A stretch of 64,000 nt of DNA from Azotobacter vinelandii CA (GTDB lineage Bacteria > Pseudomonadota > Gammaproteobacteria > Pseudomonadales > Pseudomonadaceae): contig NC_021149.1 of the NCBI RefSeq assembly GCF_000380335.1, forward strand, positions 248,001-312,000. Direction: 5' to 3'. Below are positions 1-64,000 of the stretch, one piece after another. The position numbers were made by a program, and so were the translations under genes. Position 1 is the stretch's first letter. The number at the start of each line of letters is the position of its first letter. The notes under the pieces were generated by a model. That model had not been told where the DNA came from and made no database searches. It was given only the letters and a program-made list of their open reading frames with translations.

Positions 1-3371
<3,371 letters not shown>

Positions 3372-3492
3372 TCAATTATTTGTGCGCATTTTCGAGGTTT
3401 TGGAAAAGCGCCGGGGCAAGCCTTTTCCGGGCTTTTTTTTCCTGTTCGGGACAACCGGGTGGACGGCCGGCGGGTTACGTAAAAGGTTTTTC

Positions 3493-3506
3493 GTTCGGCC
3501 AAGTAC
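3493..3506. promoter_or_regulatory. Candidate VnfA activator site 1 upstream of vnfD
   Basis: GTTC-N6-GTAC, one mismatch from the GTAC-N6-GTAC sequence described for VnfA. It lies about 190 bases upstream of the vnfD -24 element, and its spacing to the next site is 30 bases, the same as the pair upstream of vnfH. Confidence 0.6.
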
Positions 3507-3522
3507 GGAGAGCGGGGGGTCT

Positions 3523-3536
3523 GTACGTGGCTGTGC
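3523..3536. promoter_or_regulatory. Candidate VnfA activator site 2 upstream of vnfD
   Basis: GTAC-N6-GTGC, one mismatch from GTAC-N6-GTAC. It sits 30 bases (about three helical turns) from the other candidate site, so two VnfA oligomers could bind the same face of the DNA. Confidence 0.6.
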
Positions 3537-3690
3537 GTGGCCGTCGGGGCGGTGGCTTCCGGGCGTCCGTACGGGAAGTCCGGGGGACGGTTCCAGACCC
3601 GGAAACCATGGGGACGTGCGGCTGGGGATCGCCACTTCCGCGCCGGGACGTGGAGGTGGGCGTGGCTTTGGGAGCAGCGGCTCGGCGAGC

Positions 3691-3971
3691 TTATCCGCCG
3701 TCCCGGATCGGCGCGCCGCCGAAGCCGATCCGCAATGCCGGATGGCGCCGGCGCCAGTCCCATCGGTCATGCATCTGCAGCCTGCGGAACGAAGGTTCGT
3801 CGCCGGCGAACGGTTCGGCCAGGGTATCGAGGAACGGGCTCTTGCCGAAGCGGCATGGCCGGGAGAGGAAGTAGTGTGTCCCGTTCGATCGGTCGCCGGG
3901 CGAAGCCGGTCTTGTCGACGTAAGAAGTCTTCGCGGATCTTGGCGAAGGTCTGGATGCCGATGGTCAGCTT
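3691..3971 (-). pseudogene. Decayed N-terminal piece of an AAA-ATPase-like / PD-(D/E)XK nuclease family gene
   Basis: Reading the minus strand in three successive frames gives a recognisable chain: KLTIGIQTFAKIRED, then YVDKTGFA, then GTHYFLSRP-RFGKS-FLDTLAE (a degraded P-loop region), then MHDRWDW and ALRIGFGG, ending at a stop at 3691. This order is typical of the N-terminus of the large AAA-ATPase-like family that carries a C-terminal PD-(D/E)XK nuclease (Pfam AAA-ATPase_like with DUF1703). At least two frameshifts break it and the rest of the gene is absent. It lies in the roughly 1 kb gap between the vnfF terminator and the vnfD promoter, so it looks like a foreign insertion that split or lengthened the vnf spacer and then decayed. 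Confidence 0.7.
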
Positions 3972-4087
3972 GTGGAGCGGGCTGTAGCTTGGCGAGCTGT
4001 GCCGCGATCGTGGCCGGTCGAGGACGGCGAACGGCGCGGATACGGACGGCTGTTGTCCGCGGGCGCTAGCGGAGCGGGGAAAAGTAA

Positions 4088-4123
4088 AACGGCGATCGCC
4101 CCTGAGGAAAAGCGATCGCCGTT
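4088..4123 (-). terminator. Rho-independent terminator of vnfH-vnfF
   Basis: A perfect 12-base inverted repeat (arms 4088-4099 and 4112-4123, core GGCGATCGC). On the minus strand it runs straight into TTTTACTTTT. It lies about 70 bases after the vnfF stop and isolates this unit from vnfDGK, which has its own promoter. Confidence 0.85.
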
Positions 4124-4129
4124 CTGGGT

Positions 4130-4165
4130 CCGGCGGCAGGACGGCGCGGAATGTCCTGCCGCCGG
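4130..4165 (-). repeat. Perfect 13-base inverted repeat after vnfF
   Basis: Arms 4130-4142 and 4153-4165 (CCGGCGGCAGGAC and its complement) with a 10-base loop. On the vnfHF transcript this hairpin comes just before the terminator and may protect the 3' end or assist termination; it has no T-run of its own. Confidence 0.75.
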
Positions 4166-4191
4166 CAACGGGGTGCGGAGTCGTTCAGTGT

Positions 4192-4389
4192 TCAGTCATC
4201 GAGCGGCTGGATGCAGAAGTCGACGGGGCAGACGCCGAGACAGCGCGGCTCGCCCACGTCGGTGCATTCGTTGCAACTGTCGGCTTCGATCGCGTAGTGA
4301 TCGTCCCTGAAGACGATCGAACCGGTCGGGCAGACCGGCTCGCAGTCGCCGCAGACAGTGCATTCGTAGCCGTCGATGGCCATGGCCAT
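4192..4389 (-). CDS. vnfF: 2[4Fe-4S] ferredoxin of the vnf system
   Basis: Small soluble ferredoxin of 65 residues. Cluster I cysteines are in CTVCGDCEPVC (C10, C13, C16, C20). The second motif is stretched (C39, C42, C50, C54), the pattern of nitrogenase-associated FdxN-like ferredoxins. It probably supplies electrons to VnfH or for cofactor assembly. It lies 117 bases behind vnfH in the same unit, separated by a strong hairpin, and is closed by a terminator at 4088. The first ATG (4389) has AGGAG eight bases upstream; a second ATG two codons on is possible. The symbol follows the usual name for the ferredoxin downstream of vnfH; the exact electron partner is inference. Confidence 0.9.
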   Translation of the reverse strand: MAMAIDGYECTVCGDCEPVCPTGSIVFRDDHYAIEADSCNECTDVGEPRCLGVCPVDFCIQPLDD

Positions 4390-4421
4390 GGTGTCAGCTC
4401 CTGAGGTCGGGTTGTTCGAAG

Positions 4422-4485
4422 GGAGGGCGGCGTGCGCCGCCGGCCGCGAGAAGCCATTCCGAAAGCCCGCGGCGCACGCTCCTCC
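4422..4485 (-). repeat. Large inverted repeat between vnfH and vnfF
   Basis: Arms of about 20 bases, 4422-4444 and 4465-4485, each carry GTGCGCCGC and its complement with few mismatches, and a smaller palindrome lies inside the left arm. In the mRNA it would fold into a long GC hairpin after the vnfH stop, a typical 3' stabiliser that would let Fe protein be made in excess over the ferredoxin. Confidence 0.65.
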
Positions 4486-4506
4486 GCAAACGCTGTGCTG
4501 GGTGAA

Positions 4507-5540
<1,034 letters not shown>

Positions 5541-5587
5541 TATTGGACTCCATAAATCCAGGCCAGGATGCTGTGCGCTCCGTCGAC

Positions 5588-5601
5588 GTACCCGCAGGTA
5601 C
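5588..5601. promoter_or_regulatory. VnfA activator site (perfect GTAC-N6-GTAC) upstream of vnfH
   Basis: GTAC-CCGCAG-GTAC, an exact match to the GTAC-N6-GTAC site described for VnfA. It lies about 140 bases upstream of the vnfH -24 element and about 160 bases from a possible sigma-54 promoter of the divergent transporter gene. Confidence 0.8.
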
Positions 5602-5617
5602 AGCCGGGAAGCGATCC

Positions 5618-5631
5618 GTTCCGCATGGTAC
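5618..5631. promoter_or_regulatory. Second VnfA-type site upstream of vnfH
   Basis: GTTC-CGCATG-GTAC, one mismatch from the consensus. It starts exactly 30 bases from the perfect site, the same geometry as at vnfD. Confidence 0.65.
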
Positions 5632-5757
5632 TGGGGTGCTCGACGGCGCCGGACGGCCGATCGGCGAAGAGGCGAGGGGCTGGATGGTACGAGGAATAGC
5701 CGGGAGGAATCGTTCGCTGATCGAACAGAAAGGCGATTATCGGCTTGTTGACTGGAC

Positions 5758-5773
5758 TGGGGCGGTCGTAGCT
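5758..5773 (+). promoter_or_regulatory. Possible sigma-54 promoter of the MFS transporter gene
   Basis: TGGGGCGGTCGTAGCT keeps the essential GG-N10-GC geometry plus TGG, CG and T-GCT of the consensus. It is placed so that initiation would fall about 34 bases before the ATG at 5818. The CAC of the -24 half is missing, so this is a moderate match only. Confidence 0.4.
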
Positions 5774-5817
5774 TTCGGAGGCGCTCTACCTCCGACAACA
5801 ACGACAAGAGAGATCCC

Positions 5818-7194
5818 ATGAGCACTCCCCTTGCGCTTCCCGGCGAGGCCGCCGCATCCGGCCGCGCCCCGGTTCCGAAAACCCTCGACGTACAGGCCTT
5901 CATCGATTCCCGGCCGCTCGGCCTCTACCAGTGGCGCATCGTTCTGCTGTGTTTCCTGATCGTCTTCCTCGACGGTCTGGATACCGCCGCCATGGGCTTC
6001 ATCGCCCCGGCGCTGGTCCAGGACTGGGGCATCGACCGCGCCAGCCTCGGCCCGGTGATGAGCGCCGCGCTGATCGGCATGGTGTTCGGCGCGCTCTGCT
6101 CCGGTCCGCTGGCCGACCGCTTCGGTCGCAAGGGCGTGCTGGTCGGTTCGGCGCTGCTGTTCGGCCTGTTCAGCCTGGCGTCGGCCTACAGCGATAACGT
6201 CGGCGAACTGGTGGTGCTGCGCTTTCTCACCGGTCTGGGACTCGGCGCGGCCATGCCCAACGCCACCACGCTGCTGTCGGAATACACCCCGGTGCGCCAC
6301 AAGTCGCTGCTGGTGACCAGCATGTTCTGCGGCTTCAACCTGGGCATGGCGGCCGGCGGCTTCGTCTCCGCCTGGATGATCCCGGCCTATGGCTGGCACA
6401 GCCTGCTGCTGGTCGGTGGCGTGCTGCCGCTGCTCCTGGCGCTGGTGCTGCTGTTCTGGCTGCCCGAGTCGGCCCGCTACCTGGTGGCGCGCGGTCACGA
6501 CGTCGGGCGTGTCCGCCGGGTGCTGCGGCCGATCGGCGAGGAAGCGGCGCAGGCCAGGGGCTTCAGCATCCCCGAACAGCGCACGGAGAAGGCCGGCGGC
6601 GTCTTCGCGGTGATCTTCGGCGGCACCTTCCGTGTCGGCACCCTGCTGCTCTGGCTCACCTATTTCATGGGCCTGGTGATCGTCTATCTGCTGACCAGCT
6701 GGCTGCCCACGCTGCTGCGCGACAGCGGCGCGAGCATGGAGCGGGCCGCCTTCGTCGGCGCGCTGTTCCAGTTCGGCGGCGTGCTCAGCGCGGTGGCGGT
6801 GGGCTGGGCCATGGACCGCATGAACCCGCACAAGGTGATCGGTCTGTTCTACCTGATGGCCGGCCTCTTCACCTTCGCGGTCGGCCAGAGCCTGGGCCAG
6901 ACCGCCCTGCTGGCGACTCTGGTGCTGCTGGCCGGGATGAGCGTCAACGGCGCGCAGTCGGCCATGCCGTCCCTGGCGGCGCGCTTCTACCCGACCCACG
7001 GCCGCGCCACCGGCGTGTCCTGGATGCTCGGCATCGGCCGTTTCGGCGCCATCCTCGGCGCCTGGATCGGCGCGACCCTGCTCGGTCTCGGCTGGACCTT
7101 CGAGGATGTGCTCGGCGCCCTGCTGCTGCCGGCCGGCATCGCCACCGCGGCGATCCTGATCAAGGGCCTGGTCAGCCACGCCGACGCCACCTGA
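5818..7194 (+). CDS. MFS transporter, aromatic acid:H+ symporter type
   Basis: Inner-membrane transporter of 458 residues with about twelve hydrophobic segments. The loop signature GPLADRFGRKG lies near residues 96-106. The early GLDTAAMGFIAPALVQDWGI stretch is typical of the AAHS family (PcaK/BenK/MhpT type), which brings in aromatic carboxylates with protons. It is divergent from vnfH and shares its 438-base upstream region, including both VnfA sites and a possible sigma-54 promoter. If co-regulated, a role in taking up an aromatic acid linked to catechol metallophores (which bind V and Mo in Azotobacter) would make sense, but the substrate cannot be read from the sequence. A CA-rich ACAACAACGACAAGA just before the start could be a Crc/Hfq target. 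Confidence 0.85.
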   Translation: MSTPLALPGEAAASGRAPVPKTLDVQAFIDSRPLGLYQWRIVLLCFLIVFLDGLDTAAMGFIAPALVQDWGIDRASLGPVMSAALIGMVFGALCSGPLADRFGRKGVLVGSALLFGLFSLASAYSDNVGELVVLRFLTGLGLGAAMPNATTLLSEYTPVRHKSLLVTSMFCGFNLGMAAGGFVSAWMIPAYGWHSLLLVGGVLPLLLALVLLFWLPESARYLVARGHDVGRVRRVLRPIGEEAAQARGFSIPEQRTEKAGGVFAVIFGGTFRVGTLLLWLTYFMGLVIVYLLTSWLPTLLRDSGASMERAAFVGALFQFGGVLSAVAVGWAMDRMNPHKVIGLFYLMAGLFTFAVGQSLGQTALLATLVLLAGMSVNGAQSAMPSLAARFYPTHGRATGVSWMLGIGRFGAILGAWIGATLLGLGWTFEDVLGALLLPAGIATAAILIKGLVSHADAT

Positions 7195-7214
7195 GTCTCG
7201 CCCGTAATGCCGAG

Positions 7215-7246
7215 GGCCCGCCGGATGGCATCCGGCGGGCCTTTTT
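7215..7246 (+). terminator. Rho-independent terminator of the MFS gene
   Basis: Perfect 12-base stem (7215-7226 with 7230-7241, GGCCCGCCGGAT) with a three-base loop, followed by TTTTT. It lies 21 bases after the MFS stop, so the downstream operon needs its own promoter. Confidence 0.92.
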
Positions 7247-7734
7247 CGTCGCTTCGCCGTGATTTCCAGGTGGGTAAGCCCAGGGCCGCGCGCGGCCCGG
7301 CATGCCTGCGCCCATGCCGGATGGGCATGACTTGCCATGGGAAATAACGTGCAATAAATATTTTTTACGGTTTTATGACAGGCGTCACTTGTTCGTGCCG
7401 TTGCGAATGGCCATCCGCGGGCTTCGGCGGTCGTAGATGGGGCGTGCGACCGATCGAACGGCGTCGATTCCGTATTTCATCGGAACTACGCGGGGCATGT
7501 TTTCAATATATGTTTCGTTCTATAAAAAAGTAATTGACATGCCAGTACTCGCTATTAACGCAAGTTTTTCACAGGGATCGAAGAAGTATTTATGTGTATT
7601 TATTTGTATAGCGCTTTGGCGGCAGAAGCGAAGACCCCGATGGGCATTGCCTTGTCTTAGATTATTTGGTTGAGTTCGTTACGATAAAATCCATAAGGAC
7701 AGGAAGTAGTCCGATCGCTGCAGGGATAGGCTCA
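7247..7734 (+). other. Non-coding AT-rich leader of the sulfur-carrier operon
   Basis: About 490 bases with no convincing gene, much lower in GC than the flanks from about 7340 on. It must hold the promoter of the next operon. One weak sigma-54-like sequence is seen (TGGGAAATAACGTGCA, 7338-7353, correct GG-N10-GC spacing, poor -24 half). A TTGACA lies at 7534-7539 without a good -10. There is no GTAC-N6-GTAC pair. Confidence 0.5.
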
Positions 7735-8868
7735 ATGGATCTTTCAAAGCGGGAAATCAATAGATACAGCCGGCATCTGCTATTGCCCGAGGTGGGCCTG
7801 GAAGGGCAGTCGAGGCTGAAGCGGGCGAAGGTCCTGTGCGTCGGCACGGGCGGGCTGGGTTCCCCGCTGGCGCTGTATCTGGCCGCCGCCGGTGTCGGGC
7901 GTCTGGGGCTCGTCGACAGCGATGTCGTCGATTACAGCAATCTGCAGCGTCAGGTCATCCACCATACCGCCGATATCGGCAAACCGAAAATAACTTCGGC
8001 CGCCGAGAAACTTCGCGACCTCAATCCGGATATCGAGATCGTCAAGCACGAAACCATGCTCACGGCGGAGAATGCCTTCGACATTTGTTCCCGCTACGAC
8101 ATCGTCGCCGACGGTACCGATAACTTCTCCACGCGCTATCTGATCAACGATGTATGCGTGTTGCTGGGAAAACCCAATGTCCATGCCAGCATTTTCAGGT
8201 TCGAGGGGCAGGCTTCGGTTTTTTACGCGAAGGAGGGGCCCTGCTATCGATGCCTGTATCCCGAACCGCCGCCGCCCGGCGAAATACCCGGTTGCGCCGA
8301 AGGCGGGGTGTTGGGCGTGCTGCCGGGACTCCTGGGGGTCGTTCAGGCGACCGAGGTCATCAAGCGGATCCTGGGAATCGGCGATCCCCTCGTCGGGCGA
8401 CTGCTGATGTTCGATGCCCTGGGCATGCGGACCAGCGAACTGCGGATCGAGAAGGACCCCGACTGCCCCCTGTGCGGCACTTCGCCCAGCATCACCGGGC
8501 TACAGGATTACCAGGCCTTCTGCGGCGCGCTCGCGCCGGGCGGCGGGGCCCGCGCGGAGATCGCCGCCGGCGAGGCGGCCGTCTGGCTCGGACGCCCCGG
8601 GGATGTGCTCCTGCTGGATGTGCGGGAGCCGCACGAATGGGACATCTGCCGGATCGCGGGGGCTGTGCATGTGCCCCTGGGCGAGTTGGCCGCGCGTTGC
8701 GGGGAGTTGGACCCCGCGAAGGACATCATCGTCTACTGCCTGATGGGCGCGCGCGGCCGCAAGGCCCTGGAGATCCTCGAAGGGCAGGGCTTCCACAGGG
8801 TCTGGAACCTGCGGGGCGGCCTGCGGGCCTGGGTTGCGGAAGTCGACGGGACGCTGCCCCTTTATTGA
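7735..8868 (+). CDS. MoeZ/MoeBR-like sulfurtransferase: E1-type adenylyltransferase fused to rhodanese
   Basis: Protein of 377 residues. Residues 1-250 are a MoeB/ThiF E1-like domain: ATP-binding GTGGLGSPLALYLAAAGVG, the SNLQRQ motif, zinc CxxC pairs (CYRC near 170, CPLC near 245) and the loop GCAEGGVLG with the usual cysteine. Residues 280-377 are a rhodanese domain with the persulfide cysteine in VYCLMGARG. Proteins of this build (MoeZ of mycobacteria, MOCS3/Uba4) activate the C-terminal glycine of a ubiquitin-like carrier and turn it into a thiocarboxylate. The carrier is encoded two genes on. The ATG at 7735 begins the conserved SRHLLLPEVG segment; a TTG further up is less likely. It heads a four-gene plus-strand operon inside the vnf locus. 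Confidence 0.88.
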   Translation: MDLSKREINRYSRHLLLPEVGLEGQSRLKRAKVLCVGTGGLGSPLALYLAAAGVGRLGLVDSDVVDYSNLQRQVIHHTADIGKPKITSAAEKLRDLNPDIEIVKHETMLTAENAFDICSRYDIVADGTDNFSTRYLINDVCVLLGKPNVHASIFRFEGQASVFYAKEGPCYRCLYPEPPPPGEIPGCAEGGVLGVLPGLLGVVQATEVIKRILGIGDPLVGRLLMFDALGMRTSELRIEKDPDCPLCGTSPSITGLQDYQAFCGALAPGGGARAEIAAGEAAVWLGRPGDVLLLDVREPHEWDICRIAGAVHVPLGELAARCGELDPAKDIIVYCLMGARGRKALEILEGQGFHRVWNLRGGLRAWVAEVDGTLPLY

Positions 8869-8947
8869 CGACTTGTCGCGCGTTTCCCTTCGCCATCGCC
8901 GATGGGGAAGGCTTCATTGCTGGTTTTCGATAGACCGAAGGAATCTC

Positions 8948-9712
8948 ATGCAGACTAAGGCGCTTAGCGAGTTCGATAGGGAACGTTACTCCAGGCAGTT
9001 GCGGATCGAAGGCTTTGGCGAGGAAGGCCAGTTGCGCCTCAAGGGCGCCACCGTTCTGGTTTCCCGGGTGGGCGGCGTGGGCGGTACCGCGGCGATGAAC
9101 CTGGTGCGTGCCGGGGTGGGACGCCTGATCCTGGCGCACGGCGGCAAGGTGGTGCCGGAATACCTCAACCGCTGGCAACTGATCACGCCCGACGACCTGG
9201 GCCGGCCCTGCGCGCAGGTCTGGGCGGAAAAGCTCGGGCAGATCGATGCGGACGTCGAGATCGTCACGGTGGACGAATACATCAACGGGGAAAACGTCGC
9301 CGATCTCGTTTCCCGGGCCGACCTGGTGGTGGATGGCGCGCCGCTGTTCGAGGAGCGCTACCTGATGAACGACGAAGCCATGCGGCAGGGAAAGCCCCTG
9401 TGCATGGGCGCGATGTTCGGCATGGAAGGCTATGCGAGCACCTTCATTCCCGGCGAAAGCGCCTGCCTGCGCTGCGTGTTCCCGGAAAAGCCCGAGTACT
9501 GGACGGACATGAAGGTGTTCCCGGCGATCGGCCCCGGTCCGGCGATCGTCGGAACGACCATCGCCATGGAGGCGATCAAGGTGCTGACCGGCTTCGGCCA
9601 GCCGCTCAAGAACATACTCTGGTTCTTCGATCTTGAATCGAACACGACACGCTATCTCGAGATCGAGCGCGTGAAGGATTGCCCTGCCTGCGGGGCGAGC
9701 AGAAGCCACTGA
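8948..9712 (+). CDS. Second E1-like (HesA/MoeB/ThiF family) protein, atypical active site
   Basis: Protein of 254 residues with the ThiF fold: SRVGGVGGTAAMNLVRAGVG nucleotide site, YLNRWQL in place of the NLNRQ motif, and zinc cysteines CLRC (near 174) and CPAC (near 245). It departs from active E1 enzymes: the acidic residue after the second strand is replaced (AHGGKVVPEY), and the region that holds the usual cysteine in its neighbour reads FPAIGPGPAIVG, without one. It may be a regulatory or scaffolding partner of the MoeZ-like protein, or activate a different substrate by adenylation only. Start is the ATG at 8948 behind GAAGGAA, 79 bases after the previous gene; the carrier gene follows in 16 bases. 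Confidence 0.8.
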   Translation: MQTKALSEFDRERYSRQLRIEGFGEEGQLRLKGATVLVSRVGGVGGTAAMNLVRAGVGRLILAHGGKVVPEYLNRWQLITPDDLGRPCAQVWAEKLGQIDADVEIVTVDEYINGENVADLVSRADLVVDGAPLFEERYLMNDEAMRQGKPLCMGAMFGMEGYASTFIPGESACLRCVFPEKPEYWTDMKVFPAIGPGPAIVGTTIAMEAIKVLTGFGQPLKNILWFFDLESNTTRYLEIERVKDCPACGASRSH

Positions 9713-9728
9713 TTCCAGGAGAAAGACA

Positions 9729-10001
9729 ATGCCGACCCTTTTCGTGCCCGCGCCCTTCAGAAAGTCCGTCGAGGACCTGTCCAGACTGGAAGTCGGGGCA
9801 GGCTCCGTCAGCGCGCTGCTGCGGGAGGTCGATACGCGCTACCCGGGATTCAATGCCCAACTGCATGGCCCGGATGGCAGCGTGAAGAAATACATCAGGA
9901 TTTTCGTCAACGGGAAGGACATCAAGGCGCTCGACGGCATGGAAACGGCGCTCGATACCCGCGACGAAGTCTTCATCGTCTCGGCGATGGCCGGCGGCTG
10001 A
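9729..10001 (+). CDS. CysO/MoaD/ThiS-family ubiquitin-like sulfur carrier protein
   Basis: 90-residue beta-grasp protein ending exactly in MAGG, the double-glycine tail that E1 enzymes adenylate and thiocarboxylate. The segments YIRIFVNGKDIKALDGMETALDTRDEVFIV and PGFNAQL resemble mycobacterial CysO and its MoaD-like relatives more than ThiS. Because the tail is already exposed, no JAMM protease is needed to activate it, and none is nearby. RBS AGGAGA precedes the ATG at 9729. The sulfur acceptor is not evident: no cysM, thiG or moaE lies next to it (a normal thiS-thiG pair sits at 31154). It could serve a metallophore, a thiolated cofactor or FeV-co sulfur supply; all of these are inference from position. 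Confidence 0.85.
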   Translation: MPTLFVPAPFRKSVEDLSRLEVGAGSVSALLREVDTRYPGFNAQLHGPDGSVKKYIRIFVNGKDIKALDGMETALDTRDEVFIVSAMAGG

Positions 10002-10089
10002 GGCCGGCCCGGGGGCGTATCGGCCCGGTCATGGCATCGGGCGTCCAGCGAAGCGTCGAACCTGCACTCGATGCATACAGGAGGTTGTT

Positions 10090-10617
10090 TTGAGTTCCAT
10101 GGAAAGATCGTCGAAGTTCTTGCCGGTACTGGGTATGGCAGTGTGTCTCGCGGGCAATGCGTTCGCCTCGCAGGCCTCGTCCGAGCGCCAGGCGGAAGTC
10201 GCCCGGCGCGGTGCCCAGGTGATGCCCTTCGCCTTGGCGCAGACCACTCACATCTTCGAAAGAACGTCCGACGGCGGCATCCAGAAGGTCGTCCTGAAGG
10301 ACGGGGCGGACCCCGCCCAACTGACGCTGATCCGCCGGCATCTGCAGGAGGTCGGCGAACAGTTCGCGAGGCGGGACTTCTCCGCGCCGGAAACCATCCA
10401 CGGCCGCGACATGCCGGGCCTGGAGGCGCTCAGGAATGCCGCGCCGGGCGAGATGTCGGTGAGATACGCCGATATCCGGGACGGTGCGCAACTGCGCTTC
10501 GCCGCTGGCAGGCCGGAACTGATCCATGCGATCCATGCCTGGATCGGTGCCCAGCTCGGCGACCACGGGAGGGATGCCGTGGAAGGCCATTCCGCGCATC
10601 ACCATTCGATGCGCTGA
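10090..10617 (+). CDS. Exported small protein with His-rich C-terminus, function unknown
   Basis: 175 residues. The N-terminus (KFLPVLGMAVCLAGNAFA, cut probably after residue 26) is a Sec signal peptide, so the product should be periplasmic. The mature part has QTTHIFERTSDGGIQKVVLKD and a HGRDMPGL motif, and ends in GHSAHHHSMR. I recognise this as a small family often mislabelled aspartate carbamoyltransferase, commonly near metal-handling genes; no ATCase motif is present. The start is TTG at 10090 with a perfect AGGAGG five bases away; an ATG three codons on is possible. It is the last gene of the sulfur-carrier operon and faces vnfX tail to tail, 26 bases apart. Histidine content hints at metal binding; that is inference. 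Confidence 0.75.
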   Translation: MSSMERSSKFLPVLGMAVCLAGNAFASQASSERQAEVARRGAQVMPFALAQTTHIFERTSDGGIQKVVLKDGADPAQLTLIRRHLQEVGEQFARRDFSAPETIHGRDMPGLEALRNAAPGEMSVRYADIRDGAQLRFAAGRPELIHAIHAWIGAQLGDHGRDAVEGHSAHHHSMR

Positions 10618-10643
10618 GCCTTCGGCGCCCCGCACGGAAGTGG

Positions 10644-11192
10644 CTATTCCAGCTCCTCGATGGAGGTGATCAGGCGCAGGCCGTTGCCGGAGGGCGTGTG
10701 GGGCGCGGCGGGGTTCTGGGCCGCAGCGCGTTCGGCCTTGGCCTTGGCCCGCTCCACCCAGCTCAGGCCGCCGCAGTGCAGGGCCAGGCTGACCTCGTTG
10801 AGCAGGTCCTCGATGGTCTGGCCGGTGCCGACGATGATCGGCTGGATACCGGCCATTATCAGTCGCTTGATCGACGAAGTACCGATCGAGGCGGCGTAGA
10901 TCGCCGAGCAGCCTTCGAGGAATTTCAGCTTGGCGATCACCTTGTCCTCCGGTGGCTTGGCGGCGAGACGCTCCAGTTCCTCGGCGCTGAGCTGCAGGTC
11001 GATGATGTTGGTCTGCCCGTCCGACAGCGATTTGAAGCGGTTCTCGCCCTTCATGTTGGCCTGGACGAACTCGCCGACGCCGAGCAGTTCGGCGTAGCCC
11101 GGCGAAATGTCGTAGACCATCAGGGTGTCGGCGGCGCCGAAGTGCAGGTTGACGTTGACCCGGTCGTTGGACGCGAAAGCGACTTTGATCAT
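10644..11192 (-). CDS. vnfX: FeV-cofactor biosynthesis protein VnfX (NifX family)
   Basis: 182-residue member of the NifX/NafY family, which binds and carries cofactor precursors (VK-cluster for the V enzyme) between VnfEN and the apo-VFe protein. The core FASNDRVNVNLHFGAADTLMVYDI and HCGGLSWVERAKAKAERA segments are typical, followed by a Pro/Ala-rich tail. Its ATG at 11192 overlaps the vnfN stop as ATGA, so it is translationally coupled as the last gene of vnfENX. Confidence 0.92.
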   Translation of the reverse strand: MIKVAFASNDRVNVNLHFGAADTLMVYDISPGYAELLGVGEFVQANMKGENRFKSLSDGQTNIIDLQLSAEELERLAAKPPEDKVIAKLKFLEGCSAIYAASIGTSSIKRLIMAGIQPIIVGTGQTIEDLLNEVSLALHCGGLSWVERAKAKAERAAAQNPAAPHTPSGNGLRLITSIEELE

Positions 11193-12571
11193 GCAGTGAT
11201 GCTCCTCGCGGAAGGTGCGGCCGCGCCGTCGAAATCCTGGCGCAGCGGCGAGTGGTAGGGGGCGATGCCGGCGCCCCGGGGGGCGAACAGGTTGGCCAGT
11301 TCGAAGAGCAACTGGCGCGCGCCGCGGTAGCCGACCCACAGGCGCGCCGCCGCGCCGTAGTGGTCGTACTGCGGGAAACCCGCGCGCAGCAGCGGGATGC
11401 CGAGGCGCTCGGCGCTCTGCAGGGCGTGGGAGTTGCCGATCAGCAATTGCGCGGAGGTTTCGCGGGCGCGTTCCTCCAGGTCCTCGAAGTCGCCGATCAT
11501 CACTTCCTTGATATTCAGCGCCTCCAGCGCCGCGCTGCGGCAAGGGCTGACCGCGGCGACCAGGCGGGCGCCGACGTCGTCGAGGAAGCGGCCGATGGCG
11601 ACCAGTTGGTCGGCGTCGGCGCCGATGGCGATGCGCGTGCCGCCGACCGGGACATAGCTGTCGACCATGGCGTCGAGCAGTTGCTCGCGCTGGCGCAGGA
11701 TGCGCGCCGGCACCGGGCGGCCGGAGACATCGGCGAGCGCCTGGACGAAGGCGTCGCAGTCGGCCAGCGCGGTCAGTCCGGGCAGGCGCAGGTCCGGTAC
11801 TCCGGTACGCGCCTGCAGCAGGTCGGCGGCGCGGCCGAGGGAGTCACCGATCACCAGGGTCAGCGCCGAGCGGCCCATGGCGGCGATTTCCTGACGGGTG
11901 GTGCCGCCGGTGGTCAGGGTGGTGTAGCCCTGGGGCGTCAGGTGACCGTCGAGGGAGTCGGCCAGGTCGGGCAGGATCACCGCCTGCAGGCCGAAGCCCT
12001 CGATCCACTCGCGGATCGCCTCGACATCGGCCGGGGTCAGCATCGATCCGGCCAGCAGGTTGACCTGGCGGGCCCGCTGCGCCGCCGGCACCACGCTATC
12101 CGGCACCAGCGCCTCGATGATCGCCTCCACCGCCAGGGCGTAGCCGCTCTCCAGCCCGCCGAGGGTGTCCGGGGTGTTCACCGCGACGACGCTGGCGCTT
12201 TCGCAGCGTTCGGCATGGAAGCTGCGCAGCACGCGACGGATGTCGGCGCCCTGCATTTCCACCAGGCCGGTGGTGATCAGCCCGACCACTTCCGGGTGAT
12301 GCCCGTCGATCACCGTGGCCAGGCCTTCCTGCAGCCGCTCGTCGCTGCCGAGCACGGTGCTGGCCATGTCCAGCGCGGTGGTCTGCAATGGGATGGGTTC
12401 GCGGAAGTGGCGGGTGAAGAACACCTTGCTGAACGCCGTGCAGCCCTGGGCGCCGTGCTCCAGCGGCAGGCTGCGGGACAGGCCGAGGAAGGCCAGCGCG
12501 GCGCCCATCGGCTGGCTGACGCGCAGCGGATTGACGCTCAGGGGCTTGCTGGTCTGGACGATCCGGGCCAT
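11189..12571 (-). CDS. vnfN: FeV-cofactor assembly scaffold subunit VnfN
   Basis: 460-residue NifN-type protein, beta-like half of the VnfEN scaffold on which the iron-sulfur core of FeV-co matures. C44 in HGAQGCTAFSKVFFTRHFREPIPLQTT corresponds to the cluster ligand of NifN; the other P-cluster-type cysteines of VnfK are missing, as expected for an N subunit. It starts one base after the vnfE stop and overlaps vnfX by four bases, so the three genes form one tight unit. Confidence 0.95.
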   Translation of the reverse strand: MARIVQTSKPLSVNPLRVSQPMGAALAFLGLSRSLPLEHGAQGCTAFSKVFFTRHFREPIPLQTTALDMASTVLGSDERLQEGLATVIDGHHPEVVGLITTGLVEMQGADIRRVLRSFHAERCESASVVAVNTPDTLGGLESGYALAVEAIIEALVPDSVVPAAQRARQVNLLAGSMLTPADVEAIREWIEGFGLQAVILPDLADSLDGHLTPQGYTTLTTGGTTRQEIAAMGRSALTLVIGDSLGRAADLLQARTGVPDLRLPGLTALADCDAFVQALADVSGRPVPARILRQREQLLDAMVDSYVPVGGTRIAIGADADQLVAIGRFLDDVGARLVAAVSPCRSAALEALNIKEVMIGDFEDLEERARETSAQLLIGNSHALQSAERLGIPLLRAGFPQYDHYGAAARLWVGYRGARQLLFELANLFAPRGAGIAPYHSPLRQDFDGAAAPSARSITA

Positions 12572-12572
12572 G

Positions 12573-13982
12573 TCAGGCCTCCTCCAGCAGCGCGGCCCGG
12601 GTGCTGGCGCGTACCCAGCGCGGCTCCTGGCGCACGCGCTGCCATACCGGGCTGTGCACGGCCAGCGCCAACTGGCGGGCCAGTTCGACGAAACCGCCGT
12701 AGCCGGCGTAGCCGAAGTCGCGTTCGTGGTTGATGTCGAGGAACGCCAGGCGCGCCTTGAGCGCGGCGTACAGGTAGCGTCCGCCAGCGATGAGGATGTC
12801 GGCGCCGCTCTCGATGCAGGTGGCGATCAGCGCGCTCTGGTCGTTGTCGTCGATCATCCGGGCGTTCGGCCCCATCAGCTCGCGGATGCGCGCGCGGTCT
12901 TCCTCGGTGGATTTCTCGGTGCCGGTGGCGATCACCTCGACGCCGAGGTCCTGCAGCGCCGAAACCACCGACCAGGATTTCACGCCGCCGGAGAAGATCA
13001 GCGCGCGCTTGCCGGCCAGTCGCTCGCGCCAGGGTTCGAGCGCCGCCCTGGCCCTGTTTTCCTCGCGCAGGATCAGCAGTTCGGTGCGTACCGACAGCGA
13101 CGGGTCGCCGATCGCCTTGGCGAAGTCGCGCAGGGCCTGGGAGGTATCGGCGATACCGTAGAAGCTGCCCTCGAAGAACGGCGTGCCGTAGTCCTCGCGC
13201 AGGTGGCGGGCGACGTTGAGCATGGCCTTGGAGCAGACCACCATGTTGGCTTCGGCGCGGTGCATGGTCTGGACCTCGCGAAAGCGCGCGTCGCCGGACA
13301 GGGTGCAGAGAATGCGCAGGCCGAGTTCGTCGAACAGCGGCGCGACGCGCCAGAACTCGCCGGCGATGTTGTATTCGCCGATCAGGTTGACGTCGTGCAC
13401 CGTGATGCCGTGGCCGACGGCGCCTTGCGGCAGCGGCGCCGGTTCGCGGGTACCTATGACGTGGCGGTAGAGGGTTTCGCCGGCGATGCGGTTGCCCAGG
13501 CTCTTGGTGCCGTAGAAGCCGGCGCCGTCCACCGGAATCACCGGCACGCCCCAGCGCTGGCTGGCGTCGCGGGCCACCGCTTCGATGTCGTCGCCCTGCA
13601 TCGCCGGCACGCAGGTGCCGTAGACGAACACTGCCTGCGGCTGGTAGCGCTCGACTGCACGGCGGATGGCGTGGAACAGCTTTTTCTCGCCGCGGCCCAT
13701 GATCACGTCGACGTCGGACAGTTCGGTGGTCATGCCCAGGCGGTACAACTGTGGGCCGGAGGAATTGCTGCCGCGCAGGTCCCAGGAACTGCCGGCACAG
13801 CCGATCGGACCGTGGACGATGTGCGCGGCGTCGGCGATCGGCAGGATGGCGATCTGCGCGCCGTCGAAGGCGCAGCCGCCCTGGGTGGCTCCCGGGCGCG
13901 AGCGCGAGCAGCCGGTCTTGCCCGCCGTGTTGTGGGTGCAGGCTGGCTCGTCGAGCAGGTTCTGGATTTCGGTCTGATTCAT
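12573..13982 (-). CDS. vnfE: FeV-cofactor assembly scaffold subunit VnfE
   Basis: 469-residue NifE-type protein, alpha-like half of the VnfEN scaffold. Cluster-ligand cysteines fall at C37 (GGCAFDGA), C62 (GPIGCAGS) and C124 ([12 protein letters not shown]), matching NifE numbering; the position equivalent to the cofactor cysteine is in VVCSKAML. Start is the ATG at 13982 behind GGAGAGGGA. It is first in vnfENX and is transcribed from a sigma-54 promoter at 14081-14096, with VnfA sites between it and the end of vnfA. Confidence 0.95.
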
Positions 13983-14080
13983 CGTCCCTCTCCGGACGGG
14001 CGATGCCCGTCGCGTGCGGTGGATGGAAAGGTGCGGTCCGCCGGGCGGAGCGCCCCGTCGCGAACCCCTGCAGGAGCTGG

Positions 14081-14096
14081 AGCAAAGGTCGCGCCA
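14081..14096 (-). promoter_or_regulatory. Sigma-54 promoter of vnfENX
   Basis: Minus-strand TGGCGCGACCTTTGCT: -24 GG (14095-14094) and -12 GC (14083-14082) ten bases apart, with TTTGCT as a strong -12 half. Initiation near 14071 gives a leader of about 90 bases before vnfE. Confidence 0.85.
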
Positions 14097-14150
14097 ATCG
14101 CGCAAGACCCGCGTCCCTGAAGGGTTCCGGCGGGTTTTTTCGGAGGGGAC

Positions 14151-14164
14151 GTACCGTGGCGAAC
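14151..14164. promoter_or_regulatory. VnfA-type site 1 upstream of vnfE
   Basis: GTAC-CGTGGC-GAAC, one mismatch from GTAC-N6-GTAC (GAAC is the complement of the GTTC half seen at vnfH and vnfD). It lies about 55 bases upstream of the vnfE -24 element. Confidence 0.6.
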
Positions 14165-14171
14165 GATCCCT

Positions 14172-14185
14172 GTACGCGGTGGTAC
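14172..14185. promoter_or_regulatory. VnfA activator site 2 upstream of vnfE (perfect)
   Basis: GTAC-GCGGTG-GTAC, exact consensus, starting 21 bases (two helical turns) from the other site and 25 bases downstream of the vnfA stop codon. Confidence 0.8.
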
Positions 14186-14209
14186 TTTCACGCGGGCGGT
14201 ACGCCGCGC

Positions 14210-15778
<1,569 letters not shown>

Positions 15779-15827
15779 GGGAATGACCACTCCTGTCTGG
15801 CGTTCTGTCTGGCGCATGGGACTCTAC

Positions 15828-16118
15828 TCAGGGGGCCGGCAGTACGCGCACCGAGGGATTGTCGAGCACCTTGACCAGTTCGCGGCGCACGCCGCCGAGC
15901 GTCTGGGCGGACATGGCGCAGCCGACGCAGGCGCCCTTGAGGCGCAGGCGGACGATGTTGTCCTGTACGGCGACCAGCTCCAGGTCGCCACCGTCGCGCT
16001 GCACGCCCGGGCGCAGGCGCTCGACGGTTTCGCGCACCAGCGGCAGGGATTCGGCGGGGATGGGCGTTATCGCGAGGGTGGTTGCGTTTTCCTCGGTATC
16101 CAGCGGCGGATTGGACAT
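15828..16118 (-). CDS. nfuV: NfuV, Nfu-type Fe-S cluster scaffold of the vnf locus
   Basis: 96-residue protein consisting almost only of the NifU C-terminal (Nfu) domain: RPGVQRDGGDLELVAVQDNIVRLRLKGACVGCAMS, with the CxxC pair that carries a transient [4Fe-4S] cluster between two subunits. It could deliver clusters to vnf proteins or to the cysteine-rich sensor of VnfA, whose gene follows by 49 bases. The ATG at 16118 begins a short acidic leader before the domain. I use the name nfuV as remembered for the A. vinelandii vnf-linked Nfu; the family assignment is firm, the symbol less so. Confidence 0.88.
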   Translation of the reverse strand: MSNPPLDTEENATTLAITPIPAESLPLVRETVERLRPGVQRDGGDLELVAVQDNIVRLRLKGACVGCAMSAQTLGGVRRELVKVLDNPSVRVLPAP

Positions 16119-16195
16119 GGCTTGCCTCCTCGGGCGGTGCCCGCGAACGACTGCTGGCGTGCGGCGCGCCAGGGCGGCGGGGCGGATTGTCGGAT

Positions 16196-16221
16196 GCGCC
16201 GCCCTCCGTCGAAGGCGGCGC
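16196..16221 (-). repeat. Hairpin in the leader of nfuV
   Basis: Perfect 8-base stem GCGCCGCC/GGCGGCGC (16196-16203, 16214-16221) about 80 bases upstream of the nfuV start, inside the predicted leader RNA. No T-run follows, so a structural role is more likely than termination. Confidence 0.5.
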
Positions 16222-16338
16222 AGGTCATTCGGGCGAATGCATGACTTGCCCGGACGGACCGGACAGCGGGCGAACAGATCCTTCTCCCGCCCAGGACTCG
16301 GGTGCCTGGCTGGCGGGGCCAATGGGCAGTGTAGGACA

Positions 16339-16366
16339 AGCGCTATATATTCGTAAATATAACGCT
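16339..16366. promoter_or_regulatory. Candidate ModE (molybdate repressor) operator upstream of nfuV-vnfA
   Basis: 28-base imperfect palindrome with arms AGCGCTATATAT and AAATATAACGCT, 11 of 14 pairs matching. The inner unit from CGCTATAT to ATATAACG spans 24 bases, the same length as the well-known E. coli ModE operator (CGTTATAT...ATATAACG type). It overlaps a possible sigma-70 promoter on the minus strand (CTGTCA near -35, TATAGC near -10, 18-base spacer). It is the only such palindrome noticed in the window and sits at the head of the regulator unit of a Mo-repressed nitrogenase. Confidence 0.65.
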
Positions 16367-16388
16367 GACAGGGGGGCGTCGATGGGAA

Positions 16389-16411
16389 AGGGCGGAGCGT
16401 CGGCTCCGCCC
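16389..16411 (-). terminator. Probable terminator of ridA
   Basis: Stem GGGCGGAG/CTCCGCCC (16390-16397, 16404-16411) with a six-base loop, followed on the minus strand by TTTCCC, just after the ridA stop. The T-run is short. Confidence 0.6.
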
Positions 16412-16418
16412 ATGGGGT

Positions 16419-16802
16419 TCAGCCGAGGACCAGGATGCCGTCCATCTCCACCTGCGCGCCGCGCGGCAGGGAGGCGACGCCGATGGCGGCACGGGCCGGG
16501 TAGGGCTGTGCGAAGTAGCGGCCCATGACTTCGTTGACCTTGGCGAAGTGGGCCAGGTCGGTGAGGAAGATGTTCAGCTTGACGATGTCGGCGAACGAGC
16601 CGCCGGCCGCCTCGACGACCGCCTTGAGATTCTCGAACACCCGCACGGTCTGGGCTTCGAAGTCGCCCTCGACCAGTTCCATGGTCCCGGGATCGAGGGG
16701 AATCTGTCCGGACAGGTAGACGGTATCGCCGGCCCTGATCGCCTGGGAGTAGGTGCCGATGGCGGCGGGGGCCTTGTCGGTATTGATCACGCTCTTGCTC
16801 AT
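16419..16802 (-). CDS. ridA: RidA/YjgF family enamine/imine deaminase
   Basis: 127-residue trimeric cytosolic enzyme that hydrolyses reactive enamine/imine intermediates released by PLP enzymes such as threonine dehydratase. Family marks: the catalytic arginine in [16 protein letters not shown], the [12 protein letters not shown]-terminus and SGQIPLDP. Length and start (ATG 16802, behind AAGGAG) fit. It follows spoT on the same strand by 44 bases, the usual Pseudomonas order. Confidence 0.94.
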
Positions 16803-16846
16803 GGAAAGCTCCTTCGGGGATGTTCCGGGCGGCGCGGCGTCGGCGC

Positions 16847-18955
16847 TCAGGCGCGCACGCGGGTGATGCGGATGACGCCCTTGAGGGCACGCAGCTTCTT
16901 GATCACCCGGGCCAGGTGGATACGGTCCTTCACACTGACCACCAGTTGGACCACGCTGGTGCGGCCGTCGCGCTCGTCCATGCCGATCTTCTCGATGTTG
17001 CCGTCCGCGGCGTTGACGCTGCCGGCGAGCAGGGCGATCAGGCCGCGTTGGTGTTCCAGTTCGATGCGCAGTTCGACGTTGAATTCGCCGCTGACGTCCT
17101 TGGACCAGGTCAGCGGGATGCATTTTTCCGGGTTGTGGCGGATCTCGCCGATATTGCGGCAGTTCTCCAGGTGCACGACCATGCCCTTGCCCGCCGACAG
17201 GTGACCGACGATGGGATCGCCGGGGATCGGCGAGCAGCAGCGGGCGTAGCTCAGCACCAGGCCCTCGGTGCCGCGGATCGCCAGCGGGCCTTCGGCGCTG
17301 GGGATCTCCTCGCCCTCGCTGGCCAGCAGGCGTCGGGCCACCACGTAGGCCATGCGGTTGCCGAGACCGATGTCCTCCAGCAAGTCCTCGAAGACCTCCA
17401 TGCGGTATTCGTCGAGCACCTGGCGGATGCGCTCCGCTGGGATCTGTTCGAGGCTGGCATCGAAGCCGGCGAGCACCTTGTTCAGCAGGCGCTCGCCGAG
17501 GCTGATGGATTCCGAGCGGCGCTGCTGCTTGAGGGCGTGGCGGATGTGGGTGCGCGCCTTGGCGGTGACCACGAAGTTCAGCCAGGCCGGATTCGGCCGC
17601 GCGCCCGGAGCGGTTACGATCTCCACCGTGGAGCCGCTCTCCAGCGGCTGGGAGAGCGGCGCCAGGCGGCGGTTGATGCGGCAGGCGATGCAACTGTTGC
17701 CGATGTCGGTGTGCACCGCGTAGGCGAAGTCGACCGCGGTGGAGCCCTTCTGCAACTCCATGATGCGGCCCTTGGGCGTGAACACGTAGACCTCGTCGGG
17801 GAACAGGTCGATCTTCACGCTCTCGATGAATTCCAGCGAGTTGCCGGCGCTCTGCTGCAGCTCCAGCACGCCCTTGACCCACTGCCGGGCCCGCGCGTGG
17901 TTGCCCTTGATCGGGTCCTCGTCGCCGGACTTGTACAGCCAGTGGGCGGCGATGCCGTTGTTGGCCAGTTCCTCCATCTCGCGGGTGCGGATCTGGATCT
18001 CGATGGGCACGCCGTGCATGCCGAACAGGGTGGTGTGCAGCGACTGGTAGCCGTTGGCCTTGGGAATCGCGATGTAGTCCTTGAAGCGGCCGGGCAGCGG
18101 CTTGTAGAGGTTGTGCACGGCGCCGAGCACGCGGTAGCAGGTGTCGACCTTGTCGACCACGATGCGGAAGGCGTAGACGTCCATGATCTCGTTGAACGCC
18201 TTGCGCTTGCCGCGCATCTTCTTGTAGATGCTGTAGAGGTGCTTCTCGCGCCCCTTGACGTCGCCGTCGAGGCCCTCGCGCTCGAGGCAGGCGACCAGCG
18301 ACTGCTCGATCTTGGTGACGATCTCCTTGCGGTTGCCACGGGCGCGGCGCACCGCCTGGCGGATGCGCGCCGAGCGCATCGGGTGCATGGCCTTGAAGCC
18401 GAGGTCCTCGAATTCCACGCGCATGCTGTGCATGCCCAGGCGGTTGGCGATGGGCGCGTAGATTTCCAGGGTTTCCTTGGCGATGCGCCGGCTCTTCTCG
18501 TAGGGCATGGCGTCGAGGGTGCGCATGTTGTGCAGGCGGTCGGCCAGTTTGACGAGGATCACGCGGATGTCGCGGGCCATGGCCATGGCCATCTTCTGGA
18601 AGTTCTCGGCCTGCGCCTCGGCCTTGTTCTCGAACTTCATCTGGGTCAGTTTGCTGACCCCGTCGACCAGTTCGGCGACGGTTTCGCCGAACTGCTCGAC
18701 CAGCGCCTCCTTGGGAATGCCGGTGTCCTCGATCACGTCATGGAGCATCGCGGCCATCAGGCTCTGATGGTCCATGTGCATGTCGGCGAGGATGTTGGCG
18801 ACGGCGAGGGGATGGGTGACGTAGGGCTCGCCGCTGCGTCGACGCTGGCCGTCGTGGGCCTGCTCGGCGTAGTAATAGGCTCGGCGGACCAGGTTGACCT
18901 GGTCCGGGGCAAGGTAGGTCAGGAGCCGATCGGCAAGGGTGTCTATGCTGGCCAA
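16847..18955 (-). CDS. spoT: Bifunctional (p)ppGpp synthetase/hydrolase SpoT
   Basis: 702-residue cytosolic alarmone enzyme. The N-terminal HD hydrolase domain has H72-D73 in [10 protein letters not shown]; the synthetase domain includes [24 protein letters not shown]; then come a TGS domain ([32 protein letters not shown]) and a C-terminal ACT domain ([25 protein letters not shown]). The start is TTG at 18955; no ATG fits the conserved [10 protein letters not shown]-terminus, and Pseudomonas SpoT begins at the same place. It lies 60 bases after rpoZ and before ridA. Confidence 0.96.
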
Positions 18956-19015
18956 GGACGCTCCCCCTGGCCGGCGAACACTGCTCCCGTGCCGCGACCG
19001 CTGTCTGACATCGTG

Positions 19016-19279
19016 TTACAGGGCCTCGTTGCTATCTTCCTCGAAGGCGGCGAACAGTGGCTCCTCGGCGACGATCTCGTCCTGGGCGATGACGTTGTAG
19101 TCGACCAGGCCCGCGGCGATCTCGCGCAGGGCGACCACGGTGGGCTTGTCATTCTCCCAGGGCAGGCGCGGCTCCTTGCCGCCGGTGGCCAACTGGCGCG
19201 CGCGCTTGCTGGCGAGCATGACCAGCTCGAAGCGGTTATCGACGTTTTCCAGGCAGTCTTCAACGGTAACGCGGGCCAT
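19016..19279 (-). CDS. rpoZ: RNA polymerase omega subunit
   Basis: 87-residue omega subunit that aids beta' folding and takes part in the ppGpp response. The N-terminus [30 protein letters not shown] is diagnostic. An in-frame upstream stretch starting at 19324 is not conserved, so the ATG at 19279 is chosen. It precedes spoT, as in other Pseudomonadaceae. Confidence 0.96.
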
Positions 19280-19853
19280 GGTGTTCCTCGTGACGAAATG
19301 AGTGTTGCAGTGCCAAATGGACAAGCGGACTGACTAGTCTAGGAAAACGCCACTTCGAAGGGAAGGGCCAAATGGCCGTGCGGTCATTGCCCCGAACTGG
19401 CAACCGCTGTCGGCCTCGTCGCGAAGCCGACAGCGGCAGGAGAAGACGGCCGGCGTTGCGACGGGCTCGCCGGTCGCCTTCCGGGACACGCGATTTTCCT
19501 GCCTATATAAAGAAACATATCGGTTGCGGCCGGCTGCGGCCGATCCGCTGGGGCCGGTTTTCGGTCCTGTACCGAGTGGAGTGCTGCTTGCCGGGTCTTC
19601 CGCTATTCATCCATAGGCATAGCGGTGAGCGCACGACGTGAAAGCGGCTGAATCCTGCAGGTCCCTTGCAGCGGCCGGGGCTTCGTCGCCGGCCCGCCAT
19701 CGGCTTGATCGGCCCGGCCTGGTGCCGAAGCGGCTGCCGATGGTCCTGCTCGGGGCGATCCTGCCTGGGGCGATCCTGCCGGTGTCCGCGCTGAAGACCT
19801 TCCTGCAGAGACGCCGGGCCGCCCGGCGGCCGGGGTCGCGCAGGCGCGCGGCT
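19280..19853 (-). other. Non-coding region between gmk and rpoZ
   Basis: About 570 bases without a convincing gene, longer than the usual gmk-rpoZ gap. It includes a perfect 11-base inverted repeat (19404-19414 with 19426-19436, CCGCTGTCGGC). The rpoZ promoter must lie in the part nearest 19300. I see no RNA gene or mobile-element end in it. Confidence 0.5.
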
Positions 19854-21477
<1,624 letters not shown>

Positions 21478-21515
21478 GGCCGGCAAATTTTTTCCGACCG
21501 TACAGGTAAGCCCAG

Positions 21516-22235
21516 ATGAAACGTCCCAGTGGCCGAGCGCCCCACCAGTTGCGTCCGATTCGCATCACCCGCAACTACACCCGGCATGCCGAGGGCTCGG
21601 TGCTGGTGGAGTTCGGCGACACCCGGGTGATCTGCACGGTCAGCGCCGAGGCCGGCGTGCCACGTTTCCTCAAGGGCCAGGGCAAGGGCTGGCTGACCGC
21701 CGAGTACGGCATGCTGCCGCGGGCCACCGGGGAGCGTATGGCGCGCGAGGCCAGCCGCGGCCGGCAGGGCGGGCGCACCCTGGAGATCCAGCGGCTGATC
21801 GGTCGTTCGCTGCGCGCCGCGCTGGACATGAGCAAGCTGGGCGAGAACACCCTGTACGTCGACTGCGACGTGATCCAGGCCGACGGCGGTACCCGCACGG
21901 CCTCGATCACCGGCGCCATGGTGGCGCTGGTCGATGCCCTGGCGGTGTTGAAGAAGCGCGGGGCGCTGAAGGGCGATCCCCTGAAGCAGATGGTCGCGGC
22001 GGTTTCCGTGGGCATCTACCAGGGCGAGCCGATCCTGGATCTGGACTATCCCGAGGACTCCGACGCCGAGACCGACCTCAACGTGGTGATGACCGACGCC
22101 GGCGGTTTCATCGAGGTGCAGGGCACCGCCGAGGGCGAGCCTTTCCAGCCGGAGGAGCTGAACGCCATGCTGGCCCTGGCCACCCAGGGCATCCGCGAGC
22201 TGTTCGAGCTGCAACGCGCCGTGCTGGCCGACTGA
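21516..22235 (+). CDS. rph: Ribonuclease PH
   Basis: 239-residue phosphorolytic 3'-5' exoribonuclease that trims tRNA precursors. Family signatures: [50 protein letters not shown] and [19 protein letters not shown]; the phosphate-binding RGRQGGR is intact. RBS AGGT precedes the ATG. Divergent from yicC and 19 bases before a small membrane-protein gene. Confidence 0.96.
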
Positions 22236-22254
22236 CTTTTCGCCGGGAGTTCGC

Positions 22255-22623
22255 ATGTCCTCGCCGCCGCTCGTCCCCTTGCCCGATCCCCAGGTCCGCC
22301 GCTGGGCGATGCTCTGCCATTACGCAGCTTTCTTCTGGTTCGTGGCGCCGCTGGTCGGCAATGTGCTGGGGCCGCTGATCGTCTGGCAGTTGCAGAAGGA
22401 GCGCGACCCCTTCGTCGACTGGCATGGCAAGGAGGCGCTCAACTTCCAGATTACCTACAGCATCCTGATGATGCTCTGCGGCGTGCTCGCCTGGATCTTC
22501 ATCGGTTTCCCGCTGATGGTGCTGGTCAACCTGACGGCCCTGGTGCTGGTGGTCATCGCCGGCATCCGGGCCAATGCCGGAGAGGCCTGGCGCTATCCCT
22601 TCTGCCTGCGTCTGGTGAAGTGA
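22255..22623 (+). CDS. DUF4870 family small membrane protein
   Basis: 122-residue inner-membrane protein with three to four hydrophobic segments and the family motif WHGKEALNFQITYSI. It matches the DUF4870 (Tic20-like) pattern; no biochemical role is known to me. RBS CGGGAG. Conserved next to rph in Pseudomonas, probably co-transcribed with it. Confidence 0.85.
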   Translation: MSSPPLVPLPDPQVRRWAMLCHYAAFFWFVAPLVGNVLGPLIVWQLQKERDPFVDWHGKEALNFQITYSILMMLCGVLAWIFIGFPLMVLVNLTALVLVVIAGIRANAGEAWRYPFCLRLVK

Positions 22624-22678
22624 GCGGGAGGGGGGGAAGAGCCGGCTGCGGAGCCGGCCTCTTCCGGAGCTGCGTCGT

Positions 22679-23458
22679 CTACAGGCTCAGCAGCCAGTCG
22701 TAGTCGACGATCAGCGGCGCGTGCTGGGAGAAGCGCGGCTGCCTGGGCAGGCGGGCGTTGCGCACGAAGCGGCGCATGCCCGGGGTCAGCAACTGGTAGT
22801 CGAAGCGCCAGCCGAGGTTGAGCATCTCCGCCTGTTCGCTGTCCGGCCACCAGCTGTAGAGGTCACCCTCGCGGCTGGTTTCCCGCAGGGCGTCCACGTA
22901 GCCCATGTGGCCGATGATCTGGTCCATCCAGGCGCGCTCCGGCGCCAGGAAGCCGGGCAACTGCTGGCAGTCGCGCCAGTTCTTCACGTCCTGCTTCTGG
23001 TGCGCCACGTACAGCGAGCCGCAATAGATGTATTCGCGGCGCTTGCGCCGTTGCTTCTCCAGATAGCGGGCGAAGTCGTCCATGAACTTGAACTTCTGGT
23101 TCAGGCTCTCGTCGCCGCCTTGTCCGGAAGGAAGCAGCAGGGTGGCGATGCTGACCTTGTCGAAGTCCGCTTGCAGGTAGCGCCCGTAACGGTCGGCCGT
23201 CTCGAAGCCGAGGCCACCGATCACTGCCTTGGGCTGCAGCCGCGAATAGAGTGCGACGCCTCCCTGGCTGGGGACTTCCGCCTCGCTGGTATAGAGAAAG
23301 TAGCCGTCCAACTGGTAGGTCGGATCGTCCAGTTCGAAGGCGGAGGCGCGGGTATCCTGCAGGCAGATCACGTCGGCATTCTGGGCTTGCAGCCAGCTGA
23401 GCAGGCCACGCTCGACGGCAGCCTGGATACCATTGACGTTTACACTGATGATCCGCAT
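22679..23458 (-). CDS. crc: Catabolite repression control protein Crc
   Basis: 259-residue protein with the exonuclease III/AP-endonuclease fold (MRIISVNVNGIQAAVERGLL, CLQDTRA, FDYQLL, SQHAPLIVDYDW) but without DNA-repair activity in studied members. Crc works with Hfq on A-rich leader motifs to block translation of genes for less preferred carbon sources. Length equals that of Pseudomonas Crc, and the divergent pyrE neighbour is diagnostic. XthA is the structural alternative, but the segment SWLQAQNADVICLQDTRASAFELDD and the context point to Crc. Confidence 0.95.
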   Translation of the reverse strand: MRIISVNVNGIQAAVERGLLSWLQAQNADVICLQDTRASAFELDDPTYQLDGYFLYTSEAEVPSQGGVALYSRLQPKAVIGGLGFETADRYGRYLQADFDKVSIATLLLPSGQGGDESLNQKFKFMDDFARYLEKQRRKRREYIYCGSLYVAHQKQDVKNWRDCQQLPGFLAPERAWMDQIIGHMGYVDALRETSREGDLYSWWPDSEQAEMLNLGWRFDYQLLTPGMRRFVRNARLPRQPRFSQHAPLIVDYDWLLSL

Positions 23459-23538
23459 ACATGGCCCCCAAAAAAACCAGCGTGTATGATACCCGACCTC
23501 GGAGCATATAGCTAAATCCGTGCCTATCGGGACTTTTC

Positions 23539-24180
23539 ATGCAGGCCTACCAGCGCGAATTCATTCGTTTCGCCATCGAGCGCGGTGTGCTGCGCTTCGG
23601 CGAGTTCACCCTCAAGTCGGGACGGACCAGCCCTTATTTCTTCAACGCCGGCTTGTTCGACAGCGGGCTGGCGTTGGCGCGACTGGGCCGTTTCTACGCC
23701 TCGGCCCTGGTCGGTAGCGGCATTGCCTTCGACGTGCTGTTCGGGCCGGCCTACAAGGGCATCCCGCTGGCCGCGGCGACCGCGGTGGCGCTGGCCGAGC
23801 ACCATGGACTCGACCTGCCCTGGTGCTTCAACCGCAAGGAAGCCAAGGACCACGGCGAGGGCGGCAGCCTGGTCGGCGCACCGCTGAGCGGGCGGGTACT
23901 GATCGTCGACGACGTGATCACCGCCGGCACGGCGATCCGCGAGGTGATGCAGATCATCCAGGGGCAGGGCGCCCGGGCGGCCGGCGTGCTGATCGCGCTG
24001 AACCGCCAGGAACGCGGCCAGGGCGCGCTGTCGGCGATCCAGGAGGTCGAGCGCGACTTCGCCATGCCGGTGGTCAGCATCGCTTCCCTCTCCGATGTGC
24101 TGGAGTACCTGGCGGAAGATGCGCAGCTCAAGCGCCATTTGAGCGCCGTGGAAGCCTATCGTGCGCAATACGGCATATGA
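23539..24180 (+). CDS. pyrE: Orotate phosphoribosyltransferase
   Basis: 213-residue cytosolic enzyme of UMP synthesis joining orotate and PRPP. The PRPP-binding motif [16 protein letters not shown], the catalytic-loop [10 protein letters not shown] and [11 protein letters not shown] are intact. ATG 23539, divergent from crc by 80 bases as in Pseudomonas. Confidence 0.97.
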
Positions 24181-24243
24181 CCGATAGTTGAGGCTGGGCA
24201 GCCGGGGTGCCGATGCCGATAGGGGCCCGTCGAGCCGGTTCGG

Positions 24244-24711
24244 TTGGCTGATAGTCGGCGCCTGCGGCCCCGGTATTGTATTGCCGCCCCCTTACCTCGC
24301 TACCCCGGCGTGATCCATCGACGCCTGCCTCATCGCTTCGACCATCCGATTCGAATCATCGACCGATCCGTCGCGCGGTGTCAGGACCTGGCGGTATGGC
24401 CGCCGGTGTCGAGCGTGGCGCTGCTGGTCGGCGTCTACCTGCCACTGCTGGAGGCCGGCATGCAGATGACCCGCGAGGGCAAGACTTCCCAGTCCGCCGC
24501 CGTGGTGATCTTCTCCTCGGCGCTGGTGAACCCGGCCTTCGGCTGGTCGCTGACCATGCTGCTGGACAATCTCGGGCTGATCGGCGACAAGGAGCGCGGC
24601 CAGGCGATGGGGGCCGTGCACCGCTGGGTCATCCCGACCTGCGTGTTCCTGCTGCTGACCGGCATCCTGGCGGCCATCGGGCAGATTCCGGGCATTCCGG
24701 CACTGCTGTAA
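24244..24711 (+). pseudogene. Fragment of an unidentified membrane protein
   Basis: Only the last 100 or so codons look like real protein: two hydrophobic helices (SVALLVGVYLPLLEAG and VIPTCVFLLLTGILAAIGQI) joined by a polar loop (MTREGKTSQSAAVV). The first 50 codons (rich in R, P and H) look like read-through of non-coding DNA, with no good start or RBS. I do not recognise the family. It sits alone between pyrE and argB, where Pseudomonas has unrelated genes, so it is best read as a truncated 3' end. Confidence 0.4.
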
Positions 24712-24745
24712 GGCGTCTGTAGCGGCTGCACGGTGTCCGCAACGA

Positions 24746-24772
24746 AGAAGGGGGAGCCTGGCTCCCCCTTCT
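24746..24772 (-). terminator. Bidirectional hairpin after argB
   Basis: Perfect 12-base stem AGAAGGGGGAGC (24746-24757, 24761-24772) with a three-base loop, 27 bases beyond the argB stop. T content beyond it is low on both strands. Confidence 0.65.
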
Positions 24773-24799
24773 GCATCCTGGATGCGGCCGGTGTCCGCA

Positions 24800-25819
<1,020 letters not shown>

Positions 25820-27217
25820 TCAGAACGGCAGCTTCAGATCCGGGGCGACATTATAAAGCTGCGCACGGAACACTTCCTGGATGCGTTTCAGCTCCTCGGC
25901 GCTTTCCGCCTCGAAGCGCAGCACCAGCACCGGCGTGGTGTTGGAGGCGCGCACCAGACCCCAGCCCTTCGGATAGTCGACGCGCGCGCCGTCGAGGGTG
26001 CTCACCTCGGCGCCTTCGCCCCACTGGGCGTCGCGCTGCAGGGCCTCGATGATGGCGAACTTGCTCTCCTCGGTGACCTTGACGTTGATTTCCGGGGTGG
26101 AGAGGTCCACCGGGAAGTCGGTGAATACCTGGTCGGCGCGGCGCGGGTCCTTGGCGAGGATCTCCAGCAGGCGCGCGGCGCTGTAGATGCCGTCGTCGAA
26201 GCCGAACCAGCGCTCCTTGAAGAACACGTGCCCGCTCATCTCGCCGGCGAGCAGGGCACCGCTTTCCTTCATCTTCTTCTTGATCAGCGAGTGGCCGGTC
26301 TTCCACATCAGCGGACGGCCGCCGCTGGCCTTGATCAGCGGGGTCAGGCGGCGGGTGCACTTGACGTCGAAGATGATCTCGGCGCCCGGGTTGCGTGCGG
26401 CCACGTCCTTGGCGAAGAGCATCAGCAACTGGTCGGGATAGATGATGCCGCCGCTGTTGGTCACTACGCCGACGCGGTCGCCATCGCCGTCGAAGGCCAG
26501 GCCGAGGTCGGCCTTCTCGCTGGCCACCTTGGCGATCAAGTCTTCCAGGTTCTCCGGCTTGCCCGGGTCCGGGTGGTGGTTGGGGAAGTTGCCGTCGACC
26601 TCGCAGAACAGCGGGATCACCTCGCAGCCGAGCGCTTCGATCAGGCGCGGCGCGATCACCCCGGCGACGCCGTTGCCGCAGTCGACCACCACCTTCAGTT
26701 TGCGTTCCAGACGGATGTCGCCGGTGATCTGTTCGAAATAGCGCTCCAGCACGTCGACCTGCTCGACGCTGCCTTCGCCGGCGGTCAGGTCACCGCTCTC
26801 GATGCGCTCGCGCAGCACCTGGATCTGCTCGTTGGCCAGGGTATCGCCGGCGACGACGATCTTGAAACCGTTGTAGTCCGGCGGGTTGTGGCTGCCGGTG
26901 AGCTGCACGCCGGACTTGCCGGCGAGGATGTTGGCCGCGTAGTAGAGCACCGGGGTCGGCACCATGCCGACGTCGCTGACCTTGCAGCCGCTGTCGCGCA
27001 CGCCGCGGATCAACTGCTCGACCAGCTCGGGACCGGACAGGCGGCCGTCGCGCCCGACCGAAACGTTCGGCTCGCCCTTGGCCAGGCTTTCCGAGCCGAT
27101 GGCCCGGCCGATCCAGTAGGCGGCTTCCGGGGTCAGACTGTCGCCGACCACACCGCGGATGTCATAAGCCCGGAAGATGCTGGCGGGCAGGGAGGGGGCT
27201 TTCTGGAAGCTGTTCAT
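25820..27217 (-). CDS. algC: Phosphomannomutase/phosphoglucomutase AlgC
   Basis: 465-residue enzyme making mannose-1-P and glucose-1-P for alginate, LPS and other exopolysaccharides; in Azotobacter alginate is needed for cysts. Catalytic phosphoserine loop TGSHNPPDYNGFK, metal loop FDGDGDRVG, sugar loop GEMSGHVFFKE and phosphate loop RASNTTPVLVLRFE are all present. Homology to Pseudomonas AlgC begins at KAPSLPASIFRAYDIRG, so the ATG at 27217 is preferred over one at 27286, which would add 23 unmatched residues. Confidence 0.95.
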   Translation of the reverse strand: MNSFQKAPSLPASIFRAYDIRGVVGDSLTPEAAYWIGRAIGSESLAKGEPNVSVGRDGRLSGPELVEQLIRGVRDSGCKVSDVGMVPTPVLYYAANILAGKSGVQLTGSHNPPDYNGFKIVVAGDTLANEQIQVLRERIESGDLTAGEGSVEQVDVLERYFEQITGDIRLERKLKVVVDCGNGVAGVIAPRLIEALGCEVIPLFCEVDGNFPNHHPDPGKPENLEDLIAKVASEKADLGLAFDGDGDRVGVVTNSGGIIYPDQLLMLFAKDVAARNPGAEIIFDVKCTRRLTPLIKASGGRPLMWKTGHSLIKKKMKESGALLAGEMSGHVFFKERWFGFDDGIYSAARLLEILAKDPRRADQVFTDFPVDLSTPEINVKVTEESKFAIIEALQRDAQWGEGAEVSTLDGARVDYPKGWGLVRASNTTPVLVLRFEAESAEELKRIQEVFRAQLYNVAPDLKLPF

Positions 27218-27394
27218 GCGAGGGTGGGGCTCCGATATTTCCGGACAGGCGGTCCGGGTTACTTCGAGGATATCCATGTCGAGCATGTCGTTGAGTAGAG
27301 CAGCCTGCGACCTGCTCGGTGAGCAAGAGAGCAGTTCGTTACCGTGCGGCGCCGGCCCGCCAGATTGGATGGCCGGGACGGCGCGGAGTTCCGC

Positions 27395-27850
27395 TCAATG
27401 ACTGCCCGAATGGCCGAATCCACCGGCGCCGCGCTGGCTCTCGTCGAACGATTCGACCAGTTGGAAGTGTGCCTGCATCACCGGCACCAGCACCAGTTGG
27501 GCGATGCGCTCGCCGACGGCGATGCGGAAGGTGCTCTGGCCACGGTTCCAGCAGGAAATCATCAGCTCGCCCTGGTAGTCCGAGTCGATCAGGCCGACCA
27601 GGTTACCGAGGACGATGCCATGCTTGTGGCCGAGCCCGGAGCGCGGCAGGACCAGCGCGGCCAGGCCCGGGTCGGCGATGTGGATGGCCAGCCCGGTGGG
27701 GATCAGGGCGGTCTGTCCCGGCTCCAGGGTCAGCTCCTCCTGGAGCATGGCGCGCAGGTCGAGGCCGGCGGAGCCGGCGGTGGCATAGGCCGGCAGCGGG
27801 TAGTCGCTGCCCAGGCGGGGGTCGAGGATCTTGGCTTGCAGACTGTGCAT
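27395..27850 (-). CDS. dut: dUTP diphosphatase
   Basis: 151-residue trimeric dUTPase that removes dUTP and makes dUMP for thymidylate. Motifs [36 protein letters not shown] and the C-terminal arm [10 protein letters not shown] are complete. Starts 4 bases after the coaBC stop, so the two are co-transcribed. Confidence 0.96.
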
Positions 27851-27854
27851 GGGG

Positions 27855-29063
27855 TCAGGCCTGGTCGAAGCGGTCGGCGATGAAGGCGATCAGTTGGCGG
27901 GCGATCTTGCCCTTGCCGGTCCGGGCGAAGCGGGTTTCCCGCTGGGCGCGGTCGATGACGCTGACGGCGTTTTCCTCGCTGTTGAAGCCGATGCCGGGGG
28001 TGGCCACGTCGTTGGCGACGATCAGGTCGAGGTTTTTCGTTTTCAGCTTGCGCAGGGCGTATTCCCGCAGGTTTTCGGTTTCGGCGGCGAAGCCGACGCT
28101 GAACGGGCGGTCGGCGCGCTGCGCCAGGGTAGCGAGAATGTCCGGGTTGCGCACCAGTTGCAGGATCAGGCCGTCGTCGCTGTCCGGGCTCTTCTTCAGT
28201 TTTTGCGGGGCGACGGCCTGCGGGCGATAGTCGGCCACCGCGGCGGCGGCGATGAGAATGTCGCAGGGCAGCGCCGCCTCGCAGGCGGCGAGCATGTCGC
28301 GGGCGCTGATCACGTCGATGCGTTCGACCCGGTCCGGCGTCGGCAGGTGCACCGGGCCGCTGACCAGGGTGACGCGGGCGCCGGCCTCGGCGGCGGCCTC
28401 GGCCAGGGCGAAGCCCATCTTGCCGGAGCTGTGGTTGCTGATGTAGCGCACCGGGTCGATGTCTTCCCGGGTCGGTCCGGCGGTGATCAGCACGTGGCGG
28501 CCGGTCAAGCGGCCGCCTGCGAAGCAGTCGGCGGCCCGTTCGGCCAGCTCCGCGGGCTCCAGCATGCGTCCCGGGCCGACGTCGCCGCAGGCCTGGCTGC
28601 CTTCGGCCGGACCGAATAGGCGCAGACCGCGCTCGGCGAGGGTCCGTGCGTTGGCCTGGGTCGCCGGGTCGCGCCACATCGCCTGGTTCATCGCCGGAGC
28701 CAGGGCCACCGGCGCGTCGGTGGCCAGCACCAGGGCGGTCAGCAGGTCGTCGGCCATGCCCTGGGCCAGGCGCGCCAGCAGGTCGGCGGTGGCCGGCGCG
28801 ATCAGCACCAGATCGGCCCATTTGGCCAGTTCGATATGCCCCATCGCCGCTTCGGCGGCCGGATCGAGCAGATCCAGGTGCACCGGATGGCCGGACAGGG
28901 CCTGGAGGGTCAGGGGGGTGATGAACTCGCGTCCCCCCCGGGTCATCACCACGTGGACTTGCGCACCCTGGTCGCGCAGGCGGCGGACCAACTCCGCGCT
29001 CTTGTAGGCGGCGATGCCGCCGCCGACGCCCAGGACGATGCGTTTCCGATACAGCCGCTGCAT
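27855..29063 (-). CDS. coaBC: Bifunctional phosphopantothenoylcysteine decarboxylase / phosphopantothenate-cysteine ligase
   Basis: 402-residue coenzyme A enzyme. The N-terminal flavoprotein domain (CoaC) has [15 protein letters not shown], catalytic His in [19 protein letters not shown] and [14 protein letters not shown]; the C-terminal ligase (CoaB) has [22 protein letters not shown] and [14 protein letters not shown]. Start ATG 29063 ([16 protein letters not shown]). It is divergent from radC, 157 bases apart. Confidence 0.96.
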
Positions 29064-29219
29064 AGGCCTGCCTTGCGTTGTTTTCATGATCGCGTGTCCC
29101 CGGCTTCCGGGCAGTCGGACTGCCTGGATGTGCTCCTCATCACGGCCGGGCACAAAATGCCGGCTAAGATAGCACAGCCTCGCGCCGGGAGTAGCGGGGC
29201 GGCTCGACAGGGAGGCGGC

Positions 29220-29894
29220 ATGGGCATTCGGGACTGGCCGGCGGCGGAGCGGCCGCGGGAAAAACTGCTGGAGCAGGGGGCGTCGGCGCTGAGCGATGCC
29301 GAGCTTTTGGCGATCTTCCTGCGCACCGGGGTCGCCGGGCAGACCGCGGTGGATCTGGCCCGCCACCTGCTGAACGATTTCGGCGGCCTGCGTGCCCTGC
29401 TCGAGGCCGATCGGGCCGCGTTCAGCCGCCGCCTCGGCCTCGGTCCGGCCAAGTTCGCCCAGTTGCAGGCGGTGCTGGAAATGTCCCGCCGGCACCTGGC
29501 CGAGCGCCTGCGCCGCGATCCGGCGCTGGAGAGCCCGCAGGCGGTGCGCGATTACCTGAAGGCGCGCCTGCGCCACGAGCCCCACGAGGTCTTCGGCTGC
29601 CTGTTCCTCGACGCCAAGCATCGGGTGCTGGCTTTCGAGGTGCTGTTCCAGGGCACCGTCGACGGCGCCAGCGTCTATCCGCGCCAAGTGCTCAAGCGCG
29701 CCCTGGCGCACAACGCCGCCGCGCTGATCCTCACCCACAACCATCCTTCCGGCATCGCCGAGCCGAGCCAGGCGGACTTCAGCCTGACCCGGCGGCTGAA
29801 GGAGGCGCTGGCGCTGGTCGATGTGCGGGTACTCGATCATTTCATCGTCGGCGACGGCGAGCCGCTGTCGATGGCCGAGCAGGGCTGGCTGTAG
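29220..29894 (+). CDS. radC: RadC family protein (JAB/MPN metalloprotease-like)
   Basis: 224 residues: N-terminal helix-hairpin-helix-like region, then a JAB1/MPN-type domain with the metal motif [15 protein letters not shown]. Despite the name, a DNA-repair role is not established. ATG 29220 right after GGGAGGCGGC. Divergent from coaBC and convergent with mtgA, the usual Pseudomonas arrangement. Confidence 0.94.
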
Positions 29895-29906
29895 GGGGCG
29901 TTGCGC

Positions 29907-30620
29907 TCAGCGGGCCGGATACGGGCCGTCGAGCCGATCCAGGTAGGCGTTGCCGCCCAACTGGCGCGTCTGCCGGGCGATCCAGTCGGCGCGGCGGCCG
30001 ATGTAGGCGCTCGGCGCGGACGCGCTCCAGTTTCGCGGATTGGGCAGGATGGCGGCGAGCAGGCTGGCCTGGCGGGGCGACAGGGCGGATGCGTCGATGC
30101 CGAAATGGTGGCGGGCGGCGGCTTCGGCGCCGAATATCCCCTCGCCCCACTCGGCGGTGTTCAGGTAGACCTCGAGAATCCGCTGCTTGGACCAGAAGAG
30201 TTCGATCAGTGCGGTGAGCCAGGCCTCGATGCCCTTGCGCAGCCAACTGCGCCCGGACCAGAGGAACAGGTTCTTCGCCACCTGCTGGCTGAGGGTGCTG
30301 GCCCCGCGCAGCGTGCCACCCAGCTCGTTGTGCTTCAGGGCGGCGCGGATCGCCGCGAGGTCGAAGCCCCAATGCTCGGCGAAGTTCTGGTCTTCGGCGG
30401 CGATCACCGCCATCTTCAGGGCATTCGGCAATTCGCCCCAGGGGCGCCATTCCCGCCGCAGTTCGATGGGATGGTCGTCGAACCAGGACTCCAGCTTGCG
30501 TTCCACCATCAACGCGCTGCCCACCGGCGCCACCCAGCGCAGGCTCAGTACCAGCAGGATGGAGCCGGCAGCGAGCCAGAGCGGAAGCTGCAGCAGGCGG
30601 AGGAGCAGGGAGCGGGGCAT
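29907..30620 (-). CDS. mtgA: Monofunctional biosynthetic peptidoglycan transglycosylase
   Basis: 237-residue inner-membrane protein with one N-terminal anchor (LLRLLQLPLWLAAGSILLVLSL) and a GT51 domain polymerising lipid II into glycan strands. Catalytic glutamates lie in AAEDQNFAEHWGFD and in the downstream WSKQRILEVYLNTAEWGEGIFG block; GASTLSQQVAKNLFLW is present. ATG 30620 is taken as start; another in-frame start about ten codons up is possible. Divergent from the DUF423 gene. Confidence 0.93.
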   Translation of the reverse strand: MPRSLLLRLLQLPLWLAAGSILLVLSLRWVAPVGSALMVERKLESWFDDHPIELRREWRPWGELPNALKMAVIAAEDQNFAEHWGFDLAAIRAALKHNELGGTLRGASTLSQQVAKNLFLWSGRSWLRKGIEAWLTALIELFWSKQRILEVYLNTAEWGEGIFGAEAAARHHFGIDASALSPRQASLLAAILPNPRNWSASAPSAYIGRRADWIARQTRQLGGNAYLDRLDGPYPAR

Positions 30621-30689
30621 GGTCGACTTGGCCGGGACGGTCGAGCGGGCCATTATAGCGGCCCCGTCTTTTCTGTCTGGAGTTCCTTC

Positions 30690-31067
30690 ATGGCGCGTGC
30701 CTTTCTCGTGCTGGCTGCCCTGTTCGGCTTCGCCGGCGTGGCCCTCGGCGCCTTCGGCGCCCACGGTCTGCGCGGTCTGCTGAGCCCGGAATACCTGGAG
30801 GTGTTCCAGACCGGCGTGCACTACCAGCAGTTCCATGCCCTGGCGCTGCTCGGTACCGGCCTGCTCGCCCTGCACCGGCCGGGGCGCCTGCTGGCGGCGG
30901 CCGGCATTCTGTTCGGCCTGGGCATCCTGATGTTCTCCGGCAGCCTCTACCTGCTCACCCTGGGCGGCCACAAGCTCGGCCTCGTCACGCCGTTCGGCGG
31001 TCTGGCCTTCCTGCTCGGCTGGCTGTGCCTGGGGCTGGTCGGCTGGCGCCTCGGCACGTCGGCCTGA
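30690..31067 (+). CDS. DUF423 family membrane protein
   Basis: 125-residue protein with four hydrophobic helices and the family patterns GVALGAFGAHGLRG, YQQFHALALL, FSGSLYLL and TPFGGLAFLLGW. Function unknown. ATG 30690, RBS GGAG. Upstream of thiS on the same strand. Confidence 0.9.
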   Translation: MARAFLVLAALFGFAGVALGAFGAHGLRGLLSPEYLEVFQTGVHYQQFHALALLGTGLLALHRPGRLLAAAGILFGLGILMFSGSLYLLTLGGHKLGLVTPFGGLAFLLGWLCLGLVGWRLGTSA

Positions 31068-31153
31068 GCGACGGACGGCGCCCCGCCACTGCCTTGGTGA
31101 TCGCCGTGGATCGGGGCTAGAATGCCGGACCTTCCGGACGCAGCGAACCCGTC

Positions 31154-31354
31154 ATGCGCATTCAGTTGAACGGCGAACCCTACGAACTTGCCGATGGCCA
31201 GACCATCGCCGACCTGTTGGCCCGCCTGGATCTGGCCGGCCGGCGCGTCGCGGTCGAACTCAATCTCGATATCGTACCCCGCAGCCTGCATGCCGCCACC
31301 GCCTTGCGCGAGGGCGACCGGGTCGAGGTGGTGCATGCCATCGGTGGTGGTTAG
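31154..31354 (+). CDS. thiS: ThiS sulfur carrier for thiamine thiazole synthesis
   Basis: 66-residue beta-grasp carrier ending in AIGGG; the terminal glycine becomes the thiocarboxylate that gives sulfur to ThiG. MRIQLNGEPYELADGQTIADLL is typical. thiG follows 90 bases on. It provides a normal reference for the unrelated carrier of the vnf-embedded operon at 9729. Confidence 0.95.
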   Translation: MRIQLNGEPYELADGQTIADLLARLDLAGRRVAVELNLDIVPRSLHAATALREGDRVEVVHAIGGG

Positions 31355-31444
31355 CAGGTCGTTGAAACACCCTCGCGCCCGGCCCGACCACGGAGCGGCG
31401 CTCCGGCACCACCCTTTCAACCGCCTGCTCAGGAGGAAATCCCG

Positions 31445-32239
31445 ATGAGTCCCGCTCGCAACGACAAGCCCTTCACCCTGGCCGGCCGCACCTATGCGTC
31501 GCGCCTGCTGGTCGGCACCGGCAAGTACAAGGATCTCGAGGAGACCCGCCAGGCCATCGAGGCTTCCGGCGCCGAGATCGTCACCGTCGCGGTGCGCCGC
31601 ACCAACATCGGCCAGAATCCCGGCGAGCCGAACCTGCTCGACGTGATCAACCCGGCGCGCTACACCATCCTGCCGAACACCGCCGGCTGCTATACCGCCG
31701 AGGAGGCGGTGCGCACCTGTCGCCTGGCCCGCGAGCTGTTGGACGGCCACAAACTGGTCAAGCTGGAGGTGCTGGCCGACCAGAAGACCCTGTTCCCCAA
31801 CGTGATCGAGACCCTCAAGGCCGCCGAGGTGCTGGTCAAGGACGGCTTCGATGTGATGGTCTACACCAGCGACGACCCGATCATCGCCCGCCAACTGGCG
31901 GAAATGGGCTGCATCGCGGTGATGCCGCTGGCCGGCCTGATCGGCACCGGCCTGGGCATCTGCAACCCCTACAACCTGCGCATCATCCTCGAGGAGGCGA
32001 CGGTGCCGGTGCTGGTGGATGCCGGCGTGGGCACCGCCTCGGACGCGACCATCGCCATGGAGCTGGGCTGCGAGGCGGTGCTGATGAACAGCGCCATCGC
32101 CCATGCCCAGGACCCGGTACTGATGGCCCGGGCGATGAAGCATGCCATCGAGGCCGGACGCCTGGCCTGGCTGGCCGGACGCATGCCGAAGAAGCTCTAC
32201 GCCAGCGCCTCGTCGCCCTTGGAAGGCTTGATCCGTTGA
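31445..32239 (+). CDS. thiG: Thiazole synthase ThiG
   Basis: 264-residue enzyme that builds the thiazole phosphate of thiamine from DXP, dehydroglycine and ThiS-COSH. The Schiff-base lysine is in [27 protein letters not shown] and [13 protein letters not shown] complete the phosphate site. RBS AGGAGG. No TPP riboswitch could be read upstream of thiS-thiG. Confidence 0.97.
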
Positions 32240-32328
32240 TTTGCCGGGCGGCGCCCGGCGCCGCCCGTGTCCAGTGCAGCGAGTCCTGTCCGTGAGGGCA
32301 GGGCTCGTTCGTCTTTTCAGGAAGCGTT

Positions 32329-33051
32329 ATGACCGACGAAATACAACAGGTGCCGCGAACCGCCGGCGACGCGCCGCGCCTGCGCACCATCAAGAGCTTC
32401 GTGATGCGCGCCGGGCGCATGACGGAAGGCCAGCAGCGTGGCCTCGAGCAGGGCTGGCCGAGGTTCGGCCTGGAACTGGAGGACGGCCCGCGCGACTTCG
32501 ACCGGGTATTCGGGCGTAGCGCACCACGCACCTTCGAGATCGGCTTCGGCATGGGCCATTCCACCCTGGAGATGGCCGCGGCGGCGCCGGAACAGGACTT
32601 CATCGGTGTCGAAGTGCACAAGCCGGGCGTCGGCGCCCTGCTCGCCGGCGCCCTGGCGCGAAACCTGACCAACCTGCGCGTCTACAGTTGCGACGCGCTG
32701 GACGTGCTGCGCCAGTGCGTGGCCGATGCCAGCCTGGAGCGGGTACTGCTGTTCTTCCCCGATCCCTGGCACAAGAGCCGCCACCACAAGCGGCGCATCG
32801 TCCAGCCGGCGTTCGCCGAACTGGTGCGGCAGAAGCTCGGGGTCGGCGGCGTACTGCACATGGCCACCGACTGGCGGCCCTATGCCGAGCACATGCTGGA
32901 GGTGATGAACGCCGCGCCGGGTTACCGCAACCTGTCCGCGGACGGTGGTTACGTGCCGCGTCCCGAAGAGCGCCCGGTGACCAAGTTCGAACGCCGCGGC
33001 GAACGTCTCGGGCACGGGGTATGGGATTTGAAGTTCCAGCGTGTCGATTGA
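32329..33051 (+). CDS. trmB: tRNA (guanine-N7-)-methyltransferase
   Basis: 240-residue SAM enzyme modifying G46 of tRNA. SAM site [15 protein letters not shown]; signature [17 protein letters not shown] followed by [21 protein letters not shown]. Followed by a cluster of palindromic repeats. Confidence 0.96.
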
Positions 33052-33054
33052 GCG

Positions 33055-33212
33055 GGCGTAGGGTGGAAAACTCGCGTAACGATTTTCCACCACTGCCGCC
33101 GCGCCGATGGTGGAAAAGACCTGCGGTCGTTTTCCACCCTACGCCGGCCACGCCTACGGCAGGAAATGTTGCAGTCCCGTAGGGTGGGCAACGGCCGTAG
33201 GCCTTGCCCACC
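33055..33212. repeat. Cluster of three palindromic repeats between trmB and hemW
   Basis: Outer perfect 17-base arms GGCGTAGGGTGGAAAAC (33055-33071) and complement (33129-33145) enclose two further GTGGAAAA...TTTTCCAC stems. A third unit, GGTGGGCAACGGCC...GGCCTTGCCCACC (33183-33212), follows. The units share the GTAGGGTGG core, so they look like REP/BIME-type copies of one family. In RNA each would fold into a stable stem and could act as bidirectional terminator between the convergent trmB and hemW. Confidence 0.75.
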
Positions 33213-33235
33213 GTTGGTGGTTTCGGTGGACAGGC

Positions 33236-34432
33236 TTACGGCAGGAAATACTGCAGCAGGTCGTTGAGGAACAGTTGGCCGCGGGCGGTCGGCCGCAAGC
33301 GCTGCGGGTCGTTCTCCAGCAGGCCGGCGGCGCGGGCGGCGGCGCAGGGAGCGGCGATGCCGGCGAGCGGCAAGCCGGTACGTTCGCCGAAGAGCCCCGC
33401 CGGCACGCCTTCGGTCAGGCGCAGGGCGTTCATCATGAACTCGAACGGCAGTTCGTCGGCCTCCAGCAGGCGCTCGCCGGCCTGGAAGCGCCGCTCCGGC
33501 GCCAGGTAGTCCCTGGGCTGGCGGGTCTTCCAGGTGCGGCGGATACGCCCGTGCGGATCGCTGAGCTTGGCGTGGGCGCCGGCGCCGATGCCGAGGAAGT
33601 CGCCGAAGGTCCAGTAGTTGAGGTTGTGCCGCGCGCGCCGGCCATTTCGGGCATAGGCCGAGGTCTCGTACTGGACGAAGCCCTCGGCGGCCAGCAGCGT
33701 CTGGCCGGCTTCCTGGATGTCCCAGAGCAGGTCGTCCTCGGGAATCTCTGGCGGCTGGCTCCAGAACAGGGTGTTCGGTTCCAGGGTCAACTGGTACCAG
33801 GACAGGTGCGTCGGCTCCAGGGCGATGGCCTGGCGCAGGTCGGCCAGCGCGCCGGCGAGGTCCTGTCCCGGCAGGCCGTGCATCAGGTCGAGGTTGAAGT
33901 TGTCGAAGCCGGCGCGGCGCGCCATTCCGGCCGCGCGGATCGCTTCGCCGGCGTCGTGGATGCGGCCCAGGGCCTGGAGCTGCGCGTTCTGGAAACTCTG
34001 CACGCCGATCGACAGGCGATTGATGCCGAGGCGGCGGTAGTCGGCGAATTTTTCCTGCTCGAAGGTGCCGGGGTTGGCTTCGAGGGTGATCTCGATATCG
34101 CGGGCGAAGGAGAGATGCCGGCCGATCCCGTCCAGCAAGCGCTCGAAGGCACGGGCGGAGAACAGGCTGGGCGTGCCGCCGCCGAAGAAGATCGACACCA
34201 GTTCGCGGCCGTGCGCGGCCGGGAGGTCCGCCGCGAGATCGGCGAGCAGGGTGTCGACGTAGACTTCTTCCGGCAATTCCGCGCCGGCGGCATGGGAGTT
34301 GAAGTCGCAGTAGGGGCACTTGCGTACGCACCACGGAATGTGGACGTACAGCGCCAAGGGCGGCAGCAGGAGTCCGCTTTTTCTCCCCTCGCCCTCCGGG
34401 AGAGGGGCGGGGGGAGAGGCTTGGTGGCTCAT
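33236..34432 (-). CDS. hemW: HemW heme chaperone (radical SAM, coproporphyrinogen oxidase-like)
   Basis: 398-residue cytosolic radical SAM protein. The cluster motif [10 protein letters not shown] is near residues 36-44; [19 protein letters not shown] and [12 protein letters not shown] follow, and the C-terminal HemN-like domain is present. It lacks the N-terminal features of true HemN and belongs to the HemW group that hands heme to target proteins. The first 18 residues ([16 protein letters not shown]) are encoded by a CTCCCCTCGCCCTCCGGGAGAGGGG palindrome, so this N-terminus seems repeat-derived. The start overlaps the rdgB stop as ATGA. Confidence 0.93.
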
Positions 34433-35025
34433 GCCAGTCCCAGCCGCTGCCTGAGCTGGAGCATGGCGCGGGCGCGGTGGCTCAGGCGGTTCTTCTCGGC
34501 CGAGGCCAGCTCGGCGCTGGAGCAGCCGCGCTCCGGCACCCAGAACAGCGGGTCGTAGCCGAAGCCCTCGGTGCCGCGCGGTGCGTGCAGGATGCGCCCC
34601 TGCCAGAGGCCCTCGCAGATGATCGGCAGCGGGTCCTCGGCATGCCGCACCAGGGCCAGGGCGCAGACGAAGCGGGCGCCACGCTCGGCGTCCGGCACCT
34701 CGCGGAGCGCCTCCAGCAGCTTGGCGTTGTTCGCCGCGTCGCCGCCTCCGCCGGCATAGCGCGCCGAATGGATGCCCGGTGCGCCGCCCAGGGCATCGAC
34801 CGCCAGGCCCGAGTCGTCGGCCAGCGCCGGCAGGCCGGACAGCCGCGCCGCATGACGGGCCTTGAGGATGGCGTTCTCGACGAAGGACAGGCCGGTCTCT
34901 TCCGGCGCGACGTCGCTGAATTCGCCGACCGAGCGTACCCGCACGGCGTTGCCCAGAAGGGCCTGGAGTTCCTTGAGCTTGCCGGCATTGTGGCTGGCCA
35001 GCACCAGTTGGCTGAGAGTCATCAT
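34429..35025 (-). CDS. rdgB: dITP/XTP pyrophosphatase
   Basis: 198-residue Ham1-type enzyme cleaving dITP, ITP and XTP to keep them out of DNA. Motifs [43 protein letters not shown] and [12 protein letters not shown] are intact. The start codon (first of two adjacent ATGs) overlaps the stop of the upstream DUF4426 gene as ATGA. Confidence 0.95.
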
Positions 35026-35441
35026 TCGTCGGGGAAGAATTCCTGGTCGAATTCGAAGCTGTTGAGGGGGCCGCCGCCGCTCTGGACGTCGACCTTGAAG
35101 TGCAGGGTTTCCTTGTCGAAGGGGAACTGCGACAGGTAGTAGATGGCCTCGTCCTCGCGCACCTCGCGGAAGCTCAGCGCGCGGACCTGCCCCAGGTTGT
35201 TGCGCACCTGGGCCTTGATCGTCGCGGGCTGGGCCTTGCCGCTCTTGAGCACGGAGATGTTGAGCACGCCCTGGGTCTTGCCGCGGACGATGCCGGCGGC
35301 GCTGGCGATCTCCGGCTGCAGGAAGCCGGAGTTGAAGGCGCTGTAGTGCACATCGAGGTCGGCGAACTTCTGCAGGCGCTCGGCTGCGGTGGCCGACAGC
35401 GACAGGCAGAGGGCGAGCAGGAACGGGATTGGGCGACGCAT
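35022..35441 (-). CDS. DUF4426 family exported protein
   Basis: 139 residues with a signal peptide ([19 protein letters not shown], cleavage after about 20). The mature part is beta-rich ([21 protein letters not shown]) and ends acidic. DUF4426 proteins always sit in the metX-metW-rdgB neighbourhood in pseudomonads; function unknown. Same operon direction, overlapping rdgB. Confidence 0.88.
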
Positions 35442-35497
35442 GACGATCTCCTTACGGAAGAACCGGGCGAGGGCGGCCGGCCATGCCGCCGCGGCGG

Positions 35498-36097
35498 TCA
35501 GCGGCGACTGACATGGTAGATGCCGATTTCACCCAACAGATTAGGCCACAGCCGGCTGGCCCAGCCATGCCGGTGCTCGCGGTCCACCGCCAGGCGCTGC
35601 AGCACCCGCACCTGGCGTTCCCGGCACAGCGCCTCGAAGTCCTTGAAGGTGCAGAAGTGGATGTTCGGCGTGTTGTACCAGGTGTAGGGCAGGAACTCGG
35701 AAACCGGCATCCGTCCCTTGCTCGCCAGGTACCAGCGGCAGCGCCAGTGGCCGAAGTTGGGGAAGGTGATGATGCAGGTGCGGCCGACCCGCAGCATCTC
35801 CTCGAGGATACGGTCCGGGTAGTGCACGGCCTGCAGCGCCTGGGTCATCACCACCACGTCGAAGCTGTCGCTGGCGAGGTTGCCGAGGCCCTTGTCCAGG
35901 TTCTGTTCGATCACGTTGACGCCCTTGTCGAGGCAGGCGGCGATGTTCTGCGGGTCGATCTCCAGGCCGTAGCCGCTGACCTGCTTGTGCTCGCGCAGCC
36001 GGGCCAGCAGTTCGCCGTCGCCGCAGCCGAGGTCGAGCACCCGGCTGCCGGCGGGAATCCACTCTTGGATGATGTCCAGATCGGCTCTCATGGGCAT
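35498..36097 (-). CDS. metW: MetW, methionine biosynthesis methyltransferase-like protein
   Basis: 199 residues with a SAM-binding Rossmann motif (VLDLGCGDGELLARL). MetW pairs with MetX and is needed for full homoserine succinyl/acetyltransferase activity in this family of bacteria. It starts one base after the metX stop; a second ATG two codons in is possible. Confidence 0.94.
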   Translation of the reverse strand: MPMRADLDIIQEWIPAGSRVLDLGCGDGELLARLREHKQVSGYGLEIDPQNIAACLDKGVNVIEQNLDKGLGNLASDSFDVVVMTQALQAVHYPDRILEEMLRVGRTCIITFPNFGHWRCRWYLASKGRMPVSEFLPYTWYNTPNIHFCTFKDFEALCRERQVRVLQRLAVDREHRHGWASRLWPNLLGEIGIYHVSRR

Positions 36098-36098
36098 G

Positions 36099-37232
36099 TC
36101 ATACCGCGATTCGGTTCATGTAGCTGGCGAACCCCTGCAGGTAGCGGGGGATCGGCATCAGGAAGGCGTCGTGGCCCTGCGGCGCGTCGATCTCCAGGTA
36201 GCTGACGTTCTTGCCGGCGGCGATCAGCGCGTCGACGATCTCCCGCGAGCGGGCCGGCGAGAAGCGCCAATCGGTGGTGAAGGACATCAGGCAGAAATCG
36301 GCCCGGGCCACCGCCAGGGTTTTCGCCAGATCGTCGCCGTGCGCGGCGGCCGGGTCGAAGTAGTCCAGCGCCTTGGTCATCAGCAGATAGGTGTTGGCGT
36401 CGAAACGCCCGGAGAACTCCTCGCCCTGGTAACGCAGGTAGCTCTCCACCTGGAACTCCACGCTGTGGAAGTCGTAGTTGAGCTGGTCGGTCTTCAGCTC
36501 GCGGCCGAACTTCTCGCCCATCGCGTCGTCCGACAGGTAGGTGATGTGACCGACCATGCGCGCCAGCATCAGCCCGCGCCTGGGGATCACCCCGTGCTCC
36601 TGGAAATGGCCGCCGTGGAATTCCGGATCGGAGAGGATCGCTTGGCGCGCCACCTCGTTGAAGGCGATGTTCTGCGCCGACAGCTTGGGCGCCGAGGCGA
36701 TGGCCAGGCAGTGGCGGACCCGCTCGGGGTAGCTGATGGTCCACTGCAGGGCCTGCATGCCGCCGAGGCTGCCGCCGATCACCGCGGCCCATTGCTGGAT
36801 GCCCAGGGCATCGGCCAGGCGCGCCTGGCTGTGCACCCAGTCCTCCACCGTCACCACCGGGAAGTCCGCGCCATAGGGGCGGGCGGTCGCCGGGTTGAGA
36901 CTGCCGGGGCCGGTGGAGCCGTTGCAGCCGCCGAGGTTGTTCAGGGCGACGACGAAGAAGCGCCGCGTGTCGATGGGCTTGCCGGGGCCGATGCAACTGT
37001 CCCACCAGCCGGGCTTGCGGTCCTCGGGACTGTGGTAGCCGGCGGCATGGTGATGGCCGGACAACGCGTGACAGACCAGCACCGCATTGCTGCGTGCCGC
37101 GTTGAGTTCGCCGTAGGTTTCATAGACCAGTTCGTAGTCGCTCAGGCTGCGTCCGCAGGCAAGCGTCAAGGGTTCGCTGAAGTGCAGCATCTGTGGGCGA
37201 ACCAGACCGACAGAATCTTCGGGAAAAGCCAA
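36099..37232 (-). CDS. metX: Homoserine O-succinyltransferase/O-acetyltransferase MetX
   Basis: 377-residue alpha/beta-hydrolase enzyme acylating homoserine in methionine synthesis. Nucleophile elbow [12 protein letters not shown]; catalytic Asp/His in the C-terminal [12 protein letters not shown] block. In pseudomonads with metW this enzyme uses succinyl-CoA. No ATG fits: conservation with Pseudomonas (FPEDSVGLV) starts at a TTG at 37232, taken as start. Upstream lies a degraded repeat element. Confidence 0.93.
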
Positions 37233-37269
37233 TCGCAGGCCCCTGCTCTCGCAAAAAAGAACGCCAGTC

Positions 37270-37350
37270 TAGGGCCTGGCATCGATTATTTCCACGCTTG
37301 CGTCGCCGTCTGGAATCCATTCCTCGCCAAAGGCGAAAGCGCCACGGCGG
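37270..37350 (+). repeat. Degenerate, internally deleted copy of the 271-base inverted-repeat element
   Basis: TAGGGCCTG-CATC--TTATTTC--CG-TTGCGT-GC-G-CTG-AATC matches the left end of the element at 44281, and then CA-TCC--GCCAAAGGC---A-CGCC-CGG matches its inner part (about 44361-44390) after a 30-base deletion. No right end is visible. It lies between metX and yggU, in the same orientation as the full copy. Confidence 0.7.
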
Positions 37351-37366
37351 CGGGCGTGCGAGGCGC

Positions 37367-37666
37367 TCAGGCGTCCGGTCGCGGCGCCAGGCCGGGCAGC
37401 GCCGGAAGCTGCCGGGGCCGGCGGATGCGCACCCGCTTCTGGCGGTTCGACTCGCCGCTTTCCAGGCTCACCTGGCTCTTCGGCACACCGAAGACGCCGG
37501 CGAGGAAGGCCAGCAGGTGGGCGTTGGCCTTGCCCTCCACCGGCGGGGCGGTGAGGCGGATCTTCAGGCGCTCGCCATGCAGCCCGGCGAATTCGTCCTT
37601 GCTGGCCTTGGGCTGCAGGTGGCAGGCGAGGATCAGGTCCTCGCCGTCCCAACGGTACCAACTCAT
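37367..37666 (-). CDS. yggU: DUF167 (YggU) family protein
   Basis: 99-residue YggU protein (LACHLQPKASKDEFAGLHGERLKIRLTAPPVEGKANAHLLAFLA), a small conserved fold of unknown function. The C-terminus is longer and more basic than usual. Its start overlaps the yggT stop as TGATG, so it is the last gene of proC-yggT-yggU. Confidence 0.92.
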   Translation of the reverse strand: MSWYRWDGEDLILACHLQPKASKDEFAGLHGERLKIRLTAPPVEGKANAHLLAFLAGVFGVPKSQVSLESGESNRQKRVRIRRPRQLPALPGLAPRPDA

Positions 37667-38259
37667 CAGAGGAAGGGGCTGAGCGCCCGCGGCATGCCGC
37701 TCATGGCGGCGAGGTTGTTGATCACCAGCATGTCGATCAGGTTCAGCGCGATGAAGGCGAAGATCGGCGAGATGTCCAGGCCGCCGAGATTCGGCAGGAC
37801 ACGGCGGATCGGCGACAGCAGGGGCTCGCAGATCTGGTTGACCAGTTGCGCGGCCGGGTTGTAGCTGCCGGGAGCGACCCAGGACAGGATCACGCTGACG
37901 ATCAGGGCGAAGAAGAACACCTTGAGGAACAGCGAGGTGACGCCGATCACCGACCAGACCAGCAGCGGCATCAGGTAGCCGCCGACGCCGTAGCCCATCA
38001 GCAGCAGGACGCCGATCATCAGCGCCAGCTGGACCAGGATGGCCAGCGCCAGGGAGGCGAAGTCCACTCCGCCGAAACCGGGAATGACCCGCCGCAGCGG
38101 CTTGAGCAGCGGCTGGGTGGCCTTAACCACGAACTGGCTGAGGGGATTGTAGAAGTCGGCGCGCACCAACTGGAGGATGAAGCGCAGCAGGACGATCAGC
38201 AGGTAGAGGCTGCCGAGGGTCTGCACGAGGTAGATGATCGCAGTGTTCAATCCGTTCAT
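37666..38259 (-). CDS. yggT: YggT family membrane protein
   Basis: 197-residue inner-membrane protein made of two YggT repeats, each with paired helices and a NPL/NPAAQ-LL-PIRRV-PxxGG motif (FYNPLSQFVVKATQPLLKPLRRVIPGFGG and SYNPAAQLVNQICEPLLSPIRRVLPNLGG). Linked to osmotic stress tolerance in some bacteria. Start ATG 38259; the upstream open frame overlaps proC. Confidence 0.93.
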   Translation of the reverse strand: MNGLNTAIIYLVQTLGSLYLLIVLLRFILQLVRADFYNPLSQFVVKATQPLLKPLRRVIPGFGGVDFASLALAILVQLALMIGVLLLMGYGVGGYLMPLLVWSVIGVTSLFLKVFFFALIVSVILSWVAPGSYNPAAQLVNQICEPLLSPIRRVLPNLGGLDISPIFAFIALNLIDMLVINNLAAMSGMPRALSPFL

Positions 38260-38273
38260 CGAATCAAGGTTCC

Positions 38274-39092
38274 TTATCGGCCCAACTGTTCGGCCAGTTC
38301 GGCGGAGCGTCGGGCGGCGGCGTCCAGCGCCTGCTGCACCAGGGCTTCGAAGCCGCCGGCCTGGAAGGTATTGATCGCCGCCTCGGTGGTGCCGTTCGGC
38401 GAGGTCACCCGGCGACGCAGTTCGGCGGCGTCGACGCCGCTTTCGGTGGCCATGCGCGCCGCGCCCAGGGCGGTCTGCAGGGTCAGTTGCACGGCGCTGC
38501 CGTGCGGCAAGCCGAGCCGTTCGCCGGCGGCGGTCATGGCTTCCATGAGCAGGAAGAAGTACGCCGGGCCGCTGCCGGAGACGGCGGTCACGGCATCGAT
38601 CAGGCGCTCCTCGTCGAGCCACAGGACCAGGCCGACCGCGCCCAGCAAGCGTGCGGCCTGCTGGCGCTGGGCGGCGGACACCCGGGCGTTGGCGAACAGG
38701 CCGCTGACGCCCTGGCGCAGCAGCGCCGGCGTGTTCGGCATGCAGCGTACCAGCGGCCGCTCGCCCAGCCAGGACTCCAGACTGGCGCAGGTGATGCCGG
38801 CGGCGATGGAGACGATCAACTGCTCCGGGCGCAGGTGGGCGGCGAGCGCCTGGCAGACCGACTTCATCACCTGCGGCTTGACCGCCAGCACCACCAGGTC
38901 GGCGCCGGCGGCGGCCTCGGCATTGTCGGCGAACAGCTCGATGCCGTGTTCGGCGGCGATGCGCGCGCGCCGCTCGGCGCTCGGGGCGCTGGCGCGGATC
39001 GCGCCGGCCGGCACGCCCTGGGCGCGCAGCCCGCCGATCAGGCTGGCGGCCATGTTGCCGGCGCCGATGAAGGCGATGCGGGGGTCGGTCAT
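38274..39092 (-). CDS. proC: Pyrroline-5-carboxylate reductase
   Basis: 272-residue NAD(P)H enzyme for the last step of proline synthesis. N-terminal IAFIGAGNMAASLIGGL, and the signature ALVQQALDAAARRSAEL region plus AVSGSGPAYFFLLMEAM and VTSPNGTTEAAI are intact. Between yggS and yggT, usual order. Confidence 0.96.
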   Translation of the reverse strand: MTDPRIAFIGAGNMAASLIGGLRAQGVPAGAIRASAPSAERRARIAAEHGIELFADNAEAAAGADLVVLAVKPQVMKSVCQALAAHLRPEQLIVSIAAGITCASLESWLGERPLVRCMPNTPALLRQGVSGLFANARVSAAQRQQAARLLGAVGLVLWLDEERLIDAVTAVSGSGPAYFFLLMEAMTAAGERLGLPHGSAVQLTLQTALGAARMATESGVDAAELRRRVTSPNGTTEAAINTFQAGGFEALVQQALDAAARRSAELAEQLGR

Positions 39093-39110
39093 GGGGGACT
39101 TTCCTTCTGT

Positions 39111-39815
39111 CTAACGGGAAGGCTGCCCGTAGTCGCGGGCGCCGAACAGGGCGGTGCCGATGCGGACCCAGGTGGCGCCTTCGGCGATGGCGGCCTCCAG
39201 GTCGTGGCTCATGCCCATGGAGAGGGTGTCGAGATCGAGGCCGAGGTGCTGGCCGAGGCTTTCCTGCAGCTCGCGCAGGCGGGCGAAAGGCGCGTGCTGG
39301 GCGGCGGGATCGTCGCTCGGCTCGGGAATCGCCATCAGGCCGCGCAGGCGCAGGTTGGGCAGTTCCGCCACGGCTCCGGCGAGTTCCGCCAGCTCCTCGG
39401 GTTCGCAGCCGGACTTGCTCGCCTCGCCGCTGACGTTCACCTGCAGGCAGATGTTCAGGGGCGGGAGGTGCGCCGGACGCTGCTCGGACAGGCGCTGGGC
39501 GATCTTCGCCCGGTCGACCGAATGGACCCAGGCGAAATGTTCGGCGATGGCGCGGGTCTTGTTGGACTGGATCGGCCCGATGAAGTGCCAGGTCAGCTCC
39601 AGATCGGCAAGTTCGGCCTGCTTGGCCAGGGCCTCCTGCAGGTAGTTCTCGCCGAAGTCGCGCTGGCCGCAGGCGAAGGCTTCGCGCAGGACGCTCGCCG
39701 GCTTGGTCTTGCTCACGGCCAGCAGGCGCACGTTCTGCGGATCGCGGCCGGAAGCTTGCGCCGCCTCACGGATGCGCGCGCGAACCTTTGCAACACTTTC
39801 TGGAATGCTGGACAT
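39111..39815 (-). CDS. yggS: PLP homeostasis protein YggS (PLPBP)
   Basis: 234-residue single-domain PLP-binding protein. The PLP lysine is in LLAVSKTKPASVLREAF; GENYLQEA, WHFIGPIQSNK and LSMGMSHDLEAAI follow. It buffers pyridoxal phosphate. Divergent from pilT with 72 bases between, the usual pseudomonad arrangement. Confidence 0.95.
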   Translation of the reverse strand: MSSIPESVAKVRARIREAAQASGRDPQNVRLLAVSKTKPASVLREAFACGQRDFGENYLQEALAKQAELADLELTWHFIGPIQSNKTRAIAEHFAWVHSVDRAKIAQRLSEQRPAHLPPLNICLQVNVSGEASKSGCEPEELAELAGAVAELPNLRLRGLMAIPEPSDDPAAQHAPFARLRELQESLGQHLGLDLDTLSMGMSHDLEAAIAEGATWVRIGTALFGARDYGQPSR

Positions 39816-39887
39816 CTTGTTCCGTTTCCTGCCCGGGCCGCCGGCTGTCGCGGCATTCTACCCGCTTGTTGGCGATTGGGGACCCCC

Positions 39888-40922
39888 ATGGACATCACCG
39901 AACTGCTCGCCTTCGGCGCCAGGCAGGGCGCGTCGGACCTGCACCTTTCCGCCGGCCTGCCGCCGATGATCCGCGTCGACGGCGACGTGCGCCGCATCGA
40001 CCTGCCGCCGCTGGACCACAAGCAGGTGCACGCACTGATCCACGACATCATGAACGACAAGCAGCGCAAGGATTACGAAACGTTTCTCGAAACCGACTTC
40101 TCCTTCGAGGTGCCGAGCGTGGCGCGCTTCCGGGTCAACGCCTTCAACCAGAACCGTGGCGCCGGCGCGGTGTTCCGCACCATTCCGTCGCGCGTCCCGA
40201 GCATGGACGAGCTGGAGATGGGCGAGGTGTTCAGGAAGATCGCCGAGGTGCCGCGCGGCCTGGTGCTGGTCACCGGCGCCACTGGCTCGGGCAAGTCGAC
40301 CACCCTGGCGGCCATGCTCGACTACCTGAATGGCAGCAGGCACCAGCACATCCTCACCATCGAGGACCCGATCGAATTCGTCCACGAGCCGAAGAAGTGC
40401 CTGATCAACCAGCGCGAAGTGCACCGCGACACCCTGGGCTTCGCCGAGGCGCTGCGTTCGGCGCTGCGCGAGGACCCGGACGTCATCCTGGTCGGCGAGA
40501 TGCGCGACCTGGAAACCATCCGCCTGGCGCTGACCGCCGCGGAAACCGGCCACCTGGTGTTCGGCACCCTGCACACCACCTCGGCGGCCAAGACCATCGA
40601 CCGGGTGGTCGACGTGTTTCCCGCGGAGGAGAAGGCGATGGTCCGCTCGATGCTCTCCGAATCGCTGCAGGCGGTGATCTCCCAGACCCTGCTGAAGAGG
40701 GTCGGCGGCGGCCGGGTGGCGGCCCGCGAGATCATGATCGGCACCCCGGCGATCCGCAATCTGATCCGCGAGGACAAGGTGGCGCAGATGTACTCGGCGA
40801 TCCAGACCGGCGGCTCGCTGGGCATGCAGACCCTGGACATGGCGTTGAAGAGCCTGCTGTCCAGGGGCGCGATCAGCCGCGAGAGCGCCCGCGAGAAGGC
40901 GAAGATTCCCGACAGTTTCTAG
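39888..40922 (+). CDS. pilT: Type IV pilus retraction ATPase PilT
   Basis: 344-residue hexameric ATPase that depolymerises type IV pili. Walker A GATGSGKSTT, Asp box, Walker B region VILVGEMRDLETIRLALTAAETGHLV, His box and the C-terminal AIRNLIREDKVAQMYS (AIRNLIRE) motif are intact, so it should be functional. Its partner pilU, which normally follows, is destroyed. Confidence 0.96.
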   Translation: MDITELLAFGARQGASDLHLSAGLPPMIRVDGDVRRIDLPPLDHKQVHALIHDIMNDKQRKDYETFLETDFSFEVPSVARFRVNAFNQNRGAGAVFRTIPSRVPSMDELEMGEVFRKIAEVPRGLVLVTGATGSGKSTTLAAMLDYLNGSRHQHILTIEDPIEFVHEPKKCLINQREVHRDTLGFAEALRSALREDPDVILVGEMRDLETIRLALTAAETGHLVFGTLHTTSAAKTIDRVVDVFPAEEKAMVRSMLSESLQAVISQTLLKRVGGGRVAAREIMIGTPAIRNLIREDKVAQMYSAIQTGGSLGMQTLDMALKSLLSRGAISRESAREKAKIPDSF

Positions 40923-40962
40923 ACCGGCCGTACCTTCGGGCACGGCACGGGCGACCACGGCC

Positions 40963-41460
40963 ATGGACTTCGGAAAGCTGCTGCGCCCGATGATGGAGAA
41001 GGGCGCCTCCGTTCGGTTCATCACCGCGGGCGTACCGCCGTCGATGAGGCTTGACGGCGTCCACTGCCACCGGGTCGCGCCCCGCTTGTCGGCGGAGCAG
41101 GTCCGGGAAGCCGTGCTCGCGCTGATGAACGAACATTTGCACCGCCAGCCGCGAACGCGACTTCGCCAGCGGCCGCCGCTTCCGGGACCGCGCCTTCCAG
41201 CAGCGCGTCCCGGCCTTCGACGAATTCGAGTTGCCGGACGGGCCGCGCGAGCTGTCGATGGCCGGGCGCGGCCTGATGCTGTCCGTCGGCACCATCGGCA
41301 AGTCCACCTCGCTGGTGGCGATGACCGGCTACCGCAACCGGAACGGCCGCATCATTTCCATCGAGGACCCCATCGAGTTCATTCACCGCCCGGGGCCGCA
41401 TCGTCACCTGGCGCGAGCTGGGCATCGATATCCGGCGGGCATTCCATGCGCTTGCCCTGG
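40963..41460 (+). pseudogene. pilU: Degraded pilU (accessory pilus retraction ATPase)
   Basis: Starts like PilU (DFGKLLRPMMEKGAS-RFITAGVPPSMRLDG, LSAEQVREAVLALMNE). It then loses frame and a block of sequence. It reappears as GLMLSVGTIGKSTSLVAMTGYRNRNGRIISIEDPIEFIH, where the P-loop is shortened from GATGTGKS to GTIGKS, then shifts frame again (RGRIVTWRELGIDIRRAF) and stops about 200 residues short of full length. The position right after pilT is the normal pilU position. It cannot encode a working ATPase. Confidence 0.9.
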
Positions 41461-41522
41461 GCCGGGAGGCTTGTCGCCACGGGTGCTTTCGCCCATCCTC
41501 AATGTCTTTCTGGAGACTCGTC

Positions 41523-41924
41523 ATGCAGGTTCAGGACACCCACAGCAAACTCATCGGCTACCTGTTGTGGATCTTCGGCTTTCTCGGCGCGCACCGTTTC
41601 TATTACGGCCGGCCGCTGACCGGGACGATCTGGTTCTTCACCTTGGGCCTGCTCGGTATCGGCTGGCTGATCGACCTGTTCCTGATCCCGTCGATGGACC
41701 GCGAGGCGGACCTGCGCTTCCATGCCGGCTCCACCGACTACAACATCGCCTGGCTCCTGCTGACCTTTCTCGGCGTCTTCGGCGTGCACCGCATGTACCT
41801 GGGCAAGTGGCTCACCGGCCTGCTCTACCTGCTGACCGGCGGGTTGTTCCTGATCGGCGTGCTCTACGACTTCTGGACGCTGAACGAGCAGGTGTCCCTG
41901 CGCAACGCCCAGCGCGGTCAGTGA
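41523..41924 (+). CDS. TM2 domain-containing membrane protein
   Basis: 133 residues with two TM2 hairpins: FLGAHRFYYGRPLTGTIWFFTLGLLGIGWLIDLFLIP and FLGVFGVHRMYLGKWLTGLLYLLTGGLFLIGVLYDF. Each has the G-HRFY/MYLG motif followed by a helix-turn-helix in the membrane. Function unknown. ATG 41523 behind GGAGA, chosen over a start seven codons up. Confidence 0.88.
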   Translation: MQVQDTHSKLIGYLLWIFGFLGAHRFYYGRPLTGTIWFFTLGLLGIGWLIDLFLIPSMDREADLRFHAGSTDYNIAWLLLTFLGVFGVHRMYLGKWLTGLLYLLTGGLFLIGVLYDFWTLNEQVSLRNAQRGQ

Positions 41925-41984
41925 TTTCCCGGAGGACCGGGCCCGCCGTCGGCGAGCCTGGCCGTCGTGCGGGCATGCCCGCGA

Positions 41985-43255
41985 TCAGGCCTGGTAGCTG
42001 ATCCGTCCGTCGAGCAGGGTGTAGCGCACCGCGCCGGGCAGGACGTGGCCGATGAACGGGCAGTTGCGCCCCTTGGACAGCCAGCGTTCGCCGGCCAGGG
42101 TGGCGGCCTCGGGGTCGAACAGCACCAGGTCGGCCGGGGCGCCGGCGGCCAGGCGGCCCACCGGCAGGCGCAGGGCCCGGGCCGGACCGCTGGTGAGGCG
42201 CGCGAGCAGGGTCGGCAGGTCGAGCACGTTCTCCTGGACCAGGCTCAGGGCCAGCGGCAGCAGCAGTTCGACGCTGCTGATGCCTGGCTCGGTGGCGCCG
42301 AACGGCGCCAGCTTGGCATCCGCCTCGTGAGGCTGGTGGTGGCTGGCGATGGCCTGGATGGTGCCCTGGCGCACCGCGTCGCGCAGGCCGTCGCGGTCGG
42401 CGCGCGAGCGCAGCGGCGGCTGTACGTGGTAGAGGCTGGAGAAGTCGGCCAGCGCCTCGTCGGTGAGGATCAACTGGTACAGCGCCACGTCGGCGCTCAC
42501 CGGCAGGCCGCGGGCCTGGGCCTCGGCGATCATCCGCGCGCCGCGGGCGCTGGAGAGCTGGCTGAAGTGGGCGCGCACGCCGGTCTGCTCGACCAGCAGC
42601 AGGTCGCGGGCCAGGGCCACGGTTTCCGCCGTTTCCGGAATGCCCGCCAGCCCCAGGAAACCGGCCATGGGGCCCTCGTGGGCGAGGCCGTCCTCGGCGA
42701 GGGCGGCGTCCTGGGAGTGGAACACCACGGTCAGGTCGAAGGTCGCCGCGTATTCCAGGGCGCGGCGCAGGTGGCGGTTGCTGGCGAAGCTGGCCAGGCC
42801 GTTGCCGAAGGCGACGCAGCCGGTGTCGCGCAGGGCGACCAGTTCGGCCAGTTGCTCGCCGGCCAGCTCCCGGGTCAGGGCGCCGATCGGGAAGACCTTG
42901 GCATGGCCGGCCTCGCGGGCGCGGTCGAGGATCAGTTCGGCCACCGCCGGAGTGTCCAGCACCGGCCTGGTCAGTGGCGGGCAGCACAGGCTGGTGACGC
43001 CGCCGGCGGCCGCGGCGCGGGTTTCGCTGGCGATGCTGCCCTTGCGGCCGTAGCCGGGCTCGCGCAGGGCGGCCGACAGATCGACCAGGCCGGGCGCGGC
43101 GATCAGGCCGCGGGCGTCGAGGGTCTCGTCGGCCTCGAAGGCGGCCGGCGCCTGGTCGACGGCGGCGATCCTGCCGTCGGCCAGATAGAGGTCGGCGACC
43201 CGGTCCAGGCCGCTGGTCGGGTCGATGAGGCGGGCGCCGAGGATACGGGTACGCA

Positions 43256-43256
<1 letters not shown>
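41985..43256 (-). CDS. pyrC': Inactive dihydroorotase-like subunit PyrC' of the ATCase complex
   Basis: 423-residue amidohydrolase-fold protein without the metal ligands of a working dihydroorotase: the normal DxHVHLREPG reads DLSAALREPG, so both histidines are gone. In Pseudomonas such PyrC' proteins are non-catalytic but required to assemble the dodecameric aspartate transcarbamoylase. It overlaps pyrB by one base (TGATG), which ties the two together. A true dihydroorotase must be encoded elsewhere. Confidence 0.93.
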
Positions 43257-44266
<1,010 letters not shown>

Positions 44267-44280
44267 CGCGGGGACTCTTT

Positions 44281-44551
44281 TAGGGCCTGTCATCACTTAT
44301 TTCTCCGGTTGCGTTGCTGCCTGAAATCAGCCCAGACAAGGCGCAGCCTGCAGGCAATGGCCACTCCCTTGCCAAAGGCTGCAACGCCGGATGGGCTGAT
44401 TTCAGGCGCAACCCGAAGGGACGGGCCTGTTTTGGCACAGTGCTGCGTTGTTCGTCGTTCATTTGGAATAACCAAACCTCTCTCCTCACGCCTTGCCCTG
44501 TGCCAAAACAGGCTCCGTCGCAACGTGAGAAATAAGTGATGACAGGCCCTA
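44281..44551. mobile_element. Miniature inverted-repeat element between pyrR and pyrB
   Basis: Perfect 24-base terminal inverted repeats (44281-44304 and 44528-44551; TAGGGCCTGTCATCACTTATTTCT and complement), extending imperfectly inward to about 40 bases. TA at both outer edges suggests insertion at a TA dinucleotide. Two inner inverted repeats fill the middle: 44319-44334 with 44392-44407, and 44425-44440 with 44498-44513. No transposase is encoded, so it would need one in trans. A decayed relative lies at 37270. Confidence 0.85.
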
Positions 44552-45052
44552 GGCAAGAACCTGACGCTCGAGAGCGAGCGGTGCGGGGCCGAGCAATTTT
44601 ACCCGTTCGTCGGGGGCGAGCGACAGGGTCTGGCCGACCACGTCCGGGCGGATCGGCAGTTCGCGGGCGTCGAGATCGAGCAGGCAGACCAGGGTCACGC
44701 TGGCCGGGCGGCCGTAGTCGAACAGTTCGTTGAGGGCGGCGCGCACGGTGCGGCCGGTCATCAGCACGTCGTCGACCAGCACCAGGTGCTGGCCTTCGAC
44801 CTCGAAGGGCAGCGCGGAAGGACGGACCTGCGGGTGCAGGCCGCTCTGGGTGAAGTCGTCGCGGTAGAAGGACACGTCGAGCACACCCAGCGGTTCCTCG
44901 CTGTCGAGGGCGGCCAGCAGCGCCTGGGCGACCCAGACGCCGCCGGTGTGGATGCCGACGAAGCGCGGCGTGTCGATGCGATGGGCCTGCAGGTGGCGTT
45001 TCAGCTCGGCAGCCATCCTGGGCAGCAGCACGGCGGGATCGGGCAGGGTCAT
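44549..45052 (-). CDS. pyrR: Bifunctional pyrimidine regulator / uracil phosphoribosyltransferase PyrR
   Basis: 167-residue PRTase-fold protein. The PRPP motif [29 protein letters not shown] and DVSFYRDDF are typical. In Pseudomonas it regulates pyr genes rather than working by RNA attenuation. The TAG stop (44551-44549) lies within the terminal repeat of the inserted element, so the last codons were probably altered by the insertion. Confidence 0.94.
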
Positions 45053-45095
45053 GGGCGGTCTCCTCGGGGGCGCTGCGGGCCGCGGCGCCGTGGTT

Positions 45096-45524
45096 TCAGC
45101 CGGCCGGGCGCTCGGCCAGCCAGCCTTCCAGTAACAGGGCGGCAGCCAGGGCGTCCACCGGGCGCCGACGGTAGCCGTCGCGCTGGCCTTGGGCCAGGCG
45201 ATAGCCCTTGGCTTCGAAGGTGGTCAGGCGTTCGTCGTGGGTATGCACCGGCAGACCGAAGCGGCCGTGCAGGCGGCGGGCGAAGCGCTCGGCGCGCTCG
45301 CTCATTTCGCTCGGCGTGCCGTCCATGTTCAGCGGCAGACCGACGACCATGGCGTCCGGTCGCCACTCCTTGACCAGTTGCTCGACTCGGCTCCAGTCGG
45401 GCACGCCGTTCTGCGCCTTGAGCACGCACAGCTCGCGGGCCTGGCCGGTGATCGCCTGGCCGACGGCGACACCGATCTGCCGGGTGCCGTAGTCGAAGCC
45501 GAGCAGCAGGCGCGGCCCGCTCAT
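45096..45524 (-). CDS. ruvX: Putative Holliday junction resolvase / pre-16S rRNA nuclease YqgF
   Basis: 142-residue RNase H-fold protein ([50 protein letters not shown]). The conserved acidic residues are intact. The family is linked to 16S rRNA 5' end maturation. It overlaps yqgE by four bases and precedes pyrR, as in Pseudomonas. Confidence 0.94.
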
Positions 45525-46093
45525 GCGTGGCCGGCCTGGGAGGTCAGCAGGGCGAGGTTGATGCCCAGGCGGGCGGCGGCGCCGGGCAGGCGCTGCTCGG
45601 CCGGGGTATCGAAGAGGATGGCGGGATCGGCCGGGCAGGTCAGCCAGGCGTTCTGCAGCAGTTCGGCTTCCAGTTGGCCGGCATCCCAGCCGGCATAGCC
45701 GAGGGCGATCAGGCAGCGTGCCGGACCGCTGCCGTCGGCGATGGCCAGCAGCGTGTCCTGGGAGGTGGACAGCGCCAGTTCGCCCAGGCCCAGGGTCGCC
45801 TGGAAGCTGTAGCCGGGCTCGTGCAGGACGAAGCCGCGGTCGGTCTGCACCGGGCCGCCGGTGTAGATCGGCAGGGCGCTGCGGTCCTCGCGGGGCGGAC
45901 TGTCCGGACGCAGCTGGGCGAGCACCTGGCCGAGGTCGAGTTCGCCCGGGCGGTTGACCACCAGACCCATGGCGCCCTGATCGTTGTGTTCGACCAGGTA
46001 GATCAGGGACTGGGCGAAGTTGGGATCGGCCAAGTGCGGCATGGCGATCAGGAAATGGTTCTTCAGGTACTGGGGGGCTGTATTCATTTTCAT
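45521..46093 (-). CDS. yqgE: UPF0301/DUF179 family protein YqgE
   Basis: 190-residue conserved protein of unknown function (NHFLIAMPHLADPNFAQSLIYLVEHNDQGAMGLVVNRP, YTGGPVQTDRGFVLH, GYAGWDAGQLEAEL). Always next to ruvX in this group. Confidence 0.93.
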   Translation of the reverse strand: MKMNTAPQYLKNHFLIAMPHLADPNFAQSLIYLVEHNDQGAMGLVVNRPGELDLGQVLAQLRPDSPPREDRSALPIYTGGPVQTDRGFVLHEPGYSFQATLGLGELALSTSQDTLLAIADGSGPARCLIALGYAGWDAGQLEAELLQNAWLTCPADPAILFDTPAEQRLPGAAARLGINLALLTSQAGHA

Positions 46094-46180
46094 CGGCCTA
46101 GTTTCGAGCTTAGGGGCGCAGGCTTCAAGAGTGGCACAGGCCGGTGCGGCGAGTCTGCACGATCGCTCCGGCGGAGCGCG

Positions 46181-47074
46181 TCAGTTGCTCGATAGCCGGT
46201 CGCCGCGCTCGAAACGCCAGGTGCGGATGATTTCCAGCCGGTCGATGTCGGCCAGGTCCCCGGTGAAGGGGGCATAAGGCGCGGCCAGGCGGACGATACG
46301 CTGCGCCGCCTGGTCCAGCTGGGGCTCGCCGGAGGATTCCAGGACCTGCACCTCGTAGAGGGTGCCGTCGCGGTTGATCGACACCAGCAGGCGCAGATGG
46401 CCGTAAAGGTGCTGGCGACGGGCGTCCTCGGGGTAGTTGAGGTTGCCGATCCTTTCCACCTTGCGGCGCCATTCCTCCTTGTACCAGGCGCCCTTGTCGC
46501 GCATGGTCGAGGCCGCGTTGAGGCGGTGGATCCGCGGACGCTTGGCGTAGCGCTGGGTTTCCTCGGCCAGCTCGGCCTCCAGGCTGGCGATCTCGCTGGA
46601 CAACTGGGCGCTGTCGAAGGTCGGCGTCGCCGGGAGCGGTGGCGCCGGCTTGGCCGGCTCGTGCTTGACCGGCGTCTTTTCCGGGCGCGGCTTGCGCGTC
46701 GCCAGCGCGGCCTTCGGTTCCTGTTTGGGAGCTGCCGGCGGCGCCGCGGGCGGCGGCGCGACCTGCTCGATCTCGGTGTCCTGGAAGGGCGCGGTTTCGC
46801 TGGTCTTGGGCTCGGCCTGGTGCTCCAGGGTGCCGCTGCCCTGCTGGTCGTCCTGGGCGAGGAAGTCGGCCTCCTTGGGCTTTTCCTCGCTCTTGAAGGT
46901 GGCCAGGGTGATCTCCAGGGTCTTGCTGACCTCGGCGGGCTTCGGCAGTTCGAAGCTGATACCGAGGATCAGGGCCAGGTGCAGCAGCGCGGCGAGGACC
47001 AGGGGCAGGCCCAGGCGATCCGCGGGACGGACGCCTTGGCGGGCGGGTACGGGCGGAGGAGAGGCTGCGGTCAT
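46181..47074 (-). CDS. TonB-family energy transducer (TonB3-like)
   Basis: 297 residues: one N-terminal membrane helix (LGLPLVLAALLHLALILGISF) with the conserved His, a long Pro/Ala/Lys/Glu-rich periplasmic linker, a short coiled coil, and a TonB_C domain (GHLRLLVSINRDGTLYEVQVLESSGEPQLDQAAQRIV). In P. aeruginosa the gene here, tonB3, is needed for twitching and pilus assembly rather than iron uptake. Lies between yqgE and gshB. Confidence 0.9.
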   Translation of the reverse strand: MTAASPPPVPARQGVRPADRLGLPLVLAALLHLALILGISFELPKPAEVSKTLEITLATFKSEEKPKEADFLAQDDQQGSGTLEHQAEPKTSETAPFQDTEIEQVAPPPAAPPAAPKQEPKAALATRKPRPEKTPVKHEPAKPAPPLPATPTFDSAQLSSEIASLEAELAEETQRYAKRPRIHRLNAASTMRDKGAWYKEEWRRKVERIGNLNYPEDARRQHLYGHLRLLVSINRDGTLYEVQVLESSGEPQLDQAAQRIVRLAAPYAPFTGDLADIDRLEIIRTWRFERGDRLSSN

Positions 47075-47167
47075 GGATCTTTCGGCTGGCTACGGATTGC
47101 CGCGCAGTCTGCCGAGGGGGCGGCGAAAAGTCCATGAACCAGGCGGTAGCTTCGTCGCCCCGGCGGC

Positions 47168-48124
47168 TCAGCCCCTGGCCGCCAGCCGCTGGGCGATCGC
47201 ATCCATCAGGCGCTCGCCGATGCGCGTGTCGTAGGCGTTGTCGATCTCGCGGATGCAGGTCGGGCTGGTGACGTTGATCTCCGTCAGGTGCTCGCCGATC
47301 ACGTCGAGTCCGACGAACAGCAGGCCGCGCCGGCGCAGTTCGGGGCCGACATGGGCGGCGATCTCGCGGTCGCGCTCGGTCAGCGGCTGGGCCACCCCGC
47401 GACCGCCGGCGGCGAGGTTGCCGCGGGTCTCGCCGGGGGCCGGGATGCGCGCCAGGCAGTAGGGAACGGGCTCGCCGTCGACCATCAGGATGCGCTTGTC
47501 GCCATCCTTGATCGCCGGCAGATAGCGTTGCGCCATGATCTGCCGGGCGCCGTGCTCGGTCAGCACTTCCAGTATCACCGACAGGTTGGGGTCGCCCTCG
47601 CGGTGGCGGAACACCGAGGCCCCGCCCATCTCGTCCAGTGGTTTGAGAATGACATCACCGTGCTCGGCGGCGAACTCGCGCAGAATGTCGGCACGCCGGC
47701 TCACCAGGGTCGGCGGCGTGAACTGCGGGAACTGGGTGGCGAAGAATTTCTCGTTGCAGTCGCGCAGGCTCTGCGGCCGGTTGACCACCAGGCAACCGGC
47801 CTTCTCGGCGAGTTCCAGCAGGTAGGTGGCGTACACGTATTCGCTGTTGAAGGGCGGGTCCTTGCGCATCAGGATCACGTCCAGGTCGCCCAGCGGGGTG
47901 TCGTTCTCCTCCTGTAGCTCGAACCAGCGCGCCGGGTCGTCGAACACCCTGAGGGGACGCATCCGCGCCCGCGCCTCGTTGCCGTGCTGGTAGAGATCCT
48001 GCGGTTCCATGTAGTGCAGCGACCAGCCGCGTGCCTGCGCACTCTGCAGCATGGCCAGCGAGCTGTCCTTCTTGAAGGAGATCTGCGCGATGGGGTCCAT
48101 GACGATCCCGAGGCGAATGCTCAT
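47168..48124 (-). CDS. gshB: Glutathione synthetase
   Basis: 318-residue ATP-grasp enzyme joining gamma-glutamylcysteine and glycine. Motifs RLGIVMDPIAQISFKKDSSLAML, LKPLDEMGGASVFR, GRGVAQPLTERD and EINVTSPTCIREID. ATG 48124. Divergent from pilG, as in Pseudomonas. Confidence 0.96.
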   Translation of the reverse strand: MSIRLGIVMDPIAQISFKKDSSLAMLQSAQARGWSLHYMEPQDLYQHGNEARARMRPLRVFDDPARWFELQEENDTPLGDLDVILMRKDPPFNSEYVYATYLLELAEKAGCLVVNRPQSLRDCNEKFFATQFPQFTPPTLVSRRADILREFAAEHGDVILKPLDEMGGASVFRHREGDPNLSVILEVLTEHGARQIMAQRYLPAIKDGDKRILMVDGEPVPYCLARIPAPGETRGNLAAGGRGVAQPLTERDREIAAHVGPELRRRGLLFVGLDVIGEHLTEINVTSPTCIREIDNAYDTRIGERLMDAIAQRLAARG

Positions 48125-48351
48125 GGGGTGTCCTCCGGGGAAAGGCGGCCGGAAGCGGCCGGGGTGCAAAGAGTGGAAGGGGCCCAGATTGGCGTCGGCC
48201 CGGCGCCCGGTCAAGAAAACCTTGAGCGGATGCACGTTGGGGAGGAGCGAGTTTGCCGAAAGGTCCCGGCGCTGGGGTGATCCTTCGCCGGCGAGTCCCA
48301 GGTGGCCCGGGAGCAACACGTGGTCGGCGGCCAGGAGGCCGGTAGGTGGAT

Positions 48352-48759
48352 ATGGAACATCATTCCGACGGTTTGAAGGTCATGGTGATCGACGACTCAA
48401 AGATGATTCGTCGCACTGCGGAAACCCTGCTGAAGAGGGTGGGGTGCGAGGTCATCACCGCCGTGGACGGCTTCGATGCCCTGGCCAAGATCGCCGACGG
48501 TCATCCGCGGATCATCTTCGTCGACATCGCGATGCCGCGCCTGGACGGCTACCAGACCTGCGCCCTGATCAAGAACAACAGCGCATTCAAGTCCACGCCG
48601 GTGATCATGCTGTCCTCCAGGGACGGCCTGTTCGACAAGGCCAAGGGACGTATCGTCGGTTCCGAGCAGTATCTGACCAAGCCCTTCGGCAAGGAAGAAC
48701 TGCTGGGCGCGATCAGGGCCCACGTGCCCGATTTCGTCCCGCTGGAACAAGCATCCTGA
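48352..48759 (+). CDS. pilG: PilG, CheY-like response regulator of type IV pili
   Basis: 135-residue single receiver domain: acidic pair in VMVIDDSKMIRR, phospho-Asp in IIFVDIAMPRLDG, Thr/Ser in MLSSRDG and Lys in YLTKPFG. Nearly the same length as Pseudomonas PilG, the regulator that promotes pilus extension. Start ATG 48352; a GTG two codons up is possible. It is the only survivor of the pilGHIJK-chp cluster, as the next gene is wrecked. Confidence 0.93.
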   Translation: MEHHSDGLKVMVIDDSKMIRRTAETLLKRVGCEVITAVDGFDALAKIADGHPRIIFVDIAMPRLDGYQTCALIKNNSAFKSTPVIMLSSRDGLFDKAKGRIVGSEQYLTKPFGKEELLGAIRAHVPDFVPLEQAS

Positions 48760-48797
48760 ACGCCGGCCGCGCCGCCTTATTCCGCATGGGGAAATCC

Positions 48798-48880
48798 ATG
48801 GCTCGAATCTCGAACTCTGATTGTCGATGATTCGCCGGCCGGGACGTACAAGCTGGCCGCGTTGCCGAGCTGGAGGCGCT
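48798..48880 (+). pseudogene. pilH: N-terminal scrap of pilH
   Basis: ATGGCTCGAATC (MARI) is followed, after a short insertion and frameshift, by LIVDDSPAGTYKLAAL, which matches the start of PilH (MARILIVDDSPTEMYKLTAML). Nothing recognisable follows; pilI, pilJ, pilK and chpA are absent and unrelated genes begin by 49112. The position 38 bases after pilG is the normal pilH position. Confidence 0.8.
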
Positions 48881-49111
48881 CTACGCGCATCGCGCCGACG
48901 GTGGAGAGCCGGCGGGTCTCGAATACGCCGGCAAGCGTCGCGCACCGCGCCATCTCGGCGATCGGCCCGGAAGCCGTTCGCGGCTGACGCGCTTTCGGCG
49001 GGCCGCGAAGGGGCGAGCGGAGCGAGTCATGCTCGTTTGCCACTCGCAAACTCTGCTTCCTCAGCCGATCTTGCCTTGCCGGGTCGCGAACAGGTTCTGG
49101 CGCCGAAGCGC

Positions 49112-49831
49112 TCAGAAATCCCCCCACAACTGCTGGGCCACGCTCAGCGCCACCACCGGCGCCGTCTCGGTGCGCAGTACCCGCGGACCGAGGCGGGCGG
49201 CCCGATAGCCGGCTCGCCGCGCCGCGTCCACCTCCGTCTCGGACAGGCCGCCCTCGGGGCCGATCAGGAAGGCCAGCGAGGCCGGCCGGGCATGGCTGGC
49301 CAGGGGCTCGGCGAACGGGTGCAGGACCAGCTTCAGTTCGGCCTCGATACCCTTCAGCCAGTCTTCCAGCGGTGCCGGAGGGTGGATCGTCGGCAGCACC
49401 GAGCGGCCGCACTGCTCGCAGGCGCTGATGGCGATCTGCTGCCAGTGGGCCAGGCGCTTGTCGGCGCGCTCGTCCTTCAGGCGTACCTCGCAGCGCTCGC
49501 TGAGCAGCGGGGTGATTTCCGCCACGCCCAGTTCGGTGGCCTTCTGGATCGCCCAGTCCATCCGCTCGCCGCGCGACAGGCCCTGGCCCAGATGGATGCG
49601 CAGCGGCGATTCGGCCAGGCCGGGAAGCTGTTCGCGCAGCTCCACCCGCACGCTCTTCTTGCCCACCTCGACCAGTTCGCCGCGGAACTCCCGGCCGCTG
49701 CCGTCGAACAGTTGCACGGCATCGCCCGGGGCGAGCCTGAGCACGCGGCCGATATAGTGGGCCTGGGCTTCCGGCAGATCGAGGAGGCCGAGGGCGAGGG
49801 GGGCGTCGATGAAGAAGCGGGACAGGCGCAT
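49112..49831 (-). CDS. rsmE: 16S rRNA (uracil1498-N3)-methyltransferase
   Basis: 239-residue SPOUT-type methyltransferase: HYIGRVLRLAPGDAVQLFDG PUA-like N-terminus, ERMDWAIQKATELGVAEITPLLSERC, and the knot region FLIGPEGGLSETE and LGPRVLRTETAPVVALS. In Pseudomonas it lies near bioA, as here. Confidence 0.95.
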   Translation of the reverse strand: MRLSRFFIDAPLALGLLDLPEAQAHYIGRVLRLAPGDAVQLFDGSGREFRGELVEVGKKSVRVELREQLPGLAESPLRIHLGQGLSRGERMDWAIQKATELGVAEITPLLSERCEVRLKDERADKRLAHWQQIAISACEQCGRSVLPTIHPPAPLEDWLKGIEAELKLVLHPFAEPLASHARPASLAFLIGPEGGLSETEVDAARRAGYRAARLGPRVLRTETAPVVALSVAQQLWGDF

Positions 49832-49973
49832 CGGGTCATCCGGTCGGCGGGAAAAAGGCCTGCAAGCTTAAACGCTGATAGCGGCGGACTTGTAGTGGCT
49901 TGCCGCGGGCGGCGAATCCTGCGAAAAACCGCGGCGGCCCGGCCCGGGCGGTTCAAGAGGAAAAGGAGTGGCG

Positions 49974-50513
49974 ATGTTCGAGATCCAGCCGTGGAATCCC
50001 GAGGAATACCGGGCGCAGACCCGCAAGAGCAGCCTGATCGTGGTGGCGATCTTCGCCGTGCTGGGGATGGGCTTGTCGACCCTGGCGGTGCAGTTGTTCG
50101 GCACGCCGGGCGGCGACAACCTGCGCTACAACCTCGGCGGAGTGATCGCCGGAACGATCCTCACCGCCGCGATCCTGCGCGGCTACCTGAGCCGGCAGCC
50201 GTGGATGGCGGCGGCGGTGTACGGCTGGCGGCTCAGGCGCAGCCTGATGAGCATCACCAACGCCATGCACTGCGTCGAGCGGGGCGTGGCCGCCGGCGAT
50301 CCGCCGGCCATGCGGCTGCTGCGCTTTTACCACCTGGGCCTCGCCCAGATGTACCGGCTCGATGGCAACTCCAGCGCTCTGGGCCAGATGCTCGACGAGA
50401 TCGACCGGCACAAGGCGTCTATGGAGGCAAAAGGGCTGGATACCGAGCAGACTCGCCTGCATCCCGGCTGGGTCGAGGAGGTGAAGGCGGCATTCCCGGC
50501 ACGCGGTAAATAA
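49974..50513 (+). CDS. DUF3087 family membrane protein
   Basis: 179 residues with two N-terminal hydrophobic helices (SLIVVAIFAVLGMGLSTLAVQLF and NLGGVIAGTILTAAIL) and a cytoplasmic helical tail ending LHPGWVEEVKAAFPARGK. It matches the DUF3087 family of pseudomonads; function unknown. AAAAGGAG lies five bases before the ATG at 49974. Confidence 0.85.
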   Translation: MFEIQPWNPEEYRAQTRKSSLIVVAIFAVLGMGLSTLAVQLFGTPGGDNLRYNLGGVIAGTILTAAILRGYLSRQPWMAAAVYGWRLRRSLMSITNAMHCVERGVAAGDPPAMRLLRFYHLGLAQMYRLDGNSSALGQMLDEIDRHKASMEAKGLDTEQTRLHPGWVEEVKAAFPARGK

Positions 50514-50585
50514 CCCCGGAGAAACGCTGCCGCTCACCCATGCGCCGGAGCGGGCAGGACGAGCGCGGGCATGGCCGGGCCGGCT

Positions 50586-51992
50586 TCAGCCCGGATCGTG
50601 GAAGGTCTGCGGCCCGCCGGTCGGTAGCGCCACGCCGACCGCGTCGCGGGTGGCCAGGTCGATGCCCTCGCTGGCCACTTCGGCGAGGAAGTCGATCTGT
50701 TCCGGGGTTATCACGTAGGGCGGCAGGAAGTACACCACGCTGCCCAGCGGGCGCAGCAGGGCGCCGCGGGAGAGGGCGTGCTCGTAGACCTTCAAGCCGC
50801 GCCGCTCCTGCCAGGGATAGGCGACCTTGCCGGCCTTCTCGGCGACCATCTCGATGGCCAGGGCCATGCCGGTCTGGCGCACCTCGGCGACGTGCGGGTG
50901 GTCCTTGAGGTGTTCGGTGGCCCGGGCCATGCGCGCGGCCAGGGCCTTGTTGCGCTCGATGACGTTGTCCTGCTCGAAGATGTCCAGGGTCGCCAGGGCG
51001 GCGGCACAGGCCAGCGGGTTGCCGGTGTAGGTGTGCGAGTGCAGGAAGGCGCGCAGGCTGGCGTAGTCGTCGTAGAACGCCCGGTAGACGGTGTCGGTGG
51101 TGAGCACCGCGGCCATCGGCAGGTAGCCGCCGGTGAGCGCCTTGGACAGTACCAGGAAATCCGGAACGATGCCGGCCTGCTCGCAGGCGAACAGCGTGCC
51201 CGTGCGGCCGAAGCCGACGGCGATCTCGTCGTGGATCAGGTGCACCTCATAGCGATCGCAGGCCTCGCGCAGGAGTTCGAGGTAGACCGGGTGGTACATG
51301 CGCATGCCGCCGGCGCCCTGGATCAGCGGCTCGACGATCACCGCGGCGATCTCGTCGCGATGCTCGGCCAGGGTCCGCTCCATGTGGGCGAACATCGCCC
51401 GCGAGTGCGCCTCCCAGCTCATTCCCTCCGGGCGCAGGTAGCAGTCCGGGCTCGGCACCTTGATGGTATCGAGCAGCAGCGCCTTGTAGGTGTCGGTGAA
51501 CAGCGCCACGTCGCCCACCGACATGGCCGCCACCGTCTCGCCGTGATAGCTGTTGGTCAGGGTGACGAAGCGCTTCTTGCCCGTCCGCCCGCAGTTGCGC
51601 CAGTAGTGGAAGCTCATCTTCAGCGCCACCTCGATGCCCGAGGAGCCGTTGTCGGCGTAGAACACCCGCGACAATCCCGCCGGCGTGATCGCCACCAGGC
51701 GTTCCGAGAGTTCGATGGCCGGCTGGTGGCTGAAGCCGGCGAGCATCACATGCTCCAGGCTCTCCAGTTGCTCCCTGATCCGCGCGTTGATCCGCGGGTT
51801 GGCGTGGCCGAACACGTTGACCCACCAGGAGCCGACCGCGTCCAGGTAGCGCTTGCCGTCGAAGTCCTCCAGCCATACCCCCTCGCCGCGGCGGATCGGG
51901 ATCAGTGGCAGGCGTTCGTGATCCTTCATCTGGGTACAGGGATGCCAGAGCACGGCGAGGTCGCGCTGCATCCAGTCGGCGTTGAGGCTCAT
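50586..51992 (-). CDS. bioA: Adenosylmethionine-8-amino-7-oxononanoate aminotransferase
   Basis: 468-residue PLP enzyme making DAPA from KAPA with SAM as amino donor, in biotin synthesis. The PLP lysine is in VLSKALTGGYLPMAAVLT; LWHPCTQMKDHE, VGSWWVNVFGHANPRIN, LTNSYHGETVAAMSVGD and LIHDEIAVGFGRTG are typical. Start ATG 51992. Stands apart from other bio genes, next to rsmE as in Pseudomonas. Confidence 0.95.
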   Translation of the reverse strand: MSLNADWMQRDLAVLWHPCTQMKDHERLPLIPIRRGEGVWLEDFDGKRYLDAVGSWWVNVFGHANPRINARIREQLESLEHVMLAGFSHQPAIELSERLVAITPAGLSRVFYADNGSSGIEVALKMSFHYWRNCGRTGKKRFVTLTNSYHGETVAAMSVGDVALFTDTYKALLLDTIKVPSPDCYLRPEGMSWEAHSRAMFAHMERTLAEHRDEIAAVIVEPLIQGAGGMRMYHPVYLELLREACDRYEVHLIHDEIAVGFGRTGTLFACEQAGIVPDFLVLSKALTGGYLPMAAVLTTDTVYRAFYDDYASLRAFLHSHTYTGNPLACAAALATLDIFEQDNVIERNKALAARMARATEHLKDHPHVAEVRQTGMALAIEMVAEKAGKVAYPWQERRGLKVYEHALSRGALLRPLGSVVYFLPPYVITPEQIDFLAEVASEGIDLATRDAVGVALPTGGPQTFHDPG

Positions 51993-52151
51993 GGGCGCTC
52001 TCCTGGAAAACACCGGCGAGAGCCTAGCAGAGCCGCGCCGCGCTTTCTGCCCGGCAATGGGCATGGCTGGCTGCCAGCAAGGCGCTCGCGTATGCTCGCC
52101 TCGCCGCGCACGGGGGTGCCCGGCAACTCTTTGAATCGGGGGCGAAAAGAC

Positions 52152-53666
52152 ATGTTCCGGAGCTGGCTGCGGGGGACCGCACTTGTCGGGATGGGGCTGT
52201 TCAGTGTGGTAGTGCTGGGCAAGGAGAAACAGCCGACGGCGCTGGTCGTCGGCGGCGGCCTGGCCGGTCTGGCCGCGGCCTGGGAGCTGCAGCGCGATGG
52301 CTGGCAGGTCACCCTGCTGGAGGCGCGCTCCGGCGTCGGCGGCCGTTCCGGCCTGGCCGGCGGCGAATGGATCGGCAGCGCCAAGGCCCAGCCGCTGCTC
52401 AACGACTACCTCGCGCGTCTCAAGCTGAAGACCCAGCCGGCGCCCGAGGCGGTGCGCGGCACCGGCTACCTGATCGACGGCGCCTATTTCAGCGCCGCCG
52501 AACTGGCCAGTCGGCAGCCGGCCACCGCCGAAGGCCTGAAGCGCTACGAGCAGGCGATCGGCGCGCTGGCGGCGTCGATCAAGGACCCGCTCGATCCGGC
52601 CTCCGACCGCAAGCTGTTCGCCCTCGACCAGGGCAACGCGGCGCGCTGGTTGGACGAACTGAACCTGCCGATCACCGCCCGCCAATTGGTCAACCAGCGC
52701 ATCCGTTCGCACTACGACGAGCCGTCGCGCCTGTCGCTGCTCTATCTCGCCCAGCAGACCCGGGTCTACCACGGCATCGACGCCGGCGAGCTGCGTGTCG
52801 CCCGCCTGCCCGGCGGCAGCCAGGTGCTCGCCCAGGCCCTGGCCAAGGAGCTGAAGACGGTCAAGACCGGCGTGCGGGTATCCGCCATCAGCCAGGACCG
52901 CGCGGGCGTGACGGCCAAGGTCGGCGACGTCGGCTACAGCGCCGATTACCTGGTGCTGGCCGTGCCGCTGCGCGCCCTCGGGCAGATCCAGTTCAGCCCG
53001 GCGCTGCCGGAACGGCATCGCGGCGCGCTGCAGAGCACCAACTATGGCTGGCGCGACCAGTTGCTGCTGAAGTTCAAGAGCCCGGTATGGGAGAGCAAGG
53101 CGCGCCTGAGCGGCAACATCTACAGCAACCAGGGCCTGGGCATGCTGTGGGTCGAACCGGCGACCAAGGGCGGCGCCAACGTGCTGATCAACCTGTCCGG
53201 CGACAACGCCCGCCTGCTGAAGGCCTTCGGCGACCGCCAGGTGGCCGACCAGTTGCTGATCCGCCTGCACGAGCACTATCCCAAGGCGCGCGGCGCTTTC
53301 GCCGGCTACGAGATCCGCCGCTACAGCGGCGACAACGGCCTCGGCGGCGCCTACCTGGCCTACGGACCGGGGCAGATCAGCCGCTACTGGCGGCTCTGGG
53401 AGCAGCCGCTGGAGCGTGTGGCCTTCGCCGGCGAACACACCGATCCGCTCTATCCGGGCACCCTGGAAGGAGCCCTGCGCAGCGGCCGGCGCGCCGCCGA
53501 GCAGTTGCGCGAACTGCATGCCGGACGGCCGGTACCGGCACCGCGGATCACCCGCCTGGACCAGCCGGCGCCGCCGCCGGCCGGGGCCGCGCTGGTGGCC
53601 GGGCAACCGGCCGAGAACGAGCGCGGGACGGGCTTTTTCTCCCGCCTGACCCGGCTGTTCCGCTGA
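52152..53666 (+). CDS. FAD-dependent amine oxidase-like protein
   Basis: 504 residues: an N-terminal hydrophobic segment (TALVGMGLFSVVVLG), then an FAD-binding Rossmann motif ALVVGGGLAGLAAAWELQRDGWQVTLLEAR with the GGRSG that follows in monoamine-oxidase-type proteins, and a C-terminal FAD contact FAGEHTDPLYPGTLEGALRSG. The substrate is unknown. A related gene lies beside bioA in Pseudomonas. The start at 52152 is chosen because the frame upstream overlaps bioA antisense. Confidence 0.88.
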   Translation: MFRSWLRGTALVGMGLFSVVVLGKEKQPTALVVGGGLAGLAAAWELQRDGWQVTLLEARSGVGGRSGLAGGEWIGSAKAQPLLNDYLARLKLKTQPAPEAVRGTGYLIDGAYFSAAELASRQPATAEGLKRYEQAIGALAASIKDPLDPASDRKLFALDQGNAARWLDELNLPITARQLVNQRIRSHYDEPSRLSLLYLAQQTRVYHGIDAGELRVARLPGGSQVLAQALAKELKTVKTGVRVSAISQDRAGVTAKVGDVGYSADYLVLAVPLRALGQIQFSPALPERHRGALQSTNYGWRDQLLLKFKSPVWESKARLSGNIYSNQGLGMLWVEPATKGGANVLINLSGDNARLLKAFGDRQVADQLLIRLHEHYPKARGAFAGYEIRRYSGDNGLGGAYLAYGPGQISRYWRLWEQPLERVAFAGEHTDPLYPGTLEGALRSGRRAAEQLRELHAGRPVPAPRITRLDQPAPPPAGAALVAGQPAENERGTGFFSRLTRLFR

Positions 53667-53840
53667 GGAGCCGAGGGCCCGCCGGCACTACTCTCCACGA
53701 GCCGCGTGGAATAGTGCCGGCAGGCCGGGGGCGCGGCCCGCGCTCGCTCGATGATCGAGCGGTTCGATCCTTTCGAGCGAAAATTTCCACTTTAAATCGA
53801 TGGATAAGCCGTTAGGCTGTGCGCATCCCCGAGCCAAGGA

Positions 53841-54404
53841 ATGTCGTACATGCAATGGCGCAATTCCCCCCTTCGTTTCGGCCTGGTCGGCATCCTGCTG
53901 CACTGGTCGGTGGCGCTGACGGTCTTCGGCCTGTTCGGCCTGGGCCTGTGGATGCGCGGTCTGGACTACTACAGCCCCTGGTACCGCACCGCCCCGGACA
54001 TCCACAAGAGCATCGGCATCCTGCTGTTCCTGGTCATGCTGCTGCGCCTCGCCTGGCGCTTCGTCAGCCCGCCGCCGGAGCCCCTGCCCGGCCACGGCCC
54101 GCTGACCCGGCTGGGTAGCCGGATCGGTCACGCCTTGCTCTACCTCGGGCTGTTCGCGCTGATGATCAGCGGCTACCTGATTTCCACCGCCGACGGCCGG
54201 CCGATTTCGGTGTTCGGCTGGTTCGAGGTGCCGGCGCTGCTCAGCGGCCTGCCCAATCAGGAGGACGCCGCCGGCGAGGTGCATGAACTGCTCGCCTGGG
54301 GACTGGTCGGACTGGCCATCGTGCATGCCCTGGCCGCCCTGAAACACCACTTCATCGACCGTGACGCGACGCTGCTGCGCATGCTCGGACGCGACACCCG
54401 CTAA
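53841..54404 (+). CDS. Cytochrome b561 family protein
   Basis: 187-residue inner-membrane diheme protein with four helices. Heme-ligand histidines are in [55 protein letters not shown] region and [32 protein letters not shown]. It passes electrons between quinones and other carriers. Twelve bases before yceI, with which it is often paired. Confidence 0.93.
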
Positions 54405-54415
54405 GGAGAAAAACC

Positions 54416-54994
54416 ATGCTGAAGAAAACGCTCGCCGCCCTGGCCCTGGGTTCCGCCCTGCTGGGCGCCGGACAGGCCATGGCCGCCGACTACGTGATCG
54501 ACAAGGAAGGCCAGCATGCCTTCGTCAACTTCAAGATCAGCCACCTGGGCTACAGCTGGCTGTACGGCACCTTCCGCGACTTCGACGGTAGCTTCAGCTT
54601 CGACGCCGCCAAGCCCGAGGCGAGCAAGGTCAAGGTGAACCTGAAGACCGCCAGCGTCGACTCCAACCACGCCGAGCGCGACAAGCACATACGCAGCGCG
54701 GACTTTCTCAATGTCGCCAAGCACCCGACCGCGACCTTCGAGTCCACCGGGGTCAAGTCCACCGGCCAGGATACCTTCGATATCACCGGCAACCTGAGTC
54801 TCAACGGCGTGACCAAGCCGGTGGTGATCGCCGCCAGGTTCATCGGCGAGGGCAAGGACCCCTGGGGCGGCTACCGTGCCGGCTTCGAGGGCGGCACCAA
54901 GCTGAAGCTGAAGGACTTCGGCATCCAGAAGGACCTCGGTCCGGCCTCCCAGGAAGTGGACCTGATCATCTCGGTGGAAGGCGTGCGCCAGTAA
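54416..54994 (+). CDS. yceI: YceI family periplasmic lipid-binding protein
   Basis: 192 residues, signal peptide ending GQAMA (about residue 23), then a lipocalin-like YceI fold ([60 protein letters not shown]). Binds isoprenoid or fatty ligands. Behind the b561 gene; RBS AAGGAG. Confidence 0.94.
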
Positions 54995-55072
54995 AGGGCG
55001 AGGAGCCGTTGGCGAAAAGGCCGGCTGGGCGGAGCGCGCGCGAGCCCGGCCAGCCGGCAGCAGAGAAGACCG

Positions 55073-55099
55073 ATGCCCGTATCGCAAGATGCGGGCATT
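55073..55099 (+). terminator. Hairpin after yceI
   Basis: 11-base stem ATGCCCGTATC/GATGCGGGCAT (one G-T pair), 78 bases after yceI. No long T-run, so a weak or Rho-assisted terminator. Confidence 0.45.
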
Positions 55100-55190
55100 G
55101 TCGTTCATGGCCCGTGCGAGCGGTCGGCGCCGGCCGATTCCCGGGACGTCGCCCTCGGCGCGCGTGCGATGCGCCCGGCCTCGAAGATGC

Positions 55191-55610
55191 TCAGCCGGTG
55201 CGCCGTCCGTCCGCGCCCGGCGAGCCGGCGGAGGAGAAGCGCCAGGCGGGCCAGATGAAGAAGGCGAACAGTATTGCCTCGATGAGCAGGACCGCCGGCG
55301 TGAATACCCGGGTCAGATAGCCATCGAAACCGATGGTGAGAAAGCCTGCGCCCGAAACGAGCATGAGCAGGCCGGCGACGATGCGCGTCCCGGGGGTTCT
55401 CGCGCCCGCCACCAGCCGGGGGAGGCCGATGAGCAGCGGTCCGCTGCCGAGGGCCAGCCCGATCGTCAGGGTTGGCGCCAGGAAGCTGGAAAACGTCCTG
55501 GCCTCGAGGTGTTCGCCCAAGCTGGATGCGAACAGCCGAAGCAGGTACGACGGCGCGACGATCAGGGCACAGCCCAGAAGAAGGGATATCAGTCGGAGCA
55601 GAATGGTCAT
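55191..55610 (-). CDS. Small membrane protein of unknown function
   Basis: 139 residues with four hydrophobic helices (ILLRLISLLLGCALIVAPSYLL, FLAPTLTIGLALGSGPLLIGL, RIVAGLLMLVSGAGFLTIGF, FTPAVLLIEAILFAFFIWPAW). I do not recognise the family. Start uncertain: ATG 55610 begins right before the first helix; another ATG ten codons up (55640) is possible and neither has a clear RBS. It stands alone on the minus strand between yceI and a kinase gene. Confidence 0.6.
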   Translation of the reverse strand: MTILLRLISLLLGCALIVAPSYLLRLFASSLGEHLEARTFSSFLAPTLTIGLALGSGPLLIGLPRLVAGARTPGTRIVAGLLMLVSGAGFLTIGFDGYLTRVFTPAVLLIEAILFAFFIWPAWRFSSAGSPGADGRRTG

Positions 55611-55964
55611 GATCTGGCGCCAGGGATCGGCCACCGGCATGGCTGGACTCCCGCGGGACGCCGCGCGGCACGTCCGGACAGCCGGTAGACCATGAGGACG
55701 GATTTCCTCGCACGGTATTTCACCCGCACCCACAATGTCCATTCGGCGGCAGGCTTTTTCAGTCTCGCGGGCATGTCCGGCATGGCCGGGCGCCATCGAT
55801 CGGAGTCGCGGGCGAGGCGCCGTCCGCCGGTGGGCCGCTGCCGCGTTCCTTCATTGGAAGACGGCGGCGTTTGCGTTACTGTGCCGACTCGCAAGCATGA
55901 CGACATTTCTCATTATTATCATCTCGTCTGAACCCATATCTCCCATGTCCCGGGTGCTGTGCGC

Positions 55965-58838
<2,874 letters not shown>

Positions 58839-59074
58839 AAGAGCGTGCCGGGCCAAGGGCTTCTCCGGGCCGGCCGCTAGCGGGAAAACCCCGGGGAGCC
58901 GCCCCGTGCGCGCCCGTGCGGCCGGGTGTGGCAGTTGGCCGCAGGTACTGAACTTCTGGAATAACCCGTTGATCCATATCAAGTTTCACAAAGGCCTCAA
59001 GCTCGCCCCCCGCCCCCCTGCAGGGGTAGCATTAGTCACAGCAGATCAATCAATCTCGTCGGAAGTAGCAGAAC

Positions 59075-59353
59075 ATGAAACAACAGATTACCCGTTTGTC
59101 CCCCCATCAAAATGGCAAGGTCTGCGGCATTCTGACGGCGGCCACGTCCTTCTTCGTCTTCGTGCCTTTCCTGCTGTTCATCTCGCTGTTCGTGCCCGCC
59201 GCAGGCCGTCCGCCGTTCATCACCATCCTGCTCGTACCGCTGTTCTACCTGGTCATGGGCTATCTCGCCGTTCTGATCGGCTGCGCCCTGTACAACTTCA
59301 TGGTCAAGTACATTGGCGGCCTGGAGTTCGACGCCAAGGACGAAGCGAACTGA
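59075..59353 (+). CDS. Small membrane protein, DUF3566-like
   Basis: 92 residues with two strong helices (SFFVFVPFLLFISLFV and FITILLVPLFYLVMGYLAVLIGCALYNFMV) and the tail KYIGGLEFDAKDEAN, which resembles the DUF3566-type C-terminus. ATG 59075, RBS weak. Function unknown; a terminator follows. Confidence 0.75.
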   Translation: MKQQITRLSPHQNGKVCGILTAATSFFVFVPFLLFISLFVPAAGRPPFITILLVPLFYLVMGYLAVLIGCALYNFMVKYIGGLEFDAKDEAN

Positions 59354-59409
59354 CCGCTGCCGATCGGCGAGTCGCCTGCGACTGCAGGCATTCGCCGATT
59401 CGATGAACG

Positions 59410-59453
59410 ATGCCGCCGGGCGAACTTTCGGTTCTCCGGCGGCATGTCTTTTC
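59410..59453 (+). terminator. Terminator after the small membrane protein gene
   Basis: 10-base stem ATGCCGCCGG/CCGGCGGCAT (59410-59419, 59436-59445) followed by GTCTTTT. Confidence 0.7.
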
Positions 59454-59540
59454 CGGGGAGCGGTTTTCCGGCCCCGTCAGTCGCCGAATGGCGCGGCAGC
59501 GCACTGTCCCGGCAAGAAATGTCCTGGCGGCGAGTCCGCT

Positions 59541-59996
59541 TCAGGACAGCTCGATCAGTTCGGCCCGCACTTCGGTGCCATCGATGTGCAGCCGCCCGAC
59601 CGCTATCGGTAACCGGAAGCGCCGCGGCCCGGCGCTGCCGGGGTTGACCAGCAGCACGCCATCCCGTTCGTCGATGCGCGGCTTGTGCGAGTGCCCGCAG
59701 ATCGCCACCCTGACGCCGCGCGCGGCCAGGTCGGCCGGCAGATGTTCCGGCTGGTGGACGACATGGAGGCGCAGGCCGCCCAGTTCCAGCTCGACCTCAT
59801 GAGGCAGGACGTCGGCCCACTCGCCATGGTCGTTGTTGCCGCGCACCGCCGCGACCGGCGCCAGCCGGCGCAGGGCGTCGAGGATTTCCGGCTTGCCGAT
59901 GTCGCCGGCGTGGACGATCCATTCGCAACCTTCGAGTGCGGCCAGTGCTTCCGGGCGCAGCAGGCCGTGGGTGTCGGAGATCAGGCCGATTTTCAT
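59541..59996 (-). CDS. YfcE/MJ0936-family metallophosphoesterase
   Basis: 151-residue calcineurin-like phosphodiesterase: metal motifs GLISDTHG, VHAGDIGKPEILD, VRGNNDHGEW, VVHQPEH and CGHSHKPRI, all intact. Substrate not predictable (family members act on small phosphodiesters). ATG 59996; an open frame continues upstream without homology. Confidence 0.9.
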   Translation of the reverse strand: MKIGLISDTHGLLRPEALAALEGCEWIVHAGDIGKPEILDALRRLAPVAAVRGNNDHGEWADVLPHEVELELGGLRLHVVHQPEHLPADLAARGVRVAICGHSHKPRIDERDGVLLVNPGSAGPRRFRLPIAVGRLHIDGTEVRAELIELS

Positions 59997-60099
59997 CGCA
60001 GCGCCTCCAGCCTTCTTCCTGTTGCTGTTGCCGGGCTCTGCGAAAAAACGGACCCCGCAGAGGGCTTCCAGCAGCGTGCGGGGTTTTTCGGATTCGTGG

Positions 60100-60257
60100 G
60101 ATGGGAAACGGCCGCAGGCCTTTCCCATCGATAGCGCCGGCGCTGGAAAACGCCGGCGCGGCTTTCCACGGGCCGGCCTCCATTCCGCGAACCTCTTGCT
60201 GGCCCACGCGCCTCCGGCGCTCAGGGCGTTCGTCGGGAAAACGCATGCGTTTCCCGA
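60100..60257. repeat. Group of palindromic repeats between the phosphoesterase gene and ilvD
   Basis: Three stems: GATGGGAAA...TTTCCCATC (60100-60129), GCGCCGGCG...CGCCGGCGC (60134-60159), and TCGGGAAAACGCATGCGTTTCCCGA (60233-60257). They have the GGGAAAAC/GTTTTCCC style of the units at 33055 and are probably diverged members of the same intergenic family. The last lies just after the ilvD stop and may help terminate it. Confidence 0.6.
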
Positions 60258-60263
60258 TCCGGC

Positions 60264-62102
60264 TCACTCATCCAGCAGCGCCTTGTTGCGCACCGCGCCC
60301 TTGTCGGCGCTGGTGGCGAGCAGGGCGTAGGCCTTGAGCGCGGTGCTGACCTTGCGCGCGCGCGGTGCGGCCGGCTTCCAGCCCTTGTGGTCCTGGTGCA
60401 GGCGGCGGGCCTTCAGTTCCTCGTCGGACACCAGCAGGTTGATGCTGCGGTTGGGGATGTCGATGAGGATCTTGTCGCCGTCTTCCACCAGGCCGATGGC
60501 GCCGCCCGCGGCCGCTTCCGGCGAGGCGTGGCCGATCGACAGGCCCGAGGTGCCTCCGGAGAAGCGGCCGTCGGTGAGCAGGGCGCACTGCTTGCCGAGT
60601 CCCTTGGACTTCAGATACGAGGTCGGGTAGAGCATTTCCTGCATGCCGGGGCCGCCTTTCGGACCCTCGTAGCGGATCACCACCACGTCTCCGGGTTTGA
60701 CCTCGTCGCCGAGGATGCCCTTCACCGCGGCGTCCTGGCTTTCGAAGATCTTCGCGGTGCCCTCGAACACCAGGATGGATTCATCCACGCCGGCGGTCTT
60801 CACCACGCAGCCGTCCAGGGCGATGTTGCCGTACAGCACGGCCAGGCCGCCTTCCGTGGAGAAAGCGTGTTCCAGGTCGCGGATGCAGCCTTCGGCGCGG
60901 TCCAGGTCCAGGCTGTCCCAGCGTTCGCTCTGGCTGAAGGCTTCCTGGGAAGGAATGCCGGCCGGGCCGGCCTTGAAAAAGGTATGCACGGCTTGATCCC
61001 GGTTGACCCGCACATCCCATTTTTCGATGGCTTCGCCCAGGGTCTTGCTGTGAACGGTGGCGACTTCGGTGTTCAGCAGGCCGGCACGGGCCAGTTCGCC
61101 GAGAATGGCGACGATGCCGCCGGCGCGATGCACATCCTCGATGTGGTACTTGGGCGTGTTCGGCGCCACTTTGCAGAGTTGCGGCACCTGGCGCGACAGG
61201 GCGTCGATGGCGTGCAGATCGAAGTCCACTTCGGCTTCCTGGGCCGCCGCCAACAGGTGCAGGATGGTGTTGGTCGAGCCGCCCATGGCGATGTCCAGGG
61301 TCATGGCGTTCTCGAAGGCCGCGCGGCTGGCGATGGCGCGCGGCAGTACGGATTCGTCGCCTTCCTGGTAGTAGCGGCGGCACAGGTCGACGATGGTGCG
61401 CCCGGCTTGCAGGAAGAGTTCCCGGCGGTCGGCATGGGTGGCGACGATGGTGCCGTTACCCGGCAGCGACAGGCCCAGGGCTTCGGTCAGGCAGTTCATC
61501 GAGTTGGCGGTGAACATGCCGGAACAGGAGCCGCAGGTGGGACAGGCGCTGCGTTCGTATGCCTCGACCTTTTCGTCGGAGGCGCTGCTGTCGGCGGCGA
61601 TGACCATCGCATCCACCAGATCCAGGCCGTGCTGGGACAGCTTGGTCTTGCCGGCCTCCATCGGCCCGCCGGAGACGAACACCACCGGGATGTTCAGGCG
61701 CAGCGAGGCCATCAGCATGCCGGGGGTGATCTTGTCGCAGTTGGAGATGCACACCAGGGCGTCGGCGCAATGGGCGTTGACCATGTATTCCACCGAGTCG
61801 GCGATGATCTCGCGCGACGGCAGCGAATAGAGCATGCCGTCGTGGCCCATGGCGATGCCGTCGTCCACGGCGATGGTGTCGAATTCCTTGGCCACGCCGC
61901 CGGCCTTCTCGATCTCGCGGGCGACCAGTTGGCCCAGGTCCTTCAGGTGCACATGGCCGGGCACGAACTGGGTGAAGGAGTTGGCGACGGCGATGATCGG
62001 CTTCTTGAAGTCCTCGTCCTTCATCCCGGTGGCGCGCCACAGCGCACGGGCGCCGGCCATGTTGCGGCCGAAGGTGGAGGTTTTCGAGCGGTAGTCAGGC
62101 AT
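60264..62102 (-). CDS. ilvD: Dihydroxy-acid dehydratase
   Basis: 612-residue Fe-S enzyme of valine/isoleucine synthesis. Cluster and active-site motifs [15 protein letters not shown] and [25 protein letters not shown]; also FAKIF-type [11 protein letters not shown] and [21 protein letters not shown]. Start ATG 62102 ([24 protein letters not shown]); the longer frame to 62459 has no homology and overlaps hipA antisense. Confidence 0.97.
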
Positions 62103-62310
62103 GACGGTTCTCGGAATTTCAGGCGGATACGGGGCTGTGGAGGATAACGCGATTGACGGGAGGGCGCATCGGGCGGGCGATGTGGGGGGAAGACGCGGGG
62201 TAGAAGCCGAATATTTCGGCTGCTCGTGAGTGAAGGCGGCCCATGCTCGCCATGGGGCGACTCTGCAGCTCGTCCCGGTCGATTCGGCAGCCATGGCTCG
62301 CGGCCTCGGC

Positions 62311-63534
62311 TCAAGCATCGAGCTTGTCGGCTCCCATGGCGGCCAACGCCAGTTGCAGCTCGGGATCTTGCAGGTGCCGACGATAGTGGGCGGCCAGGTC
62401 GGCTGCCCAACCGGCCACTTCATCGATGACTGCGATTGCCTGCTCTTGAGCCAGCCCATAGTGCTCCGTCTGGCTCAGCAGGTTGCGACGCGAAAGTTCA
62501 TGGCCATGCTTGCCGATTGCCATGGCCAGACGAGTCGGTGCCGCCCCCTCCGTGGTCGGAACCACGTCGTACAGCGGAGACAGGCGCCAACGGCCGTCCT
62601 TGAACAGCACGGCGACGTTCTTCGGGTGATCGTCGTCGTTGCCGACCAGGATGTTGAAGCAGATCCGCTTGAACAGCTCCTGGCGATCCTCTACGGGAAC
62701 GCCGCGGCGCGCCATTTCATCCACCAGGTAACCGTAGTGCCACTCCTTGTCTCTGTTCGTGGTCGACATCCAATCGCTATCGAGCAGGGTCAGGCCGCTG
62801 AGCATCGGAATCCGGTAGAAACGGCCATCGCCACCCGGCTCCCGGTCGAATCGATCGACCAGGAGCGTGCTCACCCTGCCCCGGTGAAGCTCGACGCCAG
62901 GGGTAGCCAGGCCCTTGGCGGCCGCGAAAGACATGCAGGCATACTCGAGGGACGGGATATCGCAGGTATCGTGACGATCCCGCGGCTTGGCCAGGATCAG
63001 TCGTTCCCCATGGAGTAGCGTGCACTTGGGGCGAGCCCCGCCGAGGGATGAGCGTTGCTGCAGAGCTGCCTTCGTCGCCTTGTCCGCGCTCCTGGGAAAT
63101 CCGTTCTGGATGCCGTCGGCGAACGCTATGAACTCATCGAGCTGGGCGATATTGCCCAGCCCGGCCTGGCCGATACCGGCCGGAGGTGTTCTGCTCGTCC
63201 CGGCCATGAGGTTACCGGTGCGGTCGTGGTTGGGCGACTTCAGCAGAAAACCGATGGCGTCCAGGGGGGTGTCGCTTTCACGGTTGGCCAGGCGCTCGCC
63301 CCATCCATCCGGAGCGGCATCCCTGATGAAGCCCGGCACGCCACGGTTCTTGGTGATATGAGAGAACGGCTCCGGTCGCAGTGAGTAACGCACGGGGTCC
63401 GGTACCCAGCCGCCCGTCTTCACATATGCGGGGCTGTAGACGAATTCGCCCACGCCGCTCCGTACCTGCAAACGCCCGATCGTCGTCACCTCGAGCGAGT
63501 CGGGCAATTGCATGTAGATGTAGGCGGTGGCCAT
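62311..63534 (-). CDS. hipA: HipA-family serine/threonine kinase toxin
   Basis: 407-residue HipA-type kinase. N-terminal [18 protein letters not shown] domain; ATP-site [13 protein letters not shown]; catalytic loop [19 protein letters not shown] with the Asp and Asn; DFG-like LSPLYDVVP. In the model pair HipA phosphorylates Glu-tRNA synthetase and induces dormancy; target here unknown. The ATG at 63534 overlaps the hipB stop by one base, so toxin translation is coupled to antitoxin. Confidence 0.92.
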
Positions 63535-63836
63535 CAGAAATCGTCCTCCGGGAGTTTCCTGAGGCGAACCCGGTGCTCCGTGGCGTATGGGGGCGGAGTG
63601 GGCACCCGCGGTTCCTGGAAAACCTCATCCAGCAGGCCGAGATGCCAAAGAACCGTCATGTAACCACGCATCTCGACAGTGGGAGTACCCGCCTCGATCT
63701 TTCCGAGAGTGGTCGTGGAAAGCCCGGTCAACGCGGCGAGATCCTTTTGGCGAATCTTGCGCTCCAGACGCCTCGCTTTGACCAGGAGTCCGATGGATTC
63801 GAGCCTGTCGGCACAGGCTAAAGGGAATGTGGCCAT
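63534..63836 (-). CDS. hipB: HipB-family antitoxin, XRE-type HTH repressor
   Basis: 100-residue DNA-binding protein with an HTH at about residues 29-51 (IRQKDLAALTGLSTTTLGKIEAG). The tail RVRLRKLPEDDF is longer than in E. coli HipB. It should repress its own operon and neutralise HipA. The start ATG at 63836 overlaps an ATCTTAA repeat that is a candidate operator. Confidence 0.9.
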   Translation of the reverse strand: MATFPLACADRLESIGLLVKARRLERKIRQKDLAALTGLSTTTLGKIEAGTPTVEMRGYMTVLWHLGLLDEVFQEPRVPTPPPYATEHRVRLRKLPEDDF

Positions 63837-64000
63837 CTTAAGAGGCTCTTTAGGCGATCTTAAATAGGATAAGGATTTCTATAGCATGTTCTATATGGGT
63901 TGAGCATTTAAGTTAAGACTTGTTTTAGAGTGTATTTATATACATAAGAACCAGTATGAAAACCCTTATTCTGGCCTTAAGCCTCTCGTGAAAGCCCCGG
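63837..64000 (-). promoter_or_regulatory. Lower-GC promoter/operator region of hipBA
   Basis: An extended -10 reads TGCTATAGA on the minus strand (63886-63878), about 45 bases before hipB. ATCTTAA occurs at 63835-63841 and again at 63857-63863, 22 bases apart. Rich in A/T (TTTAAGTTAAGA, TTTATATAC) compared with the chromosome, consistent with acquired DNA. No further gene is visible up to the window end. Confidence 0.5.

Follow-up and report, generated by a model that had tools for sequence, protein, structure and literature searches.

What HesA does in nif clusters is said to be unknown, and in the available parts of the two reports concerned, a role in nitrogenase maturation is ascribed to nif HesA only (PMC6361004, PMC6428710). 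According to the same excerpts, loss of hesA nearly abolished nitrogenase activity in P. polymyxa, an effect that high molybdate or cystine partly relieved (PMC6361004), and left 34% of the activity in L. boryana, which grew as the wild type (PMC6428710).

A second point of comparison is provided by the MoeZ/Uba4 systems with carriers of the CysO/Urm1/SAMP type. Heterodimeric eukaryotic E1s, a third one, consist of one active and one inactive half. The operon compared with them here was found beside the vnf genes of Azotobacter vinelandii CA, in a window of 64,000 nucleotides (positions 248001-312000 of a single contig of 5,366,370 bases).

Gene content and layout of the operon

The following features were located in the window:

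4507..5379, minus strand: vnfH
5818..7194, plus strand: pcaK, PcaK-type 4-hydroxybenzoate transporter (NF053517, 881 bits; cut-off 770)
7642..7734, plus strand: leader of about 90 bases, conserved with the congener G002
7735..8868, plus strand: P0001, E1-rhodanese fusion, MoeZ/Uba4-like (ThiF, E = 1.9e-82; rhodanese, 4.1e-18)
8948..9712, plus strand: P0002, HesA-clade E1-like protein (ThiF, E = 6.5e-50; tree; residue comparison)
9729..10001, plus strand: P0003, ThiS/MoaD/SAMP1-like sulfur carrier (ThiS family, E = 1.7e-8)
10090..10617, plus strand: P0004, secreted protein (signal-peptide-like start, judged by eye)
10644..11192, minus strand: vnfX, convergent with the operon (named after the earlier note and by its position; tblastn 86-88% in congeners)
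11189..12571, minus strand: vnfN (NifN-type, 545.8 bits)
12573..13994, minus strand: vnfE (NifE-type, 692.9 bits; a few codons before the start included)
14210..15817, minus strand: vnfA (NifA-type sigma-54 activator)

ORFs, and for the first three also family matches, confirmed, all on the plus strand, the four genes proposed in the earlier note (an E1-rhodanese, a second E1-like protein, a GG-ending carrier and an exported His-rich protein), with intergenic gaps of 79, 16 and 88 bases. Their reported tight spacing and common strand also held, as did their position between vnfH and vnfENX, but pcaK separates vnfH from the operon; vnfX, vnfN, vnfE and vnfA point at the operon and, since these genes and vnfH all lie on the minus strand, the operon is not co-oriented with them.

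P0001 combined a ThiF domain with a C-terminal rhodanese domain, with the canonical ATP-site residues intact and a rhodanese loop reading CLMGAR, and was thus classified as a MoeZ/Uba4-type protein; it matched MoeB/MoeZ models, one of them above its cut-off (PRK08762, 451.7 versus 449). P0003 was assigned to the sulfur carriers on the basis of its ThiS-family match and its C-terminus, ...VSAMAGG. The architecture and residues of P0001 and the GG carrier are like those of MoeZ/Uba4 systems, whereas the operon adds a non-canonical E1 and encodes no CysM, JAMM protease, MoaE or ThiG; as had been noticed earlier, the E1-rhodanese and its carrier come without a known acceptor in the operon. Family scans likewise found neither moaA, moaC, moaE nor moeA among the operon genes, and no Mo/W/V transporter was seen beside them. 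Reminiscent of the two halves of heterodimeric eukaryotic E1s, an intact and a degenerate E1 are encoded together, as a putative pair.

Cyanobacterial HesA, the nif HesA covered by the sequence comparison, shares with P0002 its clade, its loss of ATP-site residues and a nitrogenase context. In contrast to cyanobacterial and Paenibacillus nif HesA, the Azotobacter copy lies beside vnf and is accompanied by its own E1-rhodanese and carrier; HesB, part of the cyanobacterial hesAB-fdxH arrangement, is absent among the operon genes.

P0004 starts with TTG at 10090, with AGGAGG just upstream, and its tail contains His residues (HSAHHHSMR). It matched nothing in Pfam or NCBIfam at E 0.001, its family carries the label 'aspartate carbamoyltransferase' in other records, and the protein folded alone gave a mean pLDDT of 47.5. 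The family was sparse (6 out of 398 genomes of the phylum, its own included, two of the six being weak), and relatives elsewhere adjoined phosphate-, heavy-metal- or otherwise annotated genes, one record being without annotation. Moreover, none of the 64 HesA loci examined elsewhere had a P0004-type gene within 5 kb, and in the congener G001, the secreted gene was present next to vnfX without the three-gene module, from which it was also separate in unrelated records. On these grounds, the suggestion that the exported protein is a functional part of the system was rejected: P0004 is a passenger rather than a core part.

HesA clade and neighbourhoods in other genomes

In a tree of 105 E1-type rows (68 HesA and 37 canonical), P0002 grouped with nif-cluster HesA, and a 100/100 branch separated the 68 HesA rows from the canonical E1s. 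It clustered with proteins of G002 and of the gammaproteobacterium G465 (100/99), and this group was nested in a 48-row HesA set (100/98), separate from the cyanobacterial rows. The E1-rhodaneses of HesA modules formed no resolved clade in this tree. P0002 lacks D62, D64, N70, K86, D130 and C187 (E. coli MoeB numbering), and retains R73 and the four zinc-site Cys. D62, N70, K86 and D130 were found in 37 out of the 37 canonical rows, D64 in 35 and C187 in 31, versus 0 out of the 68 HesA rows for each; the shared loss of five canonical ATP-site residues (D62, D64, N70, K86 and D130) as a feature of the HesA clade was derived in this analysis. Judged by these residues, P0002 is probably a non-adenylating E1 encoded beside an intact one.

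Neighbouring genes were labelled by phmmer scores, with thresholds set by the analyst. The Verrucomicrobiota/Planctomycetota set comprised 45 loci, namely all 44 matches at E ≤ 1e-75 (including L051 and L052) and L053. Within 5 kb of HesA, we found a Mod-type permease at 33 of these loci, a ModA-like protein at 32 and a carrier at 35, in all 35 cases on the same strand; an exact GG terminus was present in 33 of 36 adjacent carriers. Twelve loci were without the permease and 10 without the carrier, some of them near contig ends. Only 7 of the 45 loci had a canonical E1 at a distance of up to about 6.2 kb, in six cases with a rhodanese part. At L052, the one locus tested against curated cut-offs, the substrate-binding protein scored above that for modA (100.5 versus 62.5), and the permease (195.6 versus 210.3) and the ATPase (167.6 versus 285.05, ModC) scored below those for Mo; transporters at the other loci are labelled by phmmer alone. 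HesA and a GG carrier, and sometimes an E1-rhodanese, are common to these loci and the Azotobacter operon; the former differ in that a ModABC-type transporter is close by at most of them and nifH is rare in their genomes (above cut-off in 2 out of 43).

Canonical E1 loci served as controls. Within 1.4 kb, a permease was present at 25 of the 45 HesA loci versus 0 of 51 canonical E1 loci, which were mostly gammaproteobacterial (46 out of 51). A same-genome control of 30 loci, from which nine were set aside before counting (two HesA genes and seven loci within HesA modules), left 21 canonical E1 loci away from HesA, with a permease at none and a carrier nearby at two.

In the planctomycete G1351 (L236), the gene order was NifE (705 bits), NifN (593), NifX-like, HesA, carrier (...ALAGG), E1-rhodanese, HesB and a ModABC-type transporter. 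G465 had the order E1-HesA-carrier, as in Azotobacter, away from vnf and adjoining a CopA-like ATPase and a cupredoxin, not an oxyanion transporter. Among the cyanobacterial loci (18 hand-chosen out of 44 matches), HesA lay in a nif cluster in 16 and next to HesB in 16, and neither a carrier nor an E1 was found within 5 kb in any of the 18. HesA-clade genes elsewhere also adjoin nifENX and Mop/ModD.

Proposed role and alternative readings

We give about an even chance to the reading that the first three genes form a HesA-type sulfur-transfer module, supporting cellular use of Mo/W/V oxyanions and not dependent on vnf. The genes, the HesA clade, the lost residues and the neighbourhoods are observed; each chemical step of this transfer is inferred. 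By established E1-rhodanese biochemistry, the E1-rhodanese would adenylate the C-terminal glycine of the carrier and its rhodanese domain would load sulfur on the carrier as a thiocarboxylate. The HesA-like protein, its own ATP site lost, could be a non-adenylating partner or receiver, acting as a docking factor or as one half of a mixed pair of E1s, and would pass the carrier sulfur to a step that thiolates the metal oxyanion or builds it into a cofactor. The Azotobacter module, which adjoins vnfENX, may aid cofactor building there, while being neither tied to vnf nor required by it.

A more specific version, which we consider doubtful, places HesA modules at the NifQ step, as heterometal-sulfur donors for nitrogenase cofactor assembly. 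The E1-rhodanese and the ATP-dead HesA would load and present a thiocarboxylate carrier, molybdate, tungstate or vanadate would become thiolated species delivered to NifEN/VnfEN, and the copy linked to vnf in Azotobacter would serve V and/or Mo. HesA and NifQ would then not be interchangeable, since in the available part of the P. polymyxa report, nifQ of K. oxytoca failed to replace hesA (PMC6361004). If true, this would be a new kind of chemistry for E1s and carriers, the acceptor being a metal oxyanion.

The earlier note had suggested a possible V-related purpose. An operon that provides sulfur or a thio-vanadium species to FeV-cofactor assembly on VnfEN would account for its position next to vnfXNE, for the secreted gene kept beside vnfX in G001 and for HesA lying 6-7 kb from vnfD on two of the three Nostoc vnfD plasmids. 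Co-occurrence with vnf was mixed among the four Azotobacter genomes compared (G000, its own, G001, G002 and G003; the secreted gene in G002 and G003 was sought within fetched loci). All four had vnfD above cut-off, but the E1s and carrier were missing in two. The operon lies in the vnf locus in G000; the same locus in G003 has none of the four genes, and a pcaK-type transporter adjoins vnfH without the operon; that of G001 keeps, of the four, the secreted gene alone; and in G002, the operon, adjoined by a pcaK-type transporter, lies 1.6 Mb from vnf. A motif scan of 7195-7735 found neither a VnfA motif nor a sigma-54 site. The same scan recovered both for vnfH and vnfE, although it missed a sigma-54 site for the published target vnfD; its sensitivity is thus incomplete, and a site may have been overlooked. 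The VnfA1 ChIP-seq report, in its available part, names vnfH, vnfD and vnfE as targets in the vnf cluster (PMC9542535). No promoter was found by a sigma-70 scan, and no Rfam match at gathering scores in 7150-11200, leader included. Because two of the four genomes keep vnf without the core, one has the core 1.6 Mb away and no VnfA or sigma-54 site was seen, a V-specific operon was rejected as the main reading and appears unlikely. The HesA neighbourhoods do support a link to group 5/6 metals; the genus comparison and motif scan do not support specificity for V.

It is similarly improbable that P0003 is a CysO-like carrier for cysteine, thio-siderophore or tRNA thiolation, unrelated to Mo/V. P0003 matches 3dwg (CysO), the plasmid match sharing most identity with P0001 (64% across the E1 domain of the latter) sits with an M67 (JAMM-type) peptidase, a cysteine synthase, a MoaD/ThiS carrier and a rhodanese, and copper genes adjoin the G465 module. 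Against this, the operon has neither cysteine synthase nor JAMM, the only Prok-JAB matches in its genome (C1:277544 and C1:3671731) are not near it, G465 and G1351 have none, and the HesA partner is left unexplained.

A second MoeB/MoaD set for molybdopterin (Moco) is very unlikely. The E1-rhodanese fits MoeB/MoeZ models and the Mod transporters in the HesA neighbourhoods could be there for Moco, but moaA, moaC, moaE and moeA were found within 5 kb of none of the 45 HesA loci (one moeA at the 51 canonical loci), in a search with E. coli queries by phmmer, which may therefore miss distant forms. Moreover, the Azotobacter genome contains, at C1:4179003, another MoeB-like gene and, at C1:279160 and C1:1075458, two further ThiS/MoaD-family carriers, and nitrate reductase was unaffected in the P. 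polymyxa hesA mutant, as stated in the available part of that report (PMC6361004). Equally hard to credit is a bystander cassette of accessory metabolism with no current nitrogenase or oxyanion tie in this strain: it is patchy in the genus, with pcaK as a common neighbour in G000 and G002, but the HesA neighbourhood pattern recurs across phyla and the three proteins are 86, 89 and 86% identical to those of G002 with intact frames, which argues for selection.

Significance of the HesA modules

A literature search of titles and starts of abstracts returned no description of a HesA/E1-rhodanese/carrier module, although we do not claim that none is in print. Under the preferred reading, a sulfur-transfer module for Mo/W/V oxyanion use, the link of HesA across phyla with ModABC-type transporters and a GG carrier, at some loci also with an E1-rhodanese of its own, together with its lack of the canonical E1 ATP-site residues, provides a testable hypothesis on how sulfur meets Mo, W or V. 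With the whole set present as three adjacent genes, Azotobacter would lend itself well to such a test.

The operon and its two E1-like proteins

In the window, which covers positions 248001-312000 of a 5.37-Mb contig, the operon and the genes beside it are arranged as follows.

left of the operon, - strand: vnfH
5818-7194, + strand: PcaK-type transporter, left of the operon (PcaK 4-hydroxybenzoate transporter model, 881 bits; cut-off, 770)
7735-8868, + strand: E1-rhodanese (P0001)
8948-9712, + strand: second E1-like protein (P0002)
9729-10001, + strand: ThiS/MoaD-type carrier (P0003), with a GG C-terminus
10090-10617, + strand: secreted protein (P0004), with a TTG start codon
right of the operon, - strand: vnfX, vnfN, vnfE and vnfA

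The four-gene sulfur-carrier operon (7735-10617) described in the earlier note for the vnf region was thus recovered, with all genes on the + strand; none of the flanking vnf genes shares its orientation, since vnfH, vnfX, vnfN, vnfE and vnfA all lie on the - strand. A leader of about 90 bases (7642-7734), upstream of the first operon gene, was conserved between the window and a second Azotobacter genome, G002.

On sequence grounds, P0002 is a HesA protein. Its closest plasmid-borne relatives were cyanobacterial proteins annotated as HesA, MoeB or ThiF (42-43% identity), one of which sits in a nifEN-nifX-nifW-hesA cluster and has an iron-sulfur assembly protein as its neighbour. In a tree of 105 rows, 68 of 68 HesA rows fell on one side of a branch with 100/100 support, and P0002 formed one group with the HesA proteins of G002 and of G465, a genome from outside the genus (support 100/99). 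Profile scores also left a gap between HesA and canonical E1 rows, with differences of at least 162 versus at most 63. When residues were compared between the 68 HesA and 37 canonical rows (E. coli MoeB numbering), D62, N70, K86 and D130 were present in 37/37 canonical versus 0/68 HesA rows, D64 in 35/37 versus 0/68, and C187 in 31/37 versus 0/68; several of these lost residues bind ATP or Mg. R73 was retained in 68/68 HesA rows, and any one of the four zinc-site cysteines was present in 62-66 of the 68. P0001 retained all of these residues. Given the loss in P0002 and the retention in P0001, the operon combines one intact E1-rhodanese with one E1 that is probably unable to adenylate.

Relationship of the operon to the vnf genes

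VnfD exceeded the cut-off in all four Azotobacter genomes, and the HesA-like gene and carrier were present in two (the window's own genome, G000, and G002). G002 carries all four genes (86, 89, 86 and 81% identity to the window), but there the operon and pcaK adjoin spoT, 1.6 Mb from vnf. In G003 the vnf locus, pcaK included, matches that of the window except that the place of the operon is taken by about 1.1 kb of other genes, and locus comparison showed that G001 retains only the secreted-protein gene, adjoining vnfX. Of the outcomes that the earlier note named as refuting, co-occurrence only with unrelated loci is partly borne out in the genus. As for pcaK, it lies inside the vnf region in the window, with the operon and not vnf in G002, and with vnf and not the operon in G003. 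Mutually similar genes for small membrane-like proteins were also seen near vnfX in G003 (L067:11300-11734) and G002 (L068:8267-8671), where the window has the operon.

Upstream of vnfH and of vnfE, a motif scan revealed VnfA motifs that match exactly, together with a sigma-54-like site. In the 540 bases that precede 7735 it gave neither a VnfA motif nor a sigma-54 site, but it also gave no sigma-54 site for the known target vnfD; in the accessible part of a ChIP-seq study, the VnfA1 targets within the vnf cluster are vnfH, vnfD and vnfE (PMC9542535). Positions 10116-10129, inside the secreted-protein gene, also match the published motif exactly, without a sigma-54 site; this VnfA motif probably arose by chance. 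Based on the genus comparison and the absence of such sites in the scan, the operon is neither required by vnf nor bound to it in this genus.

The P0004 family is sparse and annotated elsewhere as aspartate carbamoyltransferase. It was found beside HesA in 0/64 loci, and a second copy, with 46% identity, occurs in the same genome (G000:C1:680942-681406; L078, L090). The secreted protein, once taken as part of the metal-linked system, is best seen as a neighbour of the three-gene module.

HesA and its neighbours in other genomes

With a 7-row profile (E<=1e-75), HesA matches were obtained in 42/194 genomes of the cyanobacterial phylum, 16/240 Verrucomicrobiota (phylum of G794) and 27/199 Planctomycetota (phylum of G795). 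Among 369 genomes of the window's own class, only G000 (438 bits) and G465 (291 bits) stood out, the next match scoring 227.

Within 5 kb of HesA, the 45 Verruco-/Planctomycetota loci contained a Mod-type permease (33), a ModA-like protein (32) and a carrier (35), and 0/45 contained moaA, moaC, moaE or moeA (E. coli queries); 33 of the 36 carriers adjoining HesA ended exactly in GG. In the control of 51 canonical E1 loci, mostly gammaproteobacterial, a permease within 1.4 kb was found at 0/51 versus 25/45 HesA loci, a ModA-like protein within 1.4 kb at 0/51 versus 5/45, and a carrier at 1/51 versus 35/45. Twenty-one canonical loci away from HesA in the same genomes gave no transporter and two carriers. 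NifH exceeded the cut-off in only 2/43 of these Verruco-/Planctomycetota genomes; the link of HesA to Mod-type uptake is therefore independent of nitrogenase. Among 18 cyanobacterial loci, chosen from 44 matches, 16 had NifEN, NifX, NifW and HesB within 5 kb; Mop occurred at eight, a Mod-type transporter at three and a carrier at none. Some Verrucomicrobiota loci (L199, L201, L203, L204) exhibited an extra, weak E1-like ORF just upstream of HesA (55-69 bits to the HesA profile).

Curated models were run on the transporter of one locus, L052, while the label of the others came from their similarity to proteins of L051-L053 and Nostoc. Its binding protein passed modA (100.5; cut-off, 62.5), its permease scored below the cut-offs of the putative Mo permease model (195.6; 210.3) and modB (155.5; 182.6), and its ATPase best matched WtpC (tungstate), far below cut-off. 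Mo, W, V or another oxyanion are indistinguishable here as substrates of the HesA-adjoining transporters.

Outside Azotobacter, the window's gene order E1-HesA-carrier recurs in the 1.6-Mb gammaproteobacterial assembly G465, where the three genes adjoin a CopA-like ATPase and a cupredoxin-like protein; G465 has no nifH over cut-off. In G1351 (Planctomycetota), NifE-NifN-NifX-like-HesA-carrier-E1-rhodanese-HesB and a ModABC-type transporter all lie within 13 kb. A canonical E1 occurred within about 6.2 kb of HesA in 7/45 Verruco-/Planctomycetota loci, six with the rhodanese part. All three genomes in which nifH matched in full or in part are represented among these seven, namely G1351, G1014 (twice) and G1180 (partial, below cut-off), versus three of the remaining 40 genomes, a contrast noticed post hoc. 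In G1014 (Verrucomicrobiota, with nifH), two transporter-HesA-carrier sets (L208, L209) each had an E1-rhodanese about 6 kb away. On two Nostoc vnfD plasmids (L294, L295; C057, C052), HesA and two Mop proteins lie 6-7 kb away from vnfD; ModD falls in the interval and modAB lies farther out, all within about 15 kb of vnfD. On a third, HesA was not seen within 16 kb.

A putative role in sulfur transfer

According to the available portions of two reports, hesA loss nearly abolished nitrogenase activity in P. polymyxa, a defect partly suppressed by high molybdate or cystine and not relieved by K. oxytoca nifQ, with nitrate reductase unaffected (PMC6361004), and lowered activity to 34% in L. boryana, with normal growth (PMC6428710).

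Of the V-related sulfur delivery put forward in the earlier note, the sulfur-carrier system and the link to metal are kept; the system is of HesA type, is not V-specific and does not include the exported protein. The E1-rhodanese would put sulfur on the carrier, HesA would then present the loaded carrier, and the sulfur would go to metal, a scaffold or a storage form. Because of the published hesA phenotypes and the HesA neighbourhoods, the simplest account is that the module may serve in sulfur transfer where Mo, W or V oxyanions enter metabolism.
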